Positions 1 to 64,000 of a stretch of 64,000 bases of DNA are shown piece after piece (the stretch's first letter is position 1; each line of letters opens with the position of its first letter). Source of the DNA: Nitrospirota bacterium (lineage in GTDB: Bacteria; Nitrospirota; Thermodesulfovibrionia; Thermodesulfovibrionales; Magnetobacteriaceae). The notes beneath the pieces are model-generated. The model worked only from the letters and a program-made list of their open reading frames with translations, had not been told where the DNA came from and searched no databases. The stretch lies in NCBI GenBank assembly GCA_015233895.1, contig JADFXG010000004.1, positions 1 through 64,000 on the forward strand, read 5' to 3'. A program made the translations under genes and the position numbers.

Positions 1-12
1 CAAGCAATATTC

Positions 13-1410
13 TTAATTCACAGTATAAGAGAAATACTTATACTCTGTTTGGTTCCAACTTGAGTCATAAATTACCTCGTAGTAGTAATATGTGCCTGTT
101 GTTGCACCATAAGGGACATATACATTTGAATTCATAGGAGAATACGTCTGTCCATTCAATATTGGGACACCGCTGTTTGTTTGTAGAATCCAGCTGCCGT
201 CTGATGTATATATATATGCGTACATGTAATATGTAGATGAGGTTGTGCTATTAGTGATAGTTGAGGAAAATGGACCTAAATAACCACCACGATATACTGA
301 TGTTGTTGTCGGCGCTGTAAGTCTGTGTGTGAGTGATGAGGAGAATGATACACCGGTATAAATATACCCACCATAATATCCGTCACCATTATCTACAGCA
401 GCTAGTTTTGAACCATCTGAAGAGGATGCTATTGATTTCCAAAATCTGCTGTCAGCACTTGTTTGTGCAGTCCATGTAGCTCCCGAATCTGTTGAAGTAT
501 ATATATAACCACCAGAACTAAAACGGCCAATATAACCATCCACGGCAGCTAGTTTTGAACCATCTGAAGAGGACGCTATCGAATACCACCATCTGCTACC
601 GGAGCCAGTTCGCTCAGTCCATGTGGACCCTGAATCCGTTGAGGTATAAATATAATCATTGTAAGCAACCGCCGCAAGTTTTGAACCATCCGATGAGGAT
701 GCTATCGAGTACCAATATCTGCTACCGGAGCCAGTTCGCTCAGTCCATGTGGACCCTGAATCCGTTGAGGTATAAATATAATCATTGTAAGCAACCGCCG
801 CAAGTTTTGAACCATCCGATGAGGATGCTATCGAATACCAATATCTGCTACCGAAGCCAGTTCGCTCGAGCCATGTAGCACCGGAATCTGTTGAGGTATA
901 TATAAACCCACCATAAGTCCCGGAAATCCCTGCAGCTAGTTTTGAACCATCCGATGAGGATGCTATTGATTTCCAATACCCACTACCTGCACCGGTTCGC
1001 TCAATCCACGTAGCGCCTGAATCTGTTGAGGTATAAATATATCCACCTGAACCAGTACCAGTATAATCCACTGCAGCGAGTTTTGTACCATCTGACGAGG
1101 ATGCTATTGCCCTCCAATACCTGCTGCCAGAACCCGTTTGCGCAGTCCACGTAACTCCTGAATCTGTTGAAGTATAAATATACCCACCATAATAATAACC
1201 AGAATCTCCGGCAGCGAGTTTTGAACCATCTGATGATGACGTTATTGAATACCACCATCTGCTGTCAGCACCCGTTTGAGCAGTCCACGTGTAATCACCT
1301 GCTAATGCAAAATCACTGGCATAACAAAATAATGCAAACGATACTAAGAAAATACCAATAGTACATAAGGGATTTCTTGTCACTCTGTAATTCAAAGAAC
1401 TTTGGCTCAT
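13..1410 (-). CDS. secreted BNR/Asp-box repeat protein, copy 1
   Basis: 465 aa. Residues about 15-37 form a hydrophobic signal peptide (ending near ALAGDYTW), so export is expected. The body is about seven repeats of roughly 42 residues, each containing the pattern SSSDGSKLAA, then YIYTSTDSG and TW. This S-x-D-x-G-x-T-W Asp box is typical of BNR/sialidase-like beta-propellers. No catalytic residues of a sialidase are recognisable, so enzyme activity is not claimed. The last 100 residues are rich in Tyr, Ser and Thr and look like a separate beta-sandwich. Two consecutive repeats are almost identical at DNA level (126-bp period, about 601-852). A GGAGG ribosome site lies before the ATG. The gene at 1517-2893 is a close paralogue. 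Function unknown; a surface or adhesive role is a guess. Confidence 0.8.
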   Translation of the reverse strand: MSQSSLNYRVTRNPLCTIGIFLVSFALFCYASDFALAGDYTWTAQTGADSRWWYSITSSSDGSKLAAGDSGYYYGGYIYTSTDSGVTWTAQTGSGSRYWRAIASSSDGTKLAAVDYTGTGSGGYIYTSTDSGATWIERTGAGSGYWKSIASSSDGSKLAAGISGTYGGFIYTSTDSGATWLERTGFGSRYWYSIASSSDGSKLAAVAYNDYIYTSTDSGSTWTERTGSGSRYWYSIASSSDGSKLAAVAYNDYIYTSTDSGSTWTERTGSGSRWWYSIASSSDGSKLAAVDGYIGRFSSGGYIYTSTDSGATWTAQTSADSRFWKSIASSSDGSKLAAVDNGDGYYGGYIYTGVSFSSSLTHRLTAPTTTSVYRGGYLGPFSSTITNSTTSSTYYMYAYIYTSDGSWILQTNSGVPILNGQTYSPMNSNVYVPYGATTGTYYYYEVIYDSSWNQTEYKYFSYTVN

Positions 1411-1455
1411 CTTCTACTCCTCCTTCATTATCCTGCTATATGCTGTTAAATAGCC

Positions 1456-1496
1456 TTTAAGTGCGTCACTTACACCACTTAAGCAACGCACTTAAA
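1456..1496. repeat. inverted repeat between the two BNR genes
   Basis: Arms TTTAAGTGCG (1456-1465) and CGCACTTAAA (1487-1496) are perfectly complementary over 10 bp with a 21-bp loop. It lies between the stop of the 1517-2893 gene and the start of the 13-1410 gene. It could be a terminator or attenuating hairpin for the upstream gene, but no T-run follows, so this is uncertain. Confidence 0.45.
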
Positions 1497-1516
1497 CATT
1501 TCAGCAAGCAATATTC

Positions 1517-2893
1517 TTAATTCACAGTATAAGAGAAATACTTATACTCTGTTTGGTTCCAACTTGAGTCATAAATTACCTCGTAGTAGTAATATGTGCC
1601 TGTTGTTGCACCATAAGGGACATATACATTTAAATTCATAGGAGAATACGTCTGTCCATTCAATATTGGTACACCGCTGTTTGTTTGTACAATCCAGCTG
1701 CCGTCTGATGTATATACATATGCGTACATGTAATAGACAGAGGAACTTGTGTTATTAGTGATAGTTGAGGAAAATGGGCCTAAATAACCACCACGATATA
1801 CTGATGTATTTGTCGGTGCTGTAAGCGTATGGGTTATTGAAAATGAAGCTGTGTAAATATAACCATTATTAGCTACAGCAGCTAGTTTGGTACCATCGGA
1901 TGAGGATGCTATGCCAGTCCAATATCCGCTACCTGCACCTGTTTCTGCTGTCCATGTAGCGCCTGAATCTGTTGAGGTATAAATATATCCATTATGCGAT
2001 GCAGCAGCAAGTTTTGACCCATCAGATGAGGACGCTATTCCATACCAATCTCTGCTACCAGATCCTGTTCGCTCTGTCCATGTAGCACCGGAATCTGTTG
2101 AAGTATATATATACCCACCAGAATATCCGACACCATTATTTACAGCAGCTAGTTTTGAACCATCTGAAGAGGACGCTATTCCATGCCAATATCTGCTGCC
2201 AGCACTTGTTTGCGCAGTCCATGTAGCGCCAGAATCTGTTGAGGTATATATATAGGTGTCATAACCCCCTGCAGCTAGTTTTGAACCATCCGATGAGGAT
2301 GCTATTGATTTCCAATACCCACTACCGGCACCGGTTCGCTCAATCCACGTAGCGCCTGAATCTGTTGAGGTATAAATATACCCATCAGAATATCCGACAC
2401 CAGTATTTCCGACAACTAGTTTTGAACCATCTGAAGATGACGCTATACAATTCCACGAACTCATACCAGAATTCGTTTGTTTTGTCCATGTAGATCCAGA
2501 ATCTGTTGAGGTATAAATATAATCACCATAAGATATAAGGTAATAAGCACCAGAACTTACAGCAGCGAGTTTTGTTCCATCTGAGTTTGAGGTTATTCCA
2601 TTCCACACACCAGAGACATCCGTTTCAGTAGTCCATGTAACACCTGAATCTGTTGAGGTATAAATATAATCATCATAAATACTACCGTGAGTAGAAGAAC
2701 CACCATAAGTACCAGCAACAAGTTTTGACCCATCAGATGATGACGATATTGATAGCCAATATCTACTGCCTGCTCCTGTTTGCTCTGTCCATGTGTATTC
2801 AGCATGGGATAATGTTGGTACAAGCACTGTTATCATTATTACCAATACCAAAGAAAATTTAAAAAACCTGTCTGATTTAAAAACTATCGACAT
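1517..2893 (-). CDS. secreted BNR/Asp-box repeat protein, copy 2
   Basis: 458 aa, paralogue of the downstream gene. The N-terminus has a hydrophobic segment at about residues 11-31 ending near LSHAEYTW, a signal peptide. About seven Asp-box repeats (STDSG-x-TW) follow, then the same roughly 100-residue Tyr/Ser/Thr-rich C-terminal domain. The C-terminal domains of the two copies are almost identical at DNA level (about 1-345 against 1504-1848), whereas the repeats differ more in order and linker. This suggests recent duplication or gene conversion of the 3' end. A GGAGGT site precedes the ATG. The predicted fold is a beta-propeller outside the cytoplasm; ligand unknown. Confidence 0.8.
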   Translation of the reverse strand: MSIVFKSDRFFKFSLVLVIMITVLVPTLSHAEYTWTEQTGAGSRYWLSISSSSDGSKLVAGTYGGSSTHGSIYDDYIYTSTDSGVTWTTETDVSGVWNGITSNSDGTKLAAVSSGAYYLISYGDYIYTSTDSGSTWTKQTNSGMSSWNCIASSSDGSKLVVGNTGVGYSDGYIYTSTDSGATWIERTGAGSGYWKSIASSSDGSKLAAGGYDTYIYTSTDSGATWTAQTSAGSRYWHGIASSSDGSKLAAVNNGVGYSGGYIYTSTDSGATWTERTGSGSRDWYGIASSSDGSKLAAASHNGYIYTSTDSGATWTAETGAGSGYWTGIASSSDGTKLAAVANNGYIYTASFSITHTLTAPTNTSVYRGGYLGPFSSTITNNTSSSVYYMYAYVYTSDGSWIVQTNSGVPILNGQTYSPMNLNVYVPYGATTGTYYYYEVIYDSSWNQTEYKYFSYTVN

Positions 2894-3385
2894 TTTTGTT
2901 CTACCTCCAAAAAATCATGACAGCAAAGTTGCCATTTAATTTCATTAAAAAAATCACATTAAAAACGTCAATTCGCCAAGCACATTCCTTCTTAAGTTCT
3001 GTTGCGATTAACAAAACAGCACCAATAACTCTTTCCTACGCGTGGGTTGTGCTCTAATTAAGGATAATGGGGTAAAAGTATTATGTACGGAGTTTGTGAC
3101 GGTATTATGCTAGGCGTCACTTTTGATTTTTTGCGATAGATAGATAGATAGATAGATGCTTGCGCCAATCAATTGCAATATTACTTACTACACTACAAAA
3201 CATAAGCGCTTAAGTATCTCCTCTTCCTGCATGTTGTTGAGGTGACTTTAGCACATGTTAACAACTTTGTCAAGCTCAAAAAAATTGTTGTGTTGCCTTT
3301 TACGAGTTTCATTGTAAAACTGTTTTAATATGTTATCAAACAGTTTATGTATGTTATCATAAGAAAATGAATAGAGAGATCTTAT
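2894..3385. other. intergenic region with GATA microsatellite
   Basis: About 490 bp without a convincing gene. It contains a short tandem GATA tract at 3135-3158 (five units plus GATG). Near 3325-3362 the string ATGTTATCA occurs twice about 20 bp apart. No RNA gene or clear terminator was seen. Confidence 0.5.
3135..3158. repeat. GATA tetranucleotide tract
   Basis: Five perfect GATA units followed by GATG. Such tracts can change length by slippage. Here it is intergenic, about 240 bp upstream of the BNR gene start (minus strand) and about 230 bp upstream of the Rpn remnant (plus strand). Confidence 0.8.
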
Positions 3386-3810
3386 ATGCCGCAATATTTT
3401 GATATTACGCTAAAAAGTATTTTGAAAGGATTGCCACGAAAATTTATGAAGATATTAACCGGATTTGAGACGGCAAAGTTTCTGGTAAAAAGGAGGTTAA
3501 GAAAATGCCGGTAACTATAGATATAACAAAAGATGAACTTTATTTGGATGGTAAGGAGGTTGGGTTACTTGAAGGTGAACGGAAAGGGCTGCTTGAAGGT
3601 AAACGCGAGGGGTTGTTTGAAGGTAAACGCGAAGGGTTACTCGAGGGTATTGATGGAATGCTTGAGCTCAAGTATGGTTTAAACGGACTTGAGTTAATGA
3701 ATATGGTTAGAGCTATAAATACTATAGATAAGCTGGAGGAATTCAAAAATCTTATCAAGAACGCTGGTTCAGTGAGTGAACTAAAGGATTTTTTGGCAAA
3801 GAGTGTATAG
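3386..3810 (+). pseudogene. internally deleted Rpn-type (PD-(D/E)XK) nuclease gene remnant
   Basis: Two frames remain. The first (3386-3514, 42 codons) begins MPQYFDITLKSILKG and continues to LTGFETAKFL, the typical N-terminus of Rpn/PDDEXK_2 family proteins. The second (3505-3810, 101 aa) begins MPVTIDITKDELYLDG. It carries EGKREGLLEG-type repeats and a helical tail (LELKYGLNGLELMN), the typical C-terminus of the same family. The nuclease core between them, normally about 150-200 residues, is missing and the frames differ. The second frame has its own AAGGAGG site at 3490-3496, so the tail could still be made. The family assignment rests on remembered sequence pattern. It is probably a decayed gene. 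Confidence 0.65.
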
Positions 3811-3877
3811 ATATAGCATGGCAATTGTTATCTGTAACATTTTTATTAATACGACACATTTAAAAGTGAGGTAATGG

Positions 3878-4966
3878 TTGAGGATAGTTTTGGTGGCAGG
3901 TGCAAGGCCAAATTTTATGAAAATAGCTCCCCTGATTCAGGAGCTGAATAAGCTTGATTTTTGCGACTATATTCTGGTACACACAGGGCAGCATTACGAT
4001 TACCAAATGTCGAGGGTGTTTTTTGAGGAGTTTAAAATACCAGAGCCGGATTATTTCTTAAATGTGGGACCTGGGAGCCATTCGGTTCAGACGGCAAAAA
4101 TTATGATTGAATTTGAACGTGTCTGTATTAGTGAGCTTCCTGAAATGGTAGTGGTCGTTGGAGATGTCAACTCCACTTTGGCCTGTGCACTGACCGCAAA
4201 GAAACTCAATCTAAAAGCCTCACACGTTGAGGCAGGGCTTAGAAGCGGCGATATGACTATGCCTGAGGAAATAAACAGGATTGTCACCGACTCTATTTCA
4301 GACTATCTGTTTGTATCTGAAAAAAGCGGCGTTACTAATCTTAAAAAAGAGGGAAAGTCTGACGACCAGATATTTTTTGTAGGGAATGTTATGATTGACA
4401 CCCTGTATCTTCAGCTTGATGCCCTTAAAAACTTAGAAATAAATGATCCATGGCATTTTGAGAAAAAAACATATGGTGTAATAACCCTGCACCGCCCCTC
4501 CAATGTTGATACCAAAGAGGTTTGTAGTGACATAGTGGATTCTCTCATTGAAATCTCCGCTGATATGGAACTGGTCTTTCCTGTTCATCCGCGGACAAGA
4601 AAAAATTTTGAAGATTTCGGACTGATTGATAAAATAGAACGTTCACGGATACACTTAAAACCGCCTCTGTCATACAGTGAGTTTCTAAGATACTGGAAAG
4701 ACGCTGCAATTGTGTTTACTGACAGTGGCGGCCTTCAGGAGGAGACCACGGTTTTGGGCATACCGTGTTTTACGCTAAGAGACAACACCGAACGCCCTAT
4801 AACTGCAGAAATAGGCACAAACATAATAGTCGGCAATAAAAAGGATTCCATTATGCGAGCTTACGCTGATTTTAAAGCAGGTATTTTAAAAACCGGTACG
4901 GTACCAGAGTTATGGGACGGCAAAGCGGCACAGAGAATTGTAAATATATTAATAAAAAAGTTATAA
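3878..4966 (+). CDS. wecB: UDP-N-acetylglucosamine 2-epimerase (non-hydrolysing)
   Basis: 362 aa, usual family length. It interconverts UDP-GlcNAc and UDP-ManNAc in the cytoplasm to supply surface polysaccharide synthesis. Family motifs seen: GARPNFMKIAPL at the N-terminus, HTGQHYD near residue 36, HVEAGLRS near 115, TLHRPSNVD near 205, PVHPRTRK near 238 and TDSGGLQEE near 282. The start is TTG at 3878, because the nearest ATG (3874) is out of frame and the MRIVLVAGARPN N-terminus fits the family. It heads a polysaccharide cluster followed by a heparinase-like gene. The product could epimerise a related UDP-sugar instead of UDP-GlcNAc. Confidence 0.92.
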   Translation: MRIVLVAGARPNFMKIAPLIQELNKLDFCDYILVHTGQHYDYQMSRVFFEEFKIPEPDYFLNVGPGSHSVQTAKIMIEFERVCISELPEMVVVVGDVNSTLACALTAKKLNLKASHVEAGLRSGDMTMPEEINRIVTDSISDYLFVSEKSGVTNLKKEGKSDDQIFFVGNVMIDTLYLQLDALKNLEINDPWHFEKKTYGVITLHRPSNVDTKEVCSDIVDSLIEISADMELVFPVHPRTRKNFEDFGLIDKIERSRIHLKPPLSYSEFLRYWKDAAIVFTDSGGLQEETTVLGIPCFTLRDNTERPITAEIGTNIIVGNKKDSIMRAYADFKAGILKTGTVPELWDGKAAQRIVNILIKKL

Positions 4967-5052
4967 TATTATAAGTATTTGTTTAGTGGGTTGATGCGCT
5001 TATTAATCATGACCACCTGCTGTGGTTATTAAAAGTACTAACTACCGTAAGA

Positions 5053-6765
5053 GTGTTTTTAGCTCAGGGGGTATGTGTGTTTATAAATAATAGAAGGATC
5101 CCGATTGATTTTCCAGGTGTTTTAACTTTTGTTTTTACACTGCGCTATCTTAAACCCGTTCAGATTTACGGTCGTGCTTTATATGCCTTAAAACGTCAGT
5201 TCTATCGTGTCAACGGTCTTACAGCTTTGCGGAAAAAAGCTGCAGAACTTAAACCAACACTTCAGCAGCCACAGAAAATACAAATTACGTTTGACTTTTT
5301 AAACGTTAAAGAAACCTACCCTCTTGATTCCATAAAATGGGTGGACAACACCAAGGAAAAACTTTGGCGATATAACCAGCATTACTTTGACTTTCTCCTT
5401 AAAAATAACTACACAAAAGAAAAAGCGATTGAAAAACTGTACTTGGTTTTGGACTGGATAGAAAAGAATTCTTATGAAACCACTGAGGCCTGGGAGCCGT
5501 TTGTTATTTCAAAGAGGGTTGTAAATTGGACAAAGTGGCTTAAAGACTCAAAGTATCACTTTACTAATGATGATGAAATCAGGCTTGTTATATATGAATC
5601 CATCTGTATTCAGTGCAAACGCTTGTATCAAGACATAGAGTACCACGTTCAGGCAAACCATCTGTTTGAAAATCTAAAGGCTCTTTTTATAACGGCAGCG
5701 TTTTTAATTGAAAATGGCTACAAGGTAAACCATTTTATAAACCAGTTGATTTTTAGCGCTAAGGAACTGACAATTGAGATTAATGAGCAGATACTCGATG
5801 ACGGCGGCCACTATGAGGTAACTCCCATGTACCACGAGCAGATCCTCTCCGGTATGGTTGAAATCAATCTTGCTGCTGGAGATGCTCTTGAAATTGAGAA
5901 TTTAAGTGTCAACCAAGTAACTGCACTTGAAAAGCTGCATTGTCTATGCAGCGTAAAGATTAAAAAGATGAAGCACTGGCTTTCTTTTATGGTGCACCCA
6001 GACGGTAAATTTTCCCTGTTTAACGATACATCGCTTATAAAACCTAAAGAACTTGATGAAGAACATGAATTACTACAATATACGGACAGTTTCGAGTTTT
6101 TTGAAAATTCCGGTTATTTTATTAGACACTGGGGCGGCGGGTTTTATTTTATTATAGACTCCGGCAGTCCCTCTCCGGAGTATCAACCAGGGCATTCGCA
6201 CTGTGACTCCATGTCGTATGAGTTGTCGCTTGCCGGTCAGCGGGTGATTGTGGACACTGGAGTCGGCTCGTATCAGGATCCGTCTGTCAGAAACTACTGC
6301 AGACGCACTGCTGCCCATAATTTACCAGTTATAGAGGGTGTAGAGCAGTCAGAGATATGGGCATTTTTCAGGATGGGGCGCCGCTCCTGTGTTTTGGAAA
6401 GGAACTACAATGTCAGCGCCGATACATTTTCTTGTTTGATAGCCGATTACAACGGAAACATTTTTGAAAGAAAGGTGGTCTTTGAAAAATACTCCTTAAC
6501 GGTTACCGATGTACTAAGAAAACGCATATCTGCCGGCGCTTTTAAATCTCTTGTGCATATACATCCTGATGTGTTGGTTAAACCAGAAGGCAGCAATAAG
6601 ATTTCTCTTTCAACTCCTAAAACCGTGTTTAATATTCTGTCAGAGAGCAACCTAAGCGTGCAGGAGTCAAAATATTATCCTGAGTTTGGAAAGGAAATGA
6701 GTAACAACGTTATTATCGCAGAGCAAACTAGCAGCAGCACGATAAGTTATCAGATTAATTTTTAG
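5053..6765 (+). CDS. heparinase II/III family protein
   Basis: Up to 570 aa. The N-terminal half is an all-helical toroid of the alginate-lyase/heparinase type (from TLRYLKPVQIYGR onward, with DGGHYEVTPMYHEQ near residue 255). The C-terminal half has the heparinase II/III beta-sandwich motif PGHSHCDSMSYEL followed by VDTGVGSYQ. Proteins like this, found beside wecB and wbuB-like genes, are thought to act on uronic-acid-containing surface glycans, but the substrate cannot be read from the sequence. No clear signal peptide is visible. The start is uncertain: GTG at 5053 opens the frame, but GTG at 5077 has a better-placed CAGGGGG site. Confidence 0.85.
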   Translation: MFLAQGVCVFINNRRIPIDFPGVLTFVFTLRYLKPVQIYGRALYALKRQFYRVNGLTALRKKAAELKPTLQQPQKIQITFDFLNVKETYPLDSIKWVDNTKEKLWRYNQHYFDFLLKNNYTKEKAIEKLYLVLDWIEKNSYETTEAWEPFVISKRVVNWTKWLKDSKYHFTNDDEIRLVIYESICIQCKRLYQDIEYHVQANHLFENLKALFITAAFLIENGYKVNHFINQLIFSAKELTIEINEQILDDGGHYEVTPMYHEQILSGMVEINLAAGDALEIENLSVNQVTALEKLHCLCSVKIKKMKHWLSFMVHPDGKFSLFNDTSLIKPKELDEEHELLQYTDSFEFFENSGYFIRHWGGGFYFIIDSGSPSPEYQPGHSHCDSMSYELSLAGQRVIVDTGVGSYQDPSVRNYCRRTAAHNLPVIEGVEQSEIWAFFRMGRRSCVLERNYNVSADTFSCLIADYNGNIFERKVVFEKYSLTVTDVLRKRISAGAFKSLVHIHPDVLVKPEGSNKISLSTPKTVFNILSESNLSVQESKYYPEFGKEMSNNVIIAEQTSSSTISYQINF

Positions 6766-6804
6766 GCAATAGTCTTATCGTAAATACGCAATTTTACTAA
6801 GTTG

Positions 6805-7548
6805 TTAGGCATTATCCCAAGTTACGTTACCTTCTTCATCTTTTGGATAGTCTGAGGCAACTTCTTCATGAAGCACTCTCTTTTGTCTATCAAATACTTT
6901 GGTCGCTTGCTGCCATTTGCCATTTACCTTCTTTAGTCTAATTTTTTGACTGTAACTGCCGTTTCTTGCCGTAAAAGTAACATTGTATGACTGTTTGTTT
7001 TCGTGCTCCACATTCCATGGTTGTTCAAACATTTTTCCAAGTCCATGAGTCAAAATACCTAAATCTATATTTATACTACATTCTGCCAAATTTTCAAGAG
7101 TTGGATTACTTTTTATTTTTTCAAATTTCTGTAAATCTAATATACGAGCTGTTACATCATAGTGAGGATATTCCCCAACATGTATGGCCGTCAATATTCC
7201 AGTATTAGTATTAGAATTAAGCGAACCTATCGCAAAATAAGTGAAACTGTCTCCTCCTGTTAAGTTACAAATCATTTCATTGGTTTTTTTCTCAAATGTA
7301 AGTAACAACTTATTGAAGCGAGTATCCATTAAAGAAAAGTTTTCTTCTACCTTTGATTGCTTTATTACACGAAATATTTGGCCAGTAAGCCAACTAATGA
7401 AGAAAAAAGCGGGAGCAAATAAGGTTAATACATCTTTGACGCACAGATTTTTTTTGCTACTATTTCCGAATATATTAAACAAAAGCCAAACGGTAGAACC
7501 GAGTAAAGGTATCCAAAATTCTTTTAGTAATTGTTTGACAATTTTCAA
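6805..7548 (-). CDS. hypothetical membrane-anchored protein
   Basis: 247 aa, not recognised. Two hydrophobic segments at about residues 11-28 and 40-60 suggest an N-terminal membrane hairpin. A short coiled region and a soluble C-terminal domain follow, with many beta-like stretches (about residues 95-235). TTG start, chosen because GGAGG lies 9 nt upstream. It points against the polysaccharide genes that flank it, so it probably has its own promoter and an unrelated role. It may be cargo inserted into the cluster. Confidence 0.6.
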   Translation of the reverse strand: MKIVKQLLKEFWIPLLGSTVWLLFNIFGNSSKKNLCVKDVLTLFAPAFFFISWLTGQIFRVIKQSKVEENFSLMDTRFNKLLLTFEKKTNEMICNLTGGDSFTYFAIGSLNSNTNTGILTAIHVGEYPHYDVTARILDLQKFEKIKSNPTLENLAECSINIDLGILTHGLGKMFEQPWNVEHENKQSYNVTFTARNGSYSQKIRLKKVNGKWQQATKVFDRQKRVLHEEVASDYPKDEEGNVTWDNA

Positions 7549-7865
7549 TCTGATATCCTCCTGTCATGTTTTTTCCATTGACACATAAGACAAACGTTAA
7601 AGTTCTTCAAAAAAAATCTCTTTCGCTGATTTCATGCCAGCGATCCATTTCAATGGGTATAGTATGGCTCATTTACACAAATAACATCAAGTATATGTAA
7701 TAAAAAATGTAGGGTACTTTTTTTTTAAGGCGACGGCGGCATTTTTCTTTTTCACAGCGTCGTGGCAAAATTGTTCCAACACAAAGAAGGACTGCTCCTC
7801 AGAACTCTTTAAGTCATTTCTGCAACAACAGGTGAGCAGTTGTCAACACCTGACACATATGAACG
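7549..7865. other. intergenic region, nothing recognised
   Basis: About 317 bp of AT-rich DNA between two minus-strand genes. It holds the GGAGG site of the 6805-7548 gene and a run of T residues near 7720. A short inverted pair CAGGTG/CACCTG is present around 7830-7855. No gene, RNA or terminator could be supported. Confidence 0.4.
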
Positions 7866-8156
7866 CTATTTAACGATGCCTAAGATTTTGGAGATAAGGT
7901 CTATTGCCCGTGGATTTGCCAAAATTATGAGGAAAGCAAGAATTAGGAAATATAGCTTCATTTCAAGACGGACATTTTTAAATTCGCTTTTCATCCTTTC
8001 CTCAAGCAATAGCAAATCGGCTTTAGTAGCAAAATCTTTTAATAACTCTTCTTTGGCTTTACGAGGAGTTTCCTCAATAGCTTCCACCAAAGCCTTAGTT
8101 TCAGCGTCACCGATCTTATCTTTAAGCATCGTATATAATTCAATTGTCGTTGCCAT
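7866..8156 (-). CDS. small coiled-coil membrane protein (DUF1640-like)
   Basis: 96 aa. Residues about 1-65 are charged and heptad-like (AETKALVEAIEE, then EERMKSEFKNVRLEMK). They are followed by one hydrophobic segment (YFLILAFLIILANP) and a short tail. This coiled coil plus C-terminal membrane anchor resembles the DUF1640/CCDC90 type of small proteins that often accompany restriction or Rpn-type genes. Function unknown. A promoter-like pair TTGCAA-N17-TATTCT ends 6 nt before the ATG, so the mRNA is probably leaderless. An antisense frame at 7840-8247 is a shadow. Confidence 0.65.
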   Translation of the reverse strand: MATTIELYTMLKDKIGDAETKALVEAIEETPRKAKEELLKDFATKADLLLLEERMKSEFKNVRLEMKLYFLILAFLIILANPRAIDLISKILGIVK

Positions 8157-8162
8157 GCCTTT

Positions 8163-8191
8163 AGAATATCATAAAAACAAACTAATTGCAA
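8163..8191 (-). promoter_or_regulatory. sigma70-like promoter abutting the DUF1640-like start
   Basis: On the minus strand, TTGCAA (8191-8186), a 17-bp spacer and TATTCT (8168-8163) with an extended TGA before it. The -10 box ends 6 nt before the ATG at 8156. Confidence 0.5.
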
Positions 8192-8243
8192 TCCCCTTAA
8201 CAACCCTAAATTTGCCGAGGGGTCTCCCCAGTGGGAGACAACC

Positions 8244-8273
8244 TTGACGCTCTTTATCGTCAATCTGTACAAT
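8244..8273 (+). promoter_or_regulatory. sigma70-like promoter overlapping the first ATG of the GT4 gene
   Basis: TTGACG (8244-8249), an 18-bp spacer and TACAAT (8268-8273). The -10 box overlaps the ATG at 8272, so that ATG cannot be in the message. The next in-frame ATG, 8281, is 7 nt after the box. Confidence 0.55.
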
Positions 8274-8280
8274 GAATAAA

Positions 8281-9534
8281 ATGAGAAAAATACTATTTTT
8301 TTCAGAGAATTTTCCACCTGAAGTAAATGCCGCCTCAACGCGGGTATATGAGCGTGCGTGTTATTGGGTTAAGTGGGGATATGACGTAACTGTGATAACC
8401 TGTGCTCCCAATTTTCCTCAGGGACGCCTTTATCCGGGGTATAAAAACAAATGGCATCAGGTTGAGTTCATGGACGGGATTCGCGTGGTAAGAGTCAAAA
8501 CCTTCATCAGTAAAAACGAGGGTGTTGCTCTTAGAACTCTGGATTTCCTCTCCTATAACATAACAGCAGTGGCAGCCGCAATTTTTGAAAATAAACCGGA
8601 TGTCGCAATTTCAACATCTCCGCAGTTTTTTGCAGCAGTGGCTGGATGGATGGTGTCAGAGGCACGCAGAATACCGTTTATATTTGAACTTGGAGATCTG
8701 TGGCCAGCATCAATTGCAGCCGTTGGGGTCATGAAGCGGGGAAATATCCTTCTAAAAATGGTTGAAAAACTAGAGCTTTACCTCTATGACAGGGCGGCTC
8801 ATGTGGTCTCTCTTACAAACTCATTTAAAGAGGATTTAGTAAGGAGAGGTGTTCCGGAGGATAAAATAACTGTGGTGATTAACGGCGTGGATTTGCCCCG
8901 TTATGCTCCTATGCCAAAAGACCCAGAGCTTATGAGTACACTTCATCTTGACGAAAAATTTGTGGTTGGCTACATTGGCACACAGGGAGCTGCCCACGGT
9001 CTTGAAAATGTGATTGAGGCAGCTAAAATAATAAATGACCACAGTGATGACATCTGTTTTCTCTTTGTTGGAACAGGCTCAGAGCATGAAAAACTTAAAG
9101 CAAAAGTTGAACAATTTAATCTCTCATCACATGTGCTCTTTGTGCCGCCTAAACCCAAAGCTGAGATGCCCAAATACTGGAGTCTCTGTGATGTGGCGCT
9201 AATTCATCTAAAAAACTCACCGGTGTTTAAAACCGTGATACCCTCAAAAATGTTTGAAGCCATGGGAATGGGGCTGCCGCTTCTGGTAGTTTCCCCCGAA
9301 GGTGAGGCCAGTGCAATTGTACAAAGAGAAGGTTGCGGATTGTGGTGTCCTGCCGGAGAGCCACAACTATTTTCTAAAAATATCCTGTTTCTTAAAGAAA
9401 ACCCTGCAAAACTCAAAGATTTCTCTGCTAAGAGCCTTGATGCTTCCCAGAGATATACTAGAGAAACGCAGGCTAAAAAAATGATAGATGTGGTAGAAAA
9501 CGTTATAAACACTCCATTTATGACAGGAGATTAA
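8281..9534 (+). CDS. GT4-family glycosyltransferase (WbuB-like)
   Basis: 417 aa. It begins MRKILFFSENFPPEVNAAS, the typical GT-B fold N-terminus of WbuB-like enzymes. It carries the donor-binding region FELGDLWPASIAAVG and, in the C-terminal lobe, VVGYIGTQGAAHGLENVIEA. A late VIPSKMFEAMGMGLPLL motif contacts the nucleotide sugar in GT4 enzymes. It transfers a sugar from a nucleotide donor onto a growing lipid-linked glycan on the cytoplasmic face; donor unknown. I start at 8281, not at the ATG at 8272, because a -10 box overlaps the earlier ATG. Four bases separate it from the next gene, so it is in an operon with 9539-11491. Confidence 0.88.
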   Translation: MRKILFFSENFPPEVNAASTRVYERACYWVKWGYDVTVITCAPNFPQGRLYPGYKNKWHQVEFMDGIRVVRVKTFISKNEGVALRTLDFLSYNITAVAAAIFENKPDVAISTSPQFFAAVAGWMVSEARRIPFIFELGDLWPASIAAVGVMKRGNILLKMVEKLELYLYDRAAHVVSLTNSFKEDLVRRGVPEDKITVVINGVDLPRYAPMPKDPELMSTLHLDEKFVVGYIGTQGAAHGLENVIEAAKIINDHSDDICFLFVGTGSEHEKLKAKVEQFNLSSHVLFVPPKPKAEMPKYWSLCDVALIHLKNSPVFKTVIPSKMFEAMGMGLPLLVVSPEGEASAIVQREGCGLWCPAGEPQLFSKNILFLKENPAKLKDFSAKSLDASQRYTRETQAKKMIDVVENVINTPFMTGD

Positions 9535-9538
9535 ACAA

Positions 9539-10522
9539 ATGAGACTAAGCAGGGTTTTAGTGACAGGAGCAAACGGATTTATCGGCCGGGCAGTGTGTCA
9601 ATATTTGGAAAATGCGGGGTTTAATGTAAGAGCTGCTGTAAGAAATCTTGATGACGGGGTCAGAGAGATTCTGCCTGATGTCAAAGACTTTTGCGAAATA
9701 AAGGACATTGGCCCGGATGCCGTATTTGGGAACGCCTTAAACGGAGTTGATGCAGTTGTACACCTTGCGGCAAGGGTTCATGTGATGAAAGAGTGGGCAT
9801 CAGATCCTCTTGTTGAGTTTAGAAAAGTTAACACCATTGGCACAAAAAGGCTATATGAGGAGGCGATGGCTAATGGTGTAAAAAAGTTTATCTTCATAAG
9901 CACAGTTAAAGTTAATGGTGAAAAAACAACCAACAGACCCTTTACAGAACACGACACCCCTCGTCCTCAGGACTCCTATTCAACATCAAAACTTGAAGCC
10001 GAGGAAATCCTCACAGAACTGTGTGAATATGACTCGCCAACTGCTGTAACGATATTGCGCATTCCGCTTGTCTATGGGCCGTTTGTTAAAGGTAACTTTC
10101 TAAGGCTTCTTGAAATAACCTCTAAAAACATCCCACTTCCTCTTAAAAACGTCAATAACCGCCGCAGCATGTTGTACGTAGGTAATCTTGCCAGCGCCAT
10201 AGAGACCACTTTACACGATTTAAGCAAGGGAGTTAAAACTTATATGGTTTCTGACACTGTGGATATCTCAACTCCAAAGCTTATTACGATGATTTCAAAG
10301 GAAATGGGCAAAGACCCAATACTATTACCCTTTCCTGTCCCGCTATTGCGGCTGGCCGGTGCATTAACCGGTTTTAGTGATGAGCTTGACAGGCTCCTGG
10401 GCTCTCTCACTGTTTCCACATACAGGATAAAGCTTGATCTTAACTGGAGCCCTCCTTATGATGTTTCTTACGGCATACGAGACATGGTTCAGTGGTTTAC
10501 CAGCAAGACAATCAAGGATTAG
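9539..10522 (+). CDS. NAD-dependent sugar epimerase/dehydratase (extended SDR)
   Basis: 327 aa. The Rossmann motif GANGFIGRAV is at the N-terminus. The catalytic serine region FISTVKVNGE and the Y-x3-K motif (YSTSKLEAE near residue 149) follow. This is the extended SDR family of UDP-hexose 4-epimerases and WbpV-like enzymes. In gene order GT4 - SDR - WecA-like it probably makes the UDP-sugar (for example a UDP-HexNAc 4-epimer) used by the next gene. The exact substrate is not determinable. Tightly packed between its neighbours. Confidence 0.88.
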   Translation: MRLSRVLVTGANGFIGRAVCQYLENAGFNVRAAVRNLDDGVREILPDVKDFCEIKDIGPDAVFGNALNGVDAVVHLAARVHVMKEWASDPLVEFRKVNTIGTKRLYEEAMANGVKKFIFISTVKVNGEKTTNRPFTEHDTPRPQDSYSTSKLEAEEILTELCEYDSPTAVTILRIPLVYGPFVKGNFLRLLEITSKNIPLPLKNVNNRRSMLYVGNLASAIETTLHDLSKGVKTYMVSDTVDISTPKLITMISKEMGKDPILLPFPVPLLRLAGALTGFSDELDRLLGSLTVSTYRIKLDLNWSPPYDVSYGIRDMVQWFTSKTIKD

Positions 10523-10531
10523 GCAGAGGCT

Positions 10532-11491
10532 ATGATATTTTACTTATCTGCGGCAATAGCCTTCATATTTGCATATCTGATATGGAAGCAAGGATTTAGG
10601 TTTTCACTTGTTGACATACCTAATGCCAGAAGTTCGCACGTACATCCTACGCCAAGAGGCGGCGGGCTTGGTATAGCCGTTGCAGTTTTAACCTGTGGGC
10701 TGCTTACAACCAATAACCATTGGTTGGTGCTCATAGTATTTGCAATGGGAATTCTTGGCTTTTTAGAGGATATATTTAGTTTATCCACAGTGTTGCGGTT
10801 AATAGTTCAACTAATACTTTCAGTATTGATGGTTTATTTCACCCTTAACATCCCTCACACACCTCTTGAAATCATGCTTTTTATTTTTTGGTGTATTTTT
10901 CTAACGGCTACAGCTAATTTCTATAATTTTATGGACGGGATAAACGGGATAGCCGGAGTTACCGGAGTAACAGGTTTTCTATTCATGGCTGTGTATGCGC
11001 TTTTAGGAGCAATGCAATATGATGCCGGTCTCTTTGCAGTGATACTGTGCGGAGCTTGTGCTGGATTCTTACCGCTTAATTTTCCTAAAGGGAGGGTTTT
11101 TATGGGAGATGTGGGAAGTCTCCTTCTTGGCTTTGCTTTTGCCTATATGGTCATGAAGATGTCAACATCTGTTGGCACATTTATATGTCTTACAATGTTT
11201 CTTTGCACTTTTTATGCTGACAGTATTGTGACGATTTATTATCGTTTAAGTTTAGGAGAGAATCTGACACAAGCTCACAGACGCCACCTGTACCAGTACA
11301 TGAGTAATGAGCTTGCCATGCCACATTGGAAAGTGACACTCCTCTATGGGGTGATACAAGCCATTGTAAGCTTTGCCGCTCTGATTACGATAAGAAGTAC
11401 GTTATTGTGGCAATTTAGCCTTTTTGGTGGATTTTCCATACTCTTTATTGCCTCATACTATCTGATAAAGAGAATCCCCTCCAAAACATAA
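10532..11491 (+). CDS. WecA/WbpL/MraY-family undecaprenyl-phosphate glycosyl-1-phosphate transferase
   Basis: 319 aa, about ten membrane segments. It starts O-antigen-type chains by moving a HexNAc-1-phosphate from a UDP-sugar to undecaprenyl phosphate. Visible motifs: DIPNARSSHVHPTPRGGGLG (loop 1), FYNFMDGINGIAG (metal and prenyl-phosphate binding), FMGDVGSLLLGF and AHRRHLYQ. These fit the WecA/WbpL branch better than MraY, whose peptidoglycan gene neighbours are absent. Last gene of the cluster, 9 bp after the SDR gene. Confidence 0.9.
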   Translation: MIFYLSAAIAFIFAYLIWKQGFRFSLVDIPNARSSHVHPTPRGGGLGIAVAVLTCGLLTTNNHWLVLIVFAMGILGFLEDIFSLSTVLRLIVQLILSVLMVYFTLNIPHTPLEIMLFIFWCIFLTATANFYNFMDGINGIAGVTGVTGFLFMAVYALLGAMQYDAGLFAVILCGACAGFLPLNFPKGRVFMGDVGSLLLGFAFAYMVMKMSTSVGTFICLTMFLCTFYADSIVTIYYRLSLGENLTQAHRRHLYQYMSNELAMPHWKVTLLYGVIQAIVSFAALITIRSTLLWQFSLFGGFSILFIASYYLIKRIPSKT

Positions 11492-11565
11492 CTCTTTATA
11501 AAGGTTTCGCCAAAAACAACCGAAAAGTAATTAAAAGTTATACATTGTGCCAAGGAGGTGCTACA

Positions 11566-11739
11566 ATGGAATACACAGTAGAATATGTACCAACAATGCC
11601 AGATTTGAGGGATGCAGTCTCCAATGAAAATAAAAACAGGTCATTCAGAAGGGCAAAGAAGCCGTTAAAGAAAATACGGGAAAAAGAAGAGCCTGTAGAG
11701 AGAAAATCTGATGGGCATAACATAGACATTCTTGTTTGA
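11566..11739 (+). CDS. small basic hypothetical protein
   Basis: 57 aa if started at ATG 11566, which has AAGGAGG at a good distance; the frame itself opens at 11545. Begins MEYTVEYVPTMPDLRD, then a Lys/Arg-rich middle (RRAKKPLKKIREKEE) and a short hydrophobic end (IDILV). No family recognised. The clear ribosome site argues that it is real. No partner gene is evident: the next gene is convergent. Confidence 0.5.
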   Translation: MEYTVEYVPTMPDLRDAVSNENKNRSFRRAKKPLKKIREKEEPVERKSDGHNIDILV

Positions 11740-11764
11740 TTTATGAAGTACAGATAGTGCGATA

Positions 11765-12499
11765 CTAAACATTAATCAACAAGAAATCCAGGAGATTATC
11801 TTCAAGGACAAGACGGAAACCTATATGAAAGTCCTTGAAGTCCGGGGCGTTAAGACTTCTGTAAGAACTACGTGCAAATTTTGGGAAAGTACGCCAACTC
11901 CCTCCACGCATCACACGATTGCAACCACCTCTTATACAAACTGGACGATTAACAGAGTGTTTGCTGTAAGCATTTTCGTCATATACATCCTCCACCCACT
12001 CCCATACATTACCGCTCATATCGTATATCCCCAAACCGTTAGGCTTCTTCTGTCCTACCGGATGCGGCATCATTTCTGAGTTACCGTCATGCCAGGCATA
12101 ATCCCCTACGCTATTTTCATCGTTAGTTCCTGCCCAATTCTCATCCTTTCCGCCACTCCGACAGGCATATTCCCACTCTGCCTCAGTTGGTAAACGATGT
12201 TTCTTTCGTGTTTGTGTATTTAACCTGTTTGCAAAATCCTGAACATCATACCAACTTACCTCTTCAACAGGATAATTCAAACCATATGTCAATGATGGAT
12301 TATTCTCCATTACTTTTAGCCATTCCTTCTGAGTTACCGGATATTTACCAATATAGAAATCATCCAGGCAAACCTTATGAACTGGTCTTTCCTCAGCCTC
12401 TCCCTCACCAAACACATCTCCCATCTGATAGCATCCGCCCTTTACAAACACAAATTCCATACCGGTTACAGGGCATATAAAATCCTTCTCAGTGCTCAT
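11765..12499 (-). CDS. SUMF1/formylglycine-generating-enzyme-like domain protein
   Basis: 244 aa, essentially one FGE-sulfatase domain. Motifs: FVKGGCYQMGD at the start, KYPVTQKEWLKVM, YPVEEVSWYDVQDFANRL, LPTEAEWEYACRSGG, GLGIYDMSGNVWEWVEDVY and VMRGGSWRTFPKFARS, ending GFRLVLE. The reactive cysteine pair that true formylglycine-generating enzymes carry after the RGGSW motif is absent here (FPKFARSSYRS). A sulfatase-activating role is therefore unlikely; it may bind or modify another target. The -10 box TATAAT (12512-12507) ends 7 nt before the ATG, suggesting a leaderless message. Confidence 0.85.
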   Translation of the reverse strand: MSTEKDFICPVTGMEFVFVKGGCYQMGDVFGEGEAEERPVHKVCLDDFYIGKYPVTQKEWLKVMENNPSLTYGLNYPVEEVSWYDVQDFANRLNTQTRKKHRLPTEAEWEYACRSGGKDENWAGTNDENSVGDYAWHDGNSEMMPHPVGQKKPNGLGIYDMSGNVWEWVEDVYDENAYSKHSVNRPVCIRGGCNRVMRGGSWRTFPKFARSSYRSLNAPDFKDFHIGFRLVLEDNLLDFLLINV

Positions 12500-12506
12500 T
12501 ACAGTG

Positions 12507-12512
12507 ATTATA
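12507..12512 (-). promoter_or_regulatory. -10 box abutting the SUMF1-like gene
   Basis: Perfect TATAAT on the minus strand, 7 nt before the ATG at 12499. The -35 region is weak. The archease promoter lies just beyond in the opposite direction. Confidence 0.5.
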
Positions 12513-12564
12513 CACTAAGATGAATAAATTTTTAAACTTACAGTAATTGCTCGTATTTTCATGG

Positions 12565-12593
12565 TTGACTCAACTGTCGGCAAAGCGTTAATT
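12565..12593 (+). promoter_or_regulatory. sigma70-like promoter abutting archease
   Basis: TTGACT (12565-12570), a 17-bp spacer and TTAATT (12588-12593). The box ends 6 nt before the ATG at 12600 and there is no ribosome site upstream of that ATG, so a leaderless mRNA is likely. Confidence 0.5.
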
Positions 12594-12599
12594 TAATGT

Positions 12600-13016
12600 A
12601 TGGAGGGAGTGGAAATACTTGATGTTTCTGGTGACATCGGGTTAAGGGTGACTGCCACCACAAAGGAGGAGTTATTTGTGAAAGCAGCATGTGCTTTGTT
12701 TTCACTCATCACAGATTTTGAGACAATTGAGCCGCTTGAAAGCAGGGAGATTGCGCTTTCTGCCGATTCCTCAGAAGACCTCATGGTTGCATGGCTTAAT
12801 GAGCTCATTTATAATTTTGATGTTTTCGGATTTCTCTGTAAAGATGTAACTATAAACAAGCTGTCACAAAGACATATCAAGGCTACCGTAAAAGGAGAGA
12901 CTTTTGATGAGGAAAAACACAAAAGAGGATTTCTCATAAAAGCTGCCACTTATCATAATCTTAAACTTGTGTGTGAGCCGTCTTTTTCCTCTTTGGAGAT
13001 AATTCTGGATATATAG
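12600..13016 (+). CDS. archease, RtcB activator
   Basis: 138 aa, normal for archease. The core pattern SGDIGLRVTATTKEELFVKAA replaces the usual HTADIG-type N-terminus. The LMVAWLNELIYNFD segment and the terminal AATYHNLKL region are also typical. Archease helps RtcB RNA ligase bind GTP and form the RNA ligase-GMP intermediate. The gene lies 29 bp before rtcB, so co-transcription and joint function in tRNA splicing or RNA repair are well supported. The first metal-ligand His of the usual HTAD motif is replaced (DVSGD), which is unusual. Confidence 0.87.
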   Translation: MEGVEILDVSGDIGLRVTATTKEELFVKAACALFSLITDFETIEPLESREIALSADSSEDLMVAWLNELIYNFDVFGFLCKDVTINKLSQRHIKATVKGETFDEEKHKRGFLIKAATYHNLKLVCEPSFSSLEIILDI

Positions 13017-13045
13017 CCACCGGAAAGTGAGGAGGGTAAAAAATT

Positions 13046-14488
13046 ATGACAGAAAAACTGATAAGAAAAGATGAAAACACGATAGAGGTTCCGATAGGTT
13101 ACAAGGCCGGAATGCGTGTGCCGGGGTTGATTTATCTAAATGCACAGCTTGAAAAATTCCTTGAGCCACAGGCTGTCGCTCAGGTAGCTAACGTATCCAC
13201 ACTGCCTGGCATTGTTGGATACTCTCTTGCCATGCCTGATATTCACACAGGTTACGGATTTCCGATTGGCGGTGTTGCTGCGTTTGATTTAAACGAGGGG
13301 ATAATCTCACCCGGTGGAGTTGGTTATGACATAAACTGCGGAGTCAGGCTACTTAGAAGCAACCTCACTAAGCAGGAGGTGCTCCCGCACATAAAAGACC
13401 TTGTTGCCGCAATATACGCAAATGTGCCCTCAGGGGTTGGCTCAAAGGGTAAGATTAGGCTAACTCCGGACGAGCAGAAAAATGTTGTCTTAAAGGGAGC
13501 TCTATGGGCAGTGGAGCAGGGTATGGGCAGCGGTGCAGATTTGGAAAAAACCGAGTCAGAAGGTATGATGTCAGGCGTGGATGAGACCTCAATAAGTGAA
13601 AAAGCCTATGAACGAGGCAGAAATCAGATGGGAACTCTGGGCTCTGGGAATCACTTTATAGAAATTCAGTATGTCAGCGAAATATTTAACGAAAAAGCCG
13701 CTCAGGCATTTGGGCTTTTTGAGGGACAGGTCACAGTTATGATTCACACAGGCTCTCGGGGGCTGGGGCATCAGGTATGTACCGACTTTTTGCCAATTAT
13801 GGAACGCGCCTCTAAAAAGTATGGAATTGAGCTTTACGACAGAGAATTAGCCTGTGCTCCATTTCATTCACAGGAGGCAGAGGAATATTTTTCAGCTATG
13901 AAAGGTGCTGCCAACTACGCATGGGCAAATCGACAGAGCATTATGCACCTTGTGTCGGAGTCTTTTATTGCAGCTCTGAGAGGCTCACCGTCAAGCATTG
14001 GGCTCTCTTTGGTCTATGACGTTGCACACAACATTGCAAAGGAGGAAACCCATCGGGTTGGAAAGCGTGATGTCAGATTGATAGTGCACAGAAAGGGGGC
14101 AACCAGGGCGTTTCCGAAAGATCACCCTGAGCTTCCAGATATTTATAGAGCCGTAGGACAGCCGGTGTTAATTCCAGGCGATATGGGGCGTGCCTCGTTT
14201 GTGCTTATTGGTACACAAGACGCTATGACCGAGACTTACGGTTCGACTTGTCATGGAGCGGGCAGACTGCTTTCCCGTCACGGCGCAATAAAGGCAGCCA
14301 AGGGGAGGCAAATCTGGAAAGAACTGCTTGATGCCGGCGTTACGGTTACAAGTGCAGGCAGGGGCACACTTGCCGAGGAAATGCCGGAGGCTTATAAGAA
14401 TATTAATAATGTTATCAGCGTTGTTGACAATGCCCGTATTTCTCAAAAAGTAGCGATGCTTAAACCCATCGGTGTTGTAAAAGGATAA
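13046..14488 (+). CDS. rtcB: RNA-splicing ligase RtcB
   Basis: 480 aa, family length. It joins RNA 2',3'-cyclic phosphate or 3'-phosphate ends to 5'-OH ends using GTP and Mn2+. Motifs: MPDIHTGYGFPIGG, GGVGYDINCGVRLL (metal Cys), GTLGSGNHFIE and the guanylylated-His region STCHGAGRLLSR near residue 405. The stretch at about residues 165-200 is longer and more variable, as in many RtcB proteins. A GAGGAGGG-like ribosome site precedes the ATG. Archease is directly upstream and mqnA follows 6 bp later. Confidence 0.95.
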   Translation: MTEKLIRKDENTIEVPIGYKAGMRVPGLIYLNAQLEKFLEPQAVAQVANVSTLPGIVGYSLAMPDIHTGYGFPIGGVAAFDLNEGIISPGGVGYDINCGVRLLRSNLTKQEVLPHIKDLVAAIYANVPSGVGSKGKIRLTPDEQKNVVLKGALWAVEQGMGSGADLEKTESEGMMSGVDETSISEKAYERGRNQMGTLGSGNHFIEIQYVSEIFNEKAAQAFGLFEGQVTVMIHTGSRGLGHQVCTDFLPIMERASKKYGIELYDRELACAPFHSQEAEEYFSAMKGAANYAWANRQSIMHLVSESFIAALRGSPSSIGLSLVYDVAHNIAKEETHRVGKRDVRLIVHRKGATRAFPKDHPELPDIYRAVGQPVLIPGDMGRASFVLIGTQDAMTETYGSTCHGAGRLLSRHGAIKAAKGRQIWKELLDAGVTVTSAGRGTLAEEMPEAYKNINNVISVVDNARISQKVAMLKPIGVVKG

Positions 14489-14494
14489 TTCTCA

Positions 14495-15304
14495 ATGCTA
14501 AAATCGCTGAAAATTGGAAAAATTAACTTTGCCAATCTGTTTCCGATTTTTCATTGTCTTGAAAATGACATAAACCTAAACAAAACCGAATCGTATGAGA
14601 TAATCTCAGGCGTACCTTCATATCTTAACTCGCTAATCAGAGAGGGGAAAATTGATGTCAGCCCATCGTCTTCAATTGAGTACCTGCGTCACCCGGAGCT
14701 TTATGATCTCATTAAAGAGCACTCAGTAAGCTCCTTTGGCGCAATAGAGAGTATTTTACTTTTTAGTGCAGACGATATCTGTAACCTTGGCGGTAAAACG
14801 GTTTTGGTCTCTGTTCAATCGGAAACGTCAGTAGCGCTACTTAAAGTTATTCTTTCGGAATTTTACGGAATAACCGTCAGCATGGAACCCTCTGACGCTA
14901 AACTTGCCGAGGGACTCGGCACCCACCCTGCCTACTTGCTAATCGGTGATAACGCTCTCATTGAAAACCGCAGAAGTGTTAGAATTAATAAGAAAATTTA
15001 TATTTATGATCTCGGTCAACTTTGGTATGAGCACACGGGATTACCCTTTGTATTTGCACTTTGGATAGCAAGAAAGGACTGCAACCGGAAATTACTTTCA
15101 GAGTTTGAATTTTCCCTTAAACGTGCAAAAAAACAAGCCCTGAGCACCCTCTCAGAAATAGCTTCAGTGTCCCCCTACCCTGCTGAAATGCTCTCCAAAG
15201 AAATGCTCGTATCATACTGGGAGAATATATCTTATGACCTCACTGAAAAACACATGCAAGGCCTACAACTATTTGAAAGCTATCTGTTTAAGGGAAGAGA
15301 GTAA
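14495..15304 (+). CDS. mqnA: chorismate dehydratase MqnA (futalosine menaquinone pathway)
   Basis: 269 aa. It converts chorismate to 3-[(1-carboxyvinyl)oxy]benzoate, the first step of menaquinone synthesis by the futalosine route. The N-terminal pattern KIGKINFANLFPIFHCLE, the GVPSYLNSLIREGKIDVSPSSSIEY segment and the LWYEHTGLPFVFALWIARK block match MqnA/MqnD periplasmic-binding-like folds. The S-S-x-E-Y form points to MqnA. It follows rtcB by 6 bp with an AAAGGA site. Pairing with RNA repair genes is operonic, not obviously functional. Confidence 0.85.
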   Translation: MLKSLKIGKINFANLFPIFHCLENDINLNKTESYEIISGVPSYLNSLIREGKIDVSPSSSIEYLRHPELYDLIKEHSVSSFGAIESILLFSADDICNLGGKTVLVSVQSETSVALLKVILSEFYGITVSMEPSDAKLAEGLGTHPAYLLIGDNALIENRRSVRINKKIYIYDLGQLWYEHTGLPFVFALWIARKDCNRKLLSEFEFSLKRAKKQALSTLSEIASVSPYPAEMLSKEMLVSYWENISYDLTEKHMQGLQLFESYLFKGRE

Positions 15305-15396
15305 GGAAGAAGGAGGGAGAGGGCTTTGCCTATTACGGCTGGGGTGCCTCACCCCTTCCCCGTGATCCCTCGGTTTGGAGTACAGTGTTTTTAATT

Positions 15397-15425
15397 TTGA
15401 CATAGTTAATAACTTAGTTTATAAT
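15397..15425 (+). promoter_or_regulatory. consensus sigma70 promoter of the toxin-antitoxin pair
   Basis: Perfect TTGACA (15397-15402), a 17-bp spacer and perfect TATAAT (15420-15425). The antitoxin ATG at 15432 lies 6 nt after the -10 box, so transcription should start at or within 1-2 nt of the start codon. Confidence 0.8.
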
Positions 15426-15431
15426 TTAAGT

Positions 15432-15662
15432 ATGAAAGTGAATATTCATGAGGCGGCAGCTCATTTATCAAAGCTTATAAACAGGGTAAGCAGTGGTGAG
15501 GAAATAATAATAGCCAGAGCAGGTACACCTATTGCAAGGCTTGTACCGATTCCCAACCGGCGTACAAATAGAATTCCTGATACGGCTAAAGGTAAAATTA
15601 CTGTTCATGAAGATTTCACCGCTCCATTACCAGACGAAATAATTGATTCCTTCTATAAATGA
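15432..15662 (+). CDS. Phd/YefM-family antitoxin
   Basis: 76 aa. MKVNIHEAAAHLSKLINRVSSGEE followed by IIARAGTPIARLVPIP is the classical Phd/YefM DNA-binding N-terminus. The C-terminus (FTAPLPDEIIDSFYK) is the toxin-binding tail, very like antitoxins paired with PIN toxins. The frame is open from 15375, but a consensus promoter covers that stretch, so I start at 15432. Its stop overlaps the toxin start by 4 nt (ATGA). The complex should repress its own promoter. Confidence 0.88.
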   Translation: MKVNIHEAAAHLSKLINRVSSGEEIIIARAGTPIARLVPIPNRRTNRIPDTAKGKITVHEDFTAPLPDEIIDSFYK

Positions 15663-16045
15663 GAGCTTTACTGGATACACACACTTTTCTGTGGTGGATA
15701 ACCGACAGTTCTTTGCTATCAGACATTGCTGTGCGAATTATTAGTGATGCAAAGACTGAGCTGTACCTTAGCTCTGTCAGCGTGTTGGAGATGGTAATAA
15801 AGGCTCAAATTGGAAAGTTGACTTTACCCGATACGCCAGAGATATTCATAACTAGTCAAATGGTTATAAATTCTATACAGTGCATGCCAATGAATATGAA
15901 CCATGCCTTTGCTGTATATACCTTACCTATGCACCACAGGGACCCATTTGACAGGCTGCTTGTTGCTCAGGCACAATCTGAGGAATTACCTATTATTACG
16001 AATGACCAATTTATTAAGCAATATGGTGTTACTGTTATTTGGTAA
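15659..16045 (+). CDS. PIN-domain toxin (VapC-like)
   Basis: 128 aa, normal for a PIN toxin. It begins MRALLDTHTFLWW with the first catalytic Asp. VSVLEMVIKAQIGKL contains the conserved Glu. HHRDPFDRLLVAQA carries the third acidic motif and IITNDQFIKQYGV the fourth. PIN toxins are Mg-dependent RNases that cut tRNA or rRNA. Translation is coupled to the Phd-type antitoxin through an ATGA overlap. RNA target unknown. Confidence 0.9.
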   Translation: MRALLDTHTFLWWITDSSLLSDIAVRIISDAKTELYLSSVSVLEMVIKAQIGKLTLPDTPEIFITSQMVINSIQCMPMNMNHAFAVYTLPMHHRDPFDRLLVAQAQSEELPIITNDQFIKQYGVTVIW

Positions 16046-16176
16046 ATCATAAGTGACAGTCTCATACGATGGCTTTTTTCTTGACAATCTTTTTCATTCT
16101 ATGTTTTACTTAGCCATCACAACAGTTATTTCTTAAGTGTAGAAATTGCTTAGGGCTTGTTTACCGGAGGGCTGTA

Positions 16177-19107
16177 ATGGTTCAGTTTGGCAATAACAAA
16201 ACATCACTACTTGCCAACTCCGCAAGCTTCATAGCAATCGTCTTTGTGTTTATAATAGCAGTCGGACTGAACACTCCAACCGTTACCTCTGCCGCTGAGC
16301 CGCCCTCTGAGCCAATTCTCCGTATTAATACCGAAATGCACACAGCAGGAATATTCGGAATCGGAGTTGATGCAGAAAACAAATATCTTGTAACCGGCTC
16401 AGGTGACAAAACGGTAAAAGTGTGGGACATTCGTGACTTTAGTTCAGTAAAACTTATACAAACCCTCAGAGTACCTATTGGTGAGGACAGAGAAGGGAAA
16501 ATATTTGCGGTTGCAATATCTCCCGATGGTAAAACTATAGCTTGTGGCGGTTATACAGGATACGATTGGGATAAATCTCATTCTATTTATATATTTGACA
16601 GACAGACTGGAAAACTAAAACAACATATAACAGATCTGCCTGATATTATATATTATCTCGTATATTCTAAAGATGGCAGGTTTCTTGCTTCTACACTAAG
16701 ACACAATGGCATACGGATATATAAAGCTAATGATTATTCACTGGCAGCCTCTGACAGTGATTATGGAGATAGAAGTCTATGCGCTGATTTTGACAAAAAT
16801 GGCAGGCTCGTTACATCATCTTATGATGGTAATATACGGCTTTATGACAATACTTTCAAGCTCATATCAAAGGAAAAAACAAAAAGCGGTACGCAATCTC
16901 GTTCAGTTAGTTTCTCGCCTGATGGCTCTAAGATAGCAGTTGGATTTGACGAAACAGATAAGGTGGATATTCTTTCAGGCAGAGACCTTTCTTATAAATA
17001 CTCTCCTGATACAACGGGTTTAGATGCCTTTTCTTATAATGTTTCCTTCTCCTGTGATGGTAAATACCTATATGCCGGTTATAGAAAGCCCGAAGGCAAC
17101 CGGCAAATAAATATTAGAAAATGGCCAAATGAAGAGAAAGGTACATACAAAGACATAATAAATGTTGCAGGCAATACTATTAACCAAATTTTACCACTTA
17201 ACAACGGCGGTATTGTTTTGTGCTCTCACGATCCTTCATTTGTCATACTTGATAAAAATGATGGAAAAGTTGTTTGTAAAACAGGTTATAATGCCGATTA
17301 CAGAGGAAACAGAGAGGGGTTTCAAATTTCAAAAGATGCTAAAACCATCAGGTTCTGGTATGAAAATAAAGGTAAGTTTCCTAAATTGTTTTCGCTGACA
17401 GAAAGAGAATTGTCAGATGTTTCAAATTTAAAAGAAGGCCTCCTTAAACCGATTTTAAAATCTGAGAGATTAAATATTACAAACTGGCATAATAATATTG
17501 ATCCAGAATTAAATGGTACAGCCTTGAAACTTGAGAAGTACGAAACATCAAGAAGCCTTGCGATATTTCCTGACAGCAGCAGTTTTTTGCTTGGTGCAGA
17601 CAGGTATTTAAGGCTTTTTGACAGTTACGGCAGGGAAAACTGGAATATTGTTGCACCCGGTGCAGCTTGGGACGTAAACGTATCTCAAAATGGAAAAATA
17701 GCGGTAGCGGCTTATGCAGATGGGACTATTCGATGGTACAGGGTAAGTGACGGTAAGGAGCTTTTGGCGTTTTTCCCGCATAATGACAAAAAGAGATGGG
17801 TACTATGGACGCCAAAAGGATATTACGATGCCTCGGTAGGCGGTGATGATTTAGTTGGTTGGCATTTAAACAGAGGTAAAGACAAAGAGGCGGATTTCTT
17901 CCCCGCTTCAAAATTCCGCTCTACTTATTACAGACCCGATATTGTCTCAAAAGTACTCGATACTCTTGACGAAGATGAGGCAGTAAGACAAGCAAATGAA
18001 CAAGCTAACAGAAAAACGCAAACCGTAACAATTACTGAAAAGCTGCCCCCTGTTGTTAGAATACTTTCACCATCATCAGGGGCTGAAGTAGCCAATACGT
18101 CGCTGACGGTAAGGTATGAACTCCGCACACAGGATGATGCTCCGGTTACATCTATAAAGGTTTTAGTAAACGGAGAAAGACAAGACTCTGAAAAAGGCAT
18201 CACGGTAAAACCAAACGAAGGTACCTCTAACGAGGTAAAGGTAACAATCCCTGGCAAAGATAGTGAAATTGCAATAATAGCAGAAAACAGAAACTCAGCC
18301 AGCGAACCGGCAATCGTGTTTGTAAGATGGTGCGGGGCTGTTAAAAAAGACGATGAGTTTGTGATAAAGCCTAAACTTTACATCCTTGCCATCGGGGTGA
18401 ACAGATACAAAGACAAGGAGTTGAGATTAGCATATTCGTCAAAGGATGCAACAGACTTTGCTGGGGTCATGAAAACACAAAAAGGCAAACTCTATCGTGA
18501 TGTTGAGATAAAGGTTATAACTGATGAAAATGCTTCGAAGGTAAACGTATTGGATGGGCTGGATTGGATTCAAAAACAGGTGACAAGTAAAGACATAGCT
18601 ATGGTACTGCTTTCCGGGCACGGTGTAAACGACTCAAACGGAGTATATTATTATCTGCCTGCCGATGTGGACACAGAGAGGTTAAAAAGTACAGCGGTGC
18701 CGTTTTCAGAAATAAAAAGCACAGTGAGCGCTCTTGCTGGTAAGACGCTATTTTTTATAGACACCTGCCACTCAGGAAATGTGATGGGGGGCCGCAAGGG
18801 GTTAGATGATATAAACGGAGTAATAAACGAATTAACGAGCGCTGAAAACGGCGCAATTGTCTTTGCAGCCTCAACAGGCAGGCAGTATTCATTGGAGGAC
18901 CCATCATGGGGTAACGGAGCTTTCACTAAGGCGGTGGTTGAGGGCCTTTCGGGCAAAGCTGACATGAAAGGCAGCGGCAGGATAACCGTTAACATGCTTG
19001 ATTTATATATATCCGAACGTGTTAAGGAACTAACAAAAGGTAAACAGACGCCAACAACGACTAAACCCGCTACCGTACCGGATTTCCCAATAGCGGTTGT
19101 GAAGTAG
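16177..19107 (+). CDS. membrane-anchored or secreted WD40-caspase (C14) protein
   Basis: 976 aa. A hydrophobic segment at about residues 14-36 is a signal peptide or anchor. WD40-like repeats follow (GSGDKTVKVWDIRD near 75, SPDGKTIACGG, SPDGSKIAVG), to about residue 560. Next are an Ig-like segment (PPVVRILSPSSGAEV near 630) and a peptidase C14 caspase domain from about 725. The catalytic pair is present: His815 in LLSGHGVND and Cys864 in FFIDTCHSGN. Such caspase-like proteases (orthocaspase type) usually cleave after basic or acidic residues and can be switched by ligand sensing. The WD40 part may be the sensor. It has a good ribosome site (CGGAGGG) and appears monocistronic. Confidence 0.88.
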   Translation: MVQFGNNKTSLLANSASFIAIVFVFIIAVGLNTPTVTSAAEPPSEPILRINTEMHTAGIFGIGVDAENKYLVTGSGDKTVKVWDIRDFSSVKLIQTLRVPIGEDREGKIFAVAISPDGKTIACGGYTGYDWDKSHSIYIFDRQTGKLKQHITDLPDIIYYLVYSKDGRFLASTLRHNGIRIYKANDYSLAASDSDYGDRSLCADFDKNGRLVTSSYDGNIRLYDNTFKLISKEKTKSGTQSRSVSFSPDGSKIAVGFDETDKVDILSGRDLSYKYSPDTTGLDAFSYNVSFSCDGKYLYAGYRKPEGNRQINIRKWPNEEKGTYKDIINVAGNTINQILPLNNGGIVLCSHDPSFVILDKNDGKVVCKTGYNADYRGNREGFQISKDAKTIRFWYENKGKFPKLFSLTERELSDVSNLKEGLLKPILKSERLNITNWHNNIDPELNGTALKLEKYETSRSLAIFPDSSSFLLGADRYLRLFDSYGRENWNIVAPGAAWDVNVSQNGKIAVAAYADGTIRWYRVSDGKELLAFFPHNDKKRWVLWTPKGYYDASVGGDDLVGWHLNRGKDKEADFFPASKFRSTYYRPDIVSKVLDTLDEDEAVRQANEQANRKTQTVTITEKLPPVVRILSPSSGAEVANTSLTVRYELRTQDDAPVTSIKVLVNGERQDSEKGITVKPNEGTSNEVKVTIPGKDSEIAIIAENRNSASEPAIVFVRWCGAVKKDDEFVIKPKLYILAIGVNRYKDKELRLAYSSKDATDFAGVMKTQKGKLYRDVEIKVITDENASKVNVLDGLDWIQKQVTSKDIAMVLLSGHGVNDSNGVYYYLPADVDTERLKSTAVPFSEIKSTVSALAGKTLFFIDTCHSGNVMGGRKGLDDINGVINELTSAENGAIVFAASTGRQYSLEDPSWGNGAFTKAVVEGLSGKADMKGSGRITVNMLDLYISERVKELTKGKQTPTTTKPATVPDFPIAVVK

Positions 19108-19136
19108 GCAATATGGCAGTTTAAGGAGGTCTAACA

Positions 19137-19730
19137 ATGTTACGTAAGGAACACTGGGAAAACATTTACAAATGCAAGCAGCCAAATGAAGTAGGCTGGT
19201 ACGAGGCGCACCCTGAGATGTCACTCCGATTGGTTAAATCAACTGGGGTCGGAATTGACGGCAGCATTATTGACGTAGGTGGCGGTGCATCAAGTCTCTC
19301 GGATGTGCTTATAAAAGATGGATACCAAAAAATCACTGTGCTGGACATTTCAGCCGCTGCACTACAAAGAGCAAAAGAACGGCTCGGAGAACTTAGCAAT
19401 CGAGTTACGTGGCTTGAAGGAGATATCACTGAGGCCAAACTCCCTGACAATTACGACATATGGCACGATCGGGCAGTGTTTCACTTTCTTACCGATGCCG
19501 ATGACCGTAAAAAATATGTGGATACTTTAAGAGAATCCCTTAACACGGGCGGATACGCCATCATTGCAACATTTTCCATAGAAGGGCCAATGAAGTGCAG
19601 CGGTCTGGATGTGGTAAGATACAGCCCTGAGACACTTCATAGTGAGCTGGGAGATGATTTTAAATTTCTGGAATCAATAAATGTTGAACATGTTACTCCG
19701 TCAAAATTTGTGCAAAAGTTTATATTCTGA
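19137..19730 (+). CDS. class I SAM-dependent methyltransferase
   Basis: 197 aa. Begins LRKEHWENIYKCKQPNEVGWYE, typical of small methyltransferases of the thiopurine/tellurite-type group. Motif I is IIDVGGGASSLSDVL, followed by VLDISAAALQRAKERLG and WLEGDITEAKLP (acidic motif), then YDIWHDRAVFHFL. Substrate unknown; small-molecule methylation is typical. AAGGAGG lies 8 nt before the ATG. It follows the caspase gene by 29 bp and may be co-transcribed. Confidence 0.88.
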   Translation: MLRKEHWENIYKCKQPNEVGWYEAHPEMSLRLVKSTGVGIDGSIIDVGGGASSLSDVLIKDGYQKITVLDISAAALQRAKERLGELSNRVTWLEGDITEAKLPDNYDIWHDRAVFHFLTDADDRKKYVDTLRESLNTGGYAIIATFSIEGPMKCSGLDVVRYSPETLHSELGDDFKFLESINVEHVTPSKFVQKFIF

Positions 19731-19832
19731 CTTTTTAAAAGGGTGTCGGGCACACCAACCTTAAACTAAGTCAACTAATCGTGGCAAACAAACTTGGGGT
19801 CAAGGGGGCTGGCCTCCTTGTGGGAGAGGGTC

Positions 19833-19859
19833 AAGGGAGAGGGCAACGCCCTCTCCCTT
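19833..19859. repeat. perfect 12-bp hairpin between convergent genes
   Basis: AAGGGAGAGGGC and its exact complement are separated by AAC. It lies between the convergent methyltransferase and degP genes. No T-run follows on either strand, so it is a repeat-type hairpin more than a textbook terminator. Confidence 0.6.
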
Positions 19860-19866
19860 ATACATC

Positions 19867-21351
19867 CTACTGTTTACTTGAAATCGTAACGTATATAAAG
19901 GAACCGCTGCGGTTAATCAAAAGAAGTAAATCGTCATCATTTTTTAGAGCGCTTAATACATGCTCGTAGTCCTTCATACTGTTGATGCGTTTTCTGTTTA
20001 TCTCCTGAATGACATCCCCTTGTTTAAGAACAGAGGCTGCAGGGCTTTCATCAGTTACATTTGTAACAATAACACCGGTGACTTTTGCCGGTATATTGAA
20101 TCTCTCCTTAATAGACTGGGTTAGCTCCTGAATGCTTACCCCTTTTAGTTTATTTAGCCGTGACTCCTCCTGAGACACAGTTTGTTCAGCCTGTTTTTCA
20201 TCCGGCAACTCACCAATTGTCATTTTTACAGCCATTTCCTTACTGTCACGCACAACCACAAGGGAGACTGATGTGCCGGGTTTGGTGGCTGCTACCATAT
20301 TTCTCAGTTCTCTTGTTGATTCAGCATTTTTACCCTCAAAGGAGATTATAACGTCTCCGCGCTTAAGGCCTGCCTTGTCAGCCGGACCGCCATCCATCAC
20401 ATCGGCTACCAGAACCCCCTTCTGAGCTTTCGTACCAAATGATTTGGCAAGCTCCGGAGTCAGTGGTTGTATGTTTACCCCTAACCAACCTCTGACCACT
20501 TTACCGCTTTTCATGAGGCTTTCCATAACTGATTTGACCATGTTTGACGGTATGGCAAAACCTATTCCCTGGTAACCACCGGTTGTTGAAAATATCGCCG
20601 TATTAACACCCACAAGCTCGGCATGGCTGTTAACCAAAGCTCCACCAGAGTTGCCGGGATTAATTGCCGCATCTATCTGGATAAAATCCTCGTAATCGGC
20701 TATTCCAACATCAGACCTGCCCACAGCACTTACTATCCCCATTGTAACAGTCTGGCTAAGGCCATAAGGATTACCTATAGCCAGCACTATATCGCCTACG
20801 CGTAGTTTTTCGGAGTCGGCCATTTTAAGTACCGGCAAATTTTTAGCCTCTATTTTAATAACGGCAAGATCGGTTTTAGGGTCTGCCCCTATCACCTTGC
20901 CCTTATATTCGGTTTTGTCTGAAAGCTTCACCATTATCTCATCAACATCTCTGACCACATGGCTATTGGTAAGAATGTAACCGTCCTCCCGCACTATCAC
21001 CCCTGAGCCAAGCGCTTTGGATTCAAACTTTTTGTTAGGATGAGAATGAGGGGATTCGTCCCCAAAAAACCTCTTAAACATGGGATCATCAAAGAAGTTC
21101 CCAAAGGAGTTTTGTACGGAAACTTTCTTAGTGATAGAAATATTAACCACAGAGGGCTTTGCCGCATCCGATACCTCCGTAAGAGCTGTGCTGAACTGAT
21201 CCAGTATAGACTTGCTTTGAAGTGATACTTCTTTATTCTGAGCAATTGACTGGTTATGGATGTTAAGGCTTGACGACAGCACTAACCCCGCAACAATTCC
21301 GCTTAGTAACAACAACACCCCTAAAAGAGTTTTCCTCTTTGCAGACGACAT
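19867..21351 (-). CDS. periplasmic serine endoprotease, DegP/HtrA family
   Basis: 494 aa. N-terminal membrane segment at about residues 8-29. The trypsin-like domain has the full triad: His in ILTNSHVVRD, Asp in KTDLAVIKI and Ser in INPGNSGGALVN. Two PDZ domains follow (about residues 290-375 and 400-485; GWLGVNIQPLTPELAKSFG and LKQGDVIQEINRK). It degrades or refolds damaged envelope proteins. Clear GGAGG site. Regulation is not visible. Confidence 0.93.
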   Translation of the reverse strand: MSSAKRKTLLGVLLLLSGIVAGLVLSSSLNIHNQSIAQNKEVSLQSKSILDQFSTALTEVSDAAKPSVVNISITKKVSVQNSFGNFFDDPMFKRFFGDESPHSHPNKKFESKALGSGVIVREDGYILTNSHVVRDVDEIMVKLSDKTEYKGKVIGADPKTDLAVIKIEAKNLPVLKMADSEKLRVGDIVLAIGNPYGLSQTVTMGIVSAVGRSDVGIADYEDFIQIDAAINPGNSGGALVNSHAELVGVNTAIFSTTGGYQGIGFAIPSNMVKSVMESLMKSGKVVRGWLGVNIQPLTPELAKSFGTKAQKGVLVADVMDGGPADKAGLKRGDVIISFEGKNAESTRELRNMVAATKPGTSVSLVVVRDSKEMAVKMTIGELPDEKQAEQTVSQEESRLNKLKGVSIQELTQSIKERFNIPAKVTGVIVTNVTDESPAASVLKQGDVIQEINRKRINSMKDYEHVLSALKNDDDLLLLINRSGSFIYVTISSKQ

Positions 21352-21489
21352 CGTTTTCCTCCGTTATTTTTTATATTTACACTTACAGCCTGCTCTTTCT
21401 GAAAACAGGTTTACTCCTTTCCACCAACTCTAATTATCCCAAAATAGCTCCCTGCGTGTCAACCACAAGTTAGTGCAGCTGCCAAGCGC

Positions 21490-21517
21490 TTGAAAAAAAG
21501 CCGTTAACTGGTATATT
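21490..21517 (+). promoter_or_regulatory. extended -10 promoter abutting the PEGA-WD40 gene
   Basis: TTGAAA (21490-21495), a 16-bp spacer and TATATT (21512-21517) preceded by TGG. The box ends 8 nt before the ATG at 21526, with a second overlapping option TATTAT 6 nt before it. Confidence 0.5.
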
Positions 21518-21525
21518 ATACTGCT

Positions 21526-23061
21526 ATGGAAATTCTGAATACTTTAGCGATAATTATAATCCTTGGCGGAATTCTGGCCATCGCATATCAGGTGTTTATA
21601 TTTATGGAACATAAGTCAAACCTGACAATAACGTGTGACCATCTGGACTCTGAGGTCTATGTGGATGGACTGCTTGTGGGTGAGCCTCCGGTTGAGACCA
21701 GAGTATCTCCAGGCTCTCACAACATATTGATAAAGAAAATGCTTGACGACGGCAGCTATTTTATGTACGAGGGAGTTGTTAACCTGGGCAAAGGAGCAGT
21801 AAAGAATCTGGATTATATACTTCAGCAGAAATTCACAGAGAAATACTACTGGCAAAAGGCTACGATGTCTGATGAAATAGCTGATTACAAGGACTATATA
21901 GAACGCTACCCTGAGGGGGCATTTGTTGATGAGGCGACAGAAAGGACTGAGGATATTATATATGAAAAAGCAGAGGACTTAAAGTCCTGTGAAGAGTATC
22001 TAAAACTCTATCATTCCGGAAAACACTCAGTAGAGATAAGATCTAAAATGGAGGAGATGACTTACGCACTCTGTGACACAATCAGGGGATGCAAACTGTA
22101 CATAGAAAAGTACCCTAAAGGAATATACATAAATGACCCACAGGTAAAGCGAGTTAAAAAACTCCTCGTAGCTGTGCACTATTTACCGGCAAAAACACTT
22201 GAAGGACATCACGGACCGATTAATTGTATAGGAGTTATGGAACAGAGAGCTTTCTCCGGTTCAGACGATAAGACCATAAAGATGTGGGATGTGCCTACCG
22301 GCACGCTGATATATAGTTACGAGGGGCACACTGACGGAGTGTCCTCTGTAGCAATATCTGGTAAAACAATGGCCTCAGCTTCAGAAGACAGAAGCATAAT
22401 AATCTGGAATCTTGAAGAGAACAGCATCATGCGCAGAATCACAGGACATGAAGGGTGGATTACCACTGTGGCCATATCAGGTGGATTTGTGGTATCAGGG
22501 TCTGAGGATAAAACCATAAAGATATGGAATATTGAAAGTGGCGCTCTCATAAAAACCATCCCTGCACATACCGGCACTATATGGAAAGTGGCAGTATCCG
22601 GAGAGAAAATTATTTCCAGCTCAGAGGATAAAACCATAAGAGTCTGGAACATGAAAACCGGTGAGTTGATAAAGAAATTTGAGGGACATGCTGATAACGT
22701 ATGGTCTTTTGATGTGGCTGGCGACAGGATTATCTCCGTGTCATGGGACGATACGATAAGAGCGTGGGACCTAAAAACAGGTACGGCATTATACACGGTA
22801 AAAGCAAACTCTGGCAGAATTTATGCTGTTTGCGTGCATAATAATAAGATATTTACCGGGTCATGGGACAGAAAGATTCGTGTTTGGGACCTTAACAGCG
22901 GTGACCATCTGACAACGATGGAGGGGCACCAGGAGAGTGTCTATGCTATAGTTGCCATGGGGGAGAAAATAATCTCAGCATCCTATGACAAATCTCTTAT
23001 AGTTTGGGAGGTTGAATCCGAGGAAAAAGCAGATAGCTCCAGCGACAGCGCATTTGTGTAG
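21526..23061 (+). CDS. membrane-anchored PEGA-WD40 repeat protein
   Basis: 511 aa. An N-terminal membrane segment (about residues 4-26) is followed by a PEGA domain (about 32-110). A charged helical section comes next (about 110-215, with tetratrico-like spacing). Seven WD40 blades then run from about residue 220, each ending in the WD-type pattern (FSGSDDKTIKMWD, then VSGSEDKTIKIWN, and so on) and closing with SASYDKSLIVWE. This should be a seven-bladed beta-propeller facing the periplasm or cytoplasm depending on topology. A scaffold or sensor role is likely; partner unknown. 15 bp before the DUF3786 gene, so probably an operon. Confidence 0.85.
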   Translation: MEILNTLAIIIILGGILAIAYQVFIFMEHKSNLTITCDHLDSEVYVDGLLVGEPPVETRVSPGSHNILIKKMLDDGSYFMYEGVVNLGKGAVKNLDYILQQKFTEKYYWQKATMSDEIADYKDYIERYPEGAFVDEATERTEDIIYEKAEDLKSCEEYLKLYHSGKHSVEIRSKMEEMTYALCDTIRGCKLYIEKYPKGIYINDPQVKRVKKLLVAVHYLPAKTLEGHHGPINCIGVMEQRAFSGSDDKTIKMWDVPTGTLIYSYEGHTDGVSSVAISGKTMASASEDRSIIIWNLEENSIMRRITGHEGWITTVAISGGFVVSGSEDKTIKIWNIESGALIKTIPAHTGTIWKVAVSGEKIISSSEDKTIRVWNMKTGELIKKFEGHADNVWSFDVAGDRIISVSWDDTIRAWDLKTGTALYTVKANSGRIYAVCVHNNKIFTGSWDRKIRVWDLNSGDHLTTMEGHQESVYAIVAMGEKIISASYDKSLIVWEVESEEKADSSSDSAFV

Positions 23062-23076
23062 TTCTATAACAAAATT

Positions 23077-23853
23077 ATGACACCTATAGAGATTTACAAG
23101 GAACTGCCAAAGACCAATTGCGGCCAATGTGCAGAAAAGACCTGTATGGCACTTGCCATTGTGGTTTCAAAAGGCTCTAAAACTCTTGATGTTTGCCCAT
23201 CTCTGCCGAAAGAGACCGTAGAGCGTCTATCCAACTCTATAAAAACCGTGGATGTAACCAAAACCATCCTTGAAAATCTCAGGGTGGAAACAGAAAAAAT
23301 CAATCTTGAAGCTGCCGCAGCTGCTATCGGCGCTCAAATTGTAGATAATGGAATTAAAATACACTGCATGGGAGCAGACTACACTATCGAAAAAAACGGC
23401 ACTATAGAAACCGATGGCCAGGTAAATGTCTGGATAAATATACTGCTTCTAATTTATATAAAAATGGGCAGTGCTATTAAAGATTCCTCCTCAGGTAATG
23501 TTCCAGTGCGATGGGTTTCTTTTGATGAGCTCAAATCCGGCAGCATGAAATCCAATTCGTATAGAAAAGAGTCTGAAATCCCACTGACAGCCATGTTTGA
23601 AAACGATTATACCCGCACGGTTAATGCGCTCACCCTCCTTGGAGCAAAACCCTATGCCGGCCAACCCTCAGACAACGCATGGATAGTATATCTTCTGCCC
23701 AAAATCCCCGTCTTAATCCTCTACTGGAGAGGCGATGGCGAATTCCCCACCGACGTTAAAATCCTGTTCCCCCATGATACAGATAGTTTCATGGACGTTG
23801 AGTCAGTTATCTTTTTGATGCGTGAAATGGTTATCGCTCTTAAAGAACTATGA
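23077..23853 (+). CDS. Fe-S cluster/DUF3786 domain protein
   Basis: 258 aa. The first 50 residues carry TNCGQCAEKTCMALAI and a later Cys (DVCPSLP), the four-cysteine 4Fe-4S pattern seen in corrinoid/ACS-gamma-like Fe-S domains. The rest matches the general layout of DUF3786 proteins (ENDYTRTVNALTLLGAKPY and PVLILYWRGDGEFPTD). Biological role unknown; such proteins occur mainly in anaerobes. A -10-like TATAAC 6 nt before the ATG is possible but lies next to the upstream stop, and no clear ribosome site is visible. Confidence 0.72.
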   Translation: MTPIEIYKELPKTNCGQCAEKTCMALAIVVSKGSKTLDVCPSLPKETVERLSNSIKTVDVTKTILENLRVETEKINLEAAAAAIGAQIVDNGIKIHCMGADYTIEKNGTIETDGQVNVWINILLLIYIKMGSAIKDSSSGNVPVRWVSFDELKSGSMKSNSYRKESEIPLTAMFENDYTRTVNALTLLGAKPYAGQPSDNAWIVYLLPKIPVLILYWRGDGEFPTDVKILFPHDTDSFMDVESVIFLMREMVIALKEL

Positions 23854-23907
23854 AAATATTTTGACACGAACGCCTTTTTAAAAGTCCGCGGTTGAGTATC
23901 AGGTTTG

Positions 23908-24246
23908 CTACTCAACCACCTCAACACTATCCTCCCTGAGTAAATCAAAAACCCTGATTTTACCATCGTCTTGAATAAAATTAAATCGTGTTGCTGTGTT
24001 TTTGATTTGAGGTTGAACGTTAATCAGATCGATTCCGGTCACTATTTCCTGAGTTGAGGCTTTTCCTATTGTCCCCATCATTTTTGATACAGCTACCGTA
24101 ACAGCCTTAAAGTCTATAATAAAATAAAACTCCTTTTTGAGCTTTTTGAATTCCTCAACAGTTTCATTTATGAGGTCAATCACCTCATCCTGTTCATTAA
24201 TACTGCCGTTTTCAAAAACAATATTAAATGATAATTTCTTTTTCAT
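23908..24246 (-). CDS. STAS-domain anti-sigma factor antagonist (RsbV-like)
   Basis: 112 aa. The pattern FIIDFKAVTVAVSKMMGTIG resembles the STAS core (hydrophobic strand, then a phosphoacceptor Ser region), with a long terminal extension. In partner switching an STAS protein is phosphorylated by an RsbW-like kinase and dephosphorylated by a PP2C phosphatase. Both other members are directly upstream on the same strand. Has its own GAGGAG site. The STAS fold is inferred from pattern and context. Confidence 0.65.
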   Translation of the reverse strand: MKKKLSFNIVFENGSINEQDEVIDLINETVEEFKKLKKEFYFIIDFKAVTVAVSKMMGTIGKASTQEIVTGIDLINVQPQIKNTATRFNFIQDDGKIRVFDLLREDSVEVVE

Positions 24247-24281
24247 CTCTTCTCCTCTCTATTTAAAAGATTTTTATTTAT

Positions 24282-24737
24282 TCAATTGTTTCCATAGAAA
24301 TTCAGGTTTTTCTTTTTGTCGTTGATATCGGAATTAATATGGTTTGCTCCCTTAGTTTTGACTACCATAGTTACCTTATTGCCCCGTTCGTTGAAAAACA
24401 GGGTAAATCCTGTTTCCACTATTAACCAAAGCCCCCTTCCACGCGCATTTGAAAGAGGAGGACATTGTGTCGGTATTGTATGCGGAGGACCGTTTCCTTC
24501 ATCTTCAATGGAAAAAGTTAATAACTCTGAAGTCATCTCCCATTCAATGAAGATTTTACGGCCAGTCTCAAATTTATTGCCGTGTTCCTGAGCGTTTATA
24601 AGAAGTTCGATTAACGCTGATTTGATATTGAAAATTTCTTGTTTATTACCAAAAGCAAAATCCTCTAAAACAGGACTAATCTCGTTTGCAAACAGTTCAA
24701 TCTGTTCGTCTGTACTAAAAATTGTGCGTTTATACGT
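24282..24737 (-). CDS. RsbW-like serine kinase (GHKL), probable ACG start
   Basis: About 151 aa if begun at ACG (24737-24735), which lies 6 nt after a good AAGGAG (24749-24744). The only ATG in frame (24536) would yield 84 aa and delete the N box ALIELLINAQEHGNK, so it cannot be the real start of a working kinase. The G1 box is EDEGNGPP and the G2 box is GRGLWLI, as in anti-sigma GHKL kinases. No ATG, GTG or TTG is available upstream within the frame back to the TAG of the phosphatase gene. Either ACG/AUU initiation, read-through from the phosphatase or a sequence error is needed. Confidence 0.7.
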   Translation of the reverse strand, partial: TYKRTIFSTDEQIELFANEISPVLEDFAFGNKQEIFNIKSALIELLINAQEHGNKFETGRKIFIEWEMTSELLTFSIEDEGNGPPHTIPTQCPPLSNARGRGLWLIVETGFTLFFNERGNKVTMVVKTKGANHINSDINDKKKNLNFYGNN

Positions 24738-24740
24738 AAA

Positions 24741-25892
24741 CTACTCCTTTTCTATAATTATGATAGTTATGTCATCATCGAATTTGCTGGTGAAGTTTTG
24801 CATTTCACAAACAAGAGCGTCTTTCATATCCTCGGATGATAAAGAAGAATTTATTCTCATAAAATTTATAAGGTTGTCTGTTCCGAAGGGTTTGCCCTCA
24901 GGGTTGACTGCTTCAATCAGACCGTCCGTGTAAATAAGCAAGCGATCGCCCTGCTTAAACTCAAACGCCACTTCTTGTACATTCACCTCTGGAAACATAC
25001 CAAGTGGGGAGCCAGAGGATGTTAACTCGATTACATCCTCACCGCTTAACAAAAGCGGAGCGGGTTGCCCTGCATTAGAGAATATAAAATTTTTCTGATT
25101 AAAAATCAAATACATACATGCCACGAAGCTATTTTCCTGAGACAACAAGTCATAAATATCGCTGTTTATGCCTGATAGGAATTCAGAGGGATGAAGGGAT
25201 GGCGCCGGGTAATAGTCAATGGTGGATAAAATCCGCATTGACATAAGCGCTGCCGATACGCCGTGACCACAAGTGTCGGCAAAAAAAAGTCCGGCTTTAC
25301 CTGTAACCATTGCTTTTGAGAAAAAGAAATCTCCCGAAATATCTGCTGCAGGACTATTAAACAATACTACTTTTAGTCCGGCATTTATAAGATTTTTCTT
25401 GGTTTCCTGCGTGTTTGTCAGGAATTTTTTTTGAACCCTTGCGGCGTAGTGAAGATCGGCTGTTCTTTCCTTTTCCAGAGCATTCTTTGCCTTCACAGCA
25501 ATAGATTTGGAGGAATATGCTTTTACGCGAGCCTGTAGTTCTGCCGGTTTAAACGGTTTACTTATGAAATCATCGGCGCCAAACTCATGGGCCTTTTTAA
25601 TCTCATTGGCTTCACAAGTAATTACGGATGTCAGTATAATCACAGGAATTTCTTTGGTGTCAACATCTTTTCTTAATTCTGCCAAAGCGGTGTAACCATC
25701 CATTACCGGCATCACAATATCCAGTATGATGAGATCAGGTTTATGTTCCCTCGCAAGCCTTAGCCCCTCCTGTCCGTTTTCGGCAAGAATAACTTCATTG
25801 CCATCCTTTTCAAGATAAGCTTTACAAAGGAGACGAATGCTTTTATCGTCATCTGCGATTAACACCTTAATATTAGCAGGTATTTTGCTCAT
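24741..25892 (-). CDS. REC-PP2C phosphatase response regulator (RsbU-like)
   Basis: 383 aa. Residues about 9-125 form a receiver domain: VLIADDDKSIR, phospho-Asp in LIILDIVMPVMDGY, ILTSVITCE and SKPFKPAEL. A short linker leads to a SpoIIE/PP2C phosphatase domain: FNSPAADISGDFFFSKAM, FADTCGHGVSAALMSM, GQPAPLLLSG and LLIYTDGLIEAVNPEG, ending in DDDITIIIIEK. It should dephosphorylate the neighbouring STAS antagonist when the receiver is phosphorylated. The stop overlaps the ribosome site of the RsbW-like gene, indicating tight coupling. Confidence 0.92.
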   Translation of the reverse strand: MSKIPANIKVLIADDDKSIRLLCKAYLEKDGNEVILAENGQEGLRLAREHKPDLIILDIVMPVMDGYTALAELRKDVDTKEIPVIILTSVITCEANEIKKAHEFGADDFISKPFKPAELQARVKAYSSKSIAVKAKNALEKERTADLHYAARVQKKFLTNTQETKKNLINAGLKVVLFNSPAADISGDFFFSKAMVTGKAGLFFADTCGHGVSAALMSMRILSTIDYYPAPSLHPSEFLSGINSDIYDLLSQENSFVACMYLIFNQKNFIFSNAGQPAPLLLSGEDVIELTSSGSPLGMFPEVNVQEVAFEFKQGDRLLIYTDGLIEAVNPEGKPFGTDNLINFMRINSSLSSEDMKDALVCEMQNFTSKFDDDITIIIIEKE

Positions 25893-26250
25893 TCCAGACC
25901 TGTATAAATTATTTCTATGTTTTGGAAAAACGCCAATCTATCTGTCTCTTAAATATCCTTGAAACAGATCTCTTAAAGAAACATCAACTCTAACTATTAA
26001 TTTCGACACAGCCCAGCTACTTTGTCTCCTACCTCTTATCACCCACAGTTGTTATTATTAACGCCATTATGCTTCTTTAAATAGTAGCATACTAATGCAG
26101 CTATAGTCAACAAATTTGAAATACATATGGTCAAAGTGGCAGACACAGCGCTTTAAGCTGCAAAAAAAAACGGCGTCAGAAATAAATATAAAATTATGAT
26201 ATAATCACCGCGTAACAAATAACGAAAATAAGTAAAAGGAGATACGTATA
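25893..26250. other. divergent regulatory gap before amt
   Basis: About 358 bp between divergent genes. It holds a possible sigma54 site (26137-26152) and a TATAAT at 26196-26201. Nothing else was recognised. Confidence 0.4.
26137..26152 (+). promoter_or_regulatory. possible sigma54 promoter of amt
   Basis: TGGCA at the -24 side and GCT at the -12 side with the diagnostic GG-N10-GC spacing. Ammonium transporter genes are often sigma54/NtrC controlled, but the match away from the core bases is poor. Confidence 0.35.
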
Positions 26251-27549
26251 ATGAGGATTGCTCTGACGATTTGTTTCACTATGATAATCGCTACAACAGC
26301 CTATGCGGCAGAAGGAGTATCTCAGATTGACAAAGCTGACACTGCCTGGATACTGGTTTCTGCCGCTATGGTGCTTCTTATGACACATGGCCTGGCTCTG
26401 TTTTATGGTGGTATGGTTAGAAAGAAAAATGTTCTGGGAACAATTATGCACAGCTTTATAGCAATTGCTATTGTAAGTGTACAGTGGGTTGTAATAGGGT
26501 ACAGTTTGGCTTTTGGGCCTGATATTAAAGGAATAATCGGAGGGCTTGATTGGGCATTCTTAAGGGGTGTTGGACTGCAACCTAATCCCGACTATGCAGG
26601 AACTGTCCCTCACCTTGCGTTTATGATTTATCAGGCGATGTTTGCCGTGATAACACCGGCTCTTATCAGCGGAGCACTGGCTGAGAGGATAAAATTTTCG
26701 TCCTTTATTTTATTTATTATTTTATGGTCAACGGTTATTTATGCTCCGGTTGCTCACTGGGTATGGGGCAAAGGAGGATGGCTTGGGAGTTTGGGAGTGC
26801 TTGATTTTGCAGGCGGAATAGTTGTGCACGTTACATCCGGCCTTTCTGCGCTTGCCGCCGCACTCTATATAGGTAAACGTAAAGGCTATCCACATGATAT
26901 AACCCCTCCCCATAACCTTCCGCTGACTGTAATAGGGACAGGGATATTGTGGTTTGGGTGGTTTGGTTTTAACGCTGGCAGCGCACTAACCTCAGGCGCA
27001 CTGAGCACAGTAGCCTTTGTAACATCCCATATATCCGCAGTGGCTGCAGTAGTTACCTGGGTAACCATAGAGTGGCTGCAACACGGTAAACCAACAGTTT
27101 TCGGCGCAGCAACGGCCTCAGTGGCAGGCCTTGCCACAATAACCCCTGCTGCCGGGTTTGTCTCTCCTATGTCTGCCATGATTATAGGCGTCCTTGCAGG
27201 CTCTATTTGCTACACGGCACTTAATTTAAAACCGCGGCTTGGATATGACGACTCTCTCGATGCCTTTGGAGTCCACGGAGTTGGCGGTTTTATCGGAACA
27301 GTGTGTGTTGGAATATTTGCCTCATTAGCATTTAATGAACATGGTGCTAATGGATTACTCCTTGGCAACACTAAACAGTTTATTGTACAAATTGCTGCTG
27401 CGGCAGGTGTCGGAATCTTTTCATTTGTCGTAACGTTAATACTTATAAAGATAGTGGATATTGTCACTGGAGGGATAAGAGTAAATCACGAAAACGAAAC
27501 CGAAGGACTTGATGTCACACAACACGGTGAAAGCGGATATTACTTCTGA
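26251..27549 (+). CDS. amt: ammonium transporter
   Basis: 432 aa. A cleavable signal peptide ends near AYAAEG, followed by 11 membrane segments. Family motifs: LFYGGMVRKKNVLGT, the first pore histidine in YAPVAHWVWGKGGWL, DFAGGIVVHVTSGLSALA, LWFGWFGFNAGSAL and the second pore histidine in DAFGVHGVGGFIG. Moves ammonium or ammonia across the inner membrane. The usual PII partner glnK is not next to it in this window. AAAAGGAG ribosome site. A sigma54-like site lies about 100 bp upstream. Confidence 0.95.
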   Translation: MRIALTICFTMIIATTAYAAEGVSQIDKADTAWILVSAAMVLLMTHGLALFYGGMVRKKNVLGTIMHSFIAIAIVSVQWVVIGYSLAFGPDIKGIIGGLDWAFLRGVGLQPNPDYAGTVPHLAFMIYQAMFAVITPALISGALAERIKFSSFILFIILWSTVIYAPVAHWVWGKGGWLGSLGVLDFAGGIVVHVTSGLSALAAALYIGKRKGYPHDITPPHNLPLTVIGTGILWFGWFGFNAGSALTSGALSTVAFVTSHISAVAAVVTWVTIEWLQHGKPTVFGAATASVAGLATITPAAGFVSPMSAMIIGVLAGSICYTALNLKPRLGYDDSLDAFGVHGVGGFIGTVCVGIFASLAFNEHGANGLLLGNTKQFIVQIAAAAGVGIFSFVVTLILIKIVDIVTGGIRVNHENETEGLDVTQHGESGYYF

Positions 27550-27636
27550 TACAGTAATTTGCAATATTGTTTTACTTATTCACATAAATATGTTAAAATG
27601 TCAGCCGTGTTCAGAGACATCTCTAAATACGCTGGA

Positions 27637-27713
27637 GCGCCTGTAGCTCAGTAGGATAGAGCAATTGCCTTCTAAGCAATGGGCCAGGGGTTCGAATCCC
27701 TTCAGGCGCACCA
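27637..27713 (+). tRNA. tRNA-Arg (anticodon TCT)
   Basis: Full cloverleaf: acceptor stem GCGCCTG/CAGGCGC, anticodon stem ATTGC/GCAAT with loop CTTCTAA (anticodon TCT, 27671-27673) and T-arm ending GGTTCGAATCCC. The CCA end is encoded at 27711-27713. Confidence 0.95.
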
Positions 27714-27720
27714 AAAAAGA

Positions 27721-27772
27721 AAAGGGGTTTTTCTGCACAGCAAAAAACCCCTTAACATTACCCTAACTTTTT
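27721..27772 (+). terminator. rho-independent terminator after tRNA-Arg
   Basis: A stem of AAGGGGTTTTT pairing with AAAAACCCCTT across a short loop, followed downstream by CTAACTTTTTT. It ends the tRNA transcript. Confidence 0.75.
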
Positions 27773-27787
27773 TATAGAGAGAGCCGG

Positions 27788-27964
27788 CTAATGCCCGCAA
27801 CCGCAGCCGCAACCACCTCCGCCCATTCCCTCTTTTGTCTCACCAACTAACTTAATGTTTCCACTTTTGCAGCTTGGACATACTTTCGGCTTCTCCTCTA
27901 TATATGTTGCTATAAAAGTCTCACCACACCCCATACAGTCAAATGTCCCTCTCGTTATCTGCAT
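27788..27964 (-). CDS. FmdB-type zinc-ribbon protein with Cys/Gly-rich tail
   Basis: 58 aa, below the size of most automatic calls. MQITRGTFDCMGCGETFIA and KPKVCPSCKSGNIKLVG give a two-CxxC zinc ribbon of the FmdB type. The end GGGGCGCGCGH adds extra cysteines and a histidine, suggesting a second metal site. Clear GGAGGT ribosome site and ATG at 27964. Role unknown; FmdB-type ribbons are presumed regulatory or metal-handling. Confidence 0.75.
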   Translation of the reverse strand: MQITRGTFDCMGCGETFIATYIEEKPKVCPSCKSGNIKLVGETKEGMGGGGCGCGCGH

Positions 27965-28064
27965 TGTACACCTCCATATTTTTAGTTAATTCTCCCTTTA
28001 ATAGTTTATTATATAACAGATTGGTTCACTTCGTCAACAGGATGGTATGTACAGATTTTGTATA

Positions 28065-29654
28065 TCAGACTTTTCTGTTTGAAGATTTATGCTGCTTAGA
28101 CGGTTGTTTTGATGGCAATTTATCCTTAGCCGTATCATTTTTTACGACCTTTACGACATTACGGTGCTTAGCAGAGCCAGTTTTAACTTTATTTGACGCT
28201 CCTTTAGCCTTGTTATCGGATTTTTGGGTAACTTTGGCAGTTTCTCTGTGCTTACCTGCCGCCGACTTAGTCTTGCCCTTTCCAGCCATTGCCACTAATT
28301 GCACTGACCTTGATTTATTGCCGGAGCGTTTTGCAAATCTTATGGCTTTAGATCCTTTTCTGCCTTTACTGACGACAAACCTTGTTTTGCCCTTTACCGA
28401 TACGGTTTCTCTTTCGGCGTATTTTTGTATATCTGTTGTAGGCGGAAGGTAAACGGTAGTGTTTTTAGCCAATCTTTCACTTATACCATAAGAGTTTATA
28501 TCTGACAATACATCTGCAGGCACTCTAAAACGCTTTGCTATATGCTTAAGTGTATCTTGTTTCTTTGTTATATGATAGGGCTTAAGCATAGCCCTCTGCA
28601 ACTCTGGTGTGCTGTCATATACTGATAAAAAAGCATCCTTTGTTCCATAAGGGATGCGCAGTTTATATTTAGACACTTTTGGTGGTATGCACCACTGTTT
28701 CAATTCAGGATTCAAAGATAAAATTTTATCAACTGTGGTACCAGCCGCTTCAGCTATAAAGCTTATTGCTGCAGGTGGATTTATATAAACCACATCATAA
28801 TCAATCGGCGCTTCATTTTCAAACTCATCAAAACCATACTTTGCAGGCTCTGCTGCTATTTCTTTAGCGGCAAGGAACTTTGGTACATACTGTTTGGTTT
28901 CCTTAGCTATATGGTTTGTTTCGGCAAGTGACCAGAAACTGTCGGTATTGGCACGTTTCATCGCCTTGTCTATGCGTCCCTCACCGGCATTATAGGCAGC
29001 CAGCGCGAGGTTCCATGAGCCATACCTCTCATACAGGAATTTAAGATAATCCGAGGCAGCATGAGTTGATTTCACAGGGTCGCGCCTTTCATCAACCCAA
29101 CGGTTTATTTTCAAATTATACTTTCTTGCCGTCTGTTCCATAAACTGCCACGGTCCTACAGCGTTAGCAGGTGACAATGCATACACATTGTAACCGCTTT
29201 CTATAAGAGGCACATAAACCAACTCTTCCGGCAGATTATTTTCTGCAAGTATCTTTTTCATCATTGGCAGATACTTTGAGCCGCGGTTAATCCACCGTGT
29301 GAAACTTGATTTCATTTTCTCAGAAAAAAACGATAAAAACATGGATACAGACTCGGTTTCCTTATCATTCCCACTGTTTAGGCCAAGGCTTGTTACAGTG
29401 TAGGGGATGGTGTCATCTTTTTCAAAAACAGAATTCTCCGGCATAATACGTACTGCATACTCACTCATCCCATTAGAGTTGAGGTTTAAGTTAGTCGTTT
29501 GATCGTCAACAACTTTATGGGGGATTCTGAAAGATATATTCTGCTCGTTAGTGGCAGGTGAACAGCTTTTTTCATTAGAATAAAACAGGGCTTCGGTCGA
29601 AACCGGATAAATAAAAAGCGTTAATAACAGCCCTATTTTTAGTATTTTTCCCAC
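28065..29654 (-). CDS. LysM lytic transglycosylase (MltD-like)
   Basis: 529 aa with GTG start at 29654. The frame opens at TTG 29672, but that codon overlaps a promoter whose TATAAT is at 29669-29664, so it cannot be used. From the GTG the protein begins MGKILKIGLLLTLFIYP, a good signal peptide. The SLT domain is present: catalytic Glu in VPLIESGYN, LSPANAVGPWQFMEQTARKY and LALAAYNAGEGRI. One LysM (about residues 385-430) and a long Lys-rich basic tail follow, the latter unusual and perhaps binding anionic wall polymers. It cleaves peptidoglycan glycan strands in the periplasm. Confidence 0.88.
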   Translation of the reverse strand: MGKILKIGLLLTLFIYPVSTEALFYSNEKSCSPATNEQNISFRIPHKVVDDQTTNLNLNSNGMSEYAVRIMPENSVFEKDDTIPYTVTSLGLNSGNDKETESVSMFLSFFSEKMKSSFTRWINRGSKYLPMMKKILAENNLPEELVYVPLIESGYNVYALSPANAVGPWQFMEQTARKYNLKINRWVDERRDPVKSTHAASDYLKFLYERYGSWNLALAAYNAGEGRIDKAMKRANTDSFWSLAETNHIAKETKQYVPKFLAAKEIAAEPAKYGFDEFENEAPIDYDVVYINPPAAISFIAEAAGTTVDKILSLNPELKQWCIPPKVSKYKLRIPYGTKDAFLSVYDSTPELQRAMLKPYHITKKQDTLKHIAKRFRVPADVLSDINSYGISERLAKNTTVYLPPTTDIQKYAERETVSVKGKTRFVVSKGRKGSKAIRFAKRSGNKSRSVQLVAMAGKGKTKSAAGKHRETAKVTQKSDNKAKGASNKVKTGSAKHRNVVKVVKNDTAKDKLPSKQPSKQHKSSNRKV

Positions 29655-29663
29655 GGCTAAGTC

Positions 29664-29692
29664 ATTATACAACTTTTATTTAAACTTGTCAA
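29664..29692 (-). promoter_or_regulatory. consensus sigma70 promoter of the LysM transglycosylase
   Basis: Perfect TTGACA (29692-29687), a 17-bp spacer and perfect TATAAT (29669-29664) on the minus strand. The -10 box ends 9 nt before the GTG start at 29654, leaving at most a few leader bases. Confidence 0.8.
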
Positions 29693-29713
29693 GATGTTTT
29701 TTTACATTTTTTT

Positions 29714-29853
29714 ACTAATACCGAGTTGCTGCCAAAAAGTTAATATAATAATGGTGGAGAAAAAGGACTGGATCCCGCAACAAGTGCGGGATGACAAAGG
29801 AGGCTGGGGTTACTATCCTGTCATTCCTGCGAAAGCAGGAATCCAAGTCTTTT
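29714..29853. repeat. composite interspersed repeat next to element copy C
   Basis: The first part (about 29714-29755) resembles the inside of the 256-bp elements (ATACCGAGTTGCTGCC, then AATATAATAATGG). The second (29759-29853) is an imperfect palindrome with arms like GGACTGGATCCCGC and GCAGGAATCCAAGTC flanking ATGACA/TGTCAT cores. It has no coding potential. Confidence 0.6.
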
Positions 29854-29875
29854 ATTTATATCTTTGAACGTAACT

Positions 29876-30175
29876 TGAGACCGTTGCATAATTCGATATT
29901 TTGAATTTTCACAATAAAAAAACTCTTATAGCGATATGCATAATTACGTTAATTATTTTTAAAGGCTGAGATTGCCACGTCGCTATCGCTCCTCGCAATG
30001 ACGAATAAAAAACACAGTAAAAACTATTATTTATCGTCATTGCGAGCCCCCGCAGGGGGCGTGGCAATCTCATCCTTTTAAATAATCAATATGAATATCT
30101 TTTTGAATTTTGGTATATTTACAATTGTGTTTTTTGTAAAGTTTTGGCTGAAAAATGATTTTTGCAACGGTCTCA
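29876..30175. mobile_element. MITE-like element, copy C (300 bp)
   Basis: Terminal inverted repeats TGAGACCGTTGCA at both ends, flanked by a 3-bp duplication ACT (29873-29875 and 30176-30178). Inside is a second, nested inverted repeat built from GAGATTGCCACG and CGTGGCAATCTC with CGCAATGACG/CGTCATTGCG. No transposase. More diverged and longer than copies A and B. Confidence 0.8.
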
Positions 30176-30193
30176 ACTTGGTATTACTCGTCT

Positions 30194-30655
30194 TTATCTT
30201 TTGGTCAACAGAAACTGATTTAAAATTATAAGGAAAATCCCAATAGTTAATGCCGAATCGGCAACGTTAAACGCGGGCCAGTGGTAGTTGCCAATGTGGC
30301 AGTCCAAAAAATCAACCACACTGCCTCTAACTATTCTGTCAAAAAGATTCCCTGCCGCTCCTCCTAAAATCAATGAATACGAAAGGGTTTCCTCTTTGTC
30401 TGATTTAAGCAGCAGCACAACAATCACCACAAGGGCTATCAGTGTTATGGTTATAAAGATAGGATTGCCTAGAGCCTGAAAAGTGCTGAAGGCTGAGCCC
30501 AGGTTTCTGGCACTGACAATATTAAAAAATGAAACTACAGGAACCACTTCATATAGAGTAAGTTTGACCGTTATCAGATATTTTGTTAACTGATCCAGCA
30601 GGAGGATTATAAGGGAAACTAATAAGTACGGCGACTTTTCTTTTAATAAGGACAT
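30194..30655 (-). CDS. lspA: lipoprotein signal peptidase (signal peptidase II)
   Basis: 153 aa, four membrane segments. It removes signal peptides from diacylglyceryl-modified prolipoproteins. Both catalytic aspartates are visible, in GGAAGNLFDRIVRGSVVDFLD and FNVADSALTIG. It follows ileS by 12 bp; the ileS-lspA order is common in bacteria. The element copy C sits right after its stop. Confidence 0.95.
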   Translation of the reverse strand: MSLLKEKSPYLLVSLIILLLDQLTKYLITVKLTLYEVVPVVSFFNIVSARNLGSAFSTFQALGNPIFITITLIALVVIVVLLLKSDKEETLSYSLILGGAAGNLFDRIVRGSVVDFLDCHIGNYHWPAFNVADSALTIGIFLIILNQFLLTKR

Positions 30656-30667
30656 TGGATATATTGG

Positions 30668-33463
30668 TTAGCTAAGCGCATCATGGCAGCGGGAACAAAC
30701 CTCCGGTGTGTCGGTAAATGTCCCGACTGTTTCACTATAGTTCCAGCATCTTTGACATTTCTGTCCATCAGCTTTCTCGACTTTTACAGCAAGCCCCTTA
30801 ATATCCTCACTGGTAAAGCAACTGTCATCAGTGTCATCATATTTGAACAGAAACGCCTGAGAGACAATAAAAAGAGTTGGCAGAAAATTTTCATAATCTT
30901 TAAGTAATGAATACAATGAGTTATCAGCATAGACTTGAAGCTTTGCTTCAAGAGCGTTGCCAATAAATTTCTCCTGTCGTTTGAGTTCAAGCGCCTTGTT
31001 GGCAGCATTCCTTACGTTAATTAATTGGGCCCAGCGTGCCTCAAGCTCTTCATCAAGAAATTCGCTGTTTACAACTGGAAATGACGTTAGAAACACGCTT
31101 TCCTCAAGATTCAGCGAGGCTGCAGCTTTCGATTTTCTGAGCGACTGCCAAACCTCCTCCGCTGTAAAAGAAAGAACAGGCGCCATGAGCCGTGCCATCG
31201 AAGACACTATCTGGAGCATGACCCACTGTGCCGAGCGTCTCTCTGATGAATCCTTTTTAAACGTATAAACACGGTCTTTTAATATATCAAGATAAAACGA
31301 ACTCATATCAACAATGCAGAAGTTATGCAAAGTGTGGTAAACCTCGTGAAACTCAAAGCTTTGATATGAGGCAGTTACTGATTTTTTCAATTGCTGAAGC
31401 CGTGACATTGCCCATCGGTCAGCCTCCGGCAGATGGGCTGCCATATCTGTGCCGTCAAAGTCCGATATGTTACCTAACAAAAATCTTGCCGTGTTGCGGA
31501 TTTTTCTGTATGCCTCAGTGAGCCGCGCCATTATCTCATTTGAAATCCGCACGTCATTTCTATAGTCCTCGGCAGAGGTCCAAAGCCTCAGGATTTCTGC
31601 TCCGCTTTTATTAATCACCTCGTCGGGGGATATAACGTTTCCTAGCGATTTGGACATTTTTTTGCCCTTACCGTCAACAACAAAACCGTGAGTCAGCACG
31701 GTGCGAAACGGCGCTTTGCCTCGTGTGGCGGTTGCAACTATTAGTGAGCTTTGAAACCACCCCCGGTGCTGGTCACTGCCCTCAAGGTACATATCGGCGG
31801 GCCACGAAAGTCCCTCTGTATTTTCCAACACCGCAGCATGGCTGACTCCTGAGTCAAACCACACATCAAGAATGTCGGTCTCCTTTTTAAATGAACCATG
31901 TCCGCACTTTTTGCAGACGTACCCGGCAGGCAGAAACTCCTCCGGATTTATATCAAACCAGATGTCGGAACTATGCTCTTTAAAAGCGTTGACTATGCGG
32001 TCGAGGATTTCCGTCTCTGTTACAGGCTCTTTACACTCCTTACATAAAAACACGGCTATCGGCACACCCCACGCCCGCTGCCTCGATATACACCAATCTG
32101 GGCGGTTTTTCATTGTGCCCACTATCCGGTCTTTCCCCCAGCCCGGTACCCAGGTAACATTATCTATCTCTTTAAGACATCTCTCTTTAAGATTTTCCGC
32201 ATCCATGGAGATAAACCACTGCTCGGTAGCCCGGAATATGACTGGCTTTTTGCATCTCCAACAGTGGGGATATGAGTGGGTTAATGATGAGGCGTTAATT
32301 AAAGAGCCGTTTTGCCTGAGATGTTCAATTATTTCCTCATTAGCGGCAAACACGAATTTGCCCTGCAAAAACCCTGCGTCTTTTGTGAATTTACCGTTGT
32401 CATCAACCGGTACGTATATATCAAGGCCGTTCTTTAAACCAGCCCTGTAATCGTCCTCACCATGCCCGGGCGCTATGTGGACAATTCCAGTGCCGTCCGT
32501 AACCGTTACAAAATCACCTGTAATTACGGGTGAAAGTCTGTCTATAAATGGATGATGGGCACGGAGTCCCTCTAATTGAGCGCCTGGTATCGTCTTTTCT
32601 GTCACCCCTGTAAAACTGGTCTCAGCAGCAATCTTTTCAAGAAGTTCTGAAGCGGCAATAAAATATTGATTTTCGTTCTTAATGACGGCATATTGAACAT
32701 CAGGATTTACGGCAAGGGCTAAATTAGCCGGCAGCGTCCACGGAGTGGTTGTCCAAATTACAATATATACATCCTTATTATCAAAACCGATCTTTTTGGC
32801 GTCTTCTGCCGTAAGTTTAAATTTGACGTATATTGAGGGCGAAAGTTTGTCGGCATACTCTACTTCAGCCTCGGCAAGCGCCGTTACACACGATGAGCAC
32901 CAATGTACTGGTTTTCTCCCCCTATAGACATAGCCGTTTTTCAAAACCTTAAAAAACTCCCCGACTATTGCTGCCTCATAACCATAAGTCATGGTAATGT
33001 AGGGTTTAAACCAATCGCCAAATCCGCCGAGGCGCATAAACTCATCCCGTTGGATGTCAATGAATTTACCGGCATACTCACGGCAGAGTTTTCGCTTTTG
33101 CCCAATGGTAACTTCGTGTTTTTTGCTGCCAAGGTTTTTGTCAACCTGAAGCTCTATGGGAAGACCATGACAGTCCCATCCCGGTACATAAGGGCTGAAG
33201 CGTCCGCTAAGAGAATTAAATTTTACAATTATATCTTTAAGGATTTTATTTAAGGCGTGTCCAATATGGATGTGGCCATTAGCATAAGGAGGGCCGTCAT
33301 GAAGAATATACGAGGAATTCCCTGAGTTTTTCTCAAGAATTTTTTTGTAAACATCAGTATCTTTCCAAAAAGCCAAAAACTCAAGCTCTCGCTTTGAAAG
33401 GTTGGCTTTCATCGGAAAGTCCGTCTCAGGCAGATTTAATGTGTCTTTAAAGTCCTTAGCCAC
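30668..33463 (-). CDS. ileS: isoleucyl-tRNA synthetase
   Basis: 931 aa, family length. It charges tRNA-Ile with editing of valine. Class I HIGH motif in PPYANGHIHIGHALNK and KMSKS motif in GKGKKMSKSLGNVI. The CP1 editing region has TTPWTLPANLALAV. The C-terminal zinc site is CQRCWNYSE...CSRCHD. Starts at GTG 33463, with a -10 box 8 nt upstream and no ribosome site between, so probably leaderless. Confidence 0.97.
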   Translation of the reverse strand: MAKDFKDTLNLPETDFPMKANLSKRELEFLAFWKDTDVYKKILEKNSGNSSYILHDGPPYANGHIHIGHALNKILKDIIVKFNSLSGRFSPYVPGWDCHGLPIELQVDKNLGSKKHEVTIGQKRKLCREYAGKFIDIQRDEFMRLGGFGDWFKPYITMTYGYEAAIVGEFFKVLKNGYVYRGRKPVHWCSSCVTALAEAEVEYADKLSPSIYVKFKLTAEDAKKIGFDNKDVYIVIWTTTPWTLPANLALAVNPDVQYAVIKNENQYFIAASELLEKIAAETSFTGVTEKTIPGAQLEGLRAHHPFIDRLSPVITGDFVTVTDGTGIVHIAPGHGEDDYRAGLKNGLDIYVPVDDNGKFTKDAGFLQGKFVFAANEEIIEHLRQNGSLINASSLTHSYPHCWRCKKPVIFRATEQWFISMDAENLKERCLKEIDNVTWVPGWGKDRIVGTMKNRPDWCISRQRAWGVPIAVFLCKECKEPVTETEILDRIVNAFKEHSSDIWFDINPEEFLPAGYVCKKCGHGSFKKETDILDVWFDSGVSHAAVLENTEGLSWPADMYLEGSDQHRGWFQSSLIVATATRGKAPFRTVLTHGFVVDGKGKKMSKSLGNVISPDEVINKSGAEILRLWTSAEDYRNDVRISNEIMARLTEAYRKIRNTARFLLGNISDFDGTDMAAHLPEADRWAMSRLQQLKKSVTASYQSFEFHEVYHTLHNFCIVDMSSFYLDILKDRVYTFKKDSSERRSAQWVMLQIVSSMARLMAPVLSFTAEEVWQSLRKSKAAASLNLEESVFLTSFPVVNSEFLDEELEARWAQLINVRNAANKALELKRQEKFIGNALEAKLQVYADNSLYSLLKDYENFLPTLFIVSQAFLFKYDDTDDSCFTSEDIKGLAVKVEKADGQKCQRCWNYSETVGTFTDTPEVCSRCHDALS

Positions 33464-33471
33464 AACTCAAA

Positions 33472-33501
33472 ATTCTAACCCAAAGACTGATTTTATGTCA
33501 A
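33472..33501 (-). promoter_or_regulatory. sigma70 promoter of ileS-lspA
   Basis: Perfect TTGACA (33501-33496), an 18-bp spacer and TAGAAT (33477-33472) on the minus strand. The box ends 8 nt before the ileS GTG. Confidence 0.7.
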
Positions 33502-33545
33502 GAAGTAAACAGATTTTAAGTAAATTCTTTTTTTTCCGGGGGTAA

Positions 33546-33573
33546 TTGACAAAAGATACTTTTGTTCTATAAT
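33546..33573 (+). promoter_or_regulatory. sigma70 promoter of the YtxH-like gene and its leader ORF
   Basis: Perfect TTGACA (33546-33551), a 16-bp spacer and perfect TATAAT (33568-33573). The leader ORF ATG at 33581 lies 7 nt downstream. Confidence 0.7.
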
Positions 33574-33580
33574 ATAACTG

Positions 33581-33643
33581 ATGATGCTCGATAAAGATGT
33601 GCTCAATAAAGAGTCAACAGGGGATGAAGGGTTAAAGTTATGA
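33581..33643 (+). CDS. 20-residue leader ORF coupled to the YtxH-like gene
   Basis: MMLDKDVLNKESTGDEGLKL, then TGA. Its ATG lies 7 nt after a strong -10 box (leaderless) and its stop overlaps the next ATG as ATGA. Not recognised as any family; it could serve only to load ribosomes for the next gene. Evidence is positional only. Confidence 0.4.
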   Translation: MMLDKDVLNKESTGDEGLKL

Positions 33644-33948
33644 TAAATCCGAAACAGAAGTTAGCCAGTGCGATAGTGTTTGCATCGGTTTTTTTAGGCA
33701 GTTTCATGGGAGCAGCAGTAACAGTAATAACAACACCCAAAGCAGCCGCAGAGGGATTGAGGGACAAACTAGGTGGTACTGCAGAAGCACTGAAGGAAAA
33801 CATGACAGAACACCTTGACAGTGTTGCAATAAAACTAATAGAAAATAGCACACATTTACTGACAAAGGCAAAGATGACTATTGATAACTATGAACACATT
33901 ATAGGCACAATAAAAGAATCTCTGCCAAGTATTCTAAAGAAGAGCTGA
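33640..33948 (+). CDS. YtxH-like small membrane protein
   Basis: 102 aa. An N-terminal hydrophobic, Gly/Ala-rich segment (ASAIVFASVFLGSFMGAAVTVI) is followed by TPKAAAEGLRDKLGG and a long amphipathic helix. This is the layout of YtxH-domain proteins, often stress-related and membrane-bound. Exact function unknown. Start has a GAAGGG site and overlaps the stop of a short leader ORF. Confidence 0.65.
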   Translation: MINPKQKLASAIVFASVFLGSFMGAAVTVITTPKAAAEGLRDKLGGTAEALKENMTEHLDSVAIKLIENSTHLLTKAKMTIDNYEHIIGTIKESLPSILKKS

Positions 33949-33982
33949 CGCTCTATCCCGCTTTAGATTTTGTTAATAAACG

Positions 33983-34429
33983 TTACAGACTAAGATCAGC
34001 GAGATTAATTCGGCCGTTTTCCATTGAGGCGTACTCGACGTTTGTTTTTTCATCTTTTACCTTTATACTGAGAGTAAGCCCAAGAGATTCTCTTGCACCG
34101 GCTATGGTCTTAATAAAATTTTTTCTTTCGTTAACGCTGTTTTTTCTCCAAAGCGCACCATCAACGTTCACCAACAGCCCCCCGTCTTTCTCACTGTGGC
34201 CTTTAACAAAACCGTAGGTGTTCTTTACAAAAATTCCATCAAGTGCATTGTTAGCGGCTTCAATCATCTTTGGGTCAGTGCTTCTTTGAGGAGCCTTTGC
34301 CTGTACTCTGCCAAAACTCCCTGTAAACAGCATTATCGAATAAATGAAAATTACAGCCGCTAAGAGTATTATGCTTGCAAATTTTACTACATTTACTTTC
34401 TTAATCTTACACCCTACCGAACTCTCCAT
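33983..34429 (-). CDS. hypothetical single-pass membrane protein
   Basis: 148 aa when begun at ATG 34429, which has GGAGG about 8 nt upstream; the longer frame to 34513 has no such support. One membrane segment (FASIILLAAVIFIYSIMLF, about residues 18-37) precedes a soluble domain of about 100 residues (YGFVKGHSEKDGGLLVNVDGALW and IKTIAGARESLGLT). No family recognised. Convergent with the YtxH-like gene. Confidence 0.65.
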   Translation of the reverse strand: MESSVGCKIKKVNVVKFASIILLAAVIFIYSIMLFTGSFGRVQAKAPQRSTDPKMIEAANNALDGIFVKNTYGFVKGHSEKDGGLLVNVDGALWRKNSVNERKNFIKTIAGARESLGLTLSIKVKDEKTNVEYASMENGRINLADLSL

Positions 34430-34645
34430 GTAGAAAGCCTCCCTGGTTTTTGGTCGTACATCAATAACGATAAAACCATTGTACACTAATGTCTGAAACT
34501 TTGTAAAGAGCAAAGGGGGTCCAAATCAAGGGGAATTTGTTCTTTTTTACCAAATAGGGAAAAAGTGTTGAATATATTTTCAGGATTGTTTTATCATAGC
34601 ACTGAGGAGTTGTTACTTCAAAAAGAAAACACAGGGGATTATGAT

Positions 34646-36661
34646 ATGAAGATTAAGACGAAAATGAGAGGGACTGTGTTTGTGGTCTTTCTGCTTACTC
34701 TTGTCAGTGCTGTTTCGGTTTATGCTCTGCTTGATAAGTTAGCCTTTGACGGAAGGGTGGTTAATTATTCAGGCATAGTAAGAGGTGCAACCCAAAGACT
34801 TGTAAAGTTGGAGGTATCAGGTAAGCCAATGGACGACCTGATCCAGCAGTTAGATAAAATTATAGACGGTTTAATTAGTGGCAGCACTGAGTTACAACTG
34901 CCTGCGGTGTCCGACATCGGCTATATTGAGAACATGACCGAAGTGCGTAAGTCATGGGGTGAGCTGAAAAGTGCTATATTAAAAGGCAGGACAGATCCCG
35001 CATCGAGGGACGCCATTTTGAAGCAAAGCGAGGACTTCTTTGAATTGACCAATAAAGCAGTGTCCGCTGCTGAGAAATTCTCAAAGTATAAGATAGATAC
35101 CCTTAAGCACATACAATTATTTATTTTAATTGTCAGTTTAATTATTGTAATTTTTATATGGGTATTTAGTGATAAGCATTTCTCCTCGCCCCTTACGATG
35201 CTCGCATCGAAAGTTGACACGCTGGTAAGAGGCGACCTGAGGCTCAGTATTGATTACAGGAGTGCAGATGAAATAGGAATCCTTTCTCAAGGCATGGATG
35301 AGATGGTACGATCCTTTAGCACAACAATAAATACAATACTAAGCATTGCGGACAGACTTTCGATAAACACCGAAAAAATCATGAAATCCAAAGCGGAAAA
35401 AACAAAAGCTGGATATGAAAACCTCGCTTCACACGCATCGCAATCTGCAGGGGCCGCCGAGGATTTGACTTTCACGATTACCGACATAGCAGCCAACACA
35501 ACTTTGGTGGACGAGGCCTCTGCAGTGGCCATGGAAAGCGCAAATAAAGGTAAAAACATATCGGATGGAGCCATTGAAATTATCAATCAGGTACACGCCT
35601 CCACTTTAGAGCTTTCGTCAATGGTTAAAAACCTCAATGAAAGCGTAGCGGAAATCAGCAACGTTGTTACGGTAATCAACGACATAGCTGACCAGACCAA
35701 TCTGCTGGCGCTTAACGCAGCCATAGAGGCAGCCCGTGCCGGAGAGCAGGGACGCGGCTTTGCAGTTGTAGCCGATGAGGTACGGAAACTTGCTGAAAAA
35801 ACAATAAAACAGACAGCTGAGATTTATCAGAAAATTAAAGCCGTACAGGAGGACTCCGAGGGGACAGCTAAATCAATGGCTGATGCTTCTGTCGGTGTAT
35901 CCAAAGCTACAGAGTACATAAACGAGGTCGGCAGTTCGCTGACAAACATTGTAGATAATGTTAAAAACACACGGGATAAGGTGCAACAGATACAGACATC
36001 GGTAAACAGACAAGTTGAGCTTTCCGACAAGGTGGCATCCAATATGGTAAAGACATCTGCCGTGGTCTCTGATATGGGTAGCATGGCTAACGAGGTCATT
36101 GATGATTTGACTCTTTTAACCGGCATCTCCAGTGAATTAAGAGCGGCCTCTGCAAAGTTTAAGACCAACGCTGAGAGCATGACAAAAGCTGATATGCACA
36201 ACCAGCTTGAACGCTCAGCCCGTATCGGACATGAACCGCACCCCTCAGCGCTTGGTATGCAGTTTGACGATTCTTTTTTAGTTGGAAATCAAACAATAGA
36301 CAGACAACATCAGGAATTGTTTAAGCTAAAAAATGATCTGCTTGCAGTTATGTCCGAGGGCAAGGGAAAAGAAGAAATAGCAAAAGTTCTACATTTTCTT
36401 GAGGATTACGTAGTTAATCATTTCGCAACTGAAGAGAATTTTATGAAAAAATATGACTACCCTGATATGCACTCACACATACCTCAACATAAGGCACTAC
36501 TGGATGCGGTTGGGGGTTTTAAGGAAAGATTCATAAAAAATGGCCCGTCACGTGCCCTTCTGATGGATATTCAACAAGCGGTTGACAACTGGCTGAATGC
36601 TCATATAAAAAACGTTGACGTGTTATTGGGCAAGTTTCTTGCGTCAAAAGGAAATGCTTAA
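34646..36661 (+). CDS. methyl-accepting chemotaxis protein with C-terminal haemerythrin
   Basis: 671 aa, ATG 34646 chosen because the upstream 27 codons lack a good start context. Membrane segment 1 is near residue 8-27. The periplasmic part contains NYSGIVRGATQRLVKLEV, similar to PilJ/NarX-type sensor helices. Membrane segment 2 is near 158-178, then HAMP. The MCP signalling tip is DQTNLLALNAAIEAARAGEQGRGFAVVADEVRKLAEKT. The last 130 residues form a haemerythrin: HQELFK, HFLEDYVVNHFATEE and HSHIPQHKALL with a final AHIKNVD, the iron ligands. It probably senses oxygen or NO for taxis, transmitting through CheA/CheW encoded elsewhere. Confidence 0.88.
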   Translation: MKIKTKMRGTVFVVFLLTLVSAVSVYALLDKLAFDGRVVNYSGIVRGATQRLVKLEVSGKPMDDLIQQLDKIIDGLISGSTELQLPAVSDIGYIENMTEVRKSWGELKSAILKGRTDPASRDAILKQSEDFFELTNKAVSAAEKFSKYKIDTLKHIQLFILIVSLIIVIFIWVFSDKHFSSPLTMLASKVDTLVRGDLRLSIDYRSADEIGILSQGMDEMVRSFSTTINTILSIADRLSINTEKIMKSKAEKTKAGYENLASHASQSAGAAEDLTFTITDIAANTTLVDEASAVAMESANKGKNISDGAIEIINQVHASTLELSSMVKNLNESVAEISNVVTVINDIADQTNLLALNAAIEAARAGEQGRGFAVVADEVRKLAEKTIKQTAEIYQKIKAVQEDSEGTAKSMADASVGVSKATEYINEVGSSLTNIVDNVKNTRDKVQQIQTSVNRQVELSDKVASNMVKTSAVVSDMGSMANEVIDDLTLLTGISSELRAASAKFKTNAESMTKADMHNQLERSARIGHEPHPSALGMQFDDSFLVGNQTIDRQHQELFKLKNDLLAVMSEGKGKEEIAKVLHFLEDYVVNHFATEENFMKKYDYPDMHSHIPQHKALLDAVGGFKERFIKNGPSRALLMDIQQAVDNWLNAHIKNVDVLLGKFLASKGNA

Positions 36662-36808
36662 AAACAAAGTAACTGCCGATTAGCTACCGCTAAAGTACAG
36701 GTGTGGCGATTATGTTACAAAACCTGTTGATTTTCAGACTCTTTTTGATATTCTTGAAAAATACTGGTTTCATCAGCAATAGCAGTGATGGGTCTGATAT
36801 ATTCATAT

Positions 36809-39376
36809 TCATTTACCTGATGGTTTTGAAAGCCAGGTTTCCATTTCTTTTAAAACATTCTCTGTCTCAAATTGTATATTTTCAATAAAAAGATGTATTT
36901 TTGCCTCATCTCTCTGAAAAAAGTTGTCCTTTAGATTGTTAACAGCCATTTCCATTCTAAAAGCTTCGTTACTAAGCGCTGTGGCGCCGGCATTTGCGGA
37001 CATCCCTTTAATTAAATGGACTTGTTTCTTTAGCCCCTCTATATCCTTTGCTTCAAACAGCTCCTTAAGAAAGGCTGTCTGCTTTGGAGCATCATCCAGG
37101 AAAGCCTGCCACAAATCTCTGAGAATTCTCTCATCGTATTTAACTCTCTTTAAAGTCTTCTCAACATCTAATGACAACCCGGAGGTCATTTGGGCAGGAT
37201 GCAGCAGCAGAGCTGGTTTATCAGCATTATGGGTATCAGTATCGGATTCAATCTTAGAAAAATTTGCCTTTGAGTTTCTGTGCCTTGGGATCGTGTATTT
37301 TTCAATAAGGCCATACAACTCATTGGCATCAACAGGTTTTGAGATATAATCAGATACACCTGCCTCAAGAAATTGTTCCTTATCTCCTTTTAGTGCACGG
37401 GCTGTCATGGCAATAATCGGTATATCTTTATTTAGTTCACAGCCTTTTTCACCTCGTATGTAGCGTGTAGCCTCTATACCACCCATCACAGGCATCTGTA
37501 TGTCCATAAGGATAAGATCAAAGCGTGCCTTACTTAGTATATCGATTGCCTCAATTCCGTTTCCTGCCACAACTGGCATATACCCGCGTCTTTCCAGGAG
37601 TTTCACGGCAAGTGTCTGATTTACCAGATTATCATCGGCTACAAGGATATTAAGAGACCTTCTGGACTCAAGCAGAGTGTGGCGAGTCAGAAGAGGTGCC
37701 ACAGGGTCATTCCAATTATTTATCAGAAGCGAAAGCACCTCCATTAAGTCAGATTTATAAATTGGTTTGACTATGTAGCCTGAGATGCCAAGAGTCCGGC
37801 ACTGTGCGTCATCACCTCGTAAGCCAGCCCCAACCAGCATAATCACTTTAATTTGCGACAGCTTTGCTATGGATTTCATATTTCTTGCAAACTCAAATCC
37901 ATCCATATCCGAAAGCTGGAAATCTAAAATAACTATATCATATTGAGCAGTTGAAAAGGTAAGTTTGCCGGATGCCTCATAACCGCTTGATGCCGTATCA
38001 ACATGAAATCCCTCACTTCTTAGCATATCGGCTAATCGTCTGTTGGGTGAGACATTGCTGTCCACTATCAGTATGCGTTTGTTGGTCAGATCGTTGTTTT
38101 CAACACGCAGTGCAGAAGCAACTGGTTTTGATAATACTGAAAACTTAGCAGTGAAATGGAAAGTGCTACCCTGCCCTAACCTACTTTCTACCCAAATTTC
38201 ACCACCAAGCAACTCTACAATTTTTTTCACTATTGCAAGCCCAAGCCCTGTACCTTCATACTTTTTTGCCACATGCTCTTCTACCATGCTAAAGCTGTCA
38301 AAAATCACACCGAGCTTTTCCTCTGGAATTCCTATTCCTGTATCGGAAACTGAAAAATATAACACCAATGGCTGCCCCTCAGTTGGCGGCGCTGTATTTA
38401 AGACAGTGTGTGCTGAATCCACTTTTAACTCAATTTTGCCATTTTCTGTAAATTTCAGTGAGTTTCCGGCAAGATTAACCAACACCTGTCTCAGCAAGCC
38501 TGCATCTCCACTTAGTGCTGAAGGTAAATTATTTGAAATTTTGATATTAAACGCCAGCCCCTTTTTCATAGCCGTAAAGGCTAATGGGTCAATAGCGTTT
38601 TTTATCGTTGTAATTAAATTAAAATCCACCTCTTTTATTTCTAGCTTACCCGATTCTATTTTAGACAGGTCCAGCACATCGTTTAACAGATCAAGCAGAT
38701 GAGAGGCAGAGTTTTTAACTATTGTGAGATACTCTCTCTGCTCTGTATCAATAAGAGTGTCCAGTGCAAGGTTGGTCATTCCTATTATTCCGTTCATAGG
38801 GGTGCGGAACTCGTGGCTCATGTTTGCTAAGAATGTGCTTTTTGCTTTATTTGCCGTCTCAGCAGCCTCTTTTGCCTCAAGCAGCTCCTTTTCTGTTTGC
38901 TTGCGGTTGGTTATGTCTCTTACAATTGCCGTATAATAATTATCGTTTTTTACATTCCACATAGCAAGAGACAGTTCTACGGAAAACTCCTCCCCACTTT
39001 TCCTTAAACCCAATAACTCGAAAGTTTTCCCAATTAAATCCGACGTTCCTGTTTGAGTTACTCTCTTTAGTCCATCTCTGTGGCTTTGCCTCAATCTTTC
39101 AGGAATCACTATTGTAATATCACTGTTTAATGCCTCAGAGACAGAATAACCAAATATATTTTCTGCTGCTCTGTTCCAGTAGATTATATGGTGGTTACCG
39201 TCTATTGTTATAATTGCATCATTGGCGGTATCAACTACTGATTGCAGCTTTTTTTGATAGATTTCCAGTGATTTATCAACACGCCGGCGCAGAGCTTTTT
39301 CTTGTTTTAACTCATCATGAGCTTTACTTAGCCTCTTTATGAGTTCATTACTATTTTTATCTATTTGCCTTATCAT
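36809..39376 (-). CDS. cytosolic PAS hybrid histidine kinase with two receivers and Hpt
   Basis: 855 aa without membrane segments. An N-terminal coiled coil leads to a PAS domain (about residues 45-160, GNHHIIYWNRAAENIFGYS). HisKA ([18 protein letters not shown]) and HATPase (GDAGLLRQVLVNLAGNSLKFT, DTGIGIPEEK, GTGLGLAIVKK) follow. Receiver 1 has phospho-Asp in IVILDFQLSDMDGF; receiver 2 has LILMDIQMPVMGG. The Hpt has its His in VHLIKGMSANAG. A phosphorelay through internal domains is expected, with a separate output regulator. Convergent with the chemoreceptor gene. Confidence 0.92.
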   Translation of the reverse strand: MIRQIDKNSNELIKRLSKAHDELKQEKALRRRVDKSLEIYQKKLQSVVDTANDAIITIDGNHHIIYWNRAAENIFGYSVSEALNSDITIVIPERLRQSHRDGLKRVTQTGTSDLIGKTFELLGLRKSGEEFSVELSLAMWNVKNDNYYTAIVRDITNRKQTEKELLEAKEAAETANKAKSTFLANMSHEFRTPMNGIIGMTNLALDTLIDTEQREYLTIVKNSASHLLDLLNDVLDLSKIESGKLEIKEVDFNLITTIKNAIDPLAFTAMKKGLAFNIKISNNLPSALSGDAGLLRQVLVNLAGNSLKFTENGKIELKVDSAHTVLNTAPPTEGQPLVLYFSVSDTGIGIPEEKLGVIFDSFSMVEEHVAKKYEGTGLGLAIVKKIVELLGGEIWVESRLGQGSTFHFTAKFSVLSKPVASALRVENNDLTNKRILIVDSNVSPNRRLADMLRSEGFHVDTASSGYEASGKLTFSTAQYDIVILDFQLSDMDGFEFARNMKSIAKLSQIKVIMLVGAGLRGDDAQCRTLGISGYIVKPIYKSDLMEVLSLLINNWNDPVAPLLTRHTLLESRRSLNILVADDNLVNQTLAVKLLERRGYMPVVAGNGIEAIDILSKARFDLILMDIQMPVMGGIEATRYIRGEKGCELNKDIPIIAMTARALKGDKEQFLEAGVSDYISKPVDANELYGLIEKYTIPRHRNSKANFSKIESDTDTHNADKPALLLHPAQMTSGLSLDVEKTLKRVKYDERILRDLWQAFLDDAPKQTAFLKELFEAKDIEGLKKQVHLIKGMSANAGATALSNEAFRMEMAVNNLKDNFFQRDEAKIHLFIENIQFETENVLKEMETWLSKPSGK

Positions 39377-39509
39377 TATATCCTGTGATATGCCGCCAGG
39401 TATTCTTTCATAACACAGTTATTCGTTTTCTATCGTTACACTTCAGCTTAGAAAGAATAATAGTTATTTTGTCATAAACTTGTAACAAAAGTAAACAAAA
39501 AAGGAATAG

Positions 39510-39559
39510 TCCGCAGATGACACAGATGTTCACAGATAAAAATCAGCTCTATCTGCGGA
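39510..39559. repeat. interspersed palindromic repeat
   Basis: TCCGCAGAT (39510-39518) and ATCTGCGGA (39551-39559) with ACACAGATGTTCACAG between, resembling a widespread short intergenic repeat type. Confidence 0.5.
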
Positions 39560-39672
39560 TTAAATCCCTGTTCTATAAAATATTGTGTTTTTAATGGCTT
39601 TAATGGTTATTATTAAAGTAACTTCTTAATTAAAGTGACTTCTCTATTAATTAGCCCTATATTAGTCAAATC

Positions 39673-39681
39673 TGGTATAAT
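39673..39681 (+). promoter_or_regulatory. extended -10 promoter abutting the transmembrane hybrid kinase
   Basis: TGG plus TATAAT (39676-39681). Six nt separate it from ATG 39688. No good -35, as expected for extended -10 promoters. Confidence 0.45.
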
Positions 39682-39687
39682 TTCTTG

Positions 39688-42600
39688 ATGACAACTACAA
39701 ACTCCGAAAAGGAAAGAGTCTATCCCGTAAGGTTGCTTGTTGTAGTGTTACTTTCCACGCTGCTGTTTTTTGCTGTGGTAGTGTGGCAGAGTTTTACCTA
39801 CATTAATGAAATCAACACCTTAAAGACAAAGCATTTTCGCCTTCAAGAGCTTATAGGTGTTATTTCAGAAAATGCCGTTGTCCTGACAATGTCTGCCCGT
39901 ATGGCTGCCGAAACCAGTGATCTGACGTGGGAGAGGCGATATTCTGATGCTGACCAGTCGCTTGATGCGGCCATTGAGGAGGCGCTAAAACTTATGCCGG
40001 AAAAAACACTGGTTGAAAGCATTACCGCCACAGATAATGCTCACAATGAACTCGTTAAGATAGAAAAACAAGCATTTGAATTAGTTCACAGAGGGCAATT
40101 AAAAGATGCAAGAGGGATATTAATAAGCCGGAATTACTCCGAACTGGAGAGTTTAAATCGCAATGGAATTAATAAAACCCTGTCGCTTATGCAGGCAGCC
40201 ATCAAAAATGAAATGCAACAGCAGCAAAAAAGGGTATATCTGACAATCCTGACTATGGCTCTTGTCATCACAATAATGCTTGCCTCATGGCTTTGGCTTC
40301 TAAAAACACTAAAAAAATACAATGACAAACGGCTGCTTGCTGAGACGGCTCTCCTGGACTCAGAAGAGAAGTCACGGCTAATCGAGGAGAACTCACGACA
40401 AACAGAAATCGGCAAACACCTTCAGACATGCAAAACCTTTACCGATTTTGGCAACACACTTACATCAAAACTTGCGCCTGTCCTGGGATTAGTTTATGGC
40501 GCTTTTTATGTAAGCAATGAAATGCACACAAGTCTCCGGAGGGTTGGAGGTTACGCCTGTGACGATATTAACCATAAATCTGTTTTTGCCTGGGGCCATG
40601 GACTTGTGGGGCAAGCGGCACTGGATAAGCGGGCAATTGCACTGCAACTTTCAACCGATGACAACATCAGCACAGCTATCGGGCTGGGTCAGCTTATCGT
40701 GAGAAACATATTGCTTGTGCCTGTCATACACATGGATGAGGTGCAGGCTGTGTTAGAGTTAGGTACTCTCGGCACTTTTAGTGACAAGCAGAGAGCTTTT
40801 ATAGACAGCTTTCTGCCTGTTGTGGCAATGAACCTTGAGATTCTGTCCTCTAACATAGAAACCCGTGAGCTGCTTGAAAAAACTCAGGCACAAGCGTCAG
40901 AACTTGCCGCATCGGAGATGCAGCTAAAGGCGCGCAGGGATGAATTGGAGGAAAGCAGGAAGGTTTTAGCTCAAGCTGAAGAGCGCAGCCGTCTTATTCT
41001 GACTTCTGTCAGTGACTGCATTGTAGGCACTGATACAGAGGGCCTGATAACATTTGCTAATCCTGCTGTTACAGCGCTCTTAGGTTACCCCGAAGATGAA
41101 ATTATTGGCAAGTCAATGCACGCAGTAATGCACTATGCGTACTCAGATGGCAGAGAGTTCCCTGTGTCAGAGTGCACGATGTTTTTGACATCTCAGGATG
41201 GCCAAAGGCGGGTGGCTGACAACGAGGTACTGTGGCATAAAAACGGCACACCACTGCCGGTAGAGTATTCAACCACAGCAGTCTATAAAGAAAACCAAAT
41301 AGTTGGAACTGTTATCGTGTTCAGGGACATTACAACACGCAAGCAAACAGAGGAGGCGATGCGGCGGGCGCGTGAAATTGCCGAGGAGGCAACCAAAATG
41401 AAGTCCGACTTCCTTGCCAATATGAGCCACGAAATCCGCACCCCTATGAATGCCATAATCGGTATGTCACACCTTGCCCTTCAAACAAATCTGGATACAA
41501 AGCAGCGTAACTACATCAGCAAAGTGGATTCTGCAGCTAAGAATCTGCTTGGGATTATCAACGATATACTGGATTTTTCAAAGATAGAGGCCGGTAAGAT
41601 GCAGTTTGAAAGCACAGATTTCTACCTTGAAGATGTAATGGAACACCTTGCAGACCTATCTGTTATAAAGGCACAGGACAAGGGACTGGAGCTGCTCTTT
41701 AATATAGGAACTGATGTACCTACGGCTCTTAAAGGCGATCCGCTAAGATTAGGGCAGGTGTTGATTAATCTTGTTAATAATGCCATTAAATTCACTGAAA
41801 AAGGTGAAATCACTGTGGGAGTCCACCGCATTGCACAAGACACAGACAGCGTGCGTTTGCGTTTTGATGTGACCGATACAGGTGTTGGTCTTACAGAGGA
41901 GCAGCGCAATAAACTGTTCACGGCCTTTACTCAGGCTGATAGTTCCACATCCCGCAAGTACGGAGGCACTGGGCTGGGACTGACCATAAGCAAGCGGCTG
42001 GTAGAGATGATGGAGGGAGAGATAGGGGTAGATAGTAGTCCCGGAGTTGGCAGCACATTTCACTTTACAGCTAAATTTGGTTTGCAAACTGAGCAGCGTA
42101 AGCTTACCACCTCCTCTCAGGACGTACAGAAACTGCGCATCATGGTAGTGGATGACAATAACAGCGCCAGGGAGATTCTGCTTTCTATGCTGTTATCACT
42201 TAAGTTTGACGCCACAGCCGTAAGCAGCGGCTCAGAGGCAATAGCGCAGCTTGAGCTAGCACAGATTCAACAAAATCCTTACGGATTGGTGCTAATGGAC
42301 TGGATGATGCCCGGCATGGACGGTGTGGAGGCCATAAAACGAATACGCTCAAATACAAAACTCTCCCATACGCCGTCTTTTATAATGGTGACTGCCTACA
42401 GCCGCGACGAGTTGGTGCTTCGATTAGAAGATACAAAAATAGAGGGTCTTTTGGTCAAACCAGTTAGTCCCTCAACCCTTCTGGACAGCATTCTTAACGC
42501 ATTTGGCAAAAGCGCAGTACATCGTCCGCGTAAACAGCAAAGGCAGGCCGATTACAAAGAGGCTGAGACACTTCTAAGGGGAGCTTATCTGCTTTTGGTT

Positions 42601-43599
42601 GAAGACAATGCCGTCAATCAGGAATTGGCACTGGAAATTTTGCAAACTGCTGGGATACGTGTTGATGTTGCAGAAAACGGATTTGAGGCGGTGAAAAAAG
42701 TTGGACAGGCAGACTATGACGGAGTGCTTATGGATTGTCAGATGCCTGTTATGGACGGCTTTGAGGCCACACGCAAAATCCGGCAGGACAAACGCTTTTC
42801 AGATATTCCTATTCTTGCTATGACCGCCAACGCTATGGAGGGGGATAAAGAAAAGTGCATTGAATGCGGTATGAATGACCATATCTCTAAGCCAATAGAT
42901 ATAGGACAGCTCTTTAAAACATTGGCTCGCTGGATTAAACCGAAAAAATCCACAGCTGGTGAAGCACCCGGTGTCACATCATCTCAGGAGGATACAGTGC
43001 CAGATATTGCCGGCCTTGAAACCAAGAAGGCTTTAAGCCGTGTTGGAGGTAATGTTAAGCTACTGCGGAAACTAATCAGCCGTTTTAGTGAAACACAAGC
43101 CGATGTAATAACAAGGATTAAATCCGCAATAGACAACAAAGACACTGAAACAGCAGTCCGTGAATCTCACACTCTTAAAGGGCTTGCCGGAAACATAGGT
43201 GCAGATGAGATATTTAATTTGGCGGCTAACTTAGAAGGAATTCTGAATAAGGGTGAGACTCAGCACCTGCCCCAGACGATTGATGAGACAGAGCGGGAAC
43301 TCAATAACCTGCTAAAGAGTATTTACGAGGGGATGCCGCACACTGAAGCAATAACTGAAATGACTGATACACCGGTAGATATGGAACTTCTTGCCTCCGA
43401 CCTGAGAAAACTACACGCTCTGCTCTCTGATGATGACTCAGAATCGGTTGATGCAATAAATAACGTAACAGACAGGCTAAAGACTGTGGGACATGGGAAT
43501 GCGGCAAAAAGTGTGCAGACAAGTATCTCCACTTATGATTTTGAAGACGCTTTGGCTAAGCTCAACGAGATTTTTCAAGTCATGGGAATATCTGTGTGA
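39688..43599 (+). CDS. transmembrane GAF-PAS hybrid histidine kinase with two receivers and Hpt
   Basis: 1303 aa, ATG 39688 preferred over the TTG one codon earlier. Membrane segments near residues 12-33 and 187-206 bracket a helical periplasmic sensor. A GAF domain (about 235-400), coiled coil, PAS (about 430-555), HisKA ([18 protein letters not shown]) and HATPase ([21 protein letters not shown]) follow. Receiver 1 phospho-Asp lies in [13 protein letters not shown], receiver 2 in [13 protein letters not shown]. The Hpt has its His in [12 protein letters not shown]. BarA-like layout with an extra receiver. Its stop overlaps the next start (TGATG). Confidence 0.92.
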
Positions 43600-45656
43600 T
43601 GAGGTTTAACTCTTGCATTGCGATATGTCTGCTTCTTGGTAGTATCGCTTTTGTTCAAAACGTGTCATCGGAAATTCACTCTGATAACAGAACGATTGAG
43701 TTGACTTCTGAGGAAAGGGCGTTCCTTCAGACCATCAAACAGGTGCGTTTAGGGGTGGACTCGGCGCGTCAGCCGTTTGAGTTTATAACTGAAAAGGGTG
43801 TATACTCAGGCATCAGTGCTGGCTTTATAAAGTTCTGTGCAAGGCGGCTTGGTATCAGCATTGTTTTAGTGCCCGATCTTAACGTGGGAGCCGCCATGAA
43901 GAAATTGAATGACGGCGAAATAGATGTTATTCCAAAAATCTCACCTAATCCGCAACGGGCAAATACTATCCTCTTTACTAAGCCGTATGCCACCTTTGCC
44001 TCAGTCATTGTCACCCGCCAAAACGTCAGATACATAAGCGGGGTGGATAATCTTGAGGGACTGAGGGTTGGAGTGTTGAAAGGTTTAATTGTGGAGAGCA
44101 GCATGAAGCATGACTATCCGGCGTTGCCTCTCATATCGCTCCCTGATGTCCGCACAGCGCTTCTTGAGCTTTCCTCAGGCAATATTGATGTCTATATAGA
44201 TAACATGGCAATGGTCTCCTATAACATAGACAGGCTTGGCCTGAATAACCTTAAAATTGCAGCCCAAACCCCCTACGTCTATGACATGGCCTTTGGAGTG
44301 AGAAAAGACTGGCCGCTTTTAGCATCTGCTCTTGATAAGACTTTAGCCGGCATGTCCAAACAGGAGCGGGCAGAGATAACAGGACGGTGGCTTACAGTGG
44401 AATACCGTTCCGGAGTTAACTGGAGGATTTTTGGCCCCATATTAGTGGCGTTGATTGTTATAATCGCTTTTGTGGCAGTCTGGAACCGGAGGTTAAGAGC
44501 AGCAGTATCAAAGCGGGAGGCTGTTCAACAACAGCTTAAGGAATATGCCCTCGAACTTGAGTCACGCTCTATGATTAAGTTTCAAGTCTCTCAAATCTCC
44601 TCAGCTCTTCAAAAAACTGTCACTTATGAAGAGCTGGCGCAACAGTTTCTTTCTAATGCAGCACCGCTAATTGGCGCAGCTTATGGAATCCTATATGTTT
44701 ATGATAAAAATGATAAGAAACTGAGGGCGGCAGGCGGCTATGGCTGTGCCGCAAAAAACGAAAGTTTTGACATTGGACAGGGACTTGTTGGGCAGTGTGC
44801 TTTTGAAAAAGAACCTATTACCATAACCGCACCATCAGGGTCAGACATTGTCATAAACTGGGGAATTGGCAAAACCTCACCCGGTGAGATTATTCTTATG
44901 CCAGTCACACAAACCTCTGTTGTGCTTGGTGTTATGGAGTTAGCTACCATAACGGCTTTCAACGCTGACGCCACAGCGCTTATTGATGAACTTGTTCCCA
45001 TAGTTGCCGTAAATATCGAAATCCTTAACCGTAACCTCAACACCGAACACCTTCTTGAGGAAACTCAGCAATTGGCCGACAAGCTGAATTCTCAGCAGAG
45101 AATGCTTCAGGAAACGGAAATCTGGTACCGCGGCATTATTGAATCTGCTCCTGATGGGATAATGGTTGTTAATCAATCAGGAGAGATCATTCTGACAAAT
45201 TTTATGGCTGATAAAATCTTTGGCTATGAACATGGAGAGCTTATTGGTAAGACCGTGGAGGTTTTAGTACCTCGGGCTCTTGCACAATCACACCTCAGTA
45301 AACGGGATAGCTTCTTTAAGAACAAAGTGACACGCCAGATGGGAGAGGGAGTCCACATTACCGGAGTACGCAAGGATGGCACTGAGTTTCCTGTGGATTT
45401 AGGGCTTTCGCAATTGAGTGCAGACGGTATAAGGGATGTATGCGCTTGTGCTACAATTAGAGACATTACGGTGGCAAAGCGCGCTGAAGAGGAGTTACGG
45501 CAGCGCACGGATGATCTTGAGAGGTTCAGCCGTCTTACAATAGATCGTGAAGAGAGAATGATTGAACTTAAGGAGGAGGTTAATACACTGCTTGAGCAGA
45601 TGAATAAGGGCAGTAAGTATAAGATAGTACCCTTAGAAACTATAACAATGTTATAA
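43599..45656 (+). CDS. SBP-GAF-PAS sensor protein lacking a kinase domain
   Basis: 685 aa. Signal peptide, then a solute-binding domain (SBP_bac_3, about residues 35-265, KQVRLGVDSARQPFEF and GLRVGVLKGLIVESSM). One membrane segment (GPILVALIVIIAFVAVWN near 275-292), then GAF (about 325-480) and PAS (about 510-640, GIIESAPDGIMVVNQSGEI). It ends in a coiled coil at ERMIELKEEVNTLLEQMN without HisKA, GGDEF or EAL. It should bind a periplasmic amino acid or similar ligand and pass the signal to a partner. The 4-nt overlap with the upstream hybrid kinase suggests that kinase is the partner. Confidence 0.85.
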   Translation: MRFNSCIAICLLLGSIAFVQNVSSEIHSDNRTIELTSEERAFLQTIKQVRLGVDSARQPFEFITEKGVYSGISAGFIKFCARRLGISIVLVPDLNVGAAMKKLNDGEIDVIPKISPNPQRANTILFTKPYATFASVIVTRQNVRYISGVDNLEGLRVGVLKGLIVESSMKHDYPALPLISLPDVRTALLELSSGNIDVYIDNMAMVSYNIDRLGLNNLKIAAQTPYVYDMAFGVRKDWPLLASALDKTLAGMSKQERAEITGRWLTVEYRSGVNWRIFGPILVALIVIIAFVAVWNRRLRAAVSKREAVQQQLKEYALELESRSMIKFQVSQISSALQKTVTYEELAQQFLSNAAPLIGAAYGILYVYDKNDKKLRAAGGYGCAAKNESFDIGQGLVGQCAFEKEPITITAPSGSDIVINWGIGKTSPGEIILMPVTQTSVVLGVMELATITAFNADATALIDELVPIVAVNIEILNRNLNTEHLLEETQQLADKLNSQQRMLQETEIWYRGIIESAPDGIMVVNQSGEIILTNFMADKIFGYEHGELIGKTVEVLVPRALAQSHLSKRDSFFKNKVTRQMGEGVHITGVRKDGTEFPVDLGLSQLSADGIRDVCACATIRDITVAKRAEEELRQRTDDLERFSRLTIDREERMIELKEEVNTLLEQMNKGSKYKIVPLETITML

Positions 45657-45678
45657 AATACAGAGGGGGTAACATAAT

Positions 45679-46205
45679 ATGTTTAAAGAAGAAAGAGAAG
45701 AATCATTGTTTGATTGGGCAATGTTAGGAGACATTAATGGGGGGCGGCCAAATCTCGGTGCAAGTATGGATGTGGCGGTTTACCGGCTGATGCAGTTTAC
45801 ACTGAGAGACGTTATAATTCAGGAGTTTGACGTTAAAACCGCTGACCAACTTTTTTATAAGGCAGGGGAACTGGCCGGACGGGAACTCTTTAAGGCTGTT
45901 ATCAAACAAAAGACTGATTTTAACTCATTTGTTAAGAGCTACAGGAACTTCTCGTTAAACTTAAGATAGGCGTCTTAAGAATAGAAGAGGCTGATATGAA
46001 CAAGATGGAGTTTACTCTAACAGTTGCTGAGGACCTTGACTGCTCAGGACTTCCCGTGTGTGAGGAGACTATTTGTACCTATGATGAGGGTTTCATCAGC
46101 GGCCTCCTTCTTGAGTTTTCAGGCAAGAAGTTTGACGTAAAAGAGATTGACTGCTGGTGTTCCGGTGACAGGGTGTGCCGTTTTAAGGTTAAACCTGCGG
46201 CATAA
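45679..46205 (+). pseudogene. V4R-domain sensor gene split by a one-base frameshift
   Basis: The first frame (45679-45969) ends SYRNFSLNLR then TAG. Shifting frame near 45946-45950 restores LLVKLKIGVLRIEEADMNKM and joins the second frame (45996-46205), giving a continuous V4R (4-vinyl-reductase) domain that ends DCWCSGDRVCRFKV. The cysteines of the V4R motif are intact. A single base is missing near AGGAACTT. Options are a true mutation, a programmed shift or a sequencing error. If intact, the protein would be about 175 aa. It lies between a ligand-sensor gene and a HAMP protein gene, suggesting a small-molecule sensing role. GAGGGGG ribosome site upstream. Confidence 0.75.
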
Positions 46206-46211
46206 AAGTAA

Positions 46212-46775
46212 ATGTTACAAGTTAATGAAGATGACATAGATACGGTAACCGCCGCTTTTGCTGCGATTCTTAAAGGCAAAAAGCCAGAGACAATTGTGCT
46301 GCCTGATAACTACCCTGACAATGAAATCAGGCAGATGGCCGATTACATTAACAGGTTTATTGATGAGTATAATGAAGCAACTAACATGGCATATCATCTT
46401 GCAAGTGGAGAGATTAATTTTGAACCGCATATGGGAAAAACTCTGATAGCCCAATCTCTCAAAGGGCTGCAGGCAAGCCTGAAGCATCTGACATGGACAA
46501 CAAAGCAAATTGCCAATGGGGATTTCGATCATAAGGTTGATTTTATGGGTGAGTTTTCAGAGGCATTTAATAGTATGGCAGAGCAGTTGGACAGTGCTTT
46601 TAAAGAAAGAATGCACACTATGGAGAAACTGCAAAGCCAGGTTATCGAACTTGCCAGAGCACAAAGAGCAATGTTAAACATTATGGAGGATTTTAAAGAA
46701 GCCAAAAAGGAGGCTGATACCAAATTGAGACCGTTGCAAAATTCCCAAAATGGGGGAAAAGTATTTCCCAATTAA
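46212..46775 (+). CDS. HAMP-coiled-coil protein with element-derived C-terminus
   Basis: 187 aa. A helical N-terminus, a HAMP-like segment (LTWTTKQIANGDFDHKVDFMGEFSEAFNSMAEQL, about residues 95-130) and a coiled coil ending EAKKEADTKL. No membrane segment, kinase or output domain. The final residues (RPLQNSQNGG...) come from the 256-bp element copy A, which inserted just before the original stop. Without it the frame would end ADTKLALKKVK. It looks like a stand-alone signal coupler of the preceding V4R gene. Starts 6 bp after that gene. Confidence 0.75.
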   Translation: MLQVNEDDIDTVTAAFAAILKGKKPETIVLPDNYPDNEIRQMADYINRFIDEYNEATNMAYHLASGEINFEPHMGKTLIAQSLKGLQASLKHLTWTTKQIANGDFDHKVDFMGEFSEAFNSMAEQLDSAFKERMHTMEKLQSQVIELARAQRAMLNIMEDFKEAKKEADTKLRPLQNSQNGGKVFPN

Positions 46776-46981
46776 TACCGAGTAGCAGCCTAAAATATAA
46801 TAATGATGAGATTACCACGTCGCTATCGCTCCTCGTAATGACGGATAGGTACGCCCACGCACAGCCCACGCCGTCATTGCGAACCCCCGCAGGGGGTGTG
46901 GCAATCTCATCCTTTTTCTATAACATTTTGTTATATTTTTGAACTCAACTTTGGTGTTATAATATTTTTGCAACGGTCTCA
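46726..46981. mobile_element. MITE-like element, copy A (256 bp)
   Basis: Ends TGAGACCGTTGCAAAA in inverted orientation, flanked by 3-bp duplication AAT (46723-46725 and 46982-46984). Nearly identical in sequence and equal in length to copy B (inverted). Internal nested inverted repeat GAGATTACCACG/GTGGCAATCTC. No transposase. It supplies the stop of the HAMP gene and sits just upstream of the HD-GYP gene. Confidence 0.88.
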
Positions 46982-47025
46982 AATTAGCTTTAAAAAAGGT
47001 AAAATAGTAAGGGAGGACCATACAG

Positions 47026-48141
47026 ATGGATACACCGGAATTTTCCAAACACCCAGTAGTGCTTGTTGTGGATGACACACCTGATAATCTCTCGCTGATG
47101 AGTGAGATGTTAAAGGACAAATATAAAGTTAAACTTGCCAACAATGGCGAGAAAGCCCTTAAAATAGCAGCTTCACCTAATCCTCCCGATATAATTCTCC
47201 TGGACATCATGATGCCGGTGATGGATGGCTATGAGGTGATGAAACGGCTGCGCGCTGAGCCCTCAACAAATGACATACCGGTGATATTTCTGACTGCAAA
47301 GTCAGAAATTGATGATGAGCGCTACGGCCTTGAACTGGGAGCTGTGGACTATATTACAAAGCCTGTCAGTCCGCCCATAGTGCTGGCGCGTCTAAAGACA
47401 CATCTAACGCTGAAACTGGCTCGTGATTTCCTGAAAGACAATAATGAATATCTGCAGGCAGAGGTTAAACGGCGCACAGAGGCTATAGCTGCCGTTCAGG
47501 ATGTCACCATAATGTCTCTTAGTTCACTGGCCGAGACCAGAGACAATGATACGGGAAACCACATCAGCCGCACACAAATGTACGTTACCGCTTTAGCAAG
47601 GTACTTAAAGGACCATCCGCGCTTTAGCAGTTCTTTAACTGAGGAAAACATTCAATTTATCAATAAAAGCGCCCCACTTCATGACATAGGCAAAGTGGGC
47701 ATTCCTGATTCAATTTTATTAAAACCCGGTAAGCTTACCGATGAAGAGTATGAAGTAATGAAAAAACATGCTTCTTTAGGTAGAGGAGCAATAGAGAGGG
47801 CGGAAGTAAAATTAGGGATAGAAGTGGATTTTTTGAAATTTGCCAAAGAGATAGCATATTACCATCATGAAAAATGGGATGGCACCGGTTATCCAGAGGG
47901 GGTCTCAGCCGACGATATACCTGTGTGTGCGCGTCTTATGGCAGTTGCCGATGTGTATGATGCGTTAATTTCAAAAAGAGTCTATAAAACCGGAATGTCT
48001 CACGAAAAAGCACGGGAAATTATAACAAATGGAAAGAACACTCAATTTGACCCGGATGTTGTAGAAGCGTTTTTGGCTATAGAGGAGGAGTTTAAGGCTA
48101 TTGCAGATAAGTTTAATGATTCAGAAGAACACGGTCATTAA
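47026..48141 (+). CDS. response regulator with HD-GYP c-di-GMP phosphodiesterase domain
   Basis: 371 aa. Receiver domain with phospho-Asp in IILLDIMMPVMDGY (about residue 60), then a coiled linker and HD-GYP output. HD motif in KSAPLHDIGKVGIPD, then YHHEKWDGTGYPEG containing the GYP signature, and ADVYDALISKR. HD-GYP proteins hydrolyse c-di-GMP. Likely output of the nearby Hpt kinases or the V4R/HAMP sensor. GGGAGGA ribosome site. Expressed from its own promoter or through element copy A. Confidence 0.92.
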   Translation: MDTPEFSKHPVVLVVDDTPDNLSLMSEMLKDKYKVKLANNGEKALKIAASPNPPDIILLDIMMPVMDGYEVMKRLRAEPSTNDIPVIFLTAKSEIDDERYGLELGAVDYITKPVSPPIVLARLKTHLTLKLARDFLKDNNEYLQAEVKRRTEAIAAVQDVTIMSLSSLAETRDNDTGNHISRTQMYVTALARYLKDHPRFSSSLTEENIQFINKSAPLHDIGKVGIPDSILLKPGKLTDEEYEVMKKHASLGRGAIERAEVKLGIEVDFLKFAKEIAYYHHEKWDGTGYPEGVSADDIPVCARLMAVADVYDALISKRVYKTGMSHEKAREIITNGKNTQFDPDVVEAFLAIEEEFKAIADKFNDSEEHGH

Positions 48142-48183
48142 CTTATACTTCTTAAAATCAAAAAACAGGAAAGGATGGTAAAA

Positions 48184-48402
48184 ATGGACGACCTTGAGAA
48201 ATTAAAATCACTAATTCATCACTGGCGGCACCATAACGATGACCATGCGCACTCGTATCTGGACTGGGCAGAGAAGATGGCTGCCGCTGGGCGCGATGAT
48301 CTCTATCACGTGCTTGTCAGGATTTTCACAGATGCCCGGAAAATAAATGAACTCTTTGATGAGGCGGCAAAAATTTTAGAGGCCGATACCCATTCGCATT
48401 AA
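48184..48402 (+). CDS. small His-rich helical protein
   Basis: 72 aa with ATG 48184 (AAAGG at good distance); an earlier ATG at 48175 lies too close to that site. MDDLEKLKSLIHHWRHHNDDHAHSYLDWAEKMAAAGR, then a helix and a DTHSH end. The HHWxxHNxDHAxxY pattern recurs in small uncharacterised proteins; metal binding is possible. Follows the HD-GYP gene by 42 bp. Confidence 0.55.
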   Translation: MDDLEKLKSLIHHWRHHNDDHAHSYLDWAEKMAAAGRDDLYHVLVRIFTDARKINELFDEAAKILEADTHSH

Positions 48403-48429
48403 GAAATATAATCTTTATGTTGTATTTCG

Positions 48430-48435
48430 TATAAT
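48430..48435 (+). promoter_or_regulatory. -10 box abutting the GT2 gene
   Basis: TATAAT ending 5 nt before the ATG at 48441. A second TATAAT lies at 48407-48412. No ribosome site. Confidence 0.45.
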
Positions 48436-48440
48436 ATCGG

Positions 48441-50042
48441 ATGGACAAGAAAATCGAACTCTTATATAAAATAAAACAAGCGCTATATGGAAGAGTGCTT
48501 AAGCCGCTTAAAAGAAAGTTGTTTCAGAAAAGGTCGCACACTTTCATAAAACGAAAGGACTATGAAAAATGGATTTACCGTAATGAGCCTCCGGTTAATA
48601 ACACCAAAACCCAAAAGCTGTCAGAGTTTAAATACAAACCATTACTTGCCGTTGTCATTGTCTCAGGTTCTGCAAATGACTCAATCCGTTCACAAATAAT
48701 GGAGTCGTATTCCAACTGTAATTTCTACCTCGTTACTGAAACCTCCGTAACCGATACGATACGCAAACTATCCGATGAGGATTACATATTGCATATCGGA
48801 GGGCATTGCACGTTAGCCCCCTCAGCATTAAATGCCTACATAGCAGTAATTAATGACACCCCTGATGTTGACTTCATATTTTCCGGCCATGATTATATAA
48901 GCCGTGAGAAAAACAGACGGTTTTGTCCTGTCTTTAAACCATCCTCTATGGAGTTTGAAACACTGTGCAGCTTTAATTATGTGGGAGATGTGTGGGTCAT
49001 TCGGAGAGAGTTTTTACGCAGTTTTACACTTTCAGATGCCGGATGTTTAACTTATGCTGTGTCTCTTTATGTGTGCGCAATGAAAGGGCTGACTCGCCAT
49101 CTGCCAAAGGTGCTCTATCATGTAATGGTAGAAAAGGAGGATGAAAGCACAATCAAATTTTCACACAACTGCAAGGATATTTTATCGGCTTATATTAAAA
49201 CCACTACTAATATGGACTTTACCATCTCTGAGATCAACACTTATGGAATGTACCGGATTAATTACGTTTTAAAATCAACTCCGATTGTTTCCATCATAAT
49301 TCCAAATAAGGATAACAGCGCACTTTTAAAAAAATGTATTGACTCAATTTACACAAAGAGCACCTACGGTAACTATGAAATTCTGATAGCCGAAAACGGC
49401 AGTGTTAACAACGAAACATTTTCACTATATGAAGAGCTTAAACAAAAGACAAACAGGTTAAAAGTCATAACTATTCCTGGAGCGTTTAACTACTCTGCTG
49501 TAAACAACCGTGCCGTGTTGGAATCTTGTGGAGAGGTTTTGATTTTTCTCAATAATGACACTGAAGTGATAACGCCCGGGTGGATTGAAAAGCTCCTGAG
49601 TGTTGCACAAAAACCCGGCACAGGCGCTATCGGTGCAAAACTATATTACTCTGACGGCACAATTCAACATGCCGGTGTGGTGTTGGGGTTTGGAGGTGTT
49701 GCCGGAGACCCGTATCAGGGCACAGACGGTAAATCTGACGGATATATGTATGCCCTCAGAATTGTCAGAAATGTATCTGCCGTAACCGGAGCATGTCTTA
49801 TGGTAAGAAGAGAGCTATTTAACCGCATTAACGGCTTTGATGAAAACCTTTCTATCGCCTATAATGACGTTGACCTGTGTTTGAGGTTAAATGCCCTTGG
49901 GTTTAAGACAGTATGGACGCCTGAGTGTGAGCTCTATCACTATGAGTCTAAGAGCAGAGGCTATGAAATTACCAACGAAAAGAAACTCAGGCTTAAAAAA
50001 GAATCGGATATTTTTAACAATAAATGGCCATCCCCGTATTAA
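48441..50042 (+). CDS. GT2-family glycosyltransferase (rhamnosyltransferase-like)
   Basis: 533 aa. The C-terminal half is a GT-A domain: VSIIIPNKDNSALLKKCIDSIY, the DXD-type LIFLNNDTEVITPGWIEKLL and the FDENLSIAYNDVDLCLRL acceptor-site motif. The N-terminal 250 residues form a second, degenerate GT-like region (PLLAVVIVSGSAND and FIFSGHDYISREKN). Similar two-domain proteins add rhamnose or other sugars to O-chains or flagellar glycans. Not clustered with the polysaccharide genes at 3878-11491. TATAAT ends 5 nt before the ATG, so probably leaderless. Confidence 0.88.
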   Translation: MDKKIELLYKIKQALYGRVLKPLKRKLFQKRSHTFIKRKDYEKWIYRNEPPVNNTKTQKLSEFKYKPLLAVVIVSGSANDSIRSQIMESYSNCNFYLVTETSVTDTIRKLSDEDYILHIGGHCTLAPSALNAYIAVINDTPDVDFIFSGHDYISREKNRRFCPVFKPSSMEFETLCSFNYVGDVWVIRREFLRSFTLSDAGCLTYAVSLYVCAMKGLTRHLPKVLYHVMVEKEDESTIKFSHNCKDILSAYIKTTTNMDFTISEINTYGMYRINYVLKSTPIVSIIIPNKDNSALLKKCIDSIYTKSTYGNYEILIAENGSVNNETFSLYEELKQKTNRLKVITIPGAFNYSAVNNRAVLESCGEVLIFLNNDTEVITPGWIEKLLSVAQKPGTGAIGAKLYYSDGTIQHAGVVLGFGGVAGDPYQGTDGKSDGYMYALRIVRNVSAVTGACLMVRRELFNRINGFDENLSIAYNDVDLCLRLNALGFKTVWTPECELYHYESKSRGYEITNEKKLRLKKESDIFNNKWPSPY

Positions 50043-50083
50043 ATTACTTTTTTGAATCCGTGTTTTTAATAAGCTTTTTTTGT

Positions 50084-50089
50084 TATAAT
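50084..50089 (+). promoter_or_regulatory. extended -10 of the polyamine operon
   Basis: TGT plus TATAAT. The start codon follows about 54 nt later, so this message has a normal leader. Confidence 0.4.
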
Positions 50090-50143
50090 TATCATCCAAT
50101 TTTAAGTTGATTTAGACATTCAGAGAGAGAGGGTGTGTGCATA

Positions 50144-51307
50144 ATGGTAAAAACATTTAAAATAAATGACTCAGTGGCAAAGCTTGTAGATAAGACAACG
50201 TTTTTGAAAACTCTCAACTACATTGACTCAGGCCAACTGAAAACACCGTATCTGGTTATTGACGGTGATAAACTAGCCAGAAACGCCGCCACTATCGGCA
50301 AAGGAATACAAAATAGCAAGGTGTTCTACGCCGTTAAGGCTAATCCCGCCCAGAATGTTTTGGATTTTCTAAACCACCAGGGCACAGGGTTTGAAATATC
50401 ATCAATGGGTGAATTAAACGTGTTAGCCGCTCTTAAAATTGCCCCGGAGAGGATAATATCAAGTAATCCGGTTAAAATTCCTGATTTTATAACAACCGCC
50501 TATAACTATGGCATACGGATGTTTTCGCTGGATTCAACTGTTGAGGTTAAAAAAATATCAGCCCTTGCTCCGGGAAGCAGTGTGTATGTGCGGCTTTCCG
50601 TACCAAATGAGGGCAGTGAGTGGCCGTTAAGTAAAAAGTTTGGGGTAGAAATTGACGATGCGGTATCACTAATCCTAATGTCTAAGGATTATGGTTTAAA
50701 CCCTGTGGGGGTCACCTTTCATGTGGGCTCACAGTGTAACAACGTGTATAACTGGAACATTGCGGTGGATAAGGCGGGGCTTGTTTTTGACATGGCAGCC
50801 CGTGCCGGGGTAACTCTGAGTGTGCTTAACATTGGCGGAGGGTATCCGATAAAATATACAAGGGATGTACCTGGGGTTCAGGTAATTGAGCAAAACATTA
50901 ATAAACTAATCGCACAAAGATTTGGCGAAACTATAGAGGTTCATCTTGAGCCAGGGCGCTCTATGGTTGGGGATGCAGGCATTATGGTGTCAAGGGTTAC
51001 AGGTAAGGCAGACAGGCTTAATGAGAAATGGCTCTACATTGATGTCGGAGTGTTTAACGGGCTTATGGAGAGCATCGGTGGAATTAAGTACAGCTACATT
51101 GTTGAAACCACCACACACACAGCCGCTAAACAGAACTGGGTGCTTGCCGGGCCCAGTTGTGACAGCTTTGATGTCATAGATAAAAACGTGTATCTGAATG
51201 AGCCCGAACCCGGTGATATGGTTCTTATTCTTTCCGGTGGGGCCTATACAATTTCCTACGCATCGGAGTTTAACGGCTGTGCCATTCCTCACACTGTAAT
51301 CGTATAA
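50144..51307 (+). CDS. ornithine/lysine decarboxylase, alanine-racemase fold (PLP)
   Basis: 387 aa from ATG 50144. The PLP lysine is in YAVKANPAQN, with HVGSQCNNV, NIGGGYPIKY, EPGRSMVGDAG and the substrate-site GPSCDSFDVID motif with its catalytic Cys and Asp. This is the eukaryotic-type ODC/LDC fold used by many bacteria for putrescine or cadaverine. Ornithine is favoured by the neighbouring spermidine synthase, 34 bp downstream. The specificity residue cannot be judged with confidence. Confidence 0.88.
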   Translation: MVKTFKINDSVAKLVDKTTFLKTLNYIDSGQLKTPYLVIDGDKLARNAATIGKGIQNSKVFYAVKANPAQNVLDFLNHQGTGFEISSMGELNVLAALKIAPERIISSNPVKIPDFITTAYNYGIRMFSLDSTVEVKKISALAPGSSVYVRLSVPNEGSEWPLSKKFGVEIDDAVSLILMSKDYGLNPVGVTFHVGSQCNNVYNWNIAVDKAGLVFDMAARAGVTLSVLNIGGGYPIKYTRDVPGVQVIEQNINKLIAQRFGETIEVHLEPGRSMVGDAGIMVSRVTGKADRLNEKWLYIDVGVFNGLMESIGGIKYSYIVETTTHTAAKQNWVLAGPSCDSFDVIDKNVYLNEPEPGDMVLILSGGAYTISYASEFNGCAIPHTVIV

Positions 51308-51341
51308 AACGTTTAAAAAGATAAAAGGAGGCAATATTAAA

Positions 51342-52175
51342 ATGATAAAATTTATCGAACAAGAACCATACTCACCAATTGCACACACGTATGAGGTGGA
51401 GAAAATCCTGCACAAAGAAAAGAGTAAGTTTCAGGAATTAACGGTAATACAAAATCCATTTTTCGGGCGGATGCTTTTGTTGGACGGCATTGTGCAGATA
51501 ACAGACAGGGACGAGTTATTTTATCATGAGATTCTTACCCAAATCGTTATGCACGCTCATCCGGAGCCAAAGCGGGTAGTTGTAATAGGGGGCGGAGATG
51601 GCGGTGTAGTAAAAGAGGTACTTAAACACAAGAGCGTGGAAAAAGTCTATTTTGTAGAGATAGATGAGGCAGTTATCAGAGTTTCACGGGAGTTTTTCCC
51701 GTCGGTTTCAGAAAAGGTGGATGATCCAAAGGTAGAGATAAAGGTCATGGATGGCGCCGAGTTTGTCAGAAGTGTTAAAAACATAGACATAACGATAGTT
51801 GACTCCACAGACGTCATTGGTTTTGCGCGAACACTGTTTACAAAAGAGTTTTTTGACAACGTGAAAAACTCAATGAATTCCAACGGGATGTTCGTAACGC
51901 ACACGGAATCGCTTCACTTTCACAAAGACATTGTAATCGAGATGCAGGAAAATCTTAAAAGAGTTTTCCCAGTGGTAGATCTCTATACCCAGTGCATAGC
52001 AACGTATCCCGGCAACTGGTGGACTTTTGCGGTTGCTACAAACGGCCTTGATGCGCGTGTGATGAGACAGCCTTTTGAAATAGAAACTAAATACTATGAC
52101 GATGAAATCCACGAGCGCCTGTTTGTGACAAAAAAGTTCTATAAAAAGTTAATCAACAGAGAACTTCAGTGGTAG
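51342..52175 (+). CDS. speE: spermidine synthase (polyamine aminopropyltransferase)
   Basis: 277 aa, family length. It adds an aminopropyl group from decarboxylated SAM to putrescine. Motifs: GRMLLLDGIVQITDRDELFYHE, VVVIGGGDGGVVKEVLKH, VEIDEAVI and IVDSTDVIGFARTLFTKEFF. Good AAAAGGAGG site. It forms an operon with the decarboxylase. The SAM decarboxylase gene (speD) is not in the window. Confidence 0.93.
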   Translation: MIKFIEQEPYSPIAHTYEVEKILHKEKSKFQELTVIQNPFFGRMLLLDGIVQITDRDELFYHEILTQIVMHAHPEPKRVVVIGGGDGGVVKEVLKHKSVEKVYFVEIDEAVIRVSREFFPSVSEKVDDPKVEIKVMDGAEFVRSVKNIDITIVDSTDVIGFARTLFTKEFFDNVKNSMNSNGMFVTHTESLHFHKDIVIEMQENLKRVFPVVDLYTQCIATYPGNWWTFAVATNGLDARVMRQPFEIETKYYDDEIHERLFVTKKFYKKLINRELQW

Positions 52176-52207
52176 GCTGTTTGTCGGGTGGCCGATTCTT
52201 TCCGTTA

Positions 52208-52237
52208 TAGACAAAACCGCAAGTCTGTTGATATACT
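52208..52237 (+). promoter_or_regulatory. promoter of the DUF5618 unit
   Basis: TAGACA (52208-52213), an 18-bp spacer and TATACT (52232-52237) with extended TGA. The leader ORF ATG at 52244 is 6 nt downstream. Confidence 0.45.
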
Positions 52238-52243
52238 TTTATT

Positions 52244-52303
52244 ATGGAGACCGCAAAGAGAGATTTAGACTTAACTACAATCATCAACATAGAAGGGCTT
52301 TAA
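52244..52303 (+). CDS. 19-residue leader ORF before the DUF5618 gene
   Basis: METAKRDLDLTTIINIEGL, then TAA. Its ATG is 6 nt after a -10 box (leaderless) and its stop lies 3 nt before the GTG of the DUF5618 gene, whose AGAAGGG site is inside this ORF. It matches no known family; it may be a leftover of an older gene or a coupling ORF. Confidence 0.35.
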   Translation: METAKRDLDLTTIINIEGL

Positions 52304-52306
52304 ACA

Positions 52307-52714
52307 GTGGCACGGCAACCTAAAACGCAAACGCAAGGAGAGGCTTTCAGGTATTTAGCCAATGCACGGGATATCTTAAAGCACTCAAAGATAGAAGATG
52401 ATATTTATCTGGATAAAAAACCGGTGCGAGAGGCTTTTGGAACGGCTTATTTAGCAGTATTGGAGGCTATTAATGAGGCGTTAATTGAAAAAGGGCTCAC
52501 TCAAAAAGAATTGCCAAAATCTGTGGACGGTTACAGGGCTGCCTTAAAGAAGTTTATATCCGTACATAACGGGAAACTTATCAGAGAGTTTGAGTTTCTA
52601 TATGAAACATTACATATCGGCGGTTATTACAGAGGCCTTATTTACGGAGTGGATTTAGTAAAGGATTCTTTTAAACATACTGAGAGCTTTATAAACAAAC
52701 TCGTTGTCCACTAA
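52307..52714 (+). CDS. DUF5618-family protein
   Basis: 135 aa, GTG start. GEAFRYLANARDILKHSKIED and REAFGTAYLAVLEAINEALIEKG, plus YKGLIY-like YRGLIYGVDLVKDSF, fit DUF5618, a helical family of unknown function common in anaerobes. HEPN-like helical packing is possible but not shown. It may belong to a toxin-antitoxin-like or defence-like pair, yet no clear partner is adjacent: the next gene is convergent. Confidence 0.65.
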   Translation: MARQPKTQTQGEAFRYLANARDILKHSKIEDDIYLDKKPVREAFGTAYLAVLEAINEALIEKGLTQKELPKSVDGYRAALKKFISVHNGKLIREFEFLYETLHIGGYYRGLIYGVDLVKDSFKHTESFINKLVVH

Positions 52715-52729
52715 AACCGAAGCAATATA

Positions 52730-53992
52730 TTAATTCTCTATTCCAAAGAAAAAGCCAAATGGCATCGCAATAGTTTGTTTGTCAATAGCGACAAGCTCTG
52801 TTCCAGGATATAACAAAACTGATATGACATGCCTTCCCTTAAGGTCTTTTGCACATTCCTTAAGGGCTGCCATGTCTGAGTTATCAAGCTTGTGGGACCA
52901 TTTTACCTCTATGGCAACAATCCTCTGTCCGTGTTCAATAAGAAAGTCAACCTCGCCGCCGGTATAGGTACGCCAGTAATAAAGCTGATACCGCATATCT
53001 CCAAAAGTTATAAGCTTTCTCAACTCAGAGGCCGCCCATGTCTCAACCAATGCTCCTACCCTGCCCTGACGCTCAAGTGTCTCCCAGTCCTCCACTGCAC
53101 AAAGATGACAGGCCATGCTGCTGTCGCTGAAATACATTTTTGGCATTTTTATAAGCCTTTTACCGATATTTACAAAATACGGCCGGATAAAATATATCTG
53201 GTAGGTGGTCTCAAGAAGGCCTAGATATCGTCTGAGTGTGCTTAACGATAATCCCATTTCCCTTGATATCTCAGAGAAATTGATAATTTGTCCTGTCCTA
53301 AATGAAAGGAGACTTAATAACCTGTTAAAGTCAGGCAGATGTTCGATGGCTGTTATATCCCTTATGTCTCGTTCAATATAGGTCTGTCTGTAAGAGTCAA
53401 ACCACCGCCTGCGGGCTCTGGTTGAGGCCATTTGTGAAGGGGTTGGATAACCGCCTGCAAGTATTAGCTGTTCAATGTCTTTCCTTCTGTCTGGGAATGT
53501 GTACTGTTTCCATTGTTTTAACAGCGTAACTGCATCCTCCGCTGCAAAAAGCTCTCCAACGATTGTTGGAGGTTTCTTATTCGTTATCTCCGACCACATG
53601 AAAGGATGAAGCTCATGGAGCGCCACCCTGCCGGCAAGCGTCTCTGATACCTTTGCAAGAGTCATCAGGTTAGCAGAACCGGTTAGAAGGTATTGTCCTG
53701 GCTTTTGGTTTTTGTCAACAACGCTCTTTATTGCACGCATGAGGTCAGGCGCCCTTTGTACCTCATCAATTATTGTTGGCACAGGTGTTGCGTTTATAAA
53801 TCCGTCAGGGTCATTAAGTGCAGCATCAAGGGTAACACGTGTATCAAGAGTAAGGTAGCGAGCATCCCAATCCTTGCCGGATAGTAACTGTGCAAGAGTG
53901 GATTTACCGACCTGTCTTGCCCCGGTAAGCAAAACGACAGGAAAATTCTGCAGTGAATCAATTATATCGGATGTTAGATGACGCTCTTTCAT
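52730..53992 (-). CDS. AAA-family ATPase with DUF4143 domain
   Basis: 420 aa. Walker A in LLTGARQVGKSTLAQ, Walker B in TIIDEVQRAPDLM and a sensor-1 region in LLTGSANLM. The C-terminal DUF4143 part has a PD-(D/E)XK-like motif (YYWRTYTGGEVDFLIEHGQRIVAIEVKWS) and helix-turn-helix-like helices before it. These widespread proteins have unclear function. A 29-bp perfect palindrome spans its promoter, so autoregulation is likely. Confidence 0.9.
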   Translation of the reverse strand: MKERHLTSDIIDSLQNFPVVLLTGARQVGKSTLAQLLSGKDWDARYLTLDTRVTLDAALNDPDGFINATPVPTIIDEVQRAPDLMRAIKSVVDKNQKPGQYLLTGSANLMTLAKVSETLAGRVALHELHPFMWSEITNKKPPTIVGELFAAEDAVTLLKQWKQYTFPDRRKDIEQLILAGGYPTPSQMASTRARRRWFDSYRQTYIERDIRDITAIEHLPDFNRLLSLLSFRTGQIINFSEISREMGLSLSTLRRYLGLLETTYQIYFIRPYFVNIGKRLIKMPKMYFSDSSMACHLCAVEDWETLERQGRVGALVETWAASELRKLITFGDMRYQLYYWRTYTGGEVDFLIEHGQRIVAIEVKWSHKLDNSDMAALKECAKDLKGRHVISVLLYPGTELVAIDKQTIAMPFGFFFGIEN

Positions 53993-53996
53993 GCTT

Positions 53997-54028
53997 ACAA
54001 TTTAACCATTAGATGGTTAAATTGTCAA
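53997..54028 (-). promoter_or_regulatory. promoter and 29-bp palindromic operator of the AAA-DUF4143 gene
   Basis: TTGACA (54028-54023), a 17-bp spacer and TTAAAT (54005-54000) on the minus strand, 7 nt before the ATG. A perfect palindrome ACAATTTAACCAT-3-ATGGTTAAATTGT (53997-54025) covers both boxes, an excellent repressor site. Confidence 0.8.
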
Positions 54029-54107
54029 GATGGAAAAATAACCGCGACTCATACCACAGGAGCCTCTGCAATGTGCCGTTCTATATCTGGTTTTGGACAA
54101 AATATGA

Positions 54108-54113
54108 TACAAT
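54108..54113 (+). promoter_or_regulatory. extended -10 box abutting macA
   Basis: TGA plus TACAAT, ending 6 nt before the GTG at 54120; no ribosome site. Confidence 0.4.
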
Positions 54114-54119
54114 AATACC

Positions 54120-55295
54120 GTGAAAAAACTTATTATTGCCTCCGTAGCTTTGGCATTGCTGACTGTTGTACTTTATTTTTTCTTTATTGCTAAAAAAAAC
54201 GATAAGCCAAATTACCGCACCGAAAAGATTGAAATGGGCGAAATAGTGTCAGCAATTACGGCAACCGGCGTGGTTAATCCCGTGACCACAATTTCAGTAG
54301 GCACGCAGGTTTCAGGCACCATCAAAGAGATATTAGTTGATTATAACTCTCTTGTTAAGAAAGGACAGTTGATTGCACGTATTGATCCAGACACATTTCA
54401 GGCTCAGGTTAACCAGGCTCAGGCTAATTTAAAGCTTGCTCATGCGAATCTCAAAAAGTCAAAAGCCTCGTTAAACGATGCCCAAAAAGGTATGAAACGA
54501 AACAAAGAGCTTTTTGACAAAAAATTTATATCTCAAAGCGATATGGACACATCTGAGACAAATTATCTGACGGCCTCTGCCACTGTTGACGCCTCAGTTG
54601 CACAGGTAGAGCAGGCTCAGGCAGCCCTTGTACAGTCGGAAAGCAACCTAAAGTACACATACATTTACTCTCCGGTTGACGGTATTGTGATCTCAAAGTC
54701 AGTGGATGTAGGACAAACTGTAGCCGCAAGTTTTCAAACCCCTACCCTTTTTAGCATAGCCGGAGATTTAACTAAAATGCAGATTGATACAAATGTAGTT
54801 GAAGCCGACATTGGCAAAGCGGCTAAGGGCCAGCCGGTAGAATTTACCGTGGATGCCTACCCGGAAATTACCTTTAAGGGCGTTGTAACACAGGTTAGAA
54901 ATGCTGCTGTTACGGTCTCTAATGTTGTTACTTACGACGTTGTGGTAAAGGTGGATAATTCGGAGCTTAAGCTAAAGCCCGGAATGACTGCAAACGCCAC
55001 AATCATAGTCAGTAAAAAGTCTGACATACTGAAAGTTCCAAACAGTGCTCTCAGATTTCAGCCCTTATTGCTGTCCAAAAAAACTGACTCCAAAGGCGCC
55101 TCCGTTTGGATTTTAAAGGGAGAAACACCGCAACGTATAGCTGTTACAAAGGGAGAGAGCGATGGTAATTTCACAGAAGTAATCTCCTCTCAGATTACCC
55201 CCGGGATGCCGGTAATTGTTGAATCTAAAACCTCTTCAAACACTTTAAAACCACCAGCGGGCAGACCGCAACCCCACGGAGCCAAACTCTTTTAA
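54120..55295 (+). CDS. macA: MacA-like periplasmic adaptor subunit
   Basis: 391 aa. N-terminal membrane anchor (about residues 5-23), then a lipoyl/barrel-sandwich (TGVVNPVTTISVGTQVSGTI), a long helical hairpin (about 95-185, with QVNQAQANLKLAHAN), a second lipoyl half (YIYSPVDGIVISKSVDVGQ) and a beta-barrel. It bridges the inner-membrane MacB to an outer-membrane channel encoded elsewhere. First gene of the three-gene export operon; 3 bp before the ATPase gene. Substrate unknown. Confidence 0.9.
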   Translation: MKKLIIASVALALLTVVLYFFFIAKKNDKPNYRTEKIEMGEIVSAITATGVVNPVTTISVGTQVSGTIKEILVDYNSLVKKGQLIARIDPDTFQAQVNQAQANLKLAHANLKKSKASLNDAQKGMKRNKELFDKKFISQSDMDTSETNYLTASATVDASVAQVEQAQAALVQSESNLKYTYIYSPVDGIVISKSVDVGQTVAASFQTPTLFSIAGDLTKMQIDTNVVEADIGKAAKGQPVEFTVDAYPEITFKGVVTQVRNAAVTVSNVVTYDVVVKVDNSELKLKPGMTANATIIVSKKSDILKVPNSALRFQPLLLSKKTDSKGASVWILKGETPQRIAVTKGESDGNFTEVISSQITPGMPVIVESKTSSNTLKPPAGRPQPHGAKLF

Positions 55296-55298
55296 CTC

Positions 55299-55979
55299 AT
55301 GATTGAAACCACAGATATTACAAAGGTTTACAGGATGGGGGATGTTGACGTTGCTGCTTTAAGCGGGATCTCGTTAACTATTAAAAGCGGGGAGTTTACA
55401 TTCCTTATGGGACCCTCCGGTTCAGGTAAAACCACGGCCATGAATCTCCTTGGCTGTCTTGATAAACCCACCTCCGGCAAGTATTTTCTGGACGGAGTGG
55501 ATGTTGGCACTCTCAACAGGGACAGACTTTCAAAGTTAAGAAATGAAAAAATAGGTTTTGTGTTTCAGGGGTTTAACTTATTGCCGCGCACCACAGCTGT
55601 TGAAAACGTTGAGCTACCCCTTCTTTACATGGGAATACATCAAAAGGAAAGACGGAACAGGGCAATGGCTGCCCTTGAACGCGTAGGGCTAAGTGACAGA
55701 GCGCACCATCAGCCAAATCAACTCTCCGGAGGACAACAACAGCGGGTAGCCATAGCAAGAGCACTGGTTAACAACGCCCGTCTAATCCTTGCCGATGAGC
55801 CAACCGGAAATCTTGACACTAAGACCAGCGCCGAGGTTCTGAAACTATTTACGTCACTCAATGAGGACTCAGGAATTACAATTGTCGTAGTCACACATGA
55901 GCCGGATATTGCCGCCTACGGGAAACGCATTATAAGATTTCTTGACGGCAGGATTTTAAGTGATGAGAGTAAAAACTAA
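55299..55979 (+). CDS. MacB-type ABC ATPase
   Basis: 226 aa, a complete LolD/MacB-class nucleotide-binding domain: Walker A GPSGSGKTT, Q-loop FVFQGFNLLPRTT, signature LSGGQQQRVAIARAL, Walker B LILADEPTGNLD and a switch His in VVTHEPDIA. The MacB of E. coli is a fused ATPase-permease; here the two parts are separate genes, as in many phyla. Powers export with the next gene. Confidence 0.93.
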   Translation: MIETTDITKVYRMGDVDVAALSGISLTIKSGEFTFLMGPSGSGKTTAMNLLGCLDKPTSGKYFLDGVDVGTLNRDRLSKLRNEKIGFVFQGFNLLPRTTAVENVELPLLYMGIHQKERRNRAMAALERVGLSDRAHHQPNQLSGGQQQRVAIARALVNNARLILADEPTGNLDTKTSAEVLKLFTSLNEDSGITIVVVTHEPDIAAYGKRIIRFLDGRILSDESKN

Positions 55980-55985
55980 GACATA

Positions 55986-57215
55986 ATGATGAATTTATCT
56001 TCTACACTCACAACAGCACTGCGAGCGCTCAGAGTCAACAAAATGCGCTCTGTACTAACCATGCTTGGAATAGTAATCGGTGTGTGCGCAGTAATTGTTA
56101 TGATAGCCGTAGGAACTGGCGCACGTATGCAGCTTGAGGAACAGAATCGCGCCATGGGGAGCAATCAACTATTGGTGCTGCCCGGCTCAAGCACATCTGG
56201 TGGTGTAAGAATGGGCGGCTCCTCCATGAACACCCTGACACTTAGCGATGCTGAGGCGATAAGAAAGGAATGCTCTGCAGTTGAACTTGTAGCGCCTGTG
56301 TATGGCGGCGTGGCTCAAGCCGTGTTTAATAACTACAACTGGGCAACTTCTATAACAGGCACAACGCCGGACATGTTTGAAATCAGAGAGTGGAACCTTT
56401 CCTCAGGAAAATATTTTACAGCACAGGATGTAAACGCTGCATCAAAAGTATGTATTGTGGGGCAGACTGTGGTAGAAAACCTCTTTGGCGGCTCAGACCC
56501 TGCTGGTCAGGCCATAAGAATAAAGAACCTTCCATTTAAAGTAACAGGGGTACTTAGCAGGAAAGGACCGTCTCCTATGGGTCAGGACCAGGACGACACA
56601 ATATTTGTACCCATCACAACTGCTCAGAAAAAACTCTTTGGTACTCAACTGCCAGGGCTTGTTAAGGTGATTATCGTTAAAGCCAGAAGTCTTGAGGAAA
56701 TGCAAACTGCCGAGGCACAAATCAGAGACCTTCTTAGACAAAGGCACCATTTAAGAGGGACTCAGGAGGACGATTTCTCGGTAAGAAATATCACTCAGAT
56801 AATGCAGGCTGCCGAGGAATCCTCTAAGATGATGTCCGTCTTGCTTGGCTCTATAGCCTCAGTGTCCTTGATGGTTGGAGGCATTGGAATTATGAATATA
56901 ATGCTTGTGTCAGTTACCGAACGAACCCGTGAAATTGGAATACGAATGGCCGTGGGGGCACAGGTGTGGGATATCCGGCTCCAGTTTATCACAGAGGCCA
57001 TTGTGCTTTCGTTAGCTGGGGGAATTACCGGAATTGCCGCAGGAATTGCCGGAGCTCACATTCTTTCTGGTTTTGCAGGCTGGAAAACTATTATAACTCT
57101 GTACTCGCTGGCAATATCTCTGGGATTTTCCGGCCTTATCGGCGTGTTTTTCGGTTTCTATCCGGCATACAGAGCATCTGAGCTAAACCCCATAGATGCT
57201 TTAAGGTATGAGTGA
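55986..57215 (+). CDS. MacB-type ABC permease
   Basis: 409 aa. One membrane segment (about residues 18-40), a large periplasmic MacB_PCD domain (about 45-260), then three membrane segments from about residue 280 (SIASVSLMVGGIGIMNIMLV, ERTREIGIRMAVGA). It forms the mechanotransmission pump with the ATPase and MacA, exporting peptides, lipids or antibiotics. Element copy B inserted 9 bp after its stop codon. Confidence 0.92.
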   Translation: MMNLSSTLTTALRALRVNKMRSVLTMLGIVIGVCAVIVMIAVGTGARMQLEEQNRAMGSNQLLVLPGSSTSGGVRMGGSSMNTLTLSDAEAIRKECSAVELVAPVYGGVAQAVFNNYNWATSITGTTPDMFEIREWNLSSGKYFTAQDVNAASKVCIVGQTVVENLFGGSDPAGQAIRIKNLPFKVTGVLSRKGPSPMGQDQDDTIFVPITTAQKKLFGTQLPGLVKVIIVKARSLEEMQTAEAQIRDLLRQRHHLRGTQEDDFSVRNITQIMQAAEESSKMMSVLLGSIASVSLMVGGIGIMNIMLVSVTERTREIGIRMAVGAQVWDIRLQFITEAIVLSLAGGITGIAAGIAGAHILSGFAGWKTIITLYSLAISLGFSGLIGVFFGFYPAYRASELNPIDALRYE

Positions 57216-57223
57216 TACCAAGC

Positions 57224-57479
57224 TGAGACCGTTGCAAAAATATTATAACACCAAAGTTGAGTTCAAAAATATAACAAAATGTTATAGAAAAAGGATGAGA
57301 TTGCCACACCCCCTGCGGGGGTTCGCAATGACGGCGTGGGCTGTGCGTGGGCGTACCTATCCGTCATTACGAGGAGCGATAGCGACGTGGTAATCTCATC
57401 ATTATTATATTTTAGGCTGCTACTCGGTATTAATTGGGAAATACTTTTCCCACATTTTGGGAATTTTGCAACGGTCTCA
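57224..57479. mobile_element. MITE-like element, copy B (256 bp)
   Basis: Inverted relative to copy A and nearly identical to it. Ends TGAGACCGTTGCAAAA in inverted orientation. Target duplication AGC at 57221-57223 and 57480-57482. Its inner part is a large palindrome that may act as a transcript end for the convergent macB and nucleotidase genes. Confidence 0.88.
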
Positions 57480-57495
57480 AGCTGTATTCTATCGC

Positions 57496-59280
57496 CTAAC
57501 GTACGTTAGCTTTAACATGGTTACTTATTTCTTTTAGTGACTTTGCATACTCAATAAAAGTTTCGCTGTCAGTAAACCCCGTGTCGGTGCTGTAGGAGGA
57601 GACATTTAGCAGGCTAACCATTTTACCGTCACGTTTAACCTTAAAGTTATCACCGCCTGTAGCAAGATAGTTGCTGGTTACTATGCGGTATGTTTTGTCC
57701 ATTTCCATGACCTGCTTTTTAGAGCCATTTGACGGCAGAATTTCAATATCGGATATTCGCTGTCCCTCCGGTTTTTGTTCATTGATGTTAAAAGTAACAC
57801 CTGAAACATACATAAAGGGCTGTGCCCTCGACTTATCAACGTTAAAGCTTGTCATAGACTCAAGAGCATCTTTTAAATCTCTCCCCAAAACGTTCATTAC
57901 GTATAAGGTGTTATTAAAGGGCATGACAGTATAAACATCCCCGATTGTGATATTGCCTTTTATAAAACCAGCGCGCACGCCACCAGCGTTAACAATTGAA
58001 AGCTGTGTGTTCAGATTTTTAGTTGTGTACAAAAAACTATCAGCTATAATGACTCCAGGCCCCTTGTTGCGTCCCCGCGGCATATTTTCTAAAGCAACAG
58101 CTACAACTTCTTCGCTAAGTGACTCAAGCGGTTTTTTGTATGTATCAAGCAGCTTCTTTGCCGATTCATCCTCAGGAAACTCTGAAAACTTTGTCACTCT
58201 TAATTTATTATTAATCTCAGCCTTAAACTTATCAAAAGATTCCATATATGGTTTTTCATCATTAGCCGGACTTAGAAGCATCACAGGCTCTGGTTCGTAG
58301 CCAATGACCTCTCCGGTATTATTAAAAAACACCTTTATAAACCCAAGCTCCTTTGCATACTCCCAACTCTGAAGTACAAGCACCAGATTACCATCTTTGC
58401 CTCTGACCTCCTTAGGATAGCGATCATGCGGCCAAAAACCATAGCTCATAAGGTCATCATCGCCTAAGAGCGTGTGCGAGTGGCCACCAATTATCAGATC
58501 AACTCCGGAGATTTTTTTGGCAAGCTCTAAGTCCACATCATAACCCACGTGTGTAAGCAAAATTATTATATTTATCCCCTGAGCTTTTAACTCGGTAACG
58601 TAATGCTCAGCCACTTTGAATGGGTCACTGAAAGTAATCTTACCACCCGGGCTTGAAATGCGGGGTGTTTCCTGAGTAGTTAATCCAATTACTCCAACTT
58701 TACGTCCGCCAATTTCAAATATTTTGTATGGCTCAATAAGGCCTGCTAACGCATCTTCGCTGCCTGTATCCGTATTGGCTGACAGTACAGAAATGGAGGA
58801 ACTGCCATCAGATTTTAATGATCTCAGAAAATCCGCTAGCACAGGCGGGCCTCTGTCAAACTCATGATTTCCCAGTGTGACAGCGTTTAGTCCCATTAAG
58901 TGAAAAAAGGCGCTGTCGGCAGCCCCCAGATATTTAGTAAAGTACAGGGTGCCGGTAAAGACGTCCCCAGCATGTAAAAAAAGAAAATTAGCATGTTTTT
59001 TTCTTAAATCCCCTATAGCGCTGGCAAGGCGGGTAAAACCGCCAAGAGCAGCCACAAGCTCTGACCTGTTATATTTAATCGTCACCTTTGTCTGTTCAAG
59101 GTGAGCATGGGTGTCGTTTATGTGGGCAATGGAAATACTGTAGGCCTCTATCGGAGAGACAACCGGTACTGCGCTTTGCTTTGTAACAGTGGCGCATGAC
59201 AGGGTTATAATTAAAACGGAGAGTGATAGAGCCAAAAAACGTTTAACCGGAGATTTTTTCAAACCGGTTAAAAACTTCAT
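57496..59280 (-). CDS. 5'-nucleotidase/metallophosphatase, exported
   Basis: 594 aa. Signal with lipobox-like LSVLIITLSC near residue 20-29, so probably a lipoprotein. Metallophosphatase motifs: HINDTHAHLE, LFLHAGDVFTG, VTLGNHEFDRG, LTHVGYDVD and IGGHSHTLLGDD. The C-terminal nucleotide-binding domain has IVNAGGVRAGFIKGNITIGDVYTVMPFNN. It removes phosphate from nucleotides or UDP-sugars in the periplasm. Its ATG overlaps the nuoN stop (ATGA), so it is translated from the complex I operon. Confidence 0.9.
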   Translation of the reverse strand: MKFLTGLKKSPVKRFLALSLSVLIITLSCATVTKQSAVPVVSPIEAYSISIAHINDTHAHLEQTKVTIKYNRSELVAALGGFTRLASAIGDLRKKHANFLFLHAGDVFTGTLYFTKYLGAADSAFFHLMGLNAVTLGNHEFDRGPPVLADFLRSLKSDGSSSISVLSANTDTGSEDALAGLIEPYKIFEIGGRKVGVIGLTTQETPRISSPGGKITFSDPFKVAEHYVTELKAQGINIIILLTHVGYDVDLELAKKISGVDLIIGGHSHTLLGDDDLMSYGFWPHDRYPKEVRGKDGNLVLVLQSWEYAKELGFIKVFFNNTGEVIGYEPEPVMLLSPANDEKPYMESFDKFKAEINNKLRVTKFSEFPEDESAKKLLDTYKKPLESLSEEVVAVALENMPRGRNKGPGVIIADSFLYTTKNLNTQLSIVNAGGVRAGFIKGNITIGDVYTVMPFNNTLYVMNVLGRDLKDALESMTSFNVDKSRAQPFMYVSGVTFNINEQKPEGQRISDIEILPSNGSKKQVMEMDKTYRIVTSNYLATGGDNFKVKRDGKMVSLLNVSSYSTDTGFTDSETFIEYAKSLKEISNHVKANVR

Positions 59281-60704
59281 TGTAAAATCAGTGATGCTTT
59301 AGCAAATTCAATGAATTTGCCGGGGAAAACTCCTATTACAATAACCATGACAACTGAAATAGCAAGCGCCACTTTCAGATACAGAGAATCAGAAACCGGA
59401 GTTTCAACCTCAGGGTCTTTCATGTACATATACATAACAACCCGCAGATAGAAAAACGCTGAGATTACACTTATTAACACACCGGCTACCGCAAGCGTTA
59501 ACTGACCGCTATGAATTAGTGCGGTAAAGATATAGAATTTTCCAATAAATCCTGCAGTTGGGGGAATGCCAGTAAGTGAAAACATAAATATCATCATAAG
59601 AAATGCTGCCAATGGATGAGTTTTAGCAAGTCCCAGATAATCCTTTAACTCATCGCCTGCAAAGTCTTCTGTTCTTAACATGATAACAACGGCAAATGCC
59701 CCCACGTTCATAAACATATAAATGAGCATGTAGTTCATGGCAGCAGTGAGGCCGTCTCCATCAGCGCTCAGTATGCCCAACAGTGCGTACCCGGCATGGG
59801 CAATTGAGGAGTAAGCCAGCATTCGCTTAATGTTGGTTTGTGATATTGCCAGGACATTGCCTGTAATCATGGTGGCAACAGAAATCGGAATCAGAAGCTT
59901 TACCCATTCAACATGCAGACCGAATATGGCTACGAAAAATATCTTGCCGATAATTGCAAAGCCAGCCGCCTTTGGCCCAACCGACATAAAAGCGGTGACA
60001 CTCGTTGGCGCCCCCTCATACACATCAGGGCTCCACATGTGAAACGGAACTGCCGCTATCTTAAATCCAACTGCAGTAACAAACAGTGCCACAGAAAACA
60101 AAAGAAGCGGTTTCAGAGCTGCATCAGCTCCCATTACAGCCACTGCGTTTGCGATCTTATTAAAATCCGTACTGCCTGTTGAGCCATAGAGGAGTGAAAT
60201 TGCATAGAGCAGAATTGCAGTGGAAAATGCTCCCAGTAAGAAATACTTTATCGCAGACTCTGTGGACTTTATGTTGTTTCTTAAAAATCCGCATAAGACA
60301 TATATACTTAGTGACATAAGCTCAAGCCCCAGATACAACACTATCAGGTTTCCGGCTGAGGCCATAGTCATCATCCCAACTGTGGCAAACACAAGCAGTG
60401 CATAGTACTCGCCATGGAGAGCTCTCTCAGTTTCAAGATACTTGACAGAAATCAAAGTCGAAAGAAGCAGATTAATTATAAAGACGGTTTTAAAAAAATT
60501 ACTATAATGATCCGCTATAAACATGCCATCGAATAAAACCCCATGCGAGCCCTTAATAAAGTAGAAAGCTAAAATCGCACCAATTAGCGTTACAATCGCA
60601 AGCATCTCCTTCTTTTTGCTGATAACATCCAGCATAATCAGTATAAGACCAAGCGCTATTAAAATGAGCTCCGGAGCCATAGGCCGTAAATTAGCTAATG
60701 TCAT
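59277..60704 (-). CDS. nuoN: NADH-quinone oxidoreductase subunit N
   Basis: 475 aa, 14 membrane segments, antiporter-like proton channel of complex I. Family pattern LYLGLELMSLSIYVLCGF, IKYFLLGAFSTAILLYAISLLYG and KIAAVPFHMWSPDVYEGAP with conserved Lys and Glu residues. Follows nuoM by 24 bp with a strong ribosome site. Confidence 0.95.
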   Translation of the reverse strand: MTLANLRPMAPELILIALGLILIMLDVISKKKEMLAIVTLIGAILAFYFIKGSHGVLFDGMFIADHYSNFFKTVFIINLLLSTLISVKYLETERALHGEYYALLVFATVGMMTMASAGNLIVLYLGLELMSLSIYVLCGFLRNNIKSTESAIKYFLLGAFSTAILLYAISLLYGSTGSTDFNKIANAVAVMGADAALKPLLLFSVALFVTAVGFKIAAVPFHMWSPDVYEGAPTSVTAFMSVGPKAAGFAIIGKIFFVAIFGLHVEWVKLLIPISVATMITGNVLAISQTNIKRMLAYSSIAHAGYALLGILSADGDGLTAAMNYMLIYMFMNVGAFAVVIMLRTEDFAGDELKDYLGLAKTHPLAAFLMMIFMFSLTGIPPTAGFIGKFYIFTALIHSGQLTLAVAGVLISVISAFFYLRVVMYMYMKDPEVETPVSDSLYLKVALAISVVMVIVIGVFPGKFIEFAKASLILQ

Positions 60705-60728
60705 CTTATCTCCACCCTCCCCTGCCCA

Positions 60729-62234
60729 TCAATGAACCACCGCAACGTTCAGCACTGCCTTTAAACTGTCAGCACTGACACGAACTATCAATTTGCCTAC
60801 ACTTACATCCATAAAACTTAAAAATGCGTTTGGATAAAACCCTATCCAAAAAACTAGTACTATTAGCGGCAGCAGAGTGACTATCTCTCGCAGGCTTAAA
60901 TCCTTTAGCCCCTTGATACCTTCATTAACACCAGTAAAAAATATCTTTTGATACAGGTTAAGCATATACACAGCCCCTATTATAATTCCTGTTGCTGCAA
61001 AAACGCCTGCCGTTTTATTAGCGGTAAATCCGCCCAAAATAATCAGAAACTCCCCGACAAAACCGTTAGTGCCCGGAAGCCCAATCGCTGCAAGTGTAAA
61101 CAGCATGAAAAAAGCGGCAAATACGGGCATAACATCAGCTAAGCCCCCGTAATCGGAAATCTGCCGGGTGTGAGTTCTCTCATAGACCATGCCTACGGCA
61201 AGGAACATGGCGCCTGTCACGACACCGTGGTTAATCATCTGAAGTATCCCGCCCTGTATGCCCTGAGAGTTCAGCGCAAAAATACCAAGCGTTACAAATC
61301 CCATGTGGCTGACCGAACTATAGGCAATCAGGCGCTTTAGGTCGGTCTGGCTAAAGCAGATGATTCCTCCATAAATTATTGCTATAACAGAAAGGATTGT
61401 CATAAAAGGCGCAATAGCCCTTGAGGCATCAGGAAACAACGGCAGTGAAAACCGCAGGAATCCGTAAGCGCCCATTTTTATGAGTATCGCTGCAAGAAAC
61501 ACGCTTCCTGCCGCAGGGGCCTCCGTATGGGCATCAGGCAGCCACGTATGCACTGGAAACATCGGCACTTTTACGGCAAACGCTGCAAAGAATGCCCAAA
61601 ACAGCACTATCTGCATCTTATATGGAAGGGCCATACCCATAAGTTTTACAATGTCAAAAGTCCCCGTATGCAGATACAGGGCAATGATAGCAACAAGCAT
61701 AAGCACGCTGCCAATTAACGTATAAAGGAAAAACTTTATAGCCGCATAAATCCTCTTAGGCCCTCCCCACACCCCGATTATCAGATACATCGGTATCAGC
61801 ATGGCCTCCCAGAAAATATAAAACAAAAACATATCCAGGGAGCAAAACACGCCTATCATAAACCCTTCTACCAAAAGCAGTGAAATATAAAACTCCTTGA
61901 CCTTATCCTTTATCGCATTCCATGACACCAGAGTGCAAAGAATCGCCGTAAGAGTTGACAAGAGCACCATAAGAATACTTATGCCGTCTACCCCCACGTA
62001 GTAACTAATATCAAAGGTAGGTATCCACTTATAATGCTCAACAAACTGCATAGAGGAGGCGGCTTTGTCAAATTTTATAAACAGTGGTAAAGAAAGTAGA
62101 AAATCCAGCACGGTAACCAAAAGAGCAATGCCCTTTATCGCCGCCTTATTTTCTCGTCCTATGACAAACAGAAAAAGCCCGCCAAACACAGGTAAAAATA
62201 TTATCGCACTTAACAGGGAGTGGCTATAGTCCAT
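60729..62234 (-). CDS. nuoM: NADH-quinone oxidoreductase subunit M
   Basis: 501 aa, 14 membrane segments, complex I antiporter-like subunit. YYVGVDGISILMVLLSTLTA, the conserved Glu in FYIFWEAMLIPMYLIIG, VPMFPVHTWLPDAHTEAPAAG and LKRLIAYSSVSHMGF. GGAGG site; 6 bp after nuoL. Confidence 0.95.
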   Translation of the reverse strand: MDYSHSLLSAIIFLPVFGGLFLFVIGRENKAAIKGIALLVTVLDFLLSLPLFIKFDKAASSMQFVEHYKWIPTFDISYYVGVDGISILMVLLSTLTAILCTLVSWNAIKDKVKEFYISLLLVEGFMIGVFCSLDMFLFYIFWEAMLIPMYLIIGVWGGPKRIYAAIKFFLYTLIGSVLMLVAIIALYLHTGTFDIVKLMGMALPYKMQIVLFWAFFAAFAVKVPMFPVHTWLPDAHTEAPAAGSVFLAAILIKMGAYGFLRFSLPLFPDASRAIAPFMTILSVIAIIYGGIICFSQTDLKRLIAYSSVSHMGFVTLGIFALNSQGIQGGILQMINHGVVTGAMFLAVGMVYERTHTRQISDYGGLADVMPVFAAFFMLFTLAAIGLPGTNGFVGEFLIILGGFTANKTAGVFAATGIIIGAVYMLNLYQKIFFTGVNEGIKGLKDLSLREIVTLLPLIVLVFWIGFYPNAFLSFMDVSVGKLIVRVSADSLKAVLNVAVVH

Positions 62235-62240
62235 TTAGTG

Positions 62241-64000
62241 TTAAAACCTCCCTGTATATAGTTTTGACAGTATTAGAATCAGGAGTATAAACATTCCTGC
62301 AGCCATGAACATGCTATAGTGAAGGACAATACCAGTTTGGATTTTTCTGAGTCTTCTGCTAAACCATTCAACTATTGTGGGCAAACCGTTAACAACCCCT
62401 TCAATTACAATTGCGTCGGTTATTTTATTTATTACGGCACCTGAAAACCAGTAGGCAGGTTTAACAATCAGTACGTCGTATATCTCATCCACATAGTATT
62501 TGTTAAACAGTATTTTATATATGGGAGAGAACGTCTTGGCAATTCCCTCCGGTATTTTTGTGTTTTTGATGTAAAAATAATAAGCCGCTAAAATTCCTGT
62601 TATTGCTATTACTATTGATGAAATCATCACAAACCACTCCTGTGACAAGCTGCCATGCGCCTCCGCCTCTCCTACAACAGGGGCAAGAAAGTGTGCAAAG
62701 CTATCATGCCCGCCAAGAATATGAGGAATGCCAACATAGCCCGCTGCCACTGCTCCCAGAGCCAGTGCTATCAACGGCAGCGTCATACTTTGGGGAGATT
62801 CATGAAGGTGATGTTCCTTATCGTGTCCGCCTCTGAAGCTGCCGTGAAAGGTGACATAGATAAGCCTGAATGAATAAAATGCCGTAAGAAGCGCTGTTAT
62901 CGCTCCAAGCAGATACACAAATTTACCAACGCCATCTCCGTGAGCATACGCCATCCACAAGATTTCATCTTTGCTAAAAAATCCGGAAAGCCCAGGAACT
63001 CCTGAAATACTCAGCGAGGCCAAAAGCATGGTCAGATATGTGACAGGCATATGTTTTTTAAGCCCTCCCATCATATTTATATCTTGCTCTCCCTCCATCG
63101 CATGAATGACAGAACCTGCGCCAAGAAACAAGAGCGCCTTAAAAAACGCATGCGTATATAGATGAAAGATACCGGCAGAAAAAGCCCCAACTCCGCACGC
63201 TACAAACATGTAACCCAACTGGCTTACCGTAGAGTAAGCGATTATGCGCTTAATGTCTTTTTGAACAAGCGCTATTGTGGCTGCAAAAATTGCTGTTACA
63301 CCTCCGGTTACGGCAACAACTGCCATAGCAGTTGGTGAAAGAACAAATATAGAGTTGGTTCTTGCTACCATAAAGACCCCTGCCGTTACCATTGTTGCGG
63401 CATGAATGAGGGCGCTAACCGGTGTCGGACCCTCCATAGCATCAGGCAGCCACACATGGAGCGGAAGCTGTGCCGATTTGCCCACTGCTCCGCAAAAAAG
63501 CAATATCGCTATCACAGTTATCAAATTAAAACTATGTCCGCATATCATTATTGTTTGGCCTGCAAAAGCTGCCGGATTTTTAAACACGTCAGCGTAGTGA
63601 AGTGAGCCAAAAGTCAGAAATATTAAAATCACGCCAAGGCCAAATCCAAAATCACCAAACCTGTTGACAATAAAAGCTTTTTTAGCGGCATCGGCAGCTG
63701 ATTTCTTATAATACCAAAACCCTATCAGAAAATAAGAACACAGTCCCACAGCCTCCCACCCAAAGTACATCTGTAGGAAATTGTTACCCATTACAAGCAT
63801 CAACATGGAAAAAGTAAAGAGACTGAGAAATGCAAAAAACCGGTAGTAGCCCTTATCCCCGTGCATGTATCCAATCGAGTATATGTGCACAAGCAAGCTT
63901 ACCGTATTTACCACTATCAGCATTACAGCCGTTAACGGATCAATAAGAAAACCCACCGAAACCTTAAAGCTGCCAGAGGTTATCCATGTAAACAGGTCTT
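62241..64000 (-). CDS. nuoL: NADH-quinone oxidoreductase subunit L (5' end outside window)
   Basis: At least 586 residues visible; the N-terminus lies beyond position 64000, since the frame stays open past GTG 63956 and reads LFTWITSGSFKVSVGFLIDPL, a normal NuoL segment. Motifs: YFGWEAVGLCSYFLIGFWY, QLPLHVWLPDAMEGPTPVSALIHAATMVTAG and KRIIAYSTVSQLGYM. The C-terminal lateral helix and last membrane segment are present. Confidence 0.95.
   Translation of the reverse strand, partial: DLFTWITSGSFKVSVGFLIDPLTAVMLIVVNTVSLLVHIYSIGYMHGDKGYYRFFAFLSLFTFSMLMLVMGNNFLQMYFGWEAVGLCSYFLIGFWYYKKSAADAAKKAFIVNRFGDFGFGLGVILIFLTFGSLHYADVFKNPAAFAGQTIMICGHSFNLITVIAILLFCGAVGKSAQLPLHVWLPDAMEGPTPVSALIHAATMVTAGVFMVARTNSIFVLSPTAMAVVAVTGGVTAIFAATIALVQKDIKRIIAYSTVSQLGYMFVACGVGAFSAGIFHLYTHAFFKALLFLGAGSVIHAMEGEQDINMMGGLKKHMPVTYLTMLLASLSISGVPGLSGFFSKDEILWMAYAHGDGVGKFVYLLGAITALLTAFYSFRLIYVTFHGSFRGGHDKEHHLHESPQSMTLPLIALALGAVAAGYVGIPHILGGHDSFAHFLAPVVGEAEAHGSLSQEWFVMISSIVIAITGILAAYYFYIKNTKIPEGIAKTFSPIYKILFNKYYVDEIYDVLIVKPAYWFSGAVINKITDAIVIEGVVNGLPTIVEWFSRRLRKIQTGIVLHYSMFMAAGMFILLILILSKLYTGRF

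Follow-up and report, generated by a model that had tools for sequence, protein, structure and literature searches.

The stretch of DNA analysed here, called the window (64,000 nucleotides), carries on its minus strand three neighbouring genes (Table 1). The first encodes an RsbU-like phosphatase with a receiver domain (Response_reg, E=5.8e-29) and a SpoIIE-type PP2C domain (PF07228, E=1.1e-40, both in Pfam), and it is 97% identical to its counterpart in a sister species. The second is an RsbW-type serine kinase frame (PF13581, E=1e-11, over the cut-off), in which the N box (ELLINAQEHGN) and the G1 and G2 boxes (motifs DEGNG and GRGLW) are all intact. The third, a divergent STAS-like gene, falls outside the interval 24282-25892 to which the original prediction was confined. 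There is no sigma factor gene in or beside the operon. The three genes probably form a partner-switching operon consisting of a receiver-PP2C phosphatase, an RsbW-type kinase translated from an ACG codon and a divergent STAS-like substrate, and this joint reading of gene order and kinase start is the one we consider likely.

Table 1. Features of the candidate partner-switching operon (positions in the window)
Feature	Position	Strand	Remarks
RsbU-like receiver-SpoIIE (PP2C) phosphatase gene	25892-24741	minus	383 aa, ATG start, TAG stop
Shine-Dalgarno sequence AAGGAG	24749-24744	minus	identical with the last two phosphatase codons AAG GAG (Lys-Glu)
Phosphatase stop codon TAG	24743-24741	minus	in frame with the kinase
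Proposed kinase start codon ACG	24737-24735	minus	6 nt past AAGGAG
RsbW-type serine kinase (HATPase_c_2) frame	24282-24737	minus	151 aa from ACG; stop at 24282
Third gene, divergent STAS-like	24246-23908	minus	112 aa; invariant Ser54

Read on the minus strand, the junction between phosphatase and kinase is GAA AAG GAG TAG, TTT and then ACG TAT AAA CGC ACA ATT. The original prediction had held that the kinase boxes are intact, that ATG, GTG and TTG are absent between the TAG and the N box, and that AAGGAG precedes the ACG at the spacing given in Table 1, and the sequence bears out each of these points. The first ATG of the frame is at 24536, past the N box, and the output of the ORF caller for the kinase is a fragment of only 84 aa. 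Taken alone, such a gap is not rare, as stretches of 44-68 codons without a canonical start have frequencies of 10% and 4% in the genes of the window. A Shine-Dalgarno sequence at this spacing, on the other hand, is rare: only 0.25% of random positions have AAGGAG 4-9 nt ahead of them. The other near-cognate codons ahead of the N box are ATT, CTG and ATC, and it is very unlikely that the kinase begins at one of these: AUU is a natural start codon of infC and cvfC1 (PMC13009471, PMC13068326) and ATT occurs four times ahead of the N box, but none of the ATT, CTG and ATC codons in this region has a Shine-Dalgarno sequence at a proper distance, the first ATT being 21 nt from AAGGAG, and the ATG of an orthologue described below aligns with the ACG and not with any of them.

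The operon was looked for in 60 related genomes and in named genome contigs. It was found in one sister species (G003, JADFYB010000008.1, a Nitrospirae metagenome genome), in which the kinase has 96% protein identity and the ACG, the TAG and the AAGGAG are identical, with synonymous differences on both sides of them. An ATG misread as ACG would be only one transition, and metagenome assemblies do hold errors; however, the same ACG stands in two separate assemblies, and because these differ in 3-8% of bases across the region, a base error shared by both is extremely unlikely and sequencing error was rejected as an explanation. In a member of another genus of the same family (G005, contig 68), a syntenic kinase orthologue of 58% identity has the junction ATC GAG AAA GAA TAA CTT ATG AGT AAA TGC ACG ATT TTT AGT. 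Its ATG aligns exactly with the ACG of the window, the spacing of stop, one codon and start is identical, and the protein before the kinase ends in FDDDxTIIIIEKE in both. Since the orthologue has ATG at this exact position within a matching layout, an ordinary start has most likely been replaced by ACG. The comparison with relatives that the original prediction had proposed gave ACG for the sister species and a homologous ATG for G005; the genes are fused only in G244, a genome of the same order. ATG or GTG is available in the other kinase homologues of the family that were examined, as well as in both of the remaining RsbW-type kinases that stand alone in the own genome, and a wider search of the phylum (396 genomes) did not find a further ACG kinase.

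The two ACG-bearing species also allow selection on the kinase frame to be estimated, although they are close (dS ~0.09 in the kinase) and few substitutions stand behind the test. Of the changes between them in the whole frame, 8 are synonymous and 6 non-synonymous (dN/dS 0.19), and residues 1-128 have 7 and 2, respectively (dN/dS 0.075). With a dN/dS of 0.89, residues 129-151, the C-terminal tail, are almost free of constraint. For comparison, dN/dS is 0.05-0.26 in neighbouring real genes and mostly 0.28-2.4 in antisense or chance frames, of which one is at 0.11. The binomial p is ~5e-4 for the core and 0.003 for the whole frame; a conservative site ratio raises these values to 4e-3 and 0.03. 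These figures indicate that purifying selection acts on the kinase frame between the two species. There are no non-synonymous changes in codons 1-70, and this constraint at the protein level counts for the ACG, because initiation at the internal ATG would leave these codons untranslated. Coding selection was found here on a frame that has no AUG, GUG or UUG at the homologous start, and this is one of the marks of bacterial genes with non-AUG initiation. The most parsimonious history would be a change of ATG to ACG before the split of the two species, with the protein constrained afterwards.

The same change might instead have silenced the kinase and left a young pseudogene, with the phosphatase and the third protein working without it. 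ACG mismatches the initiator anticodon at its middle base and should initiate only very weakly, the tail of the kinase is nearly free to change, and two of the four genus genomes are without an orthologue of the operon, all of which fit a dying gene. Nevertheless, this is unlikely, as the frame is open and its boxes are intact in both species, the core has few non-synonymous changes (dN/dS 0.075, p ~5e-4 to 4e-3, as given above), and a strong Shine-Dalgarno sequence at perfect spacing has been retained in both. The switch system itself is dispensable, given its absence from two of the four genus genomes. In one genus member (G001, L095:4000-7100) the syntenic site has genes for a histidine kinase with PAS and GAF domains, a receiver protein and a receiver-GGDEF protein in place of the switch operon, and with this site occupied by other genes the operon was either lost in G001 or acquired by the ancestor that G000 and G003 share.

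The original prediction had offered non-AUG initiation and stop read-through side by side. Read-through of the TAG would yield a fused receiver-phosphatase-kinase like CrsR and HsbR, which are fusions (PMC6482189), with the separate phosphatase as the main product. Phosphatase and kinase do share one frame, and G244 has a fused receiver-PP2C-HATPase gene together with third genes of the same kind. On the other hand, the orthologue in G005 has TAA followed by its own ATG, kinase and phosphatase are out of frame in two paralogous operons of G005, TAG is an ordinary stop codon in the window (10 of 37 genes), and a strong Shine-Dalgarno sequence at perfect spacing would serve no purpose. No tRNA with a CTA anticodon (amber suppressor) is among the 44 tRNAs found in the own genome, and amber recoding by a suppressor tRNA was rejected on this ground. 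Read-through in the operon of the window is thus quite unlikely. Initiation at ACG, the other half of the proposal, is supported by the ACG of the sister species, the homologous ATG, purifying selection and the strong Shine-Dalgarno sequence; the relatives, the selection, the anti-Shine-Dalgarno sequence, the tRNA set and the TAA of the relative together favour it over both of its rivals, read-through and a dead gene.

The translation machinery of the own genome is of the usual kind. Its 16S rRNA has a canonical anti-Shine-Dalgarno sequence, and its tRNAs include a normal CAU initiator and no CGU initiator-like tRNA among the 44 found; an altered initiator tRNA or anti-Shine-Dalgarno sequence was accordingly rejected as an explanation, both being ordinary. 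The predicted duplex of Shine-Dalgarno and anti-Shine-Dalgarno sequences is -8.4 kcal/mol for the ACG copy versus -3.0 kcal/mol for the ATG orthologue of G005, a difference due to synonymous Lys-Glu codons, AAG GAG in the window and AAA GAA in G005. AAG GAG accounts for 17 of the 84 Lys-Glu pairs in the window, and local RNA structure at the start is not beyond chance (z 0.81, -0.98 and -1.10). A ribosome terminating at the TAG sits over AAGGAG, 3 nt from the ACG. Ribosomes reinitiate efficiently only where stop and start overlap or lie very close together, and the 3-nt gap lies in the range where termination-reinitiation works (PMC10666635).

Termination-reinitiation is probably the mode of starting at the ACG. 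Ribosomes would end the phosphatase at the TAG, where AAGGAG, which forms its last two codons, can keep the 30S subunit in place, and a fraction of them would reinitiate 3 nt further on at the ACG, decoded as fMet by the ordinary initiator tRNA. Such a weak start would make the yield of kinase low and couple it to translation of the phosphatase, and scarce kinase would shift the third protein towards the unphosphorylated state, so that the receiver could flip the switch easily. We infer that initiation takes place at ACG and is inefficient, that reinitiation couples it to the phosphatase, and that regulation is affected in this way. The arrangement suggests that a weak translation start is used for keeping the kinase scarce, and the low kinase-to-phosphatase ratio raised in the original prediction would fit it. 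Whether it has been selected as a dose-setting device, in which a termination-coupled natural ACG fixes a low kinase-to-phosphatase ratio and synonymous strengthening of the Shine-Dalgarno sequence keeps the codon usable, is a tentative proposal to which we give somewhat less than an even chance.

The third gene accompanies the kinase in the sister species, in all three operons of G005, in G013 and in G244, and its family is present in only 5 of the 396 phylum genomes sampled. The protein of the window has no Pfam STAS match, and 2 of 11 homologues match STAS weakly (best E 0.013). A profile of the third protein matched STAS proteins of the own genome with E=5e-4 and a probability of 31%, and it did not match a control profile. 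The AlphaFold model is poor (pLDDT 44.5), and a profile search of the PDB with the third protein gave chance matches only. Ser54, which is invariant, lies at or adjoining the STAS phospho-site; from this residue and the gene order, the third protein is probably the substrate or antagonist of the kinase. In G244 (contig 64; L075, L078 and L081), the fused gene is followed by three tandem STAS-like third genes.

Several known systems resemble the operon in part. In CrsR-CrsA of Shewanella oneidensis and HsbR-HsbA of Pseudomonas aeruginosa, receiver, PP2C and GHKL kinase/anti-sigma modules act on a STAS antagonist (PMC6482189). The order of modules is the same in the window, but there they form one fused protein, whereas here the genes are separate with a TAG between them (TAA in G005), the kinase would start at ACG, and the sequence of the third protein shows no more than a marginal STAS signal. 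With RsbU/RsbW/RsbV and SpoIIE/SpoIIAB/SpoIIAA the operon shares a SpoIIE-type phosphatase, an RsbW-type kinase that bears the N, G1 and G2 boxes, and a small third protein; unlike them it is without a sigma factor gene, and the equivalog scores of its kinase are far under the cut-offs (spIIAB, 20.5 against 135 bits; RsbW, 15.3 against 145 bits).

As for the start codon, changing that of rsbW in Listeria monocytogenes to ATA or ATT lowers RsbW and raises SigB activity (PMC13068326). This too is a weak non-canonical start on a switch kinase, in an operon with overlapping genes, but it was selected in the laboratory, while the ACG of the window is common to two species. In Staphylococcus, the conserved AUU/AUA starts of infC, ccpN and cvfC1, with extended Shine-Dalgarno sequences, limit the dose of regulators (PMC13009471). 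A conserved non-AUG start supported by a strong Shine-Dalgarno sequence is common to both cases; those starts, however, are third-base near-cognates, whereas the ACG has its mismatch at the middle base and would be coupled to the stop codon of the gene before it. The literature searched yielded no bacterial ACG start that is both natural and validated, a result that does not prove that none exists. Neither partner switches nor weak non-AUG starts are new in themselves, but a conserved ACG start on a switch kinase would be. If initiation at the ACG is true, it would be a natural, species-conserved bacterial ACG start, situated on a protein whose dose sets the output of the switch in Listeria, and it would allow a direct test of whether termination-reinitiation can rescue a start codon that is mismatched at its middle base. 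In addition, gene callers limited to ATG, GTG and TTG miss or truncate this kinase, and the switch then looks incomplete.

Some further observations concern the relatives and the rest of the window. In G005 contig 68 (L027:6327-8951), the phosphatase of the orthologous operon is without a receiver, and a metallo-beta-lactamase-like gene precedes it; this gene recalls ODP-type oxygen sensors and is perhaps a different input into the same switch. A paralogous phosphatase in G005 contig 105 (L028:5542-7700, minus strand) has one in-frame TAG, NKL*LSNAGQP versus NKIIFSNAGQP in homologues, and with the rest of the gene intact it may be a pseudogene, a base error or a case of read-through. Within the window, positions 13-2893 encode two tandem paralogous secreted proteins made of YIYTSTDSGATW-type repeats, and positions 16177-19107 encode a large protein with apparent WD40-type repeats and then a caspase-like peptidase domain.
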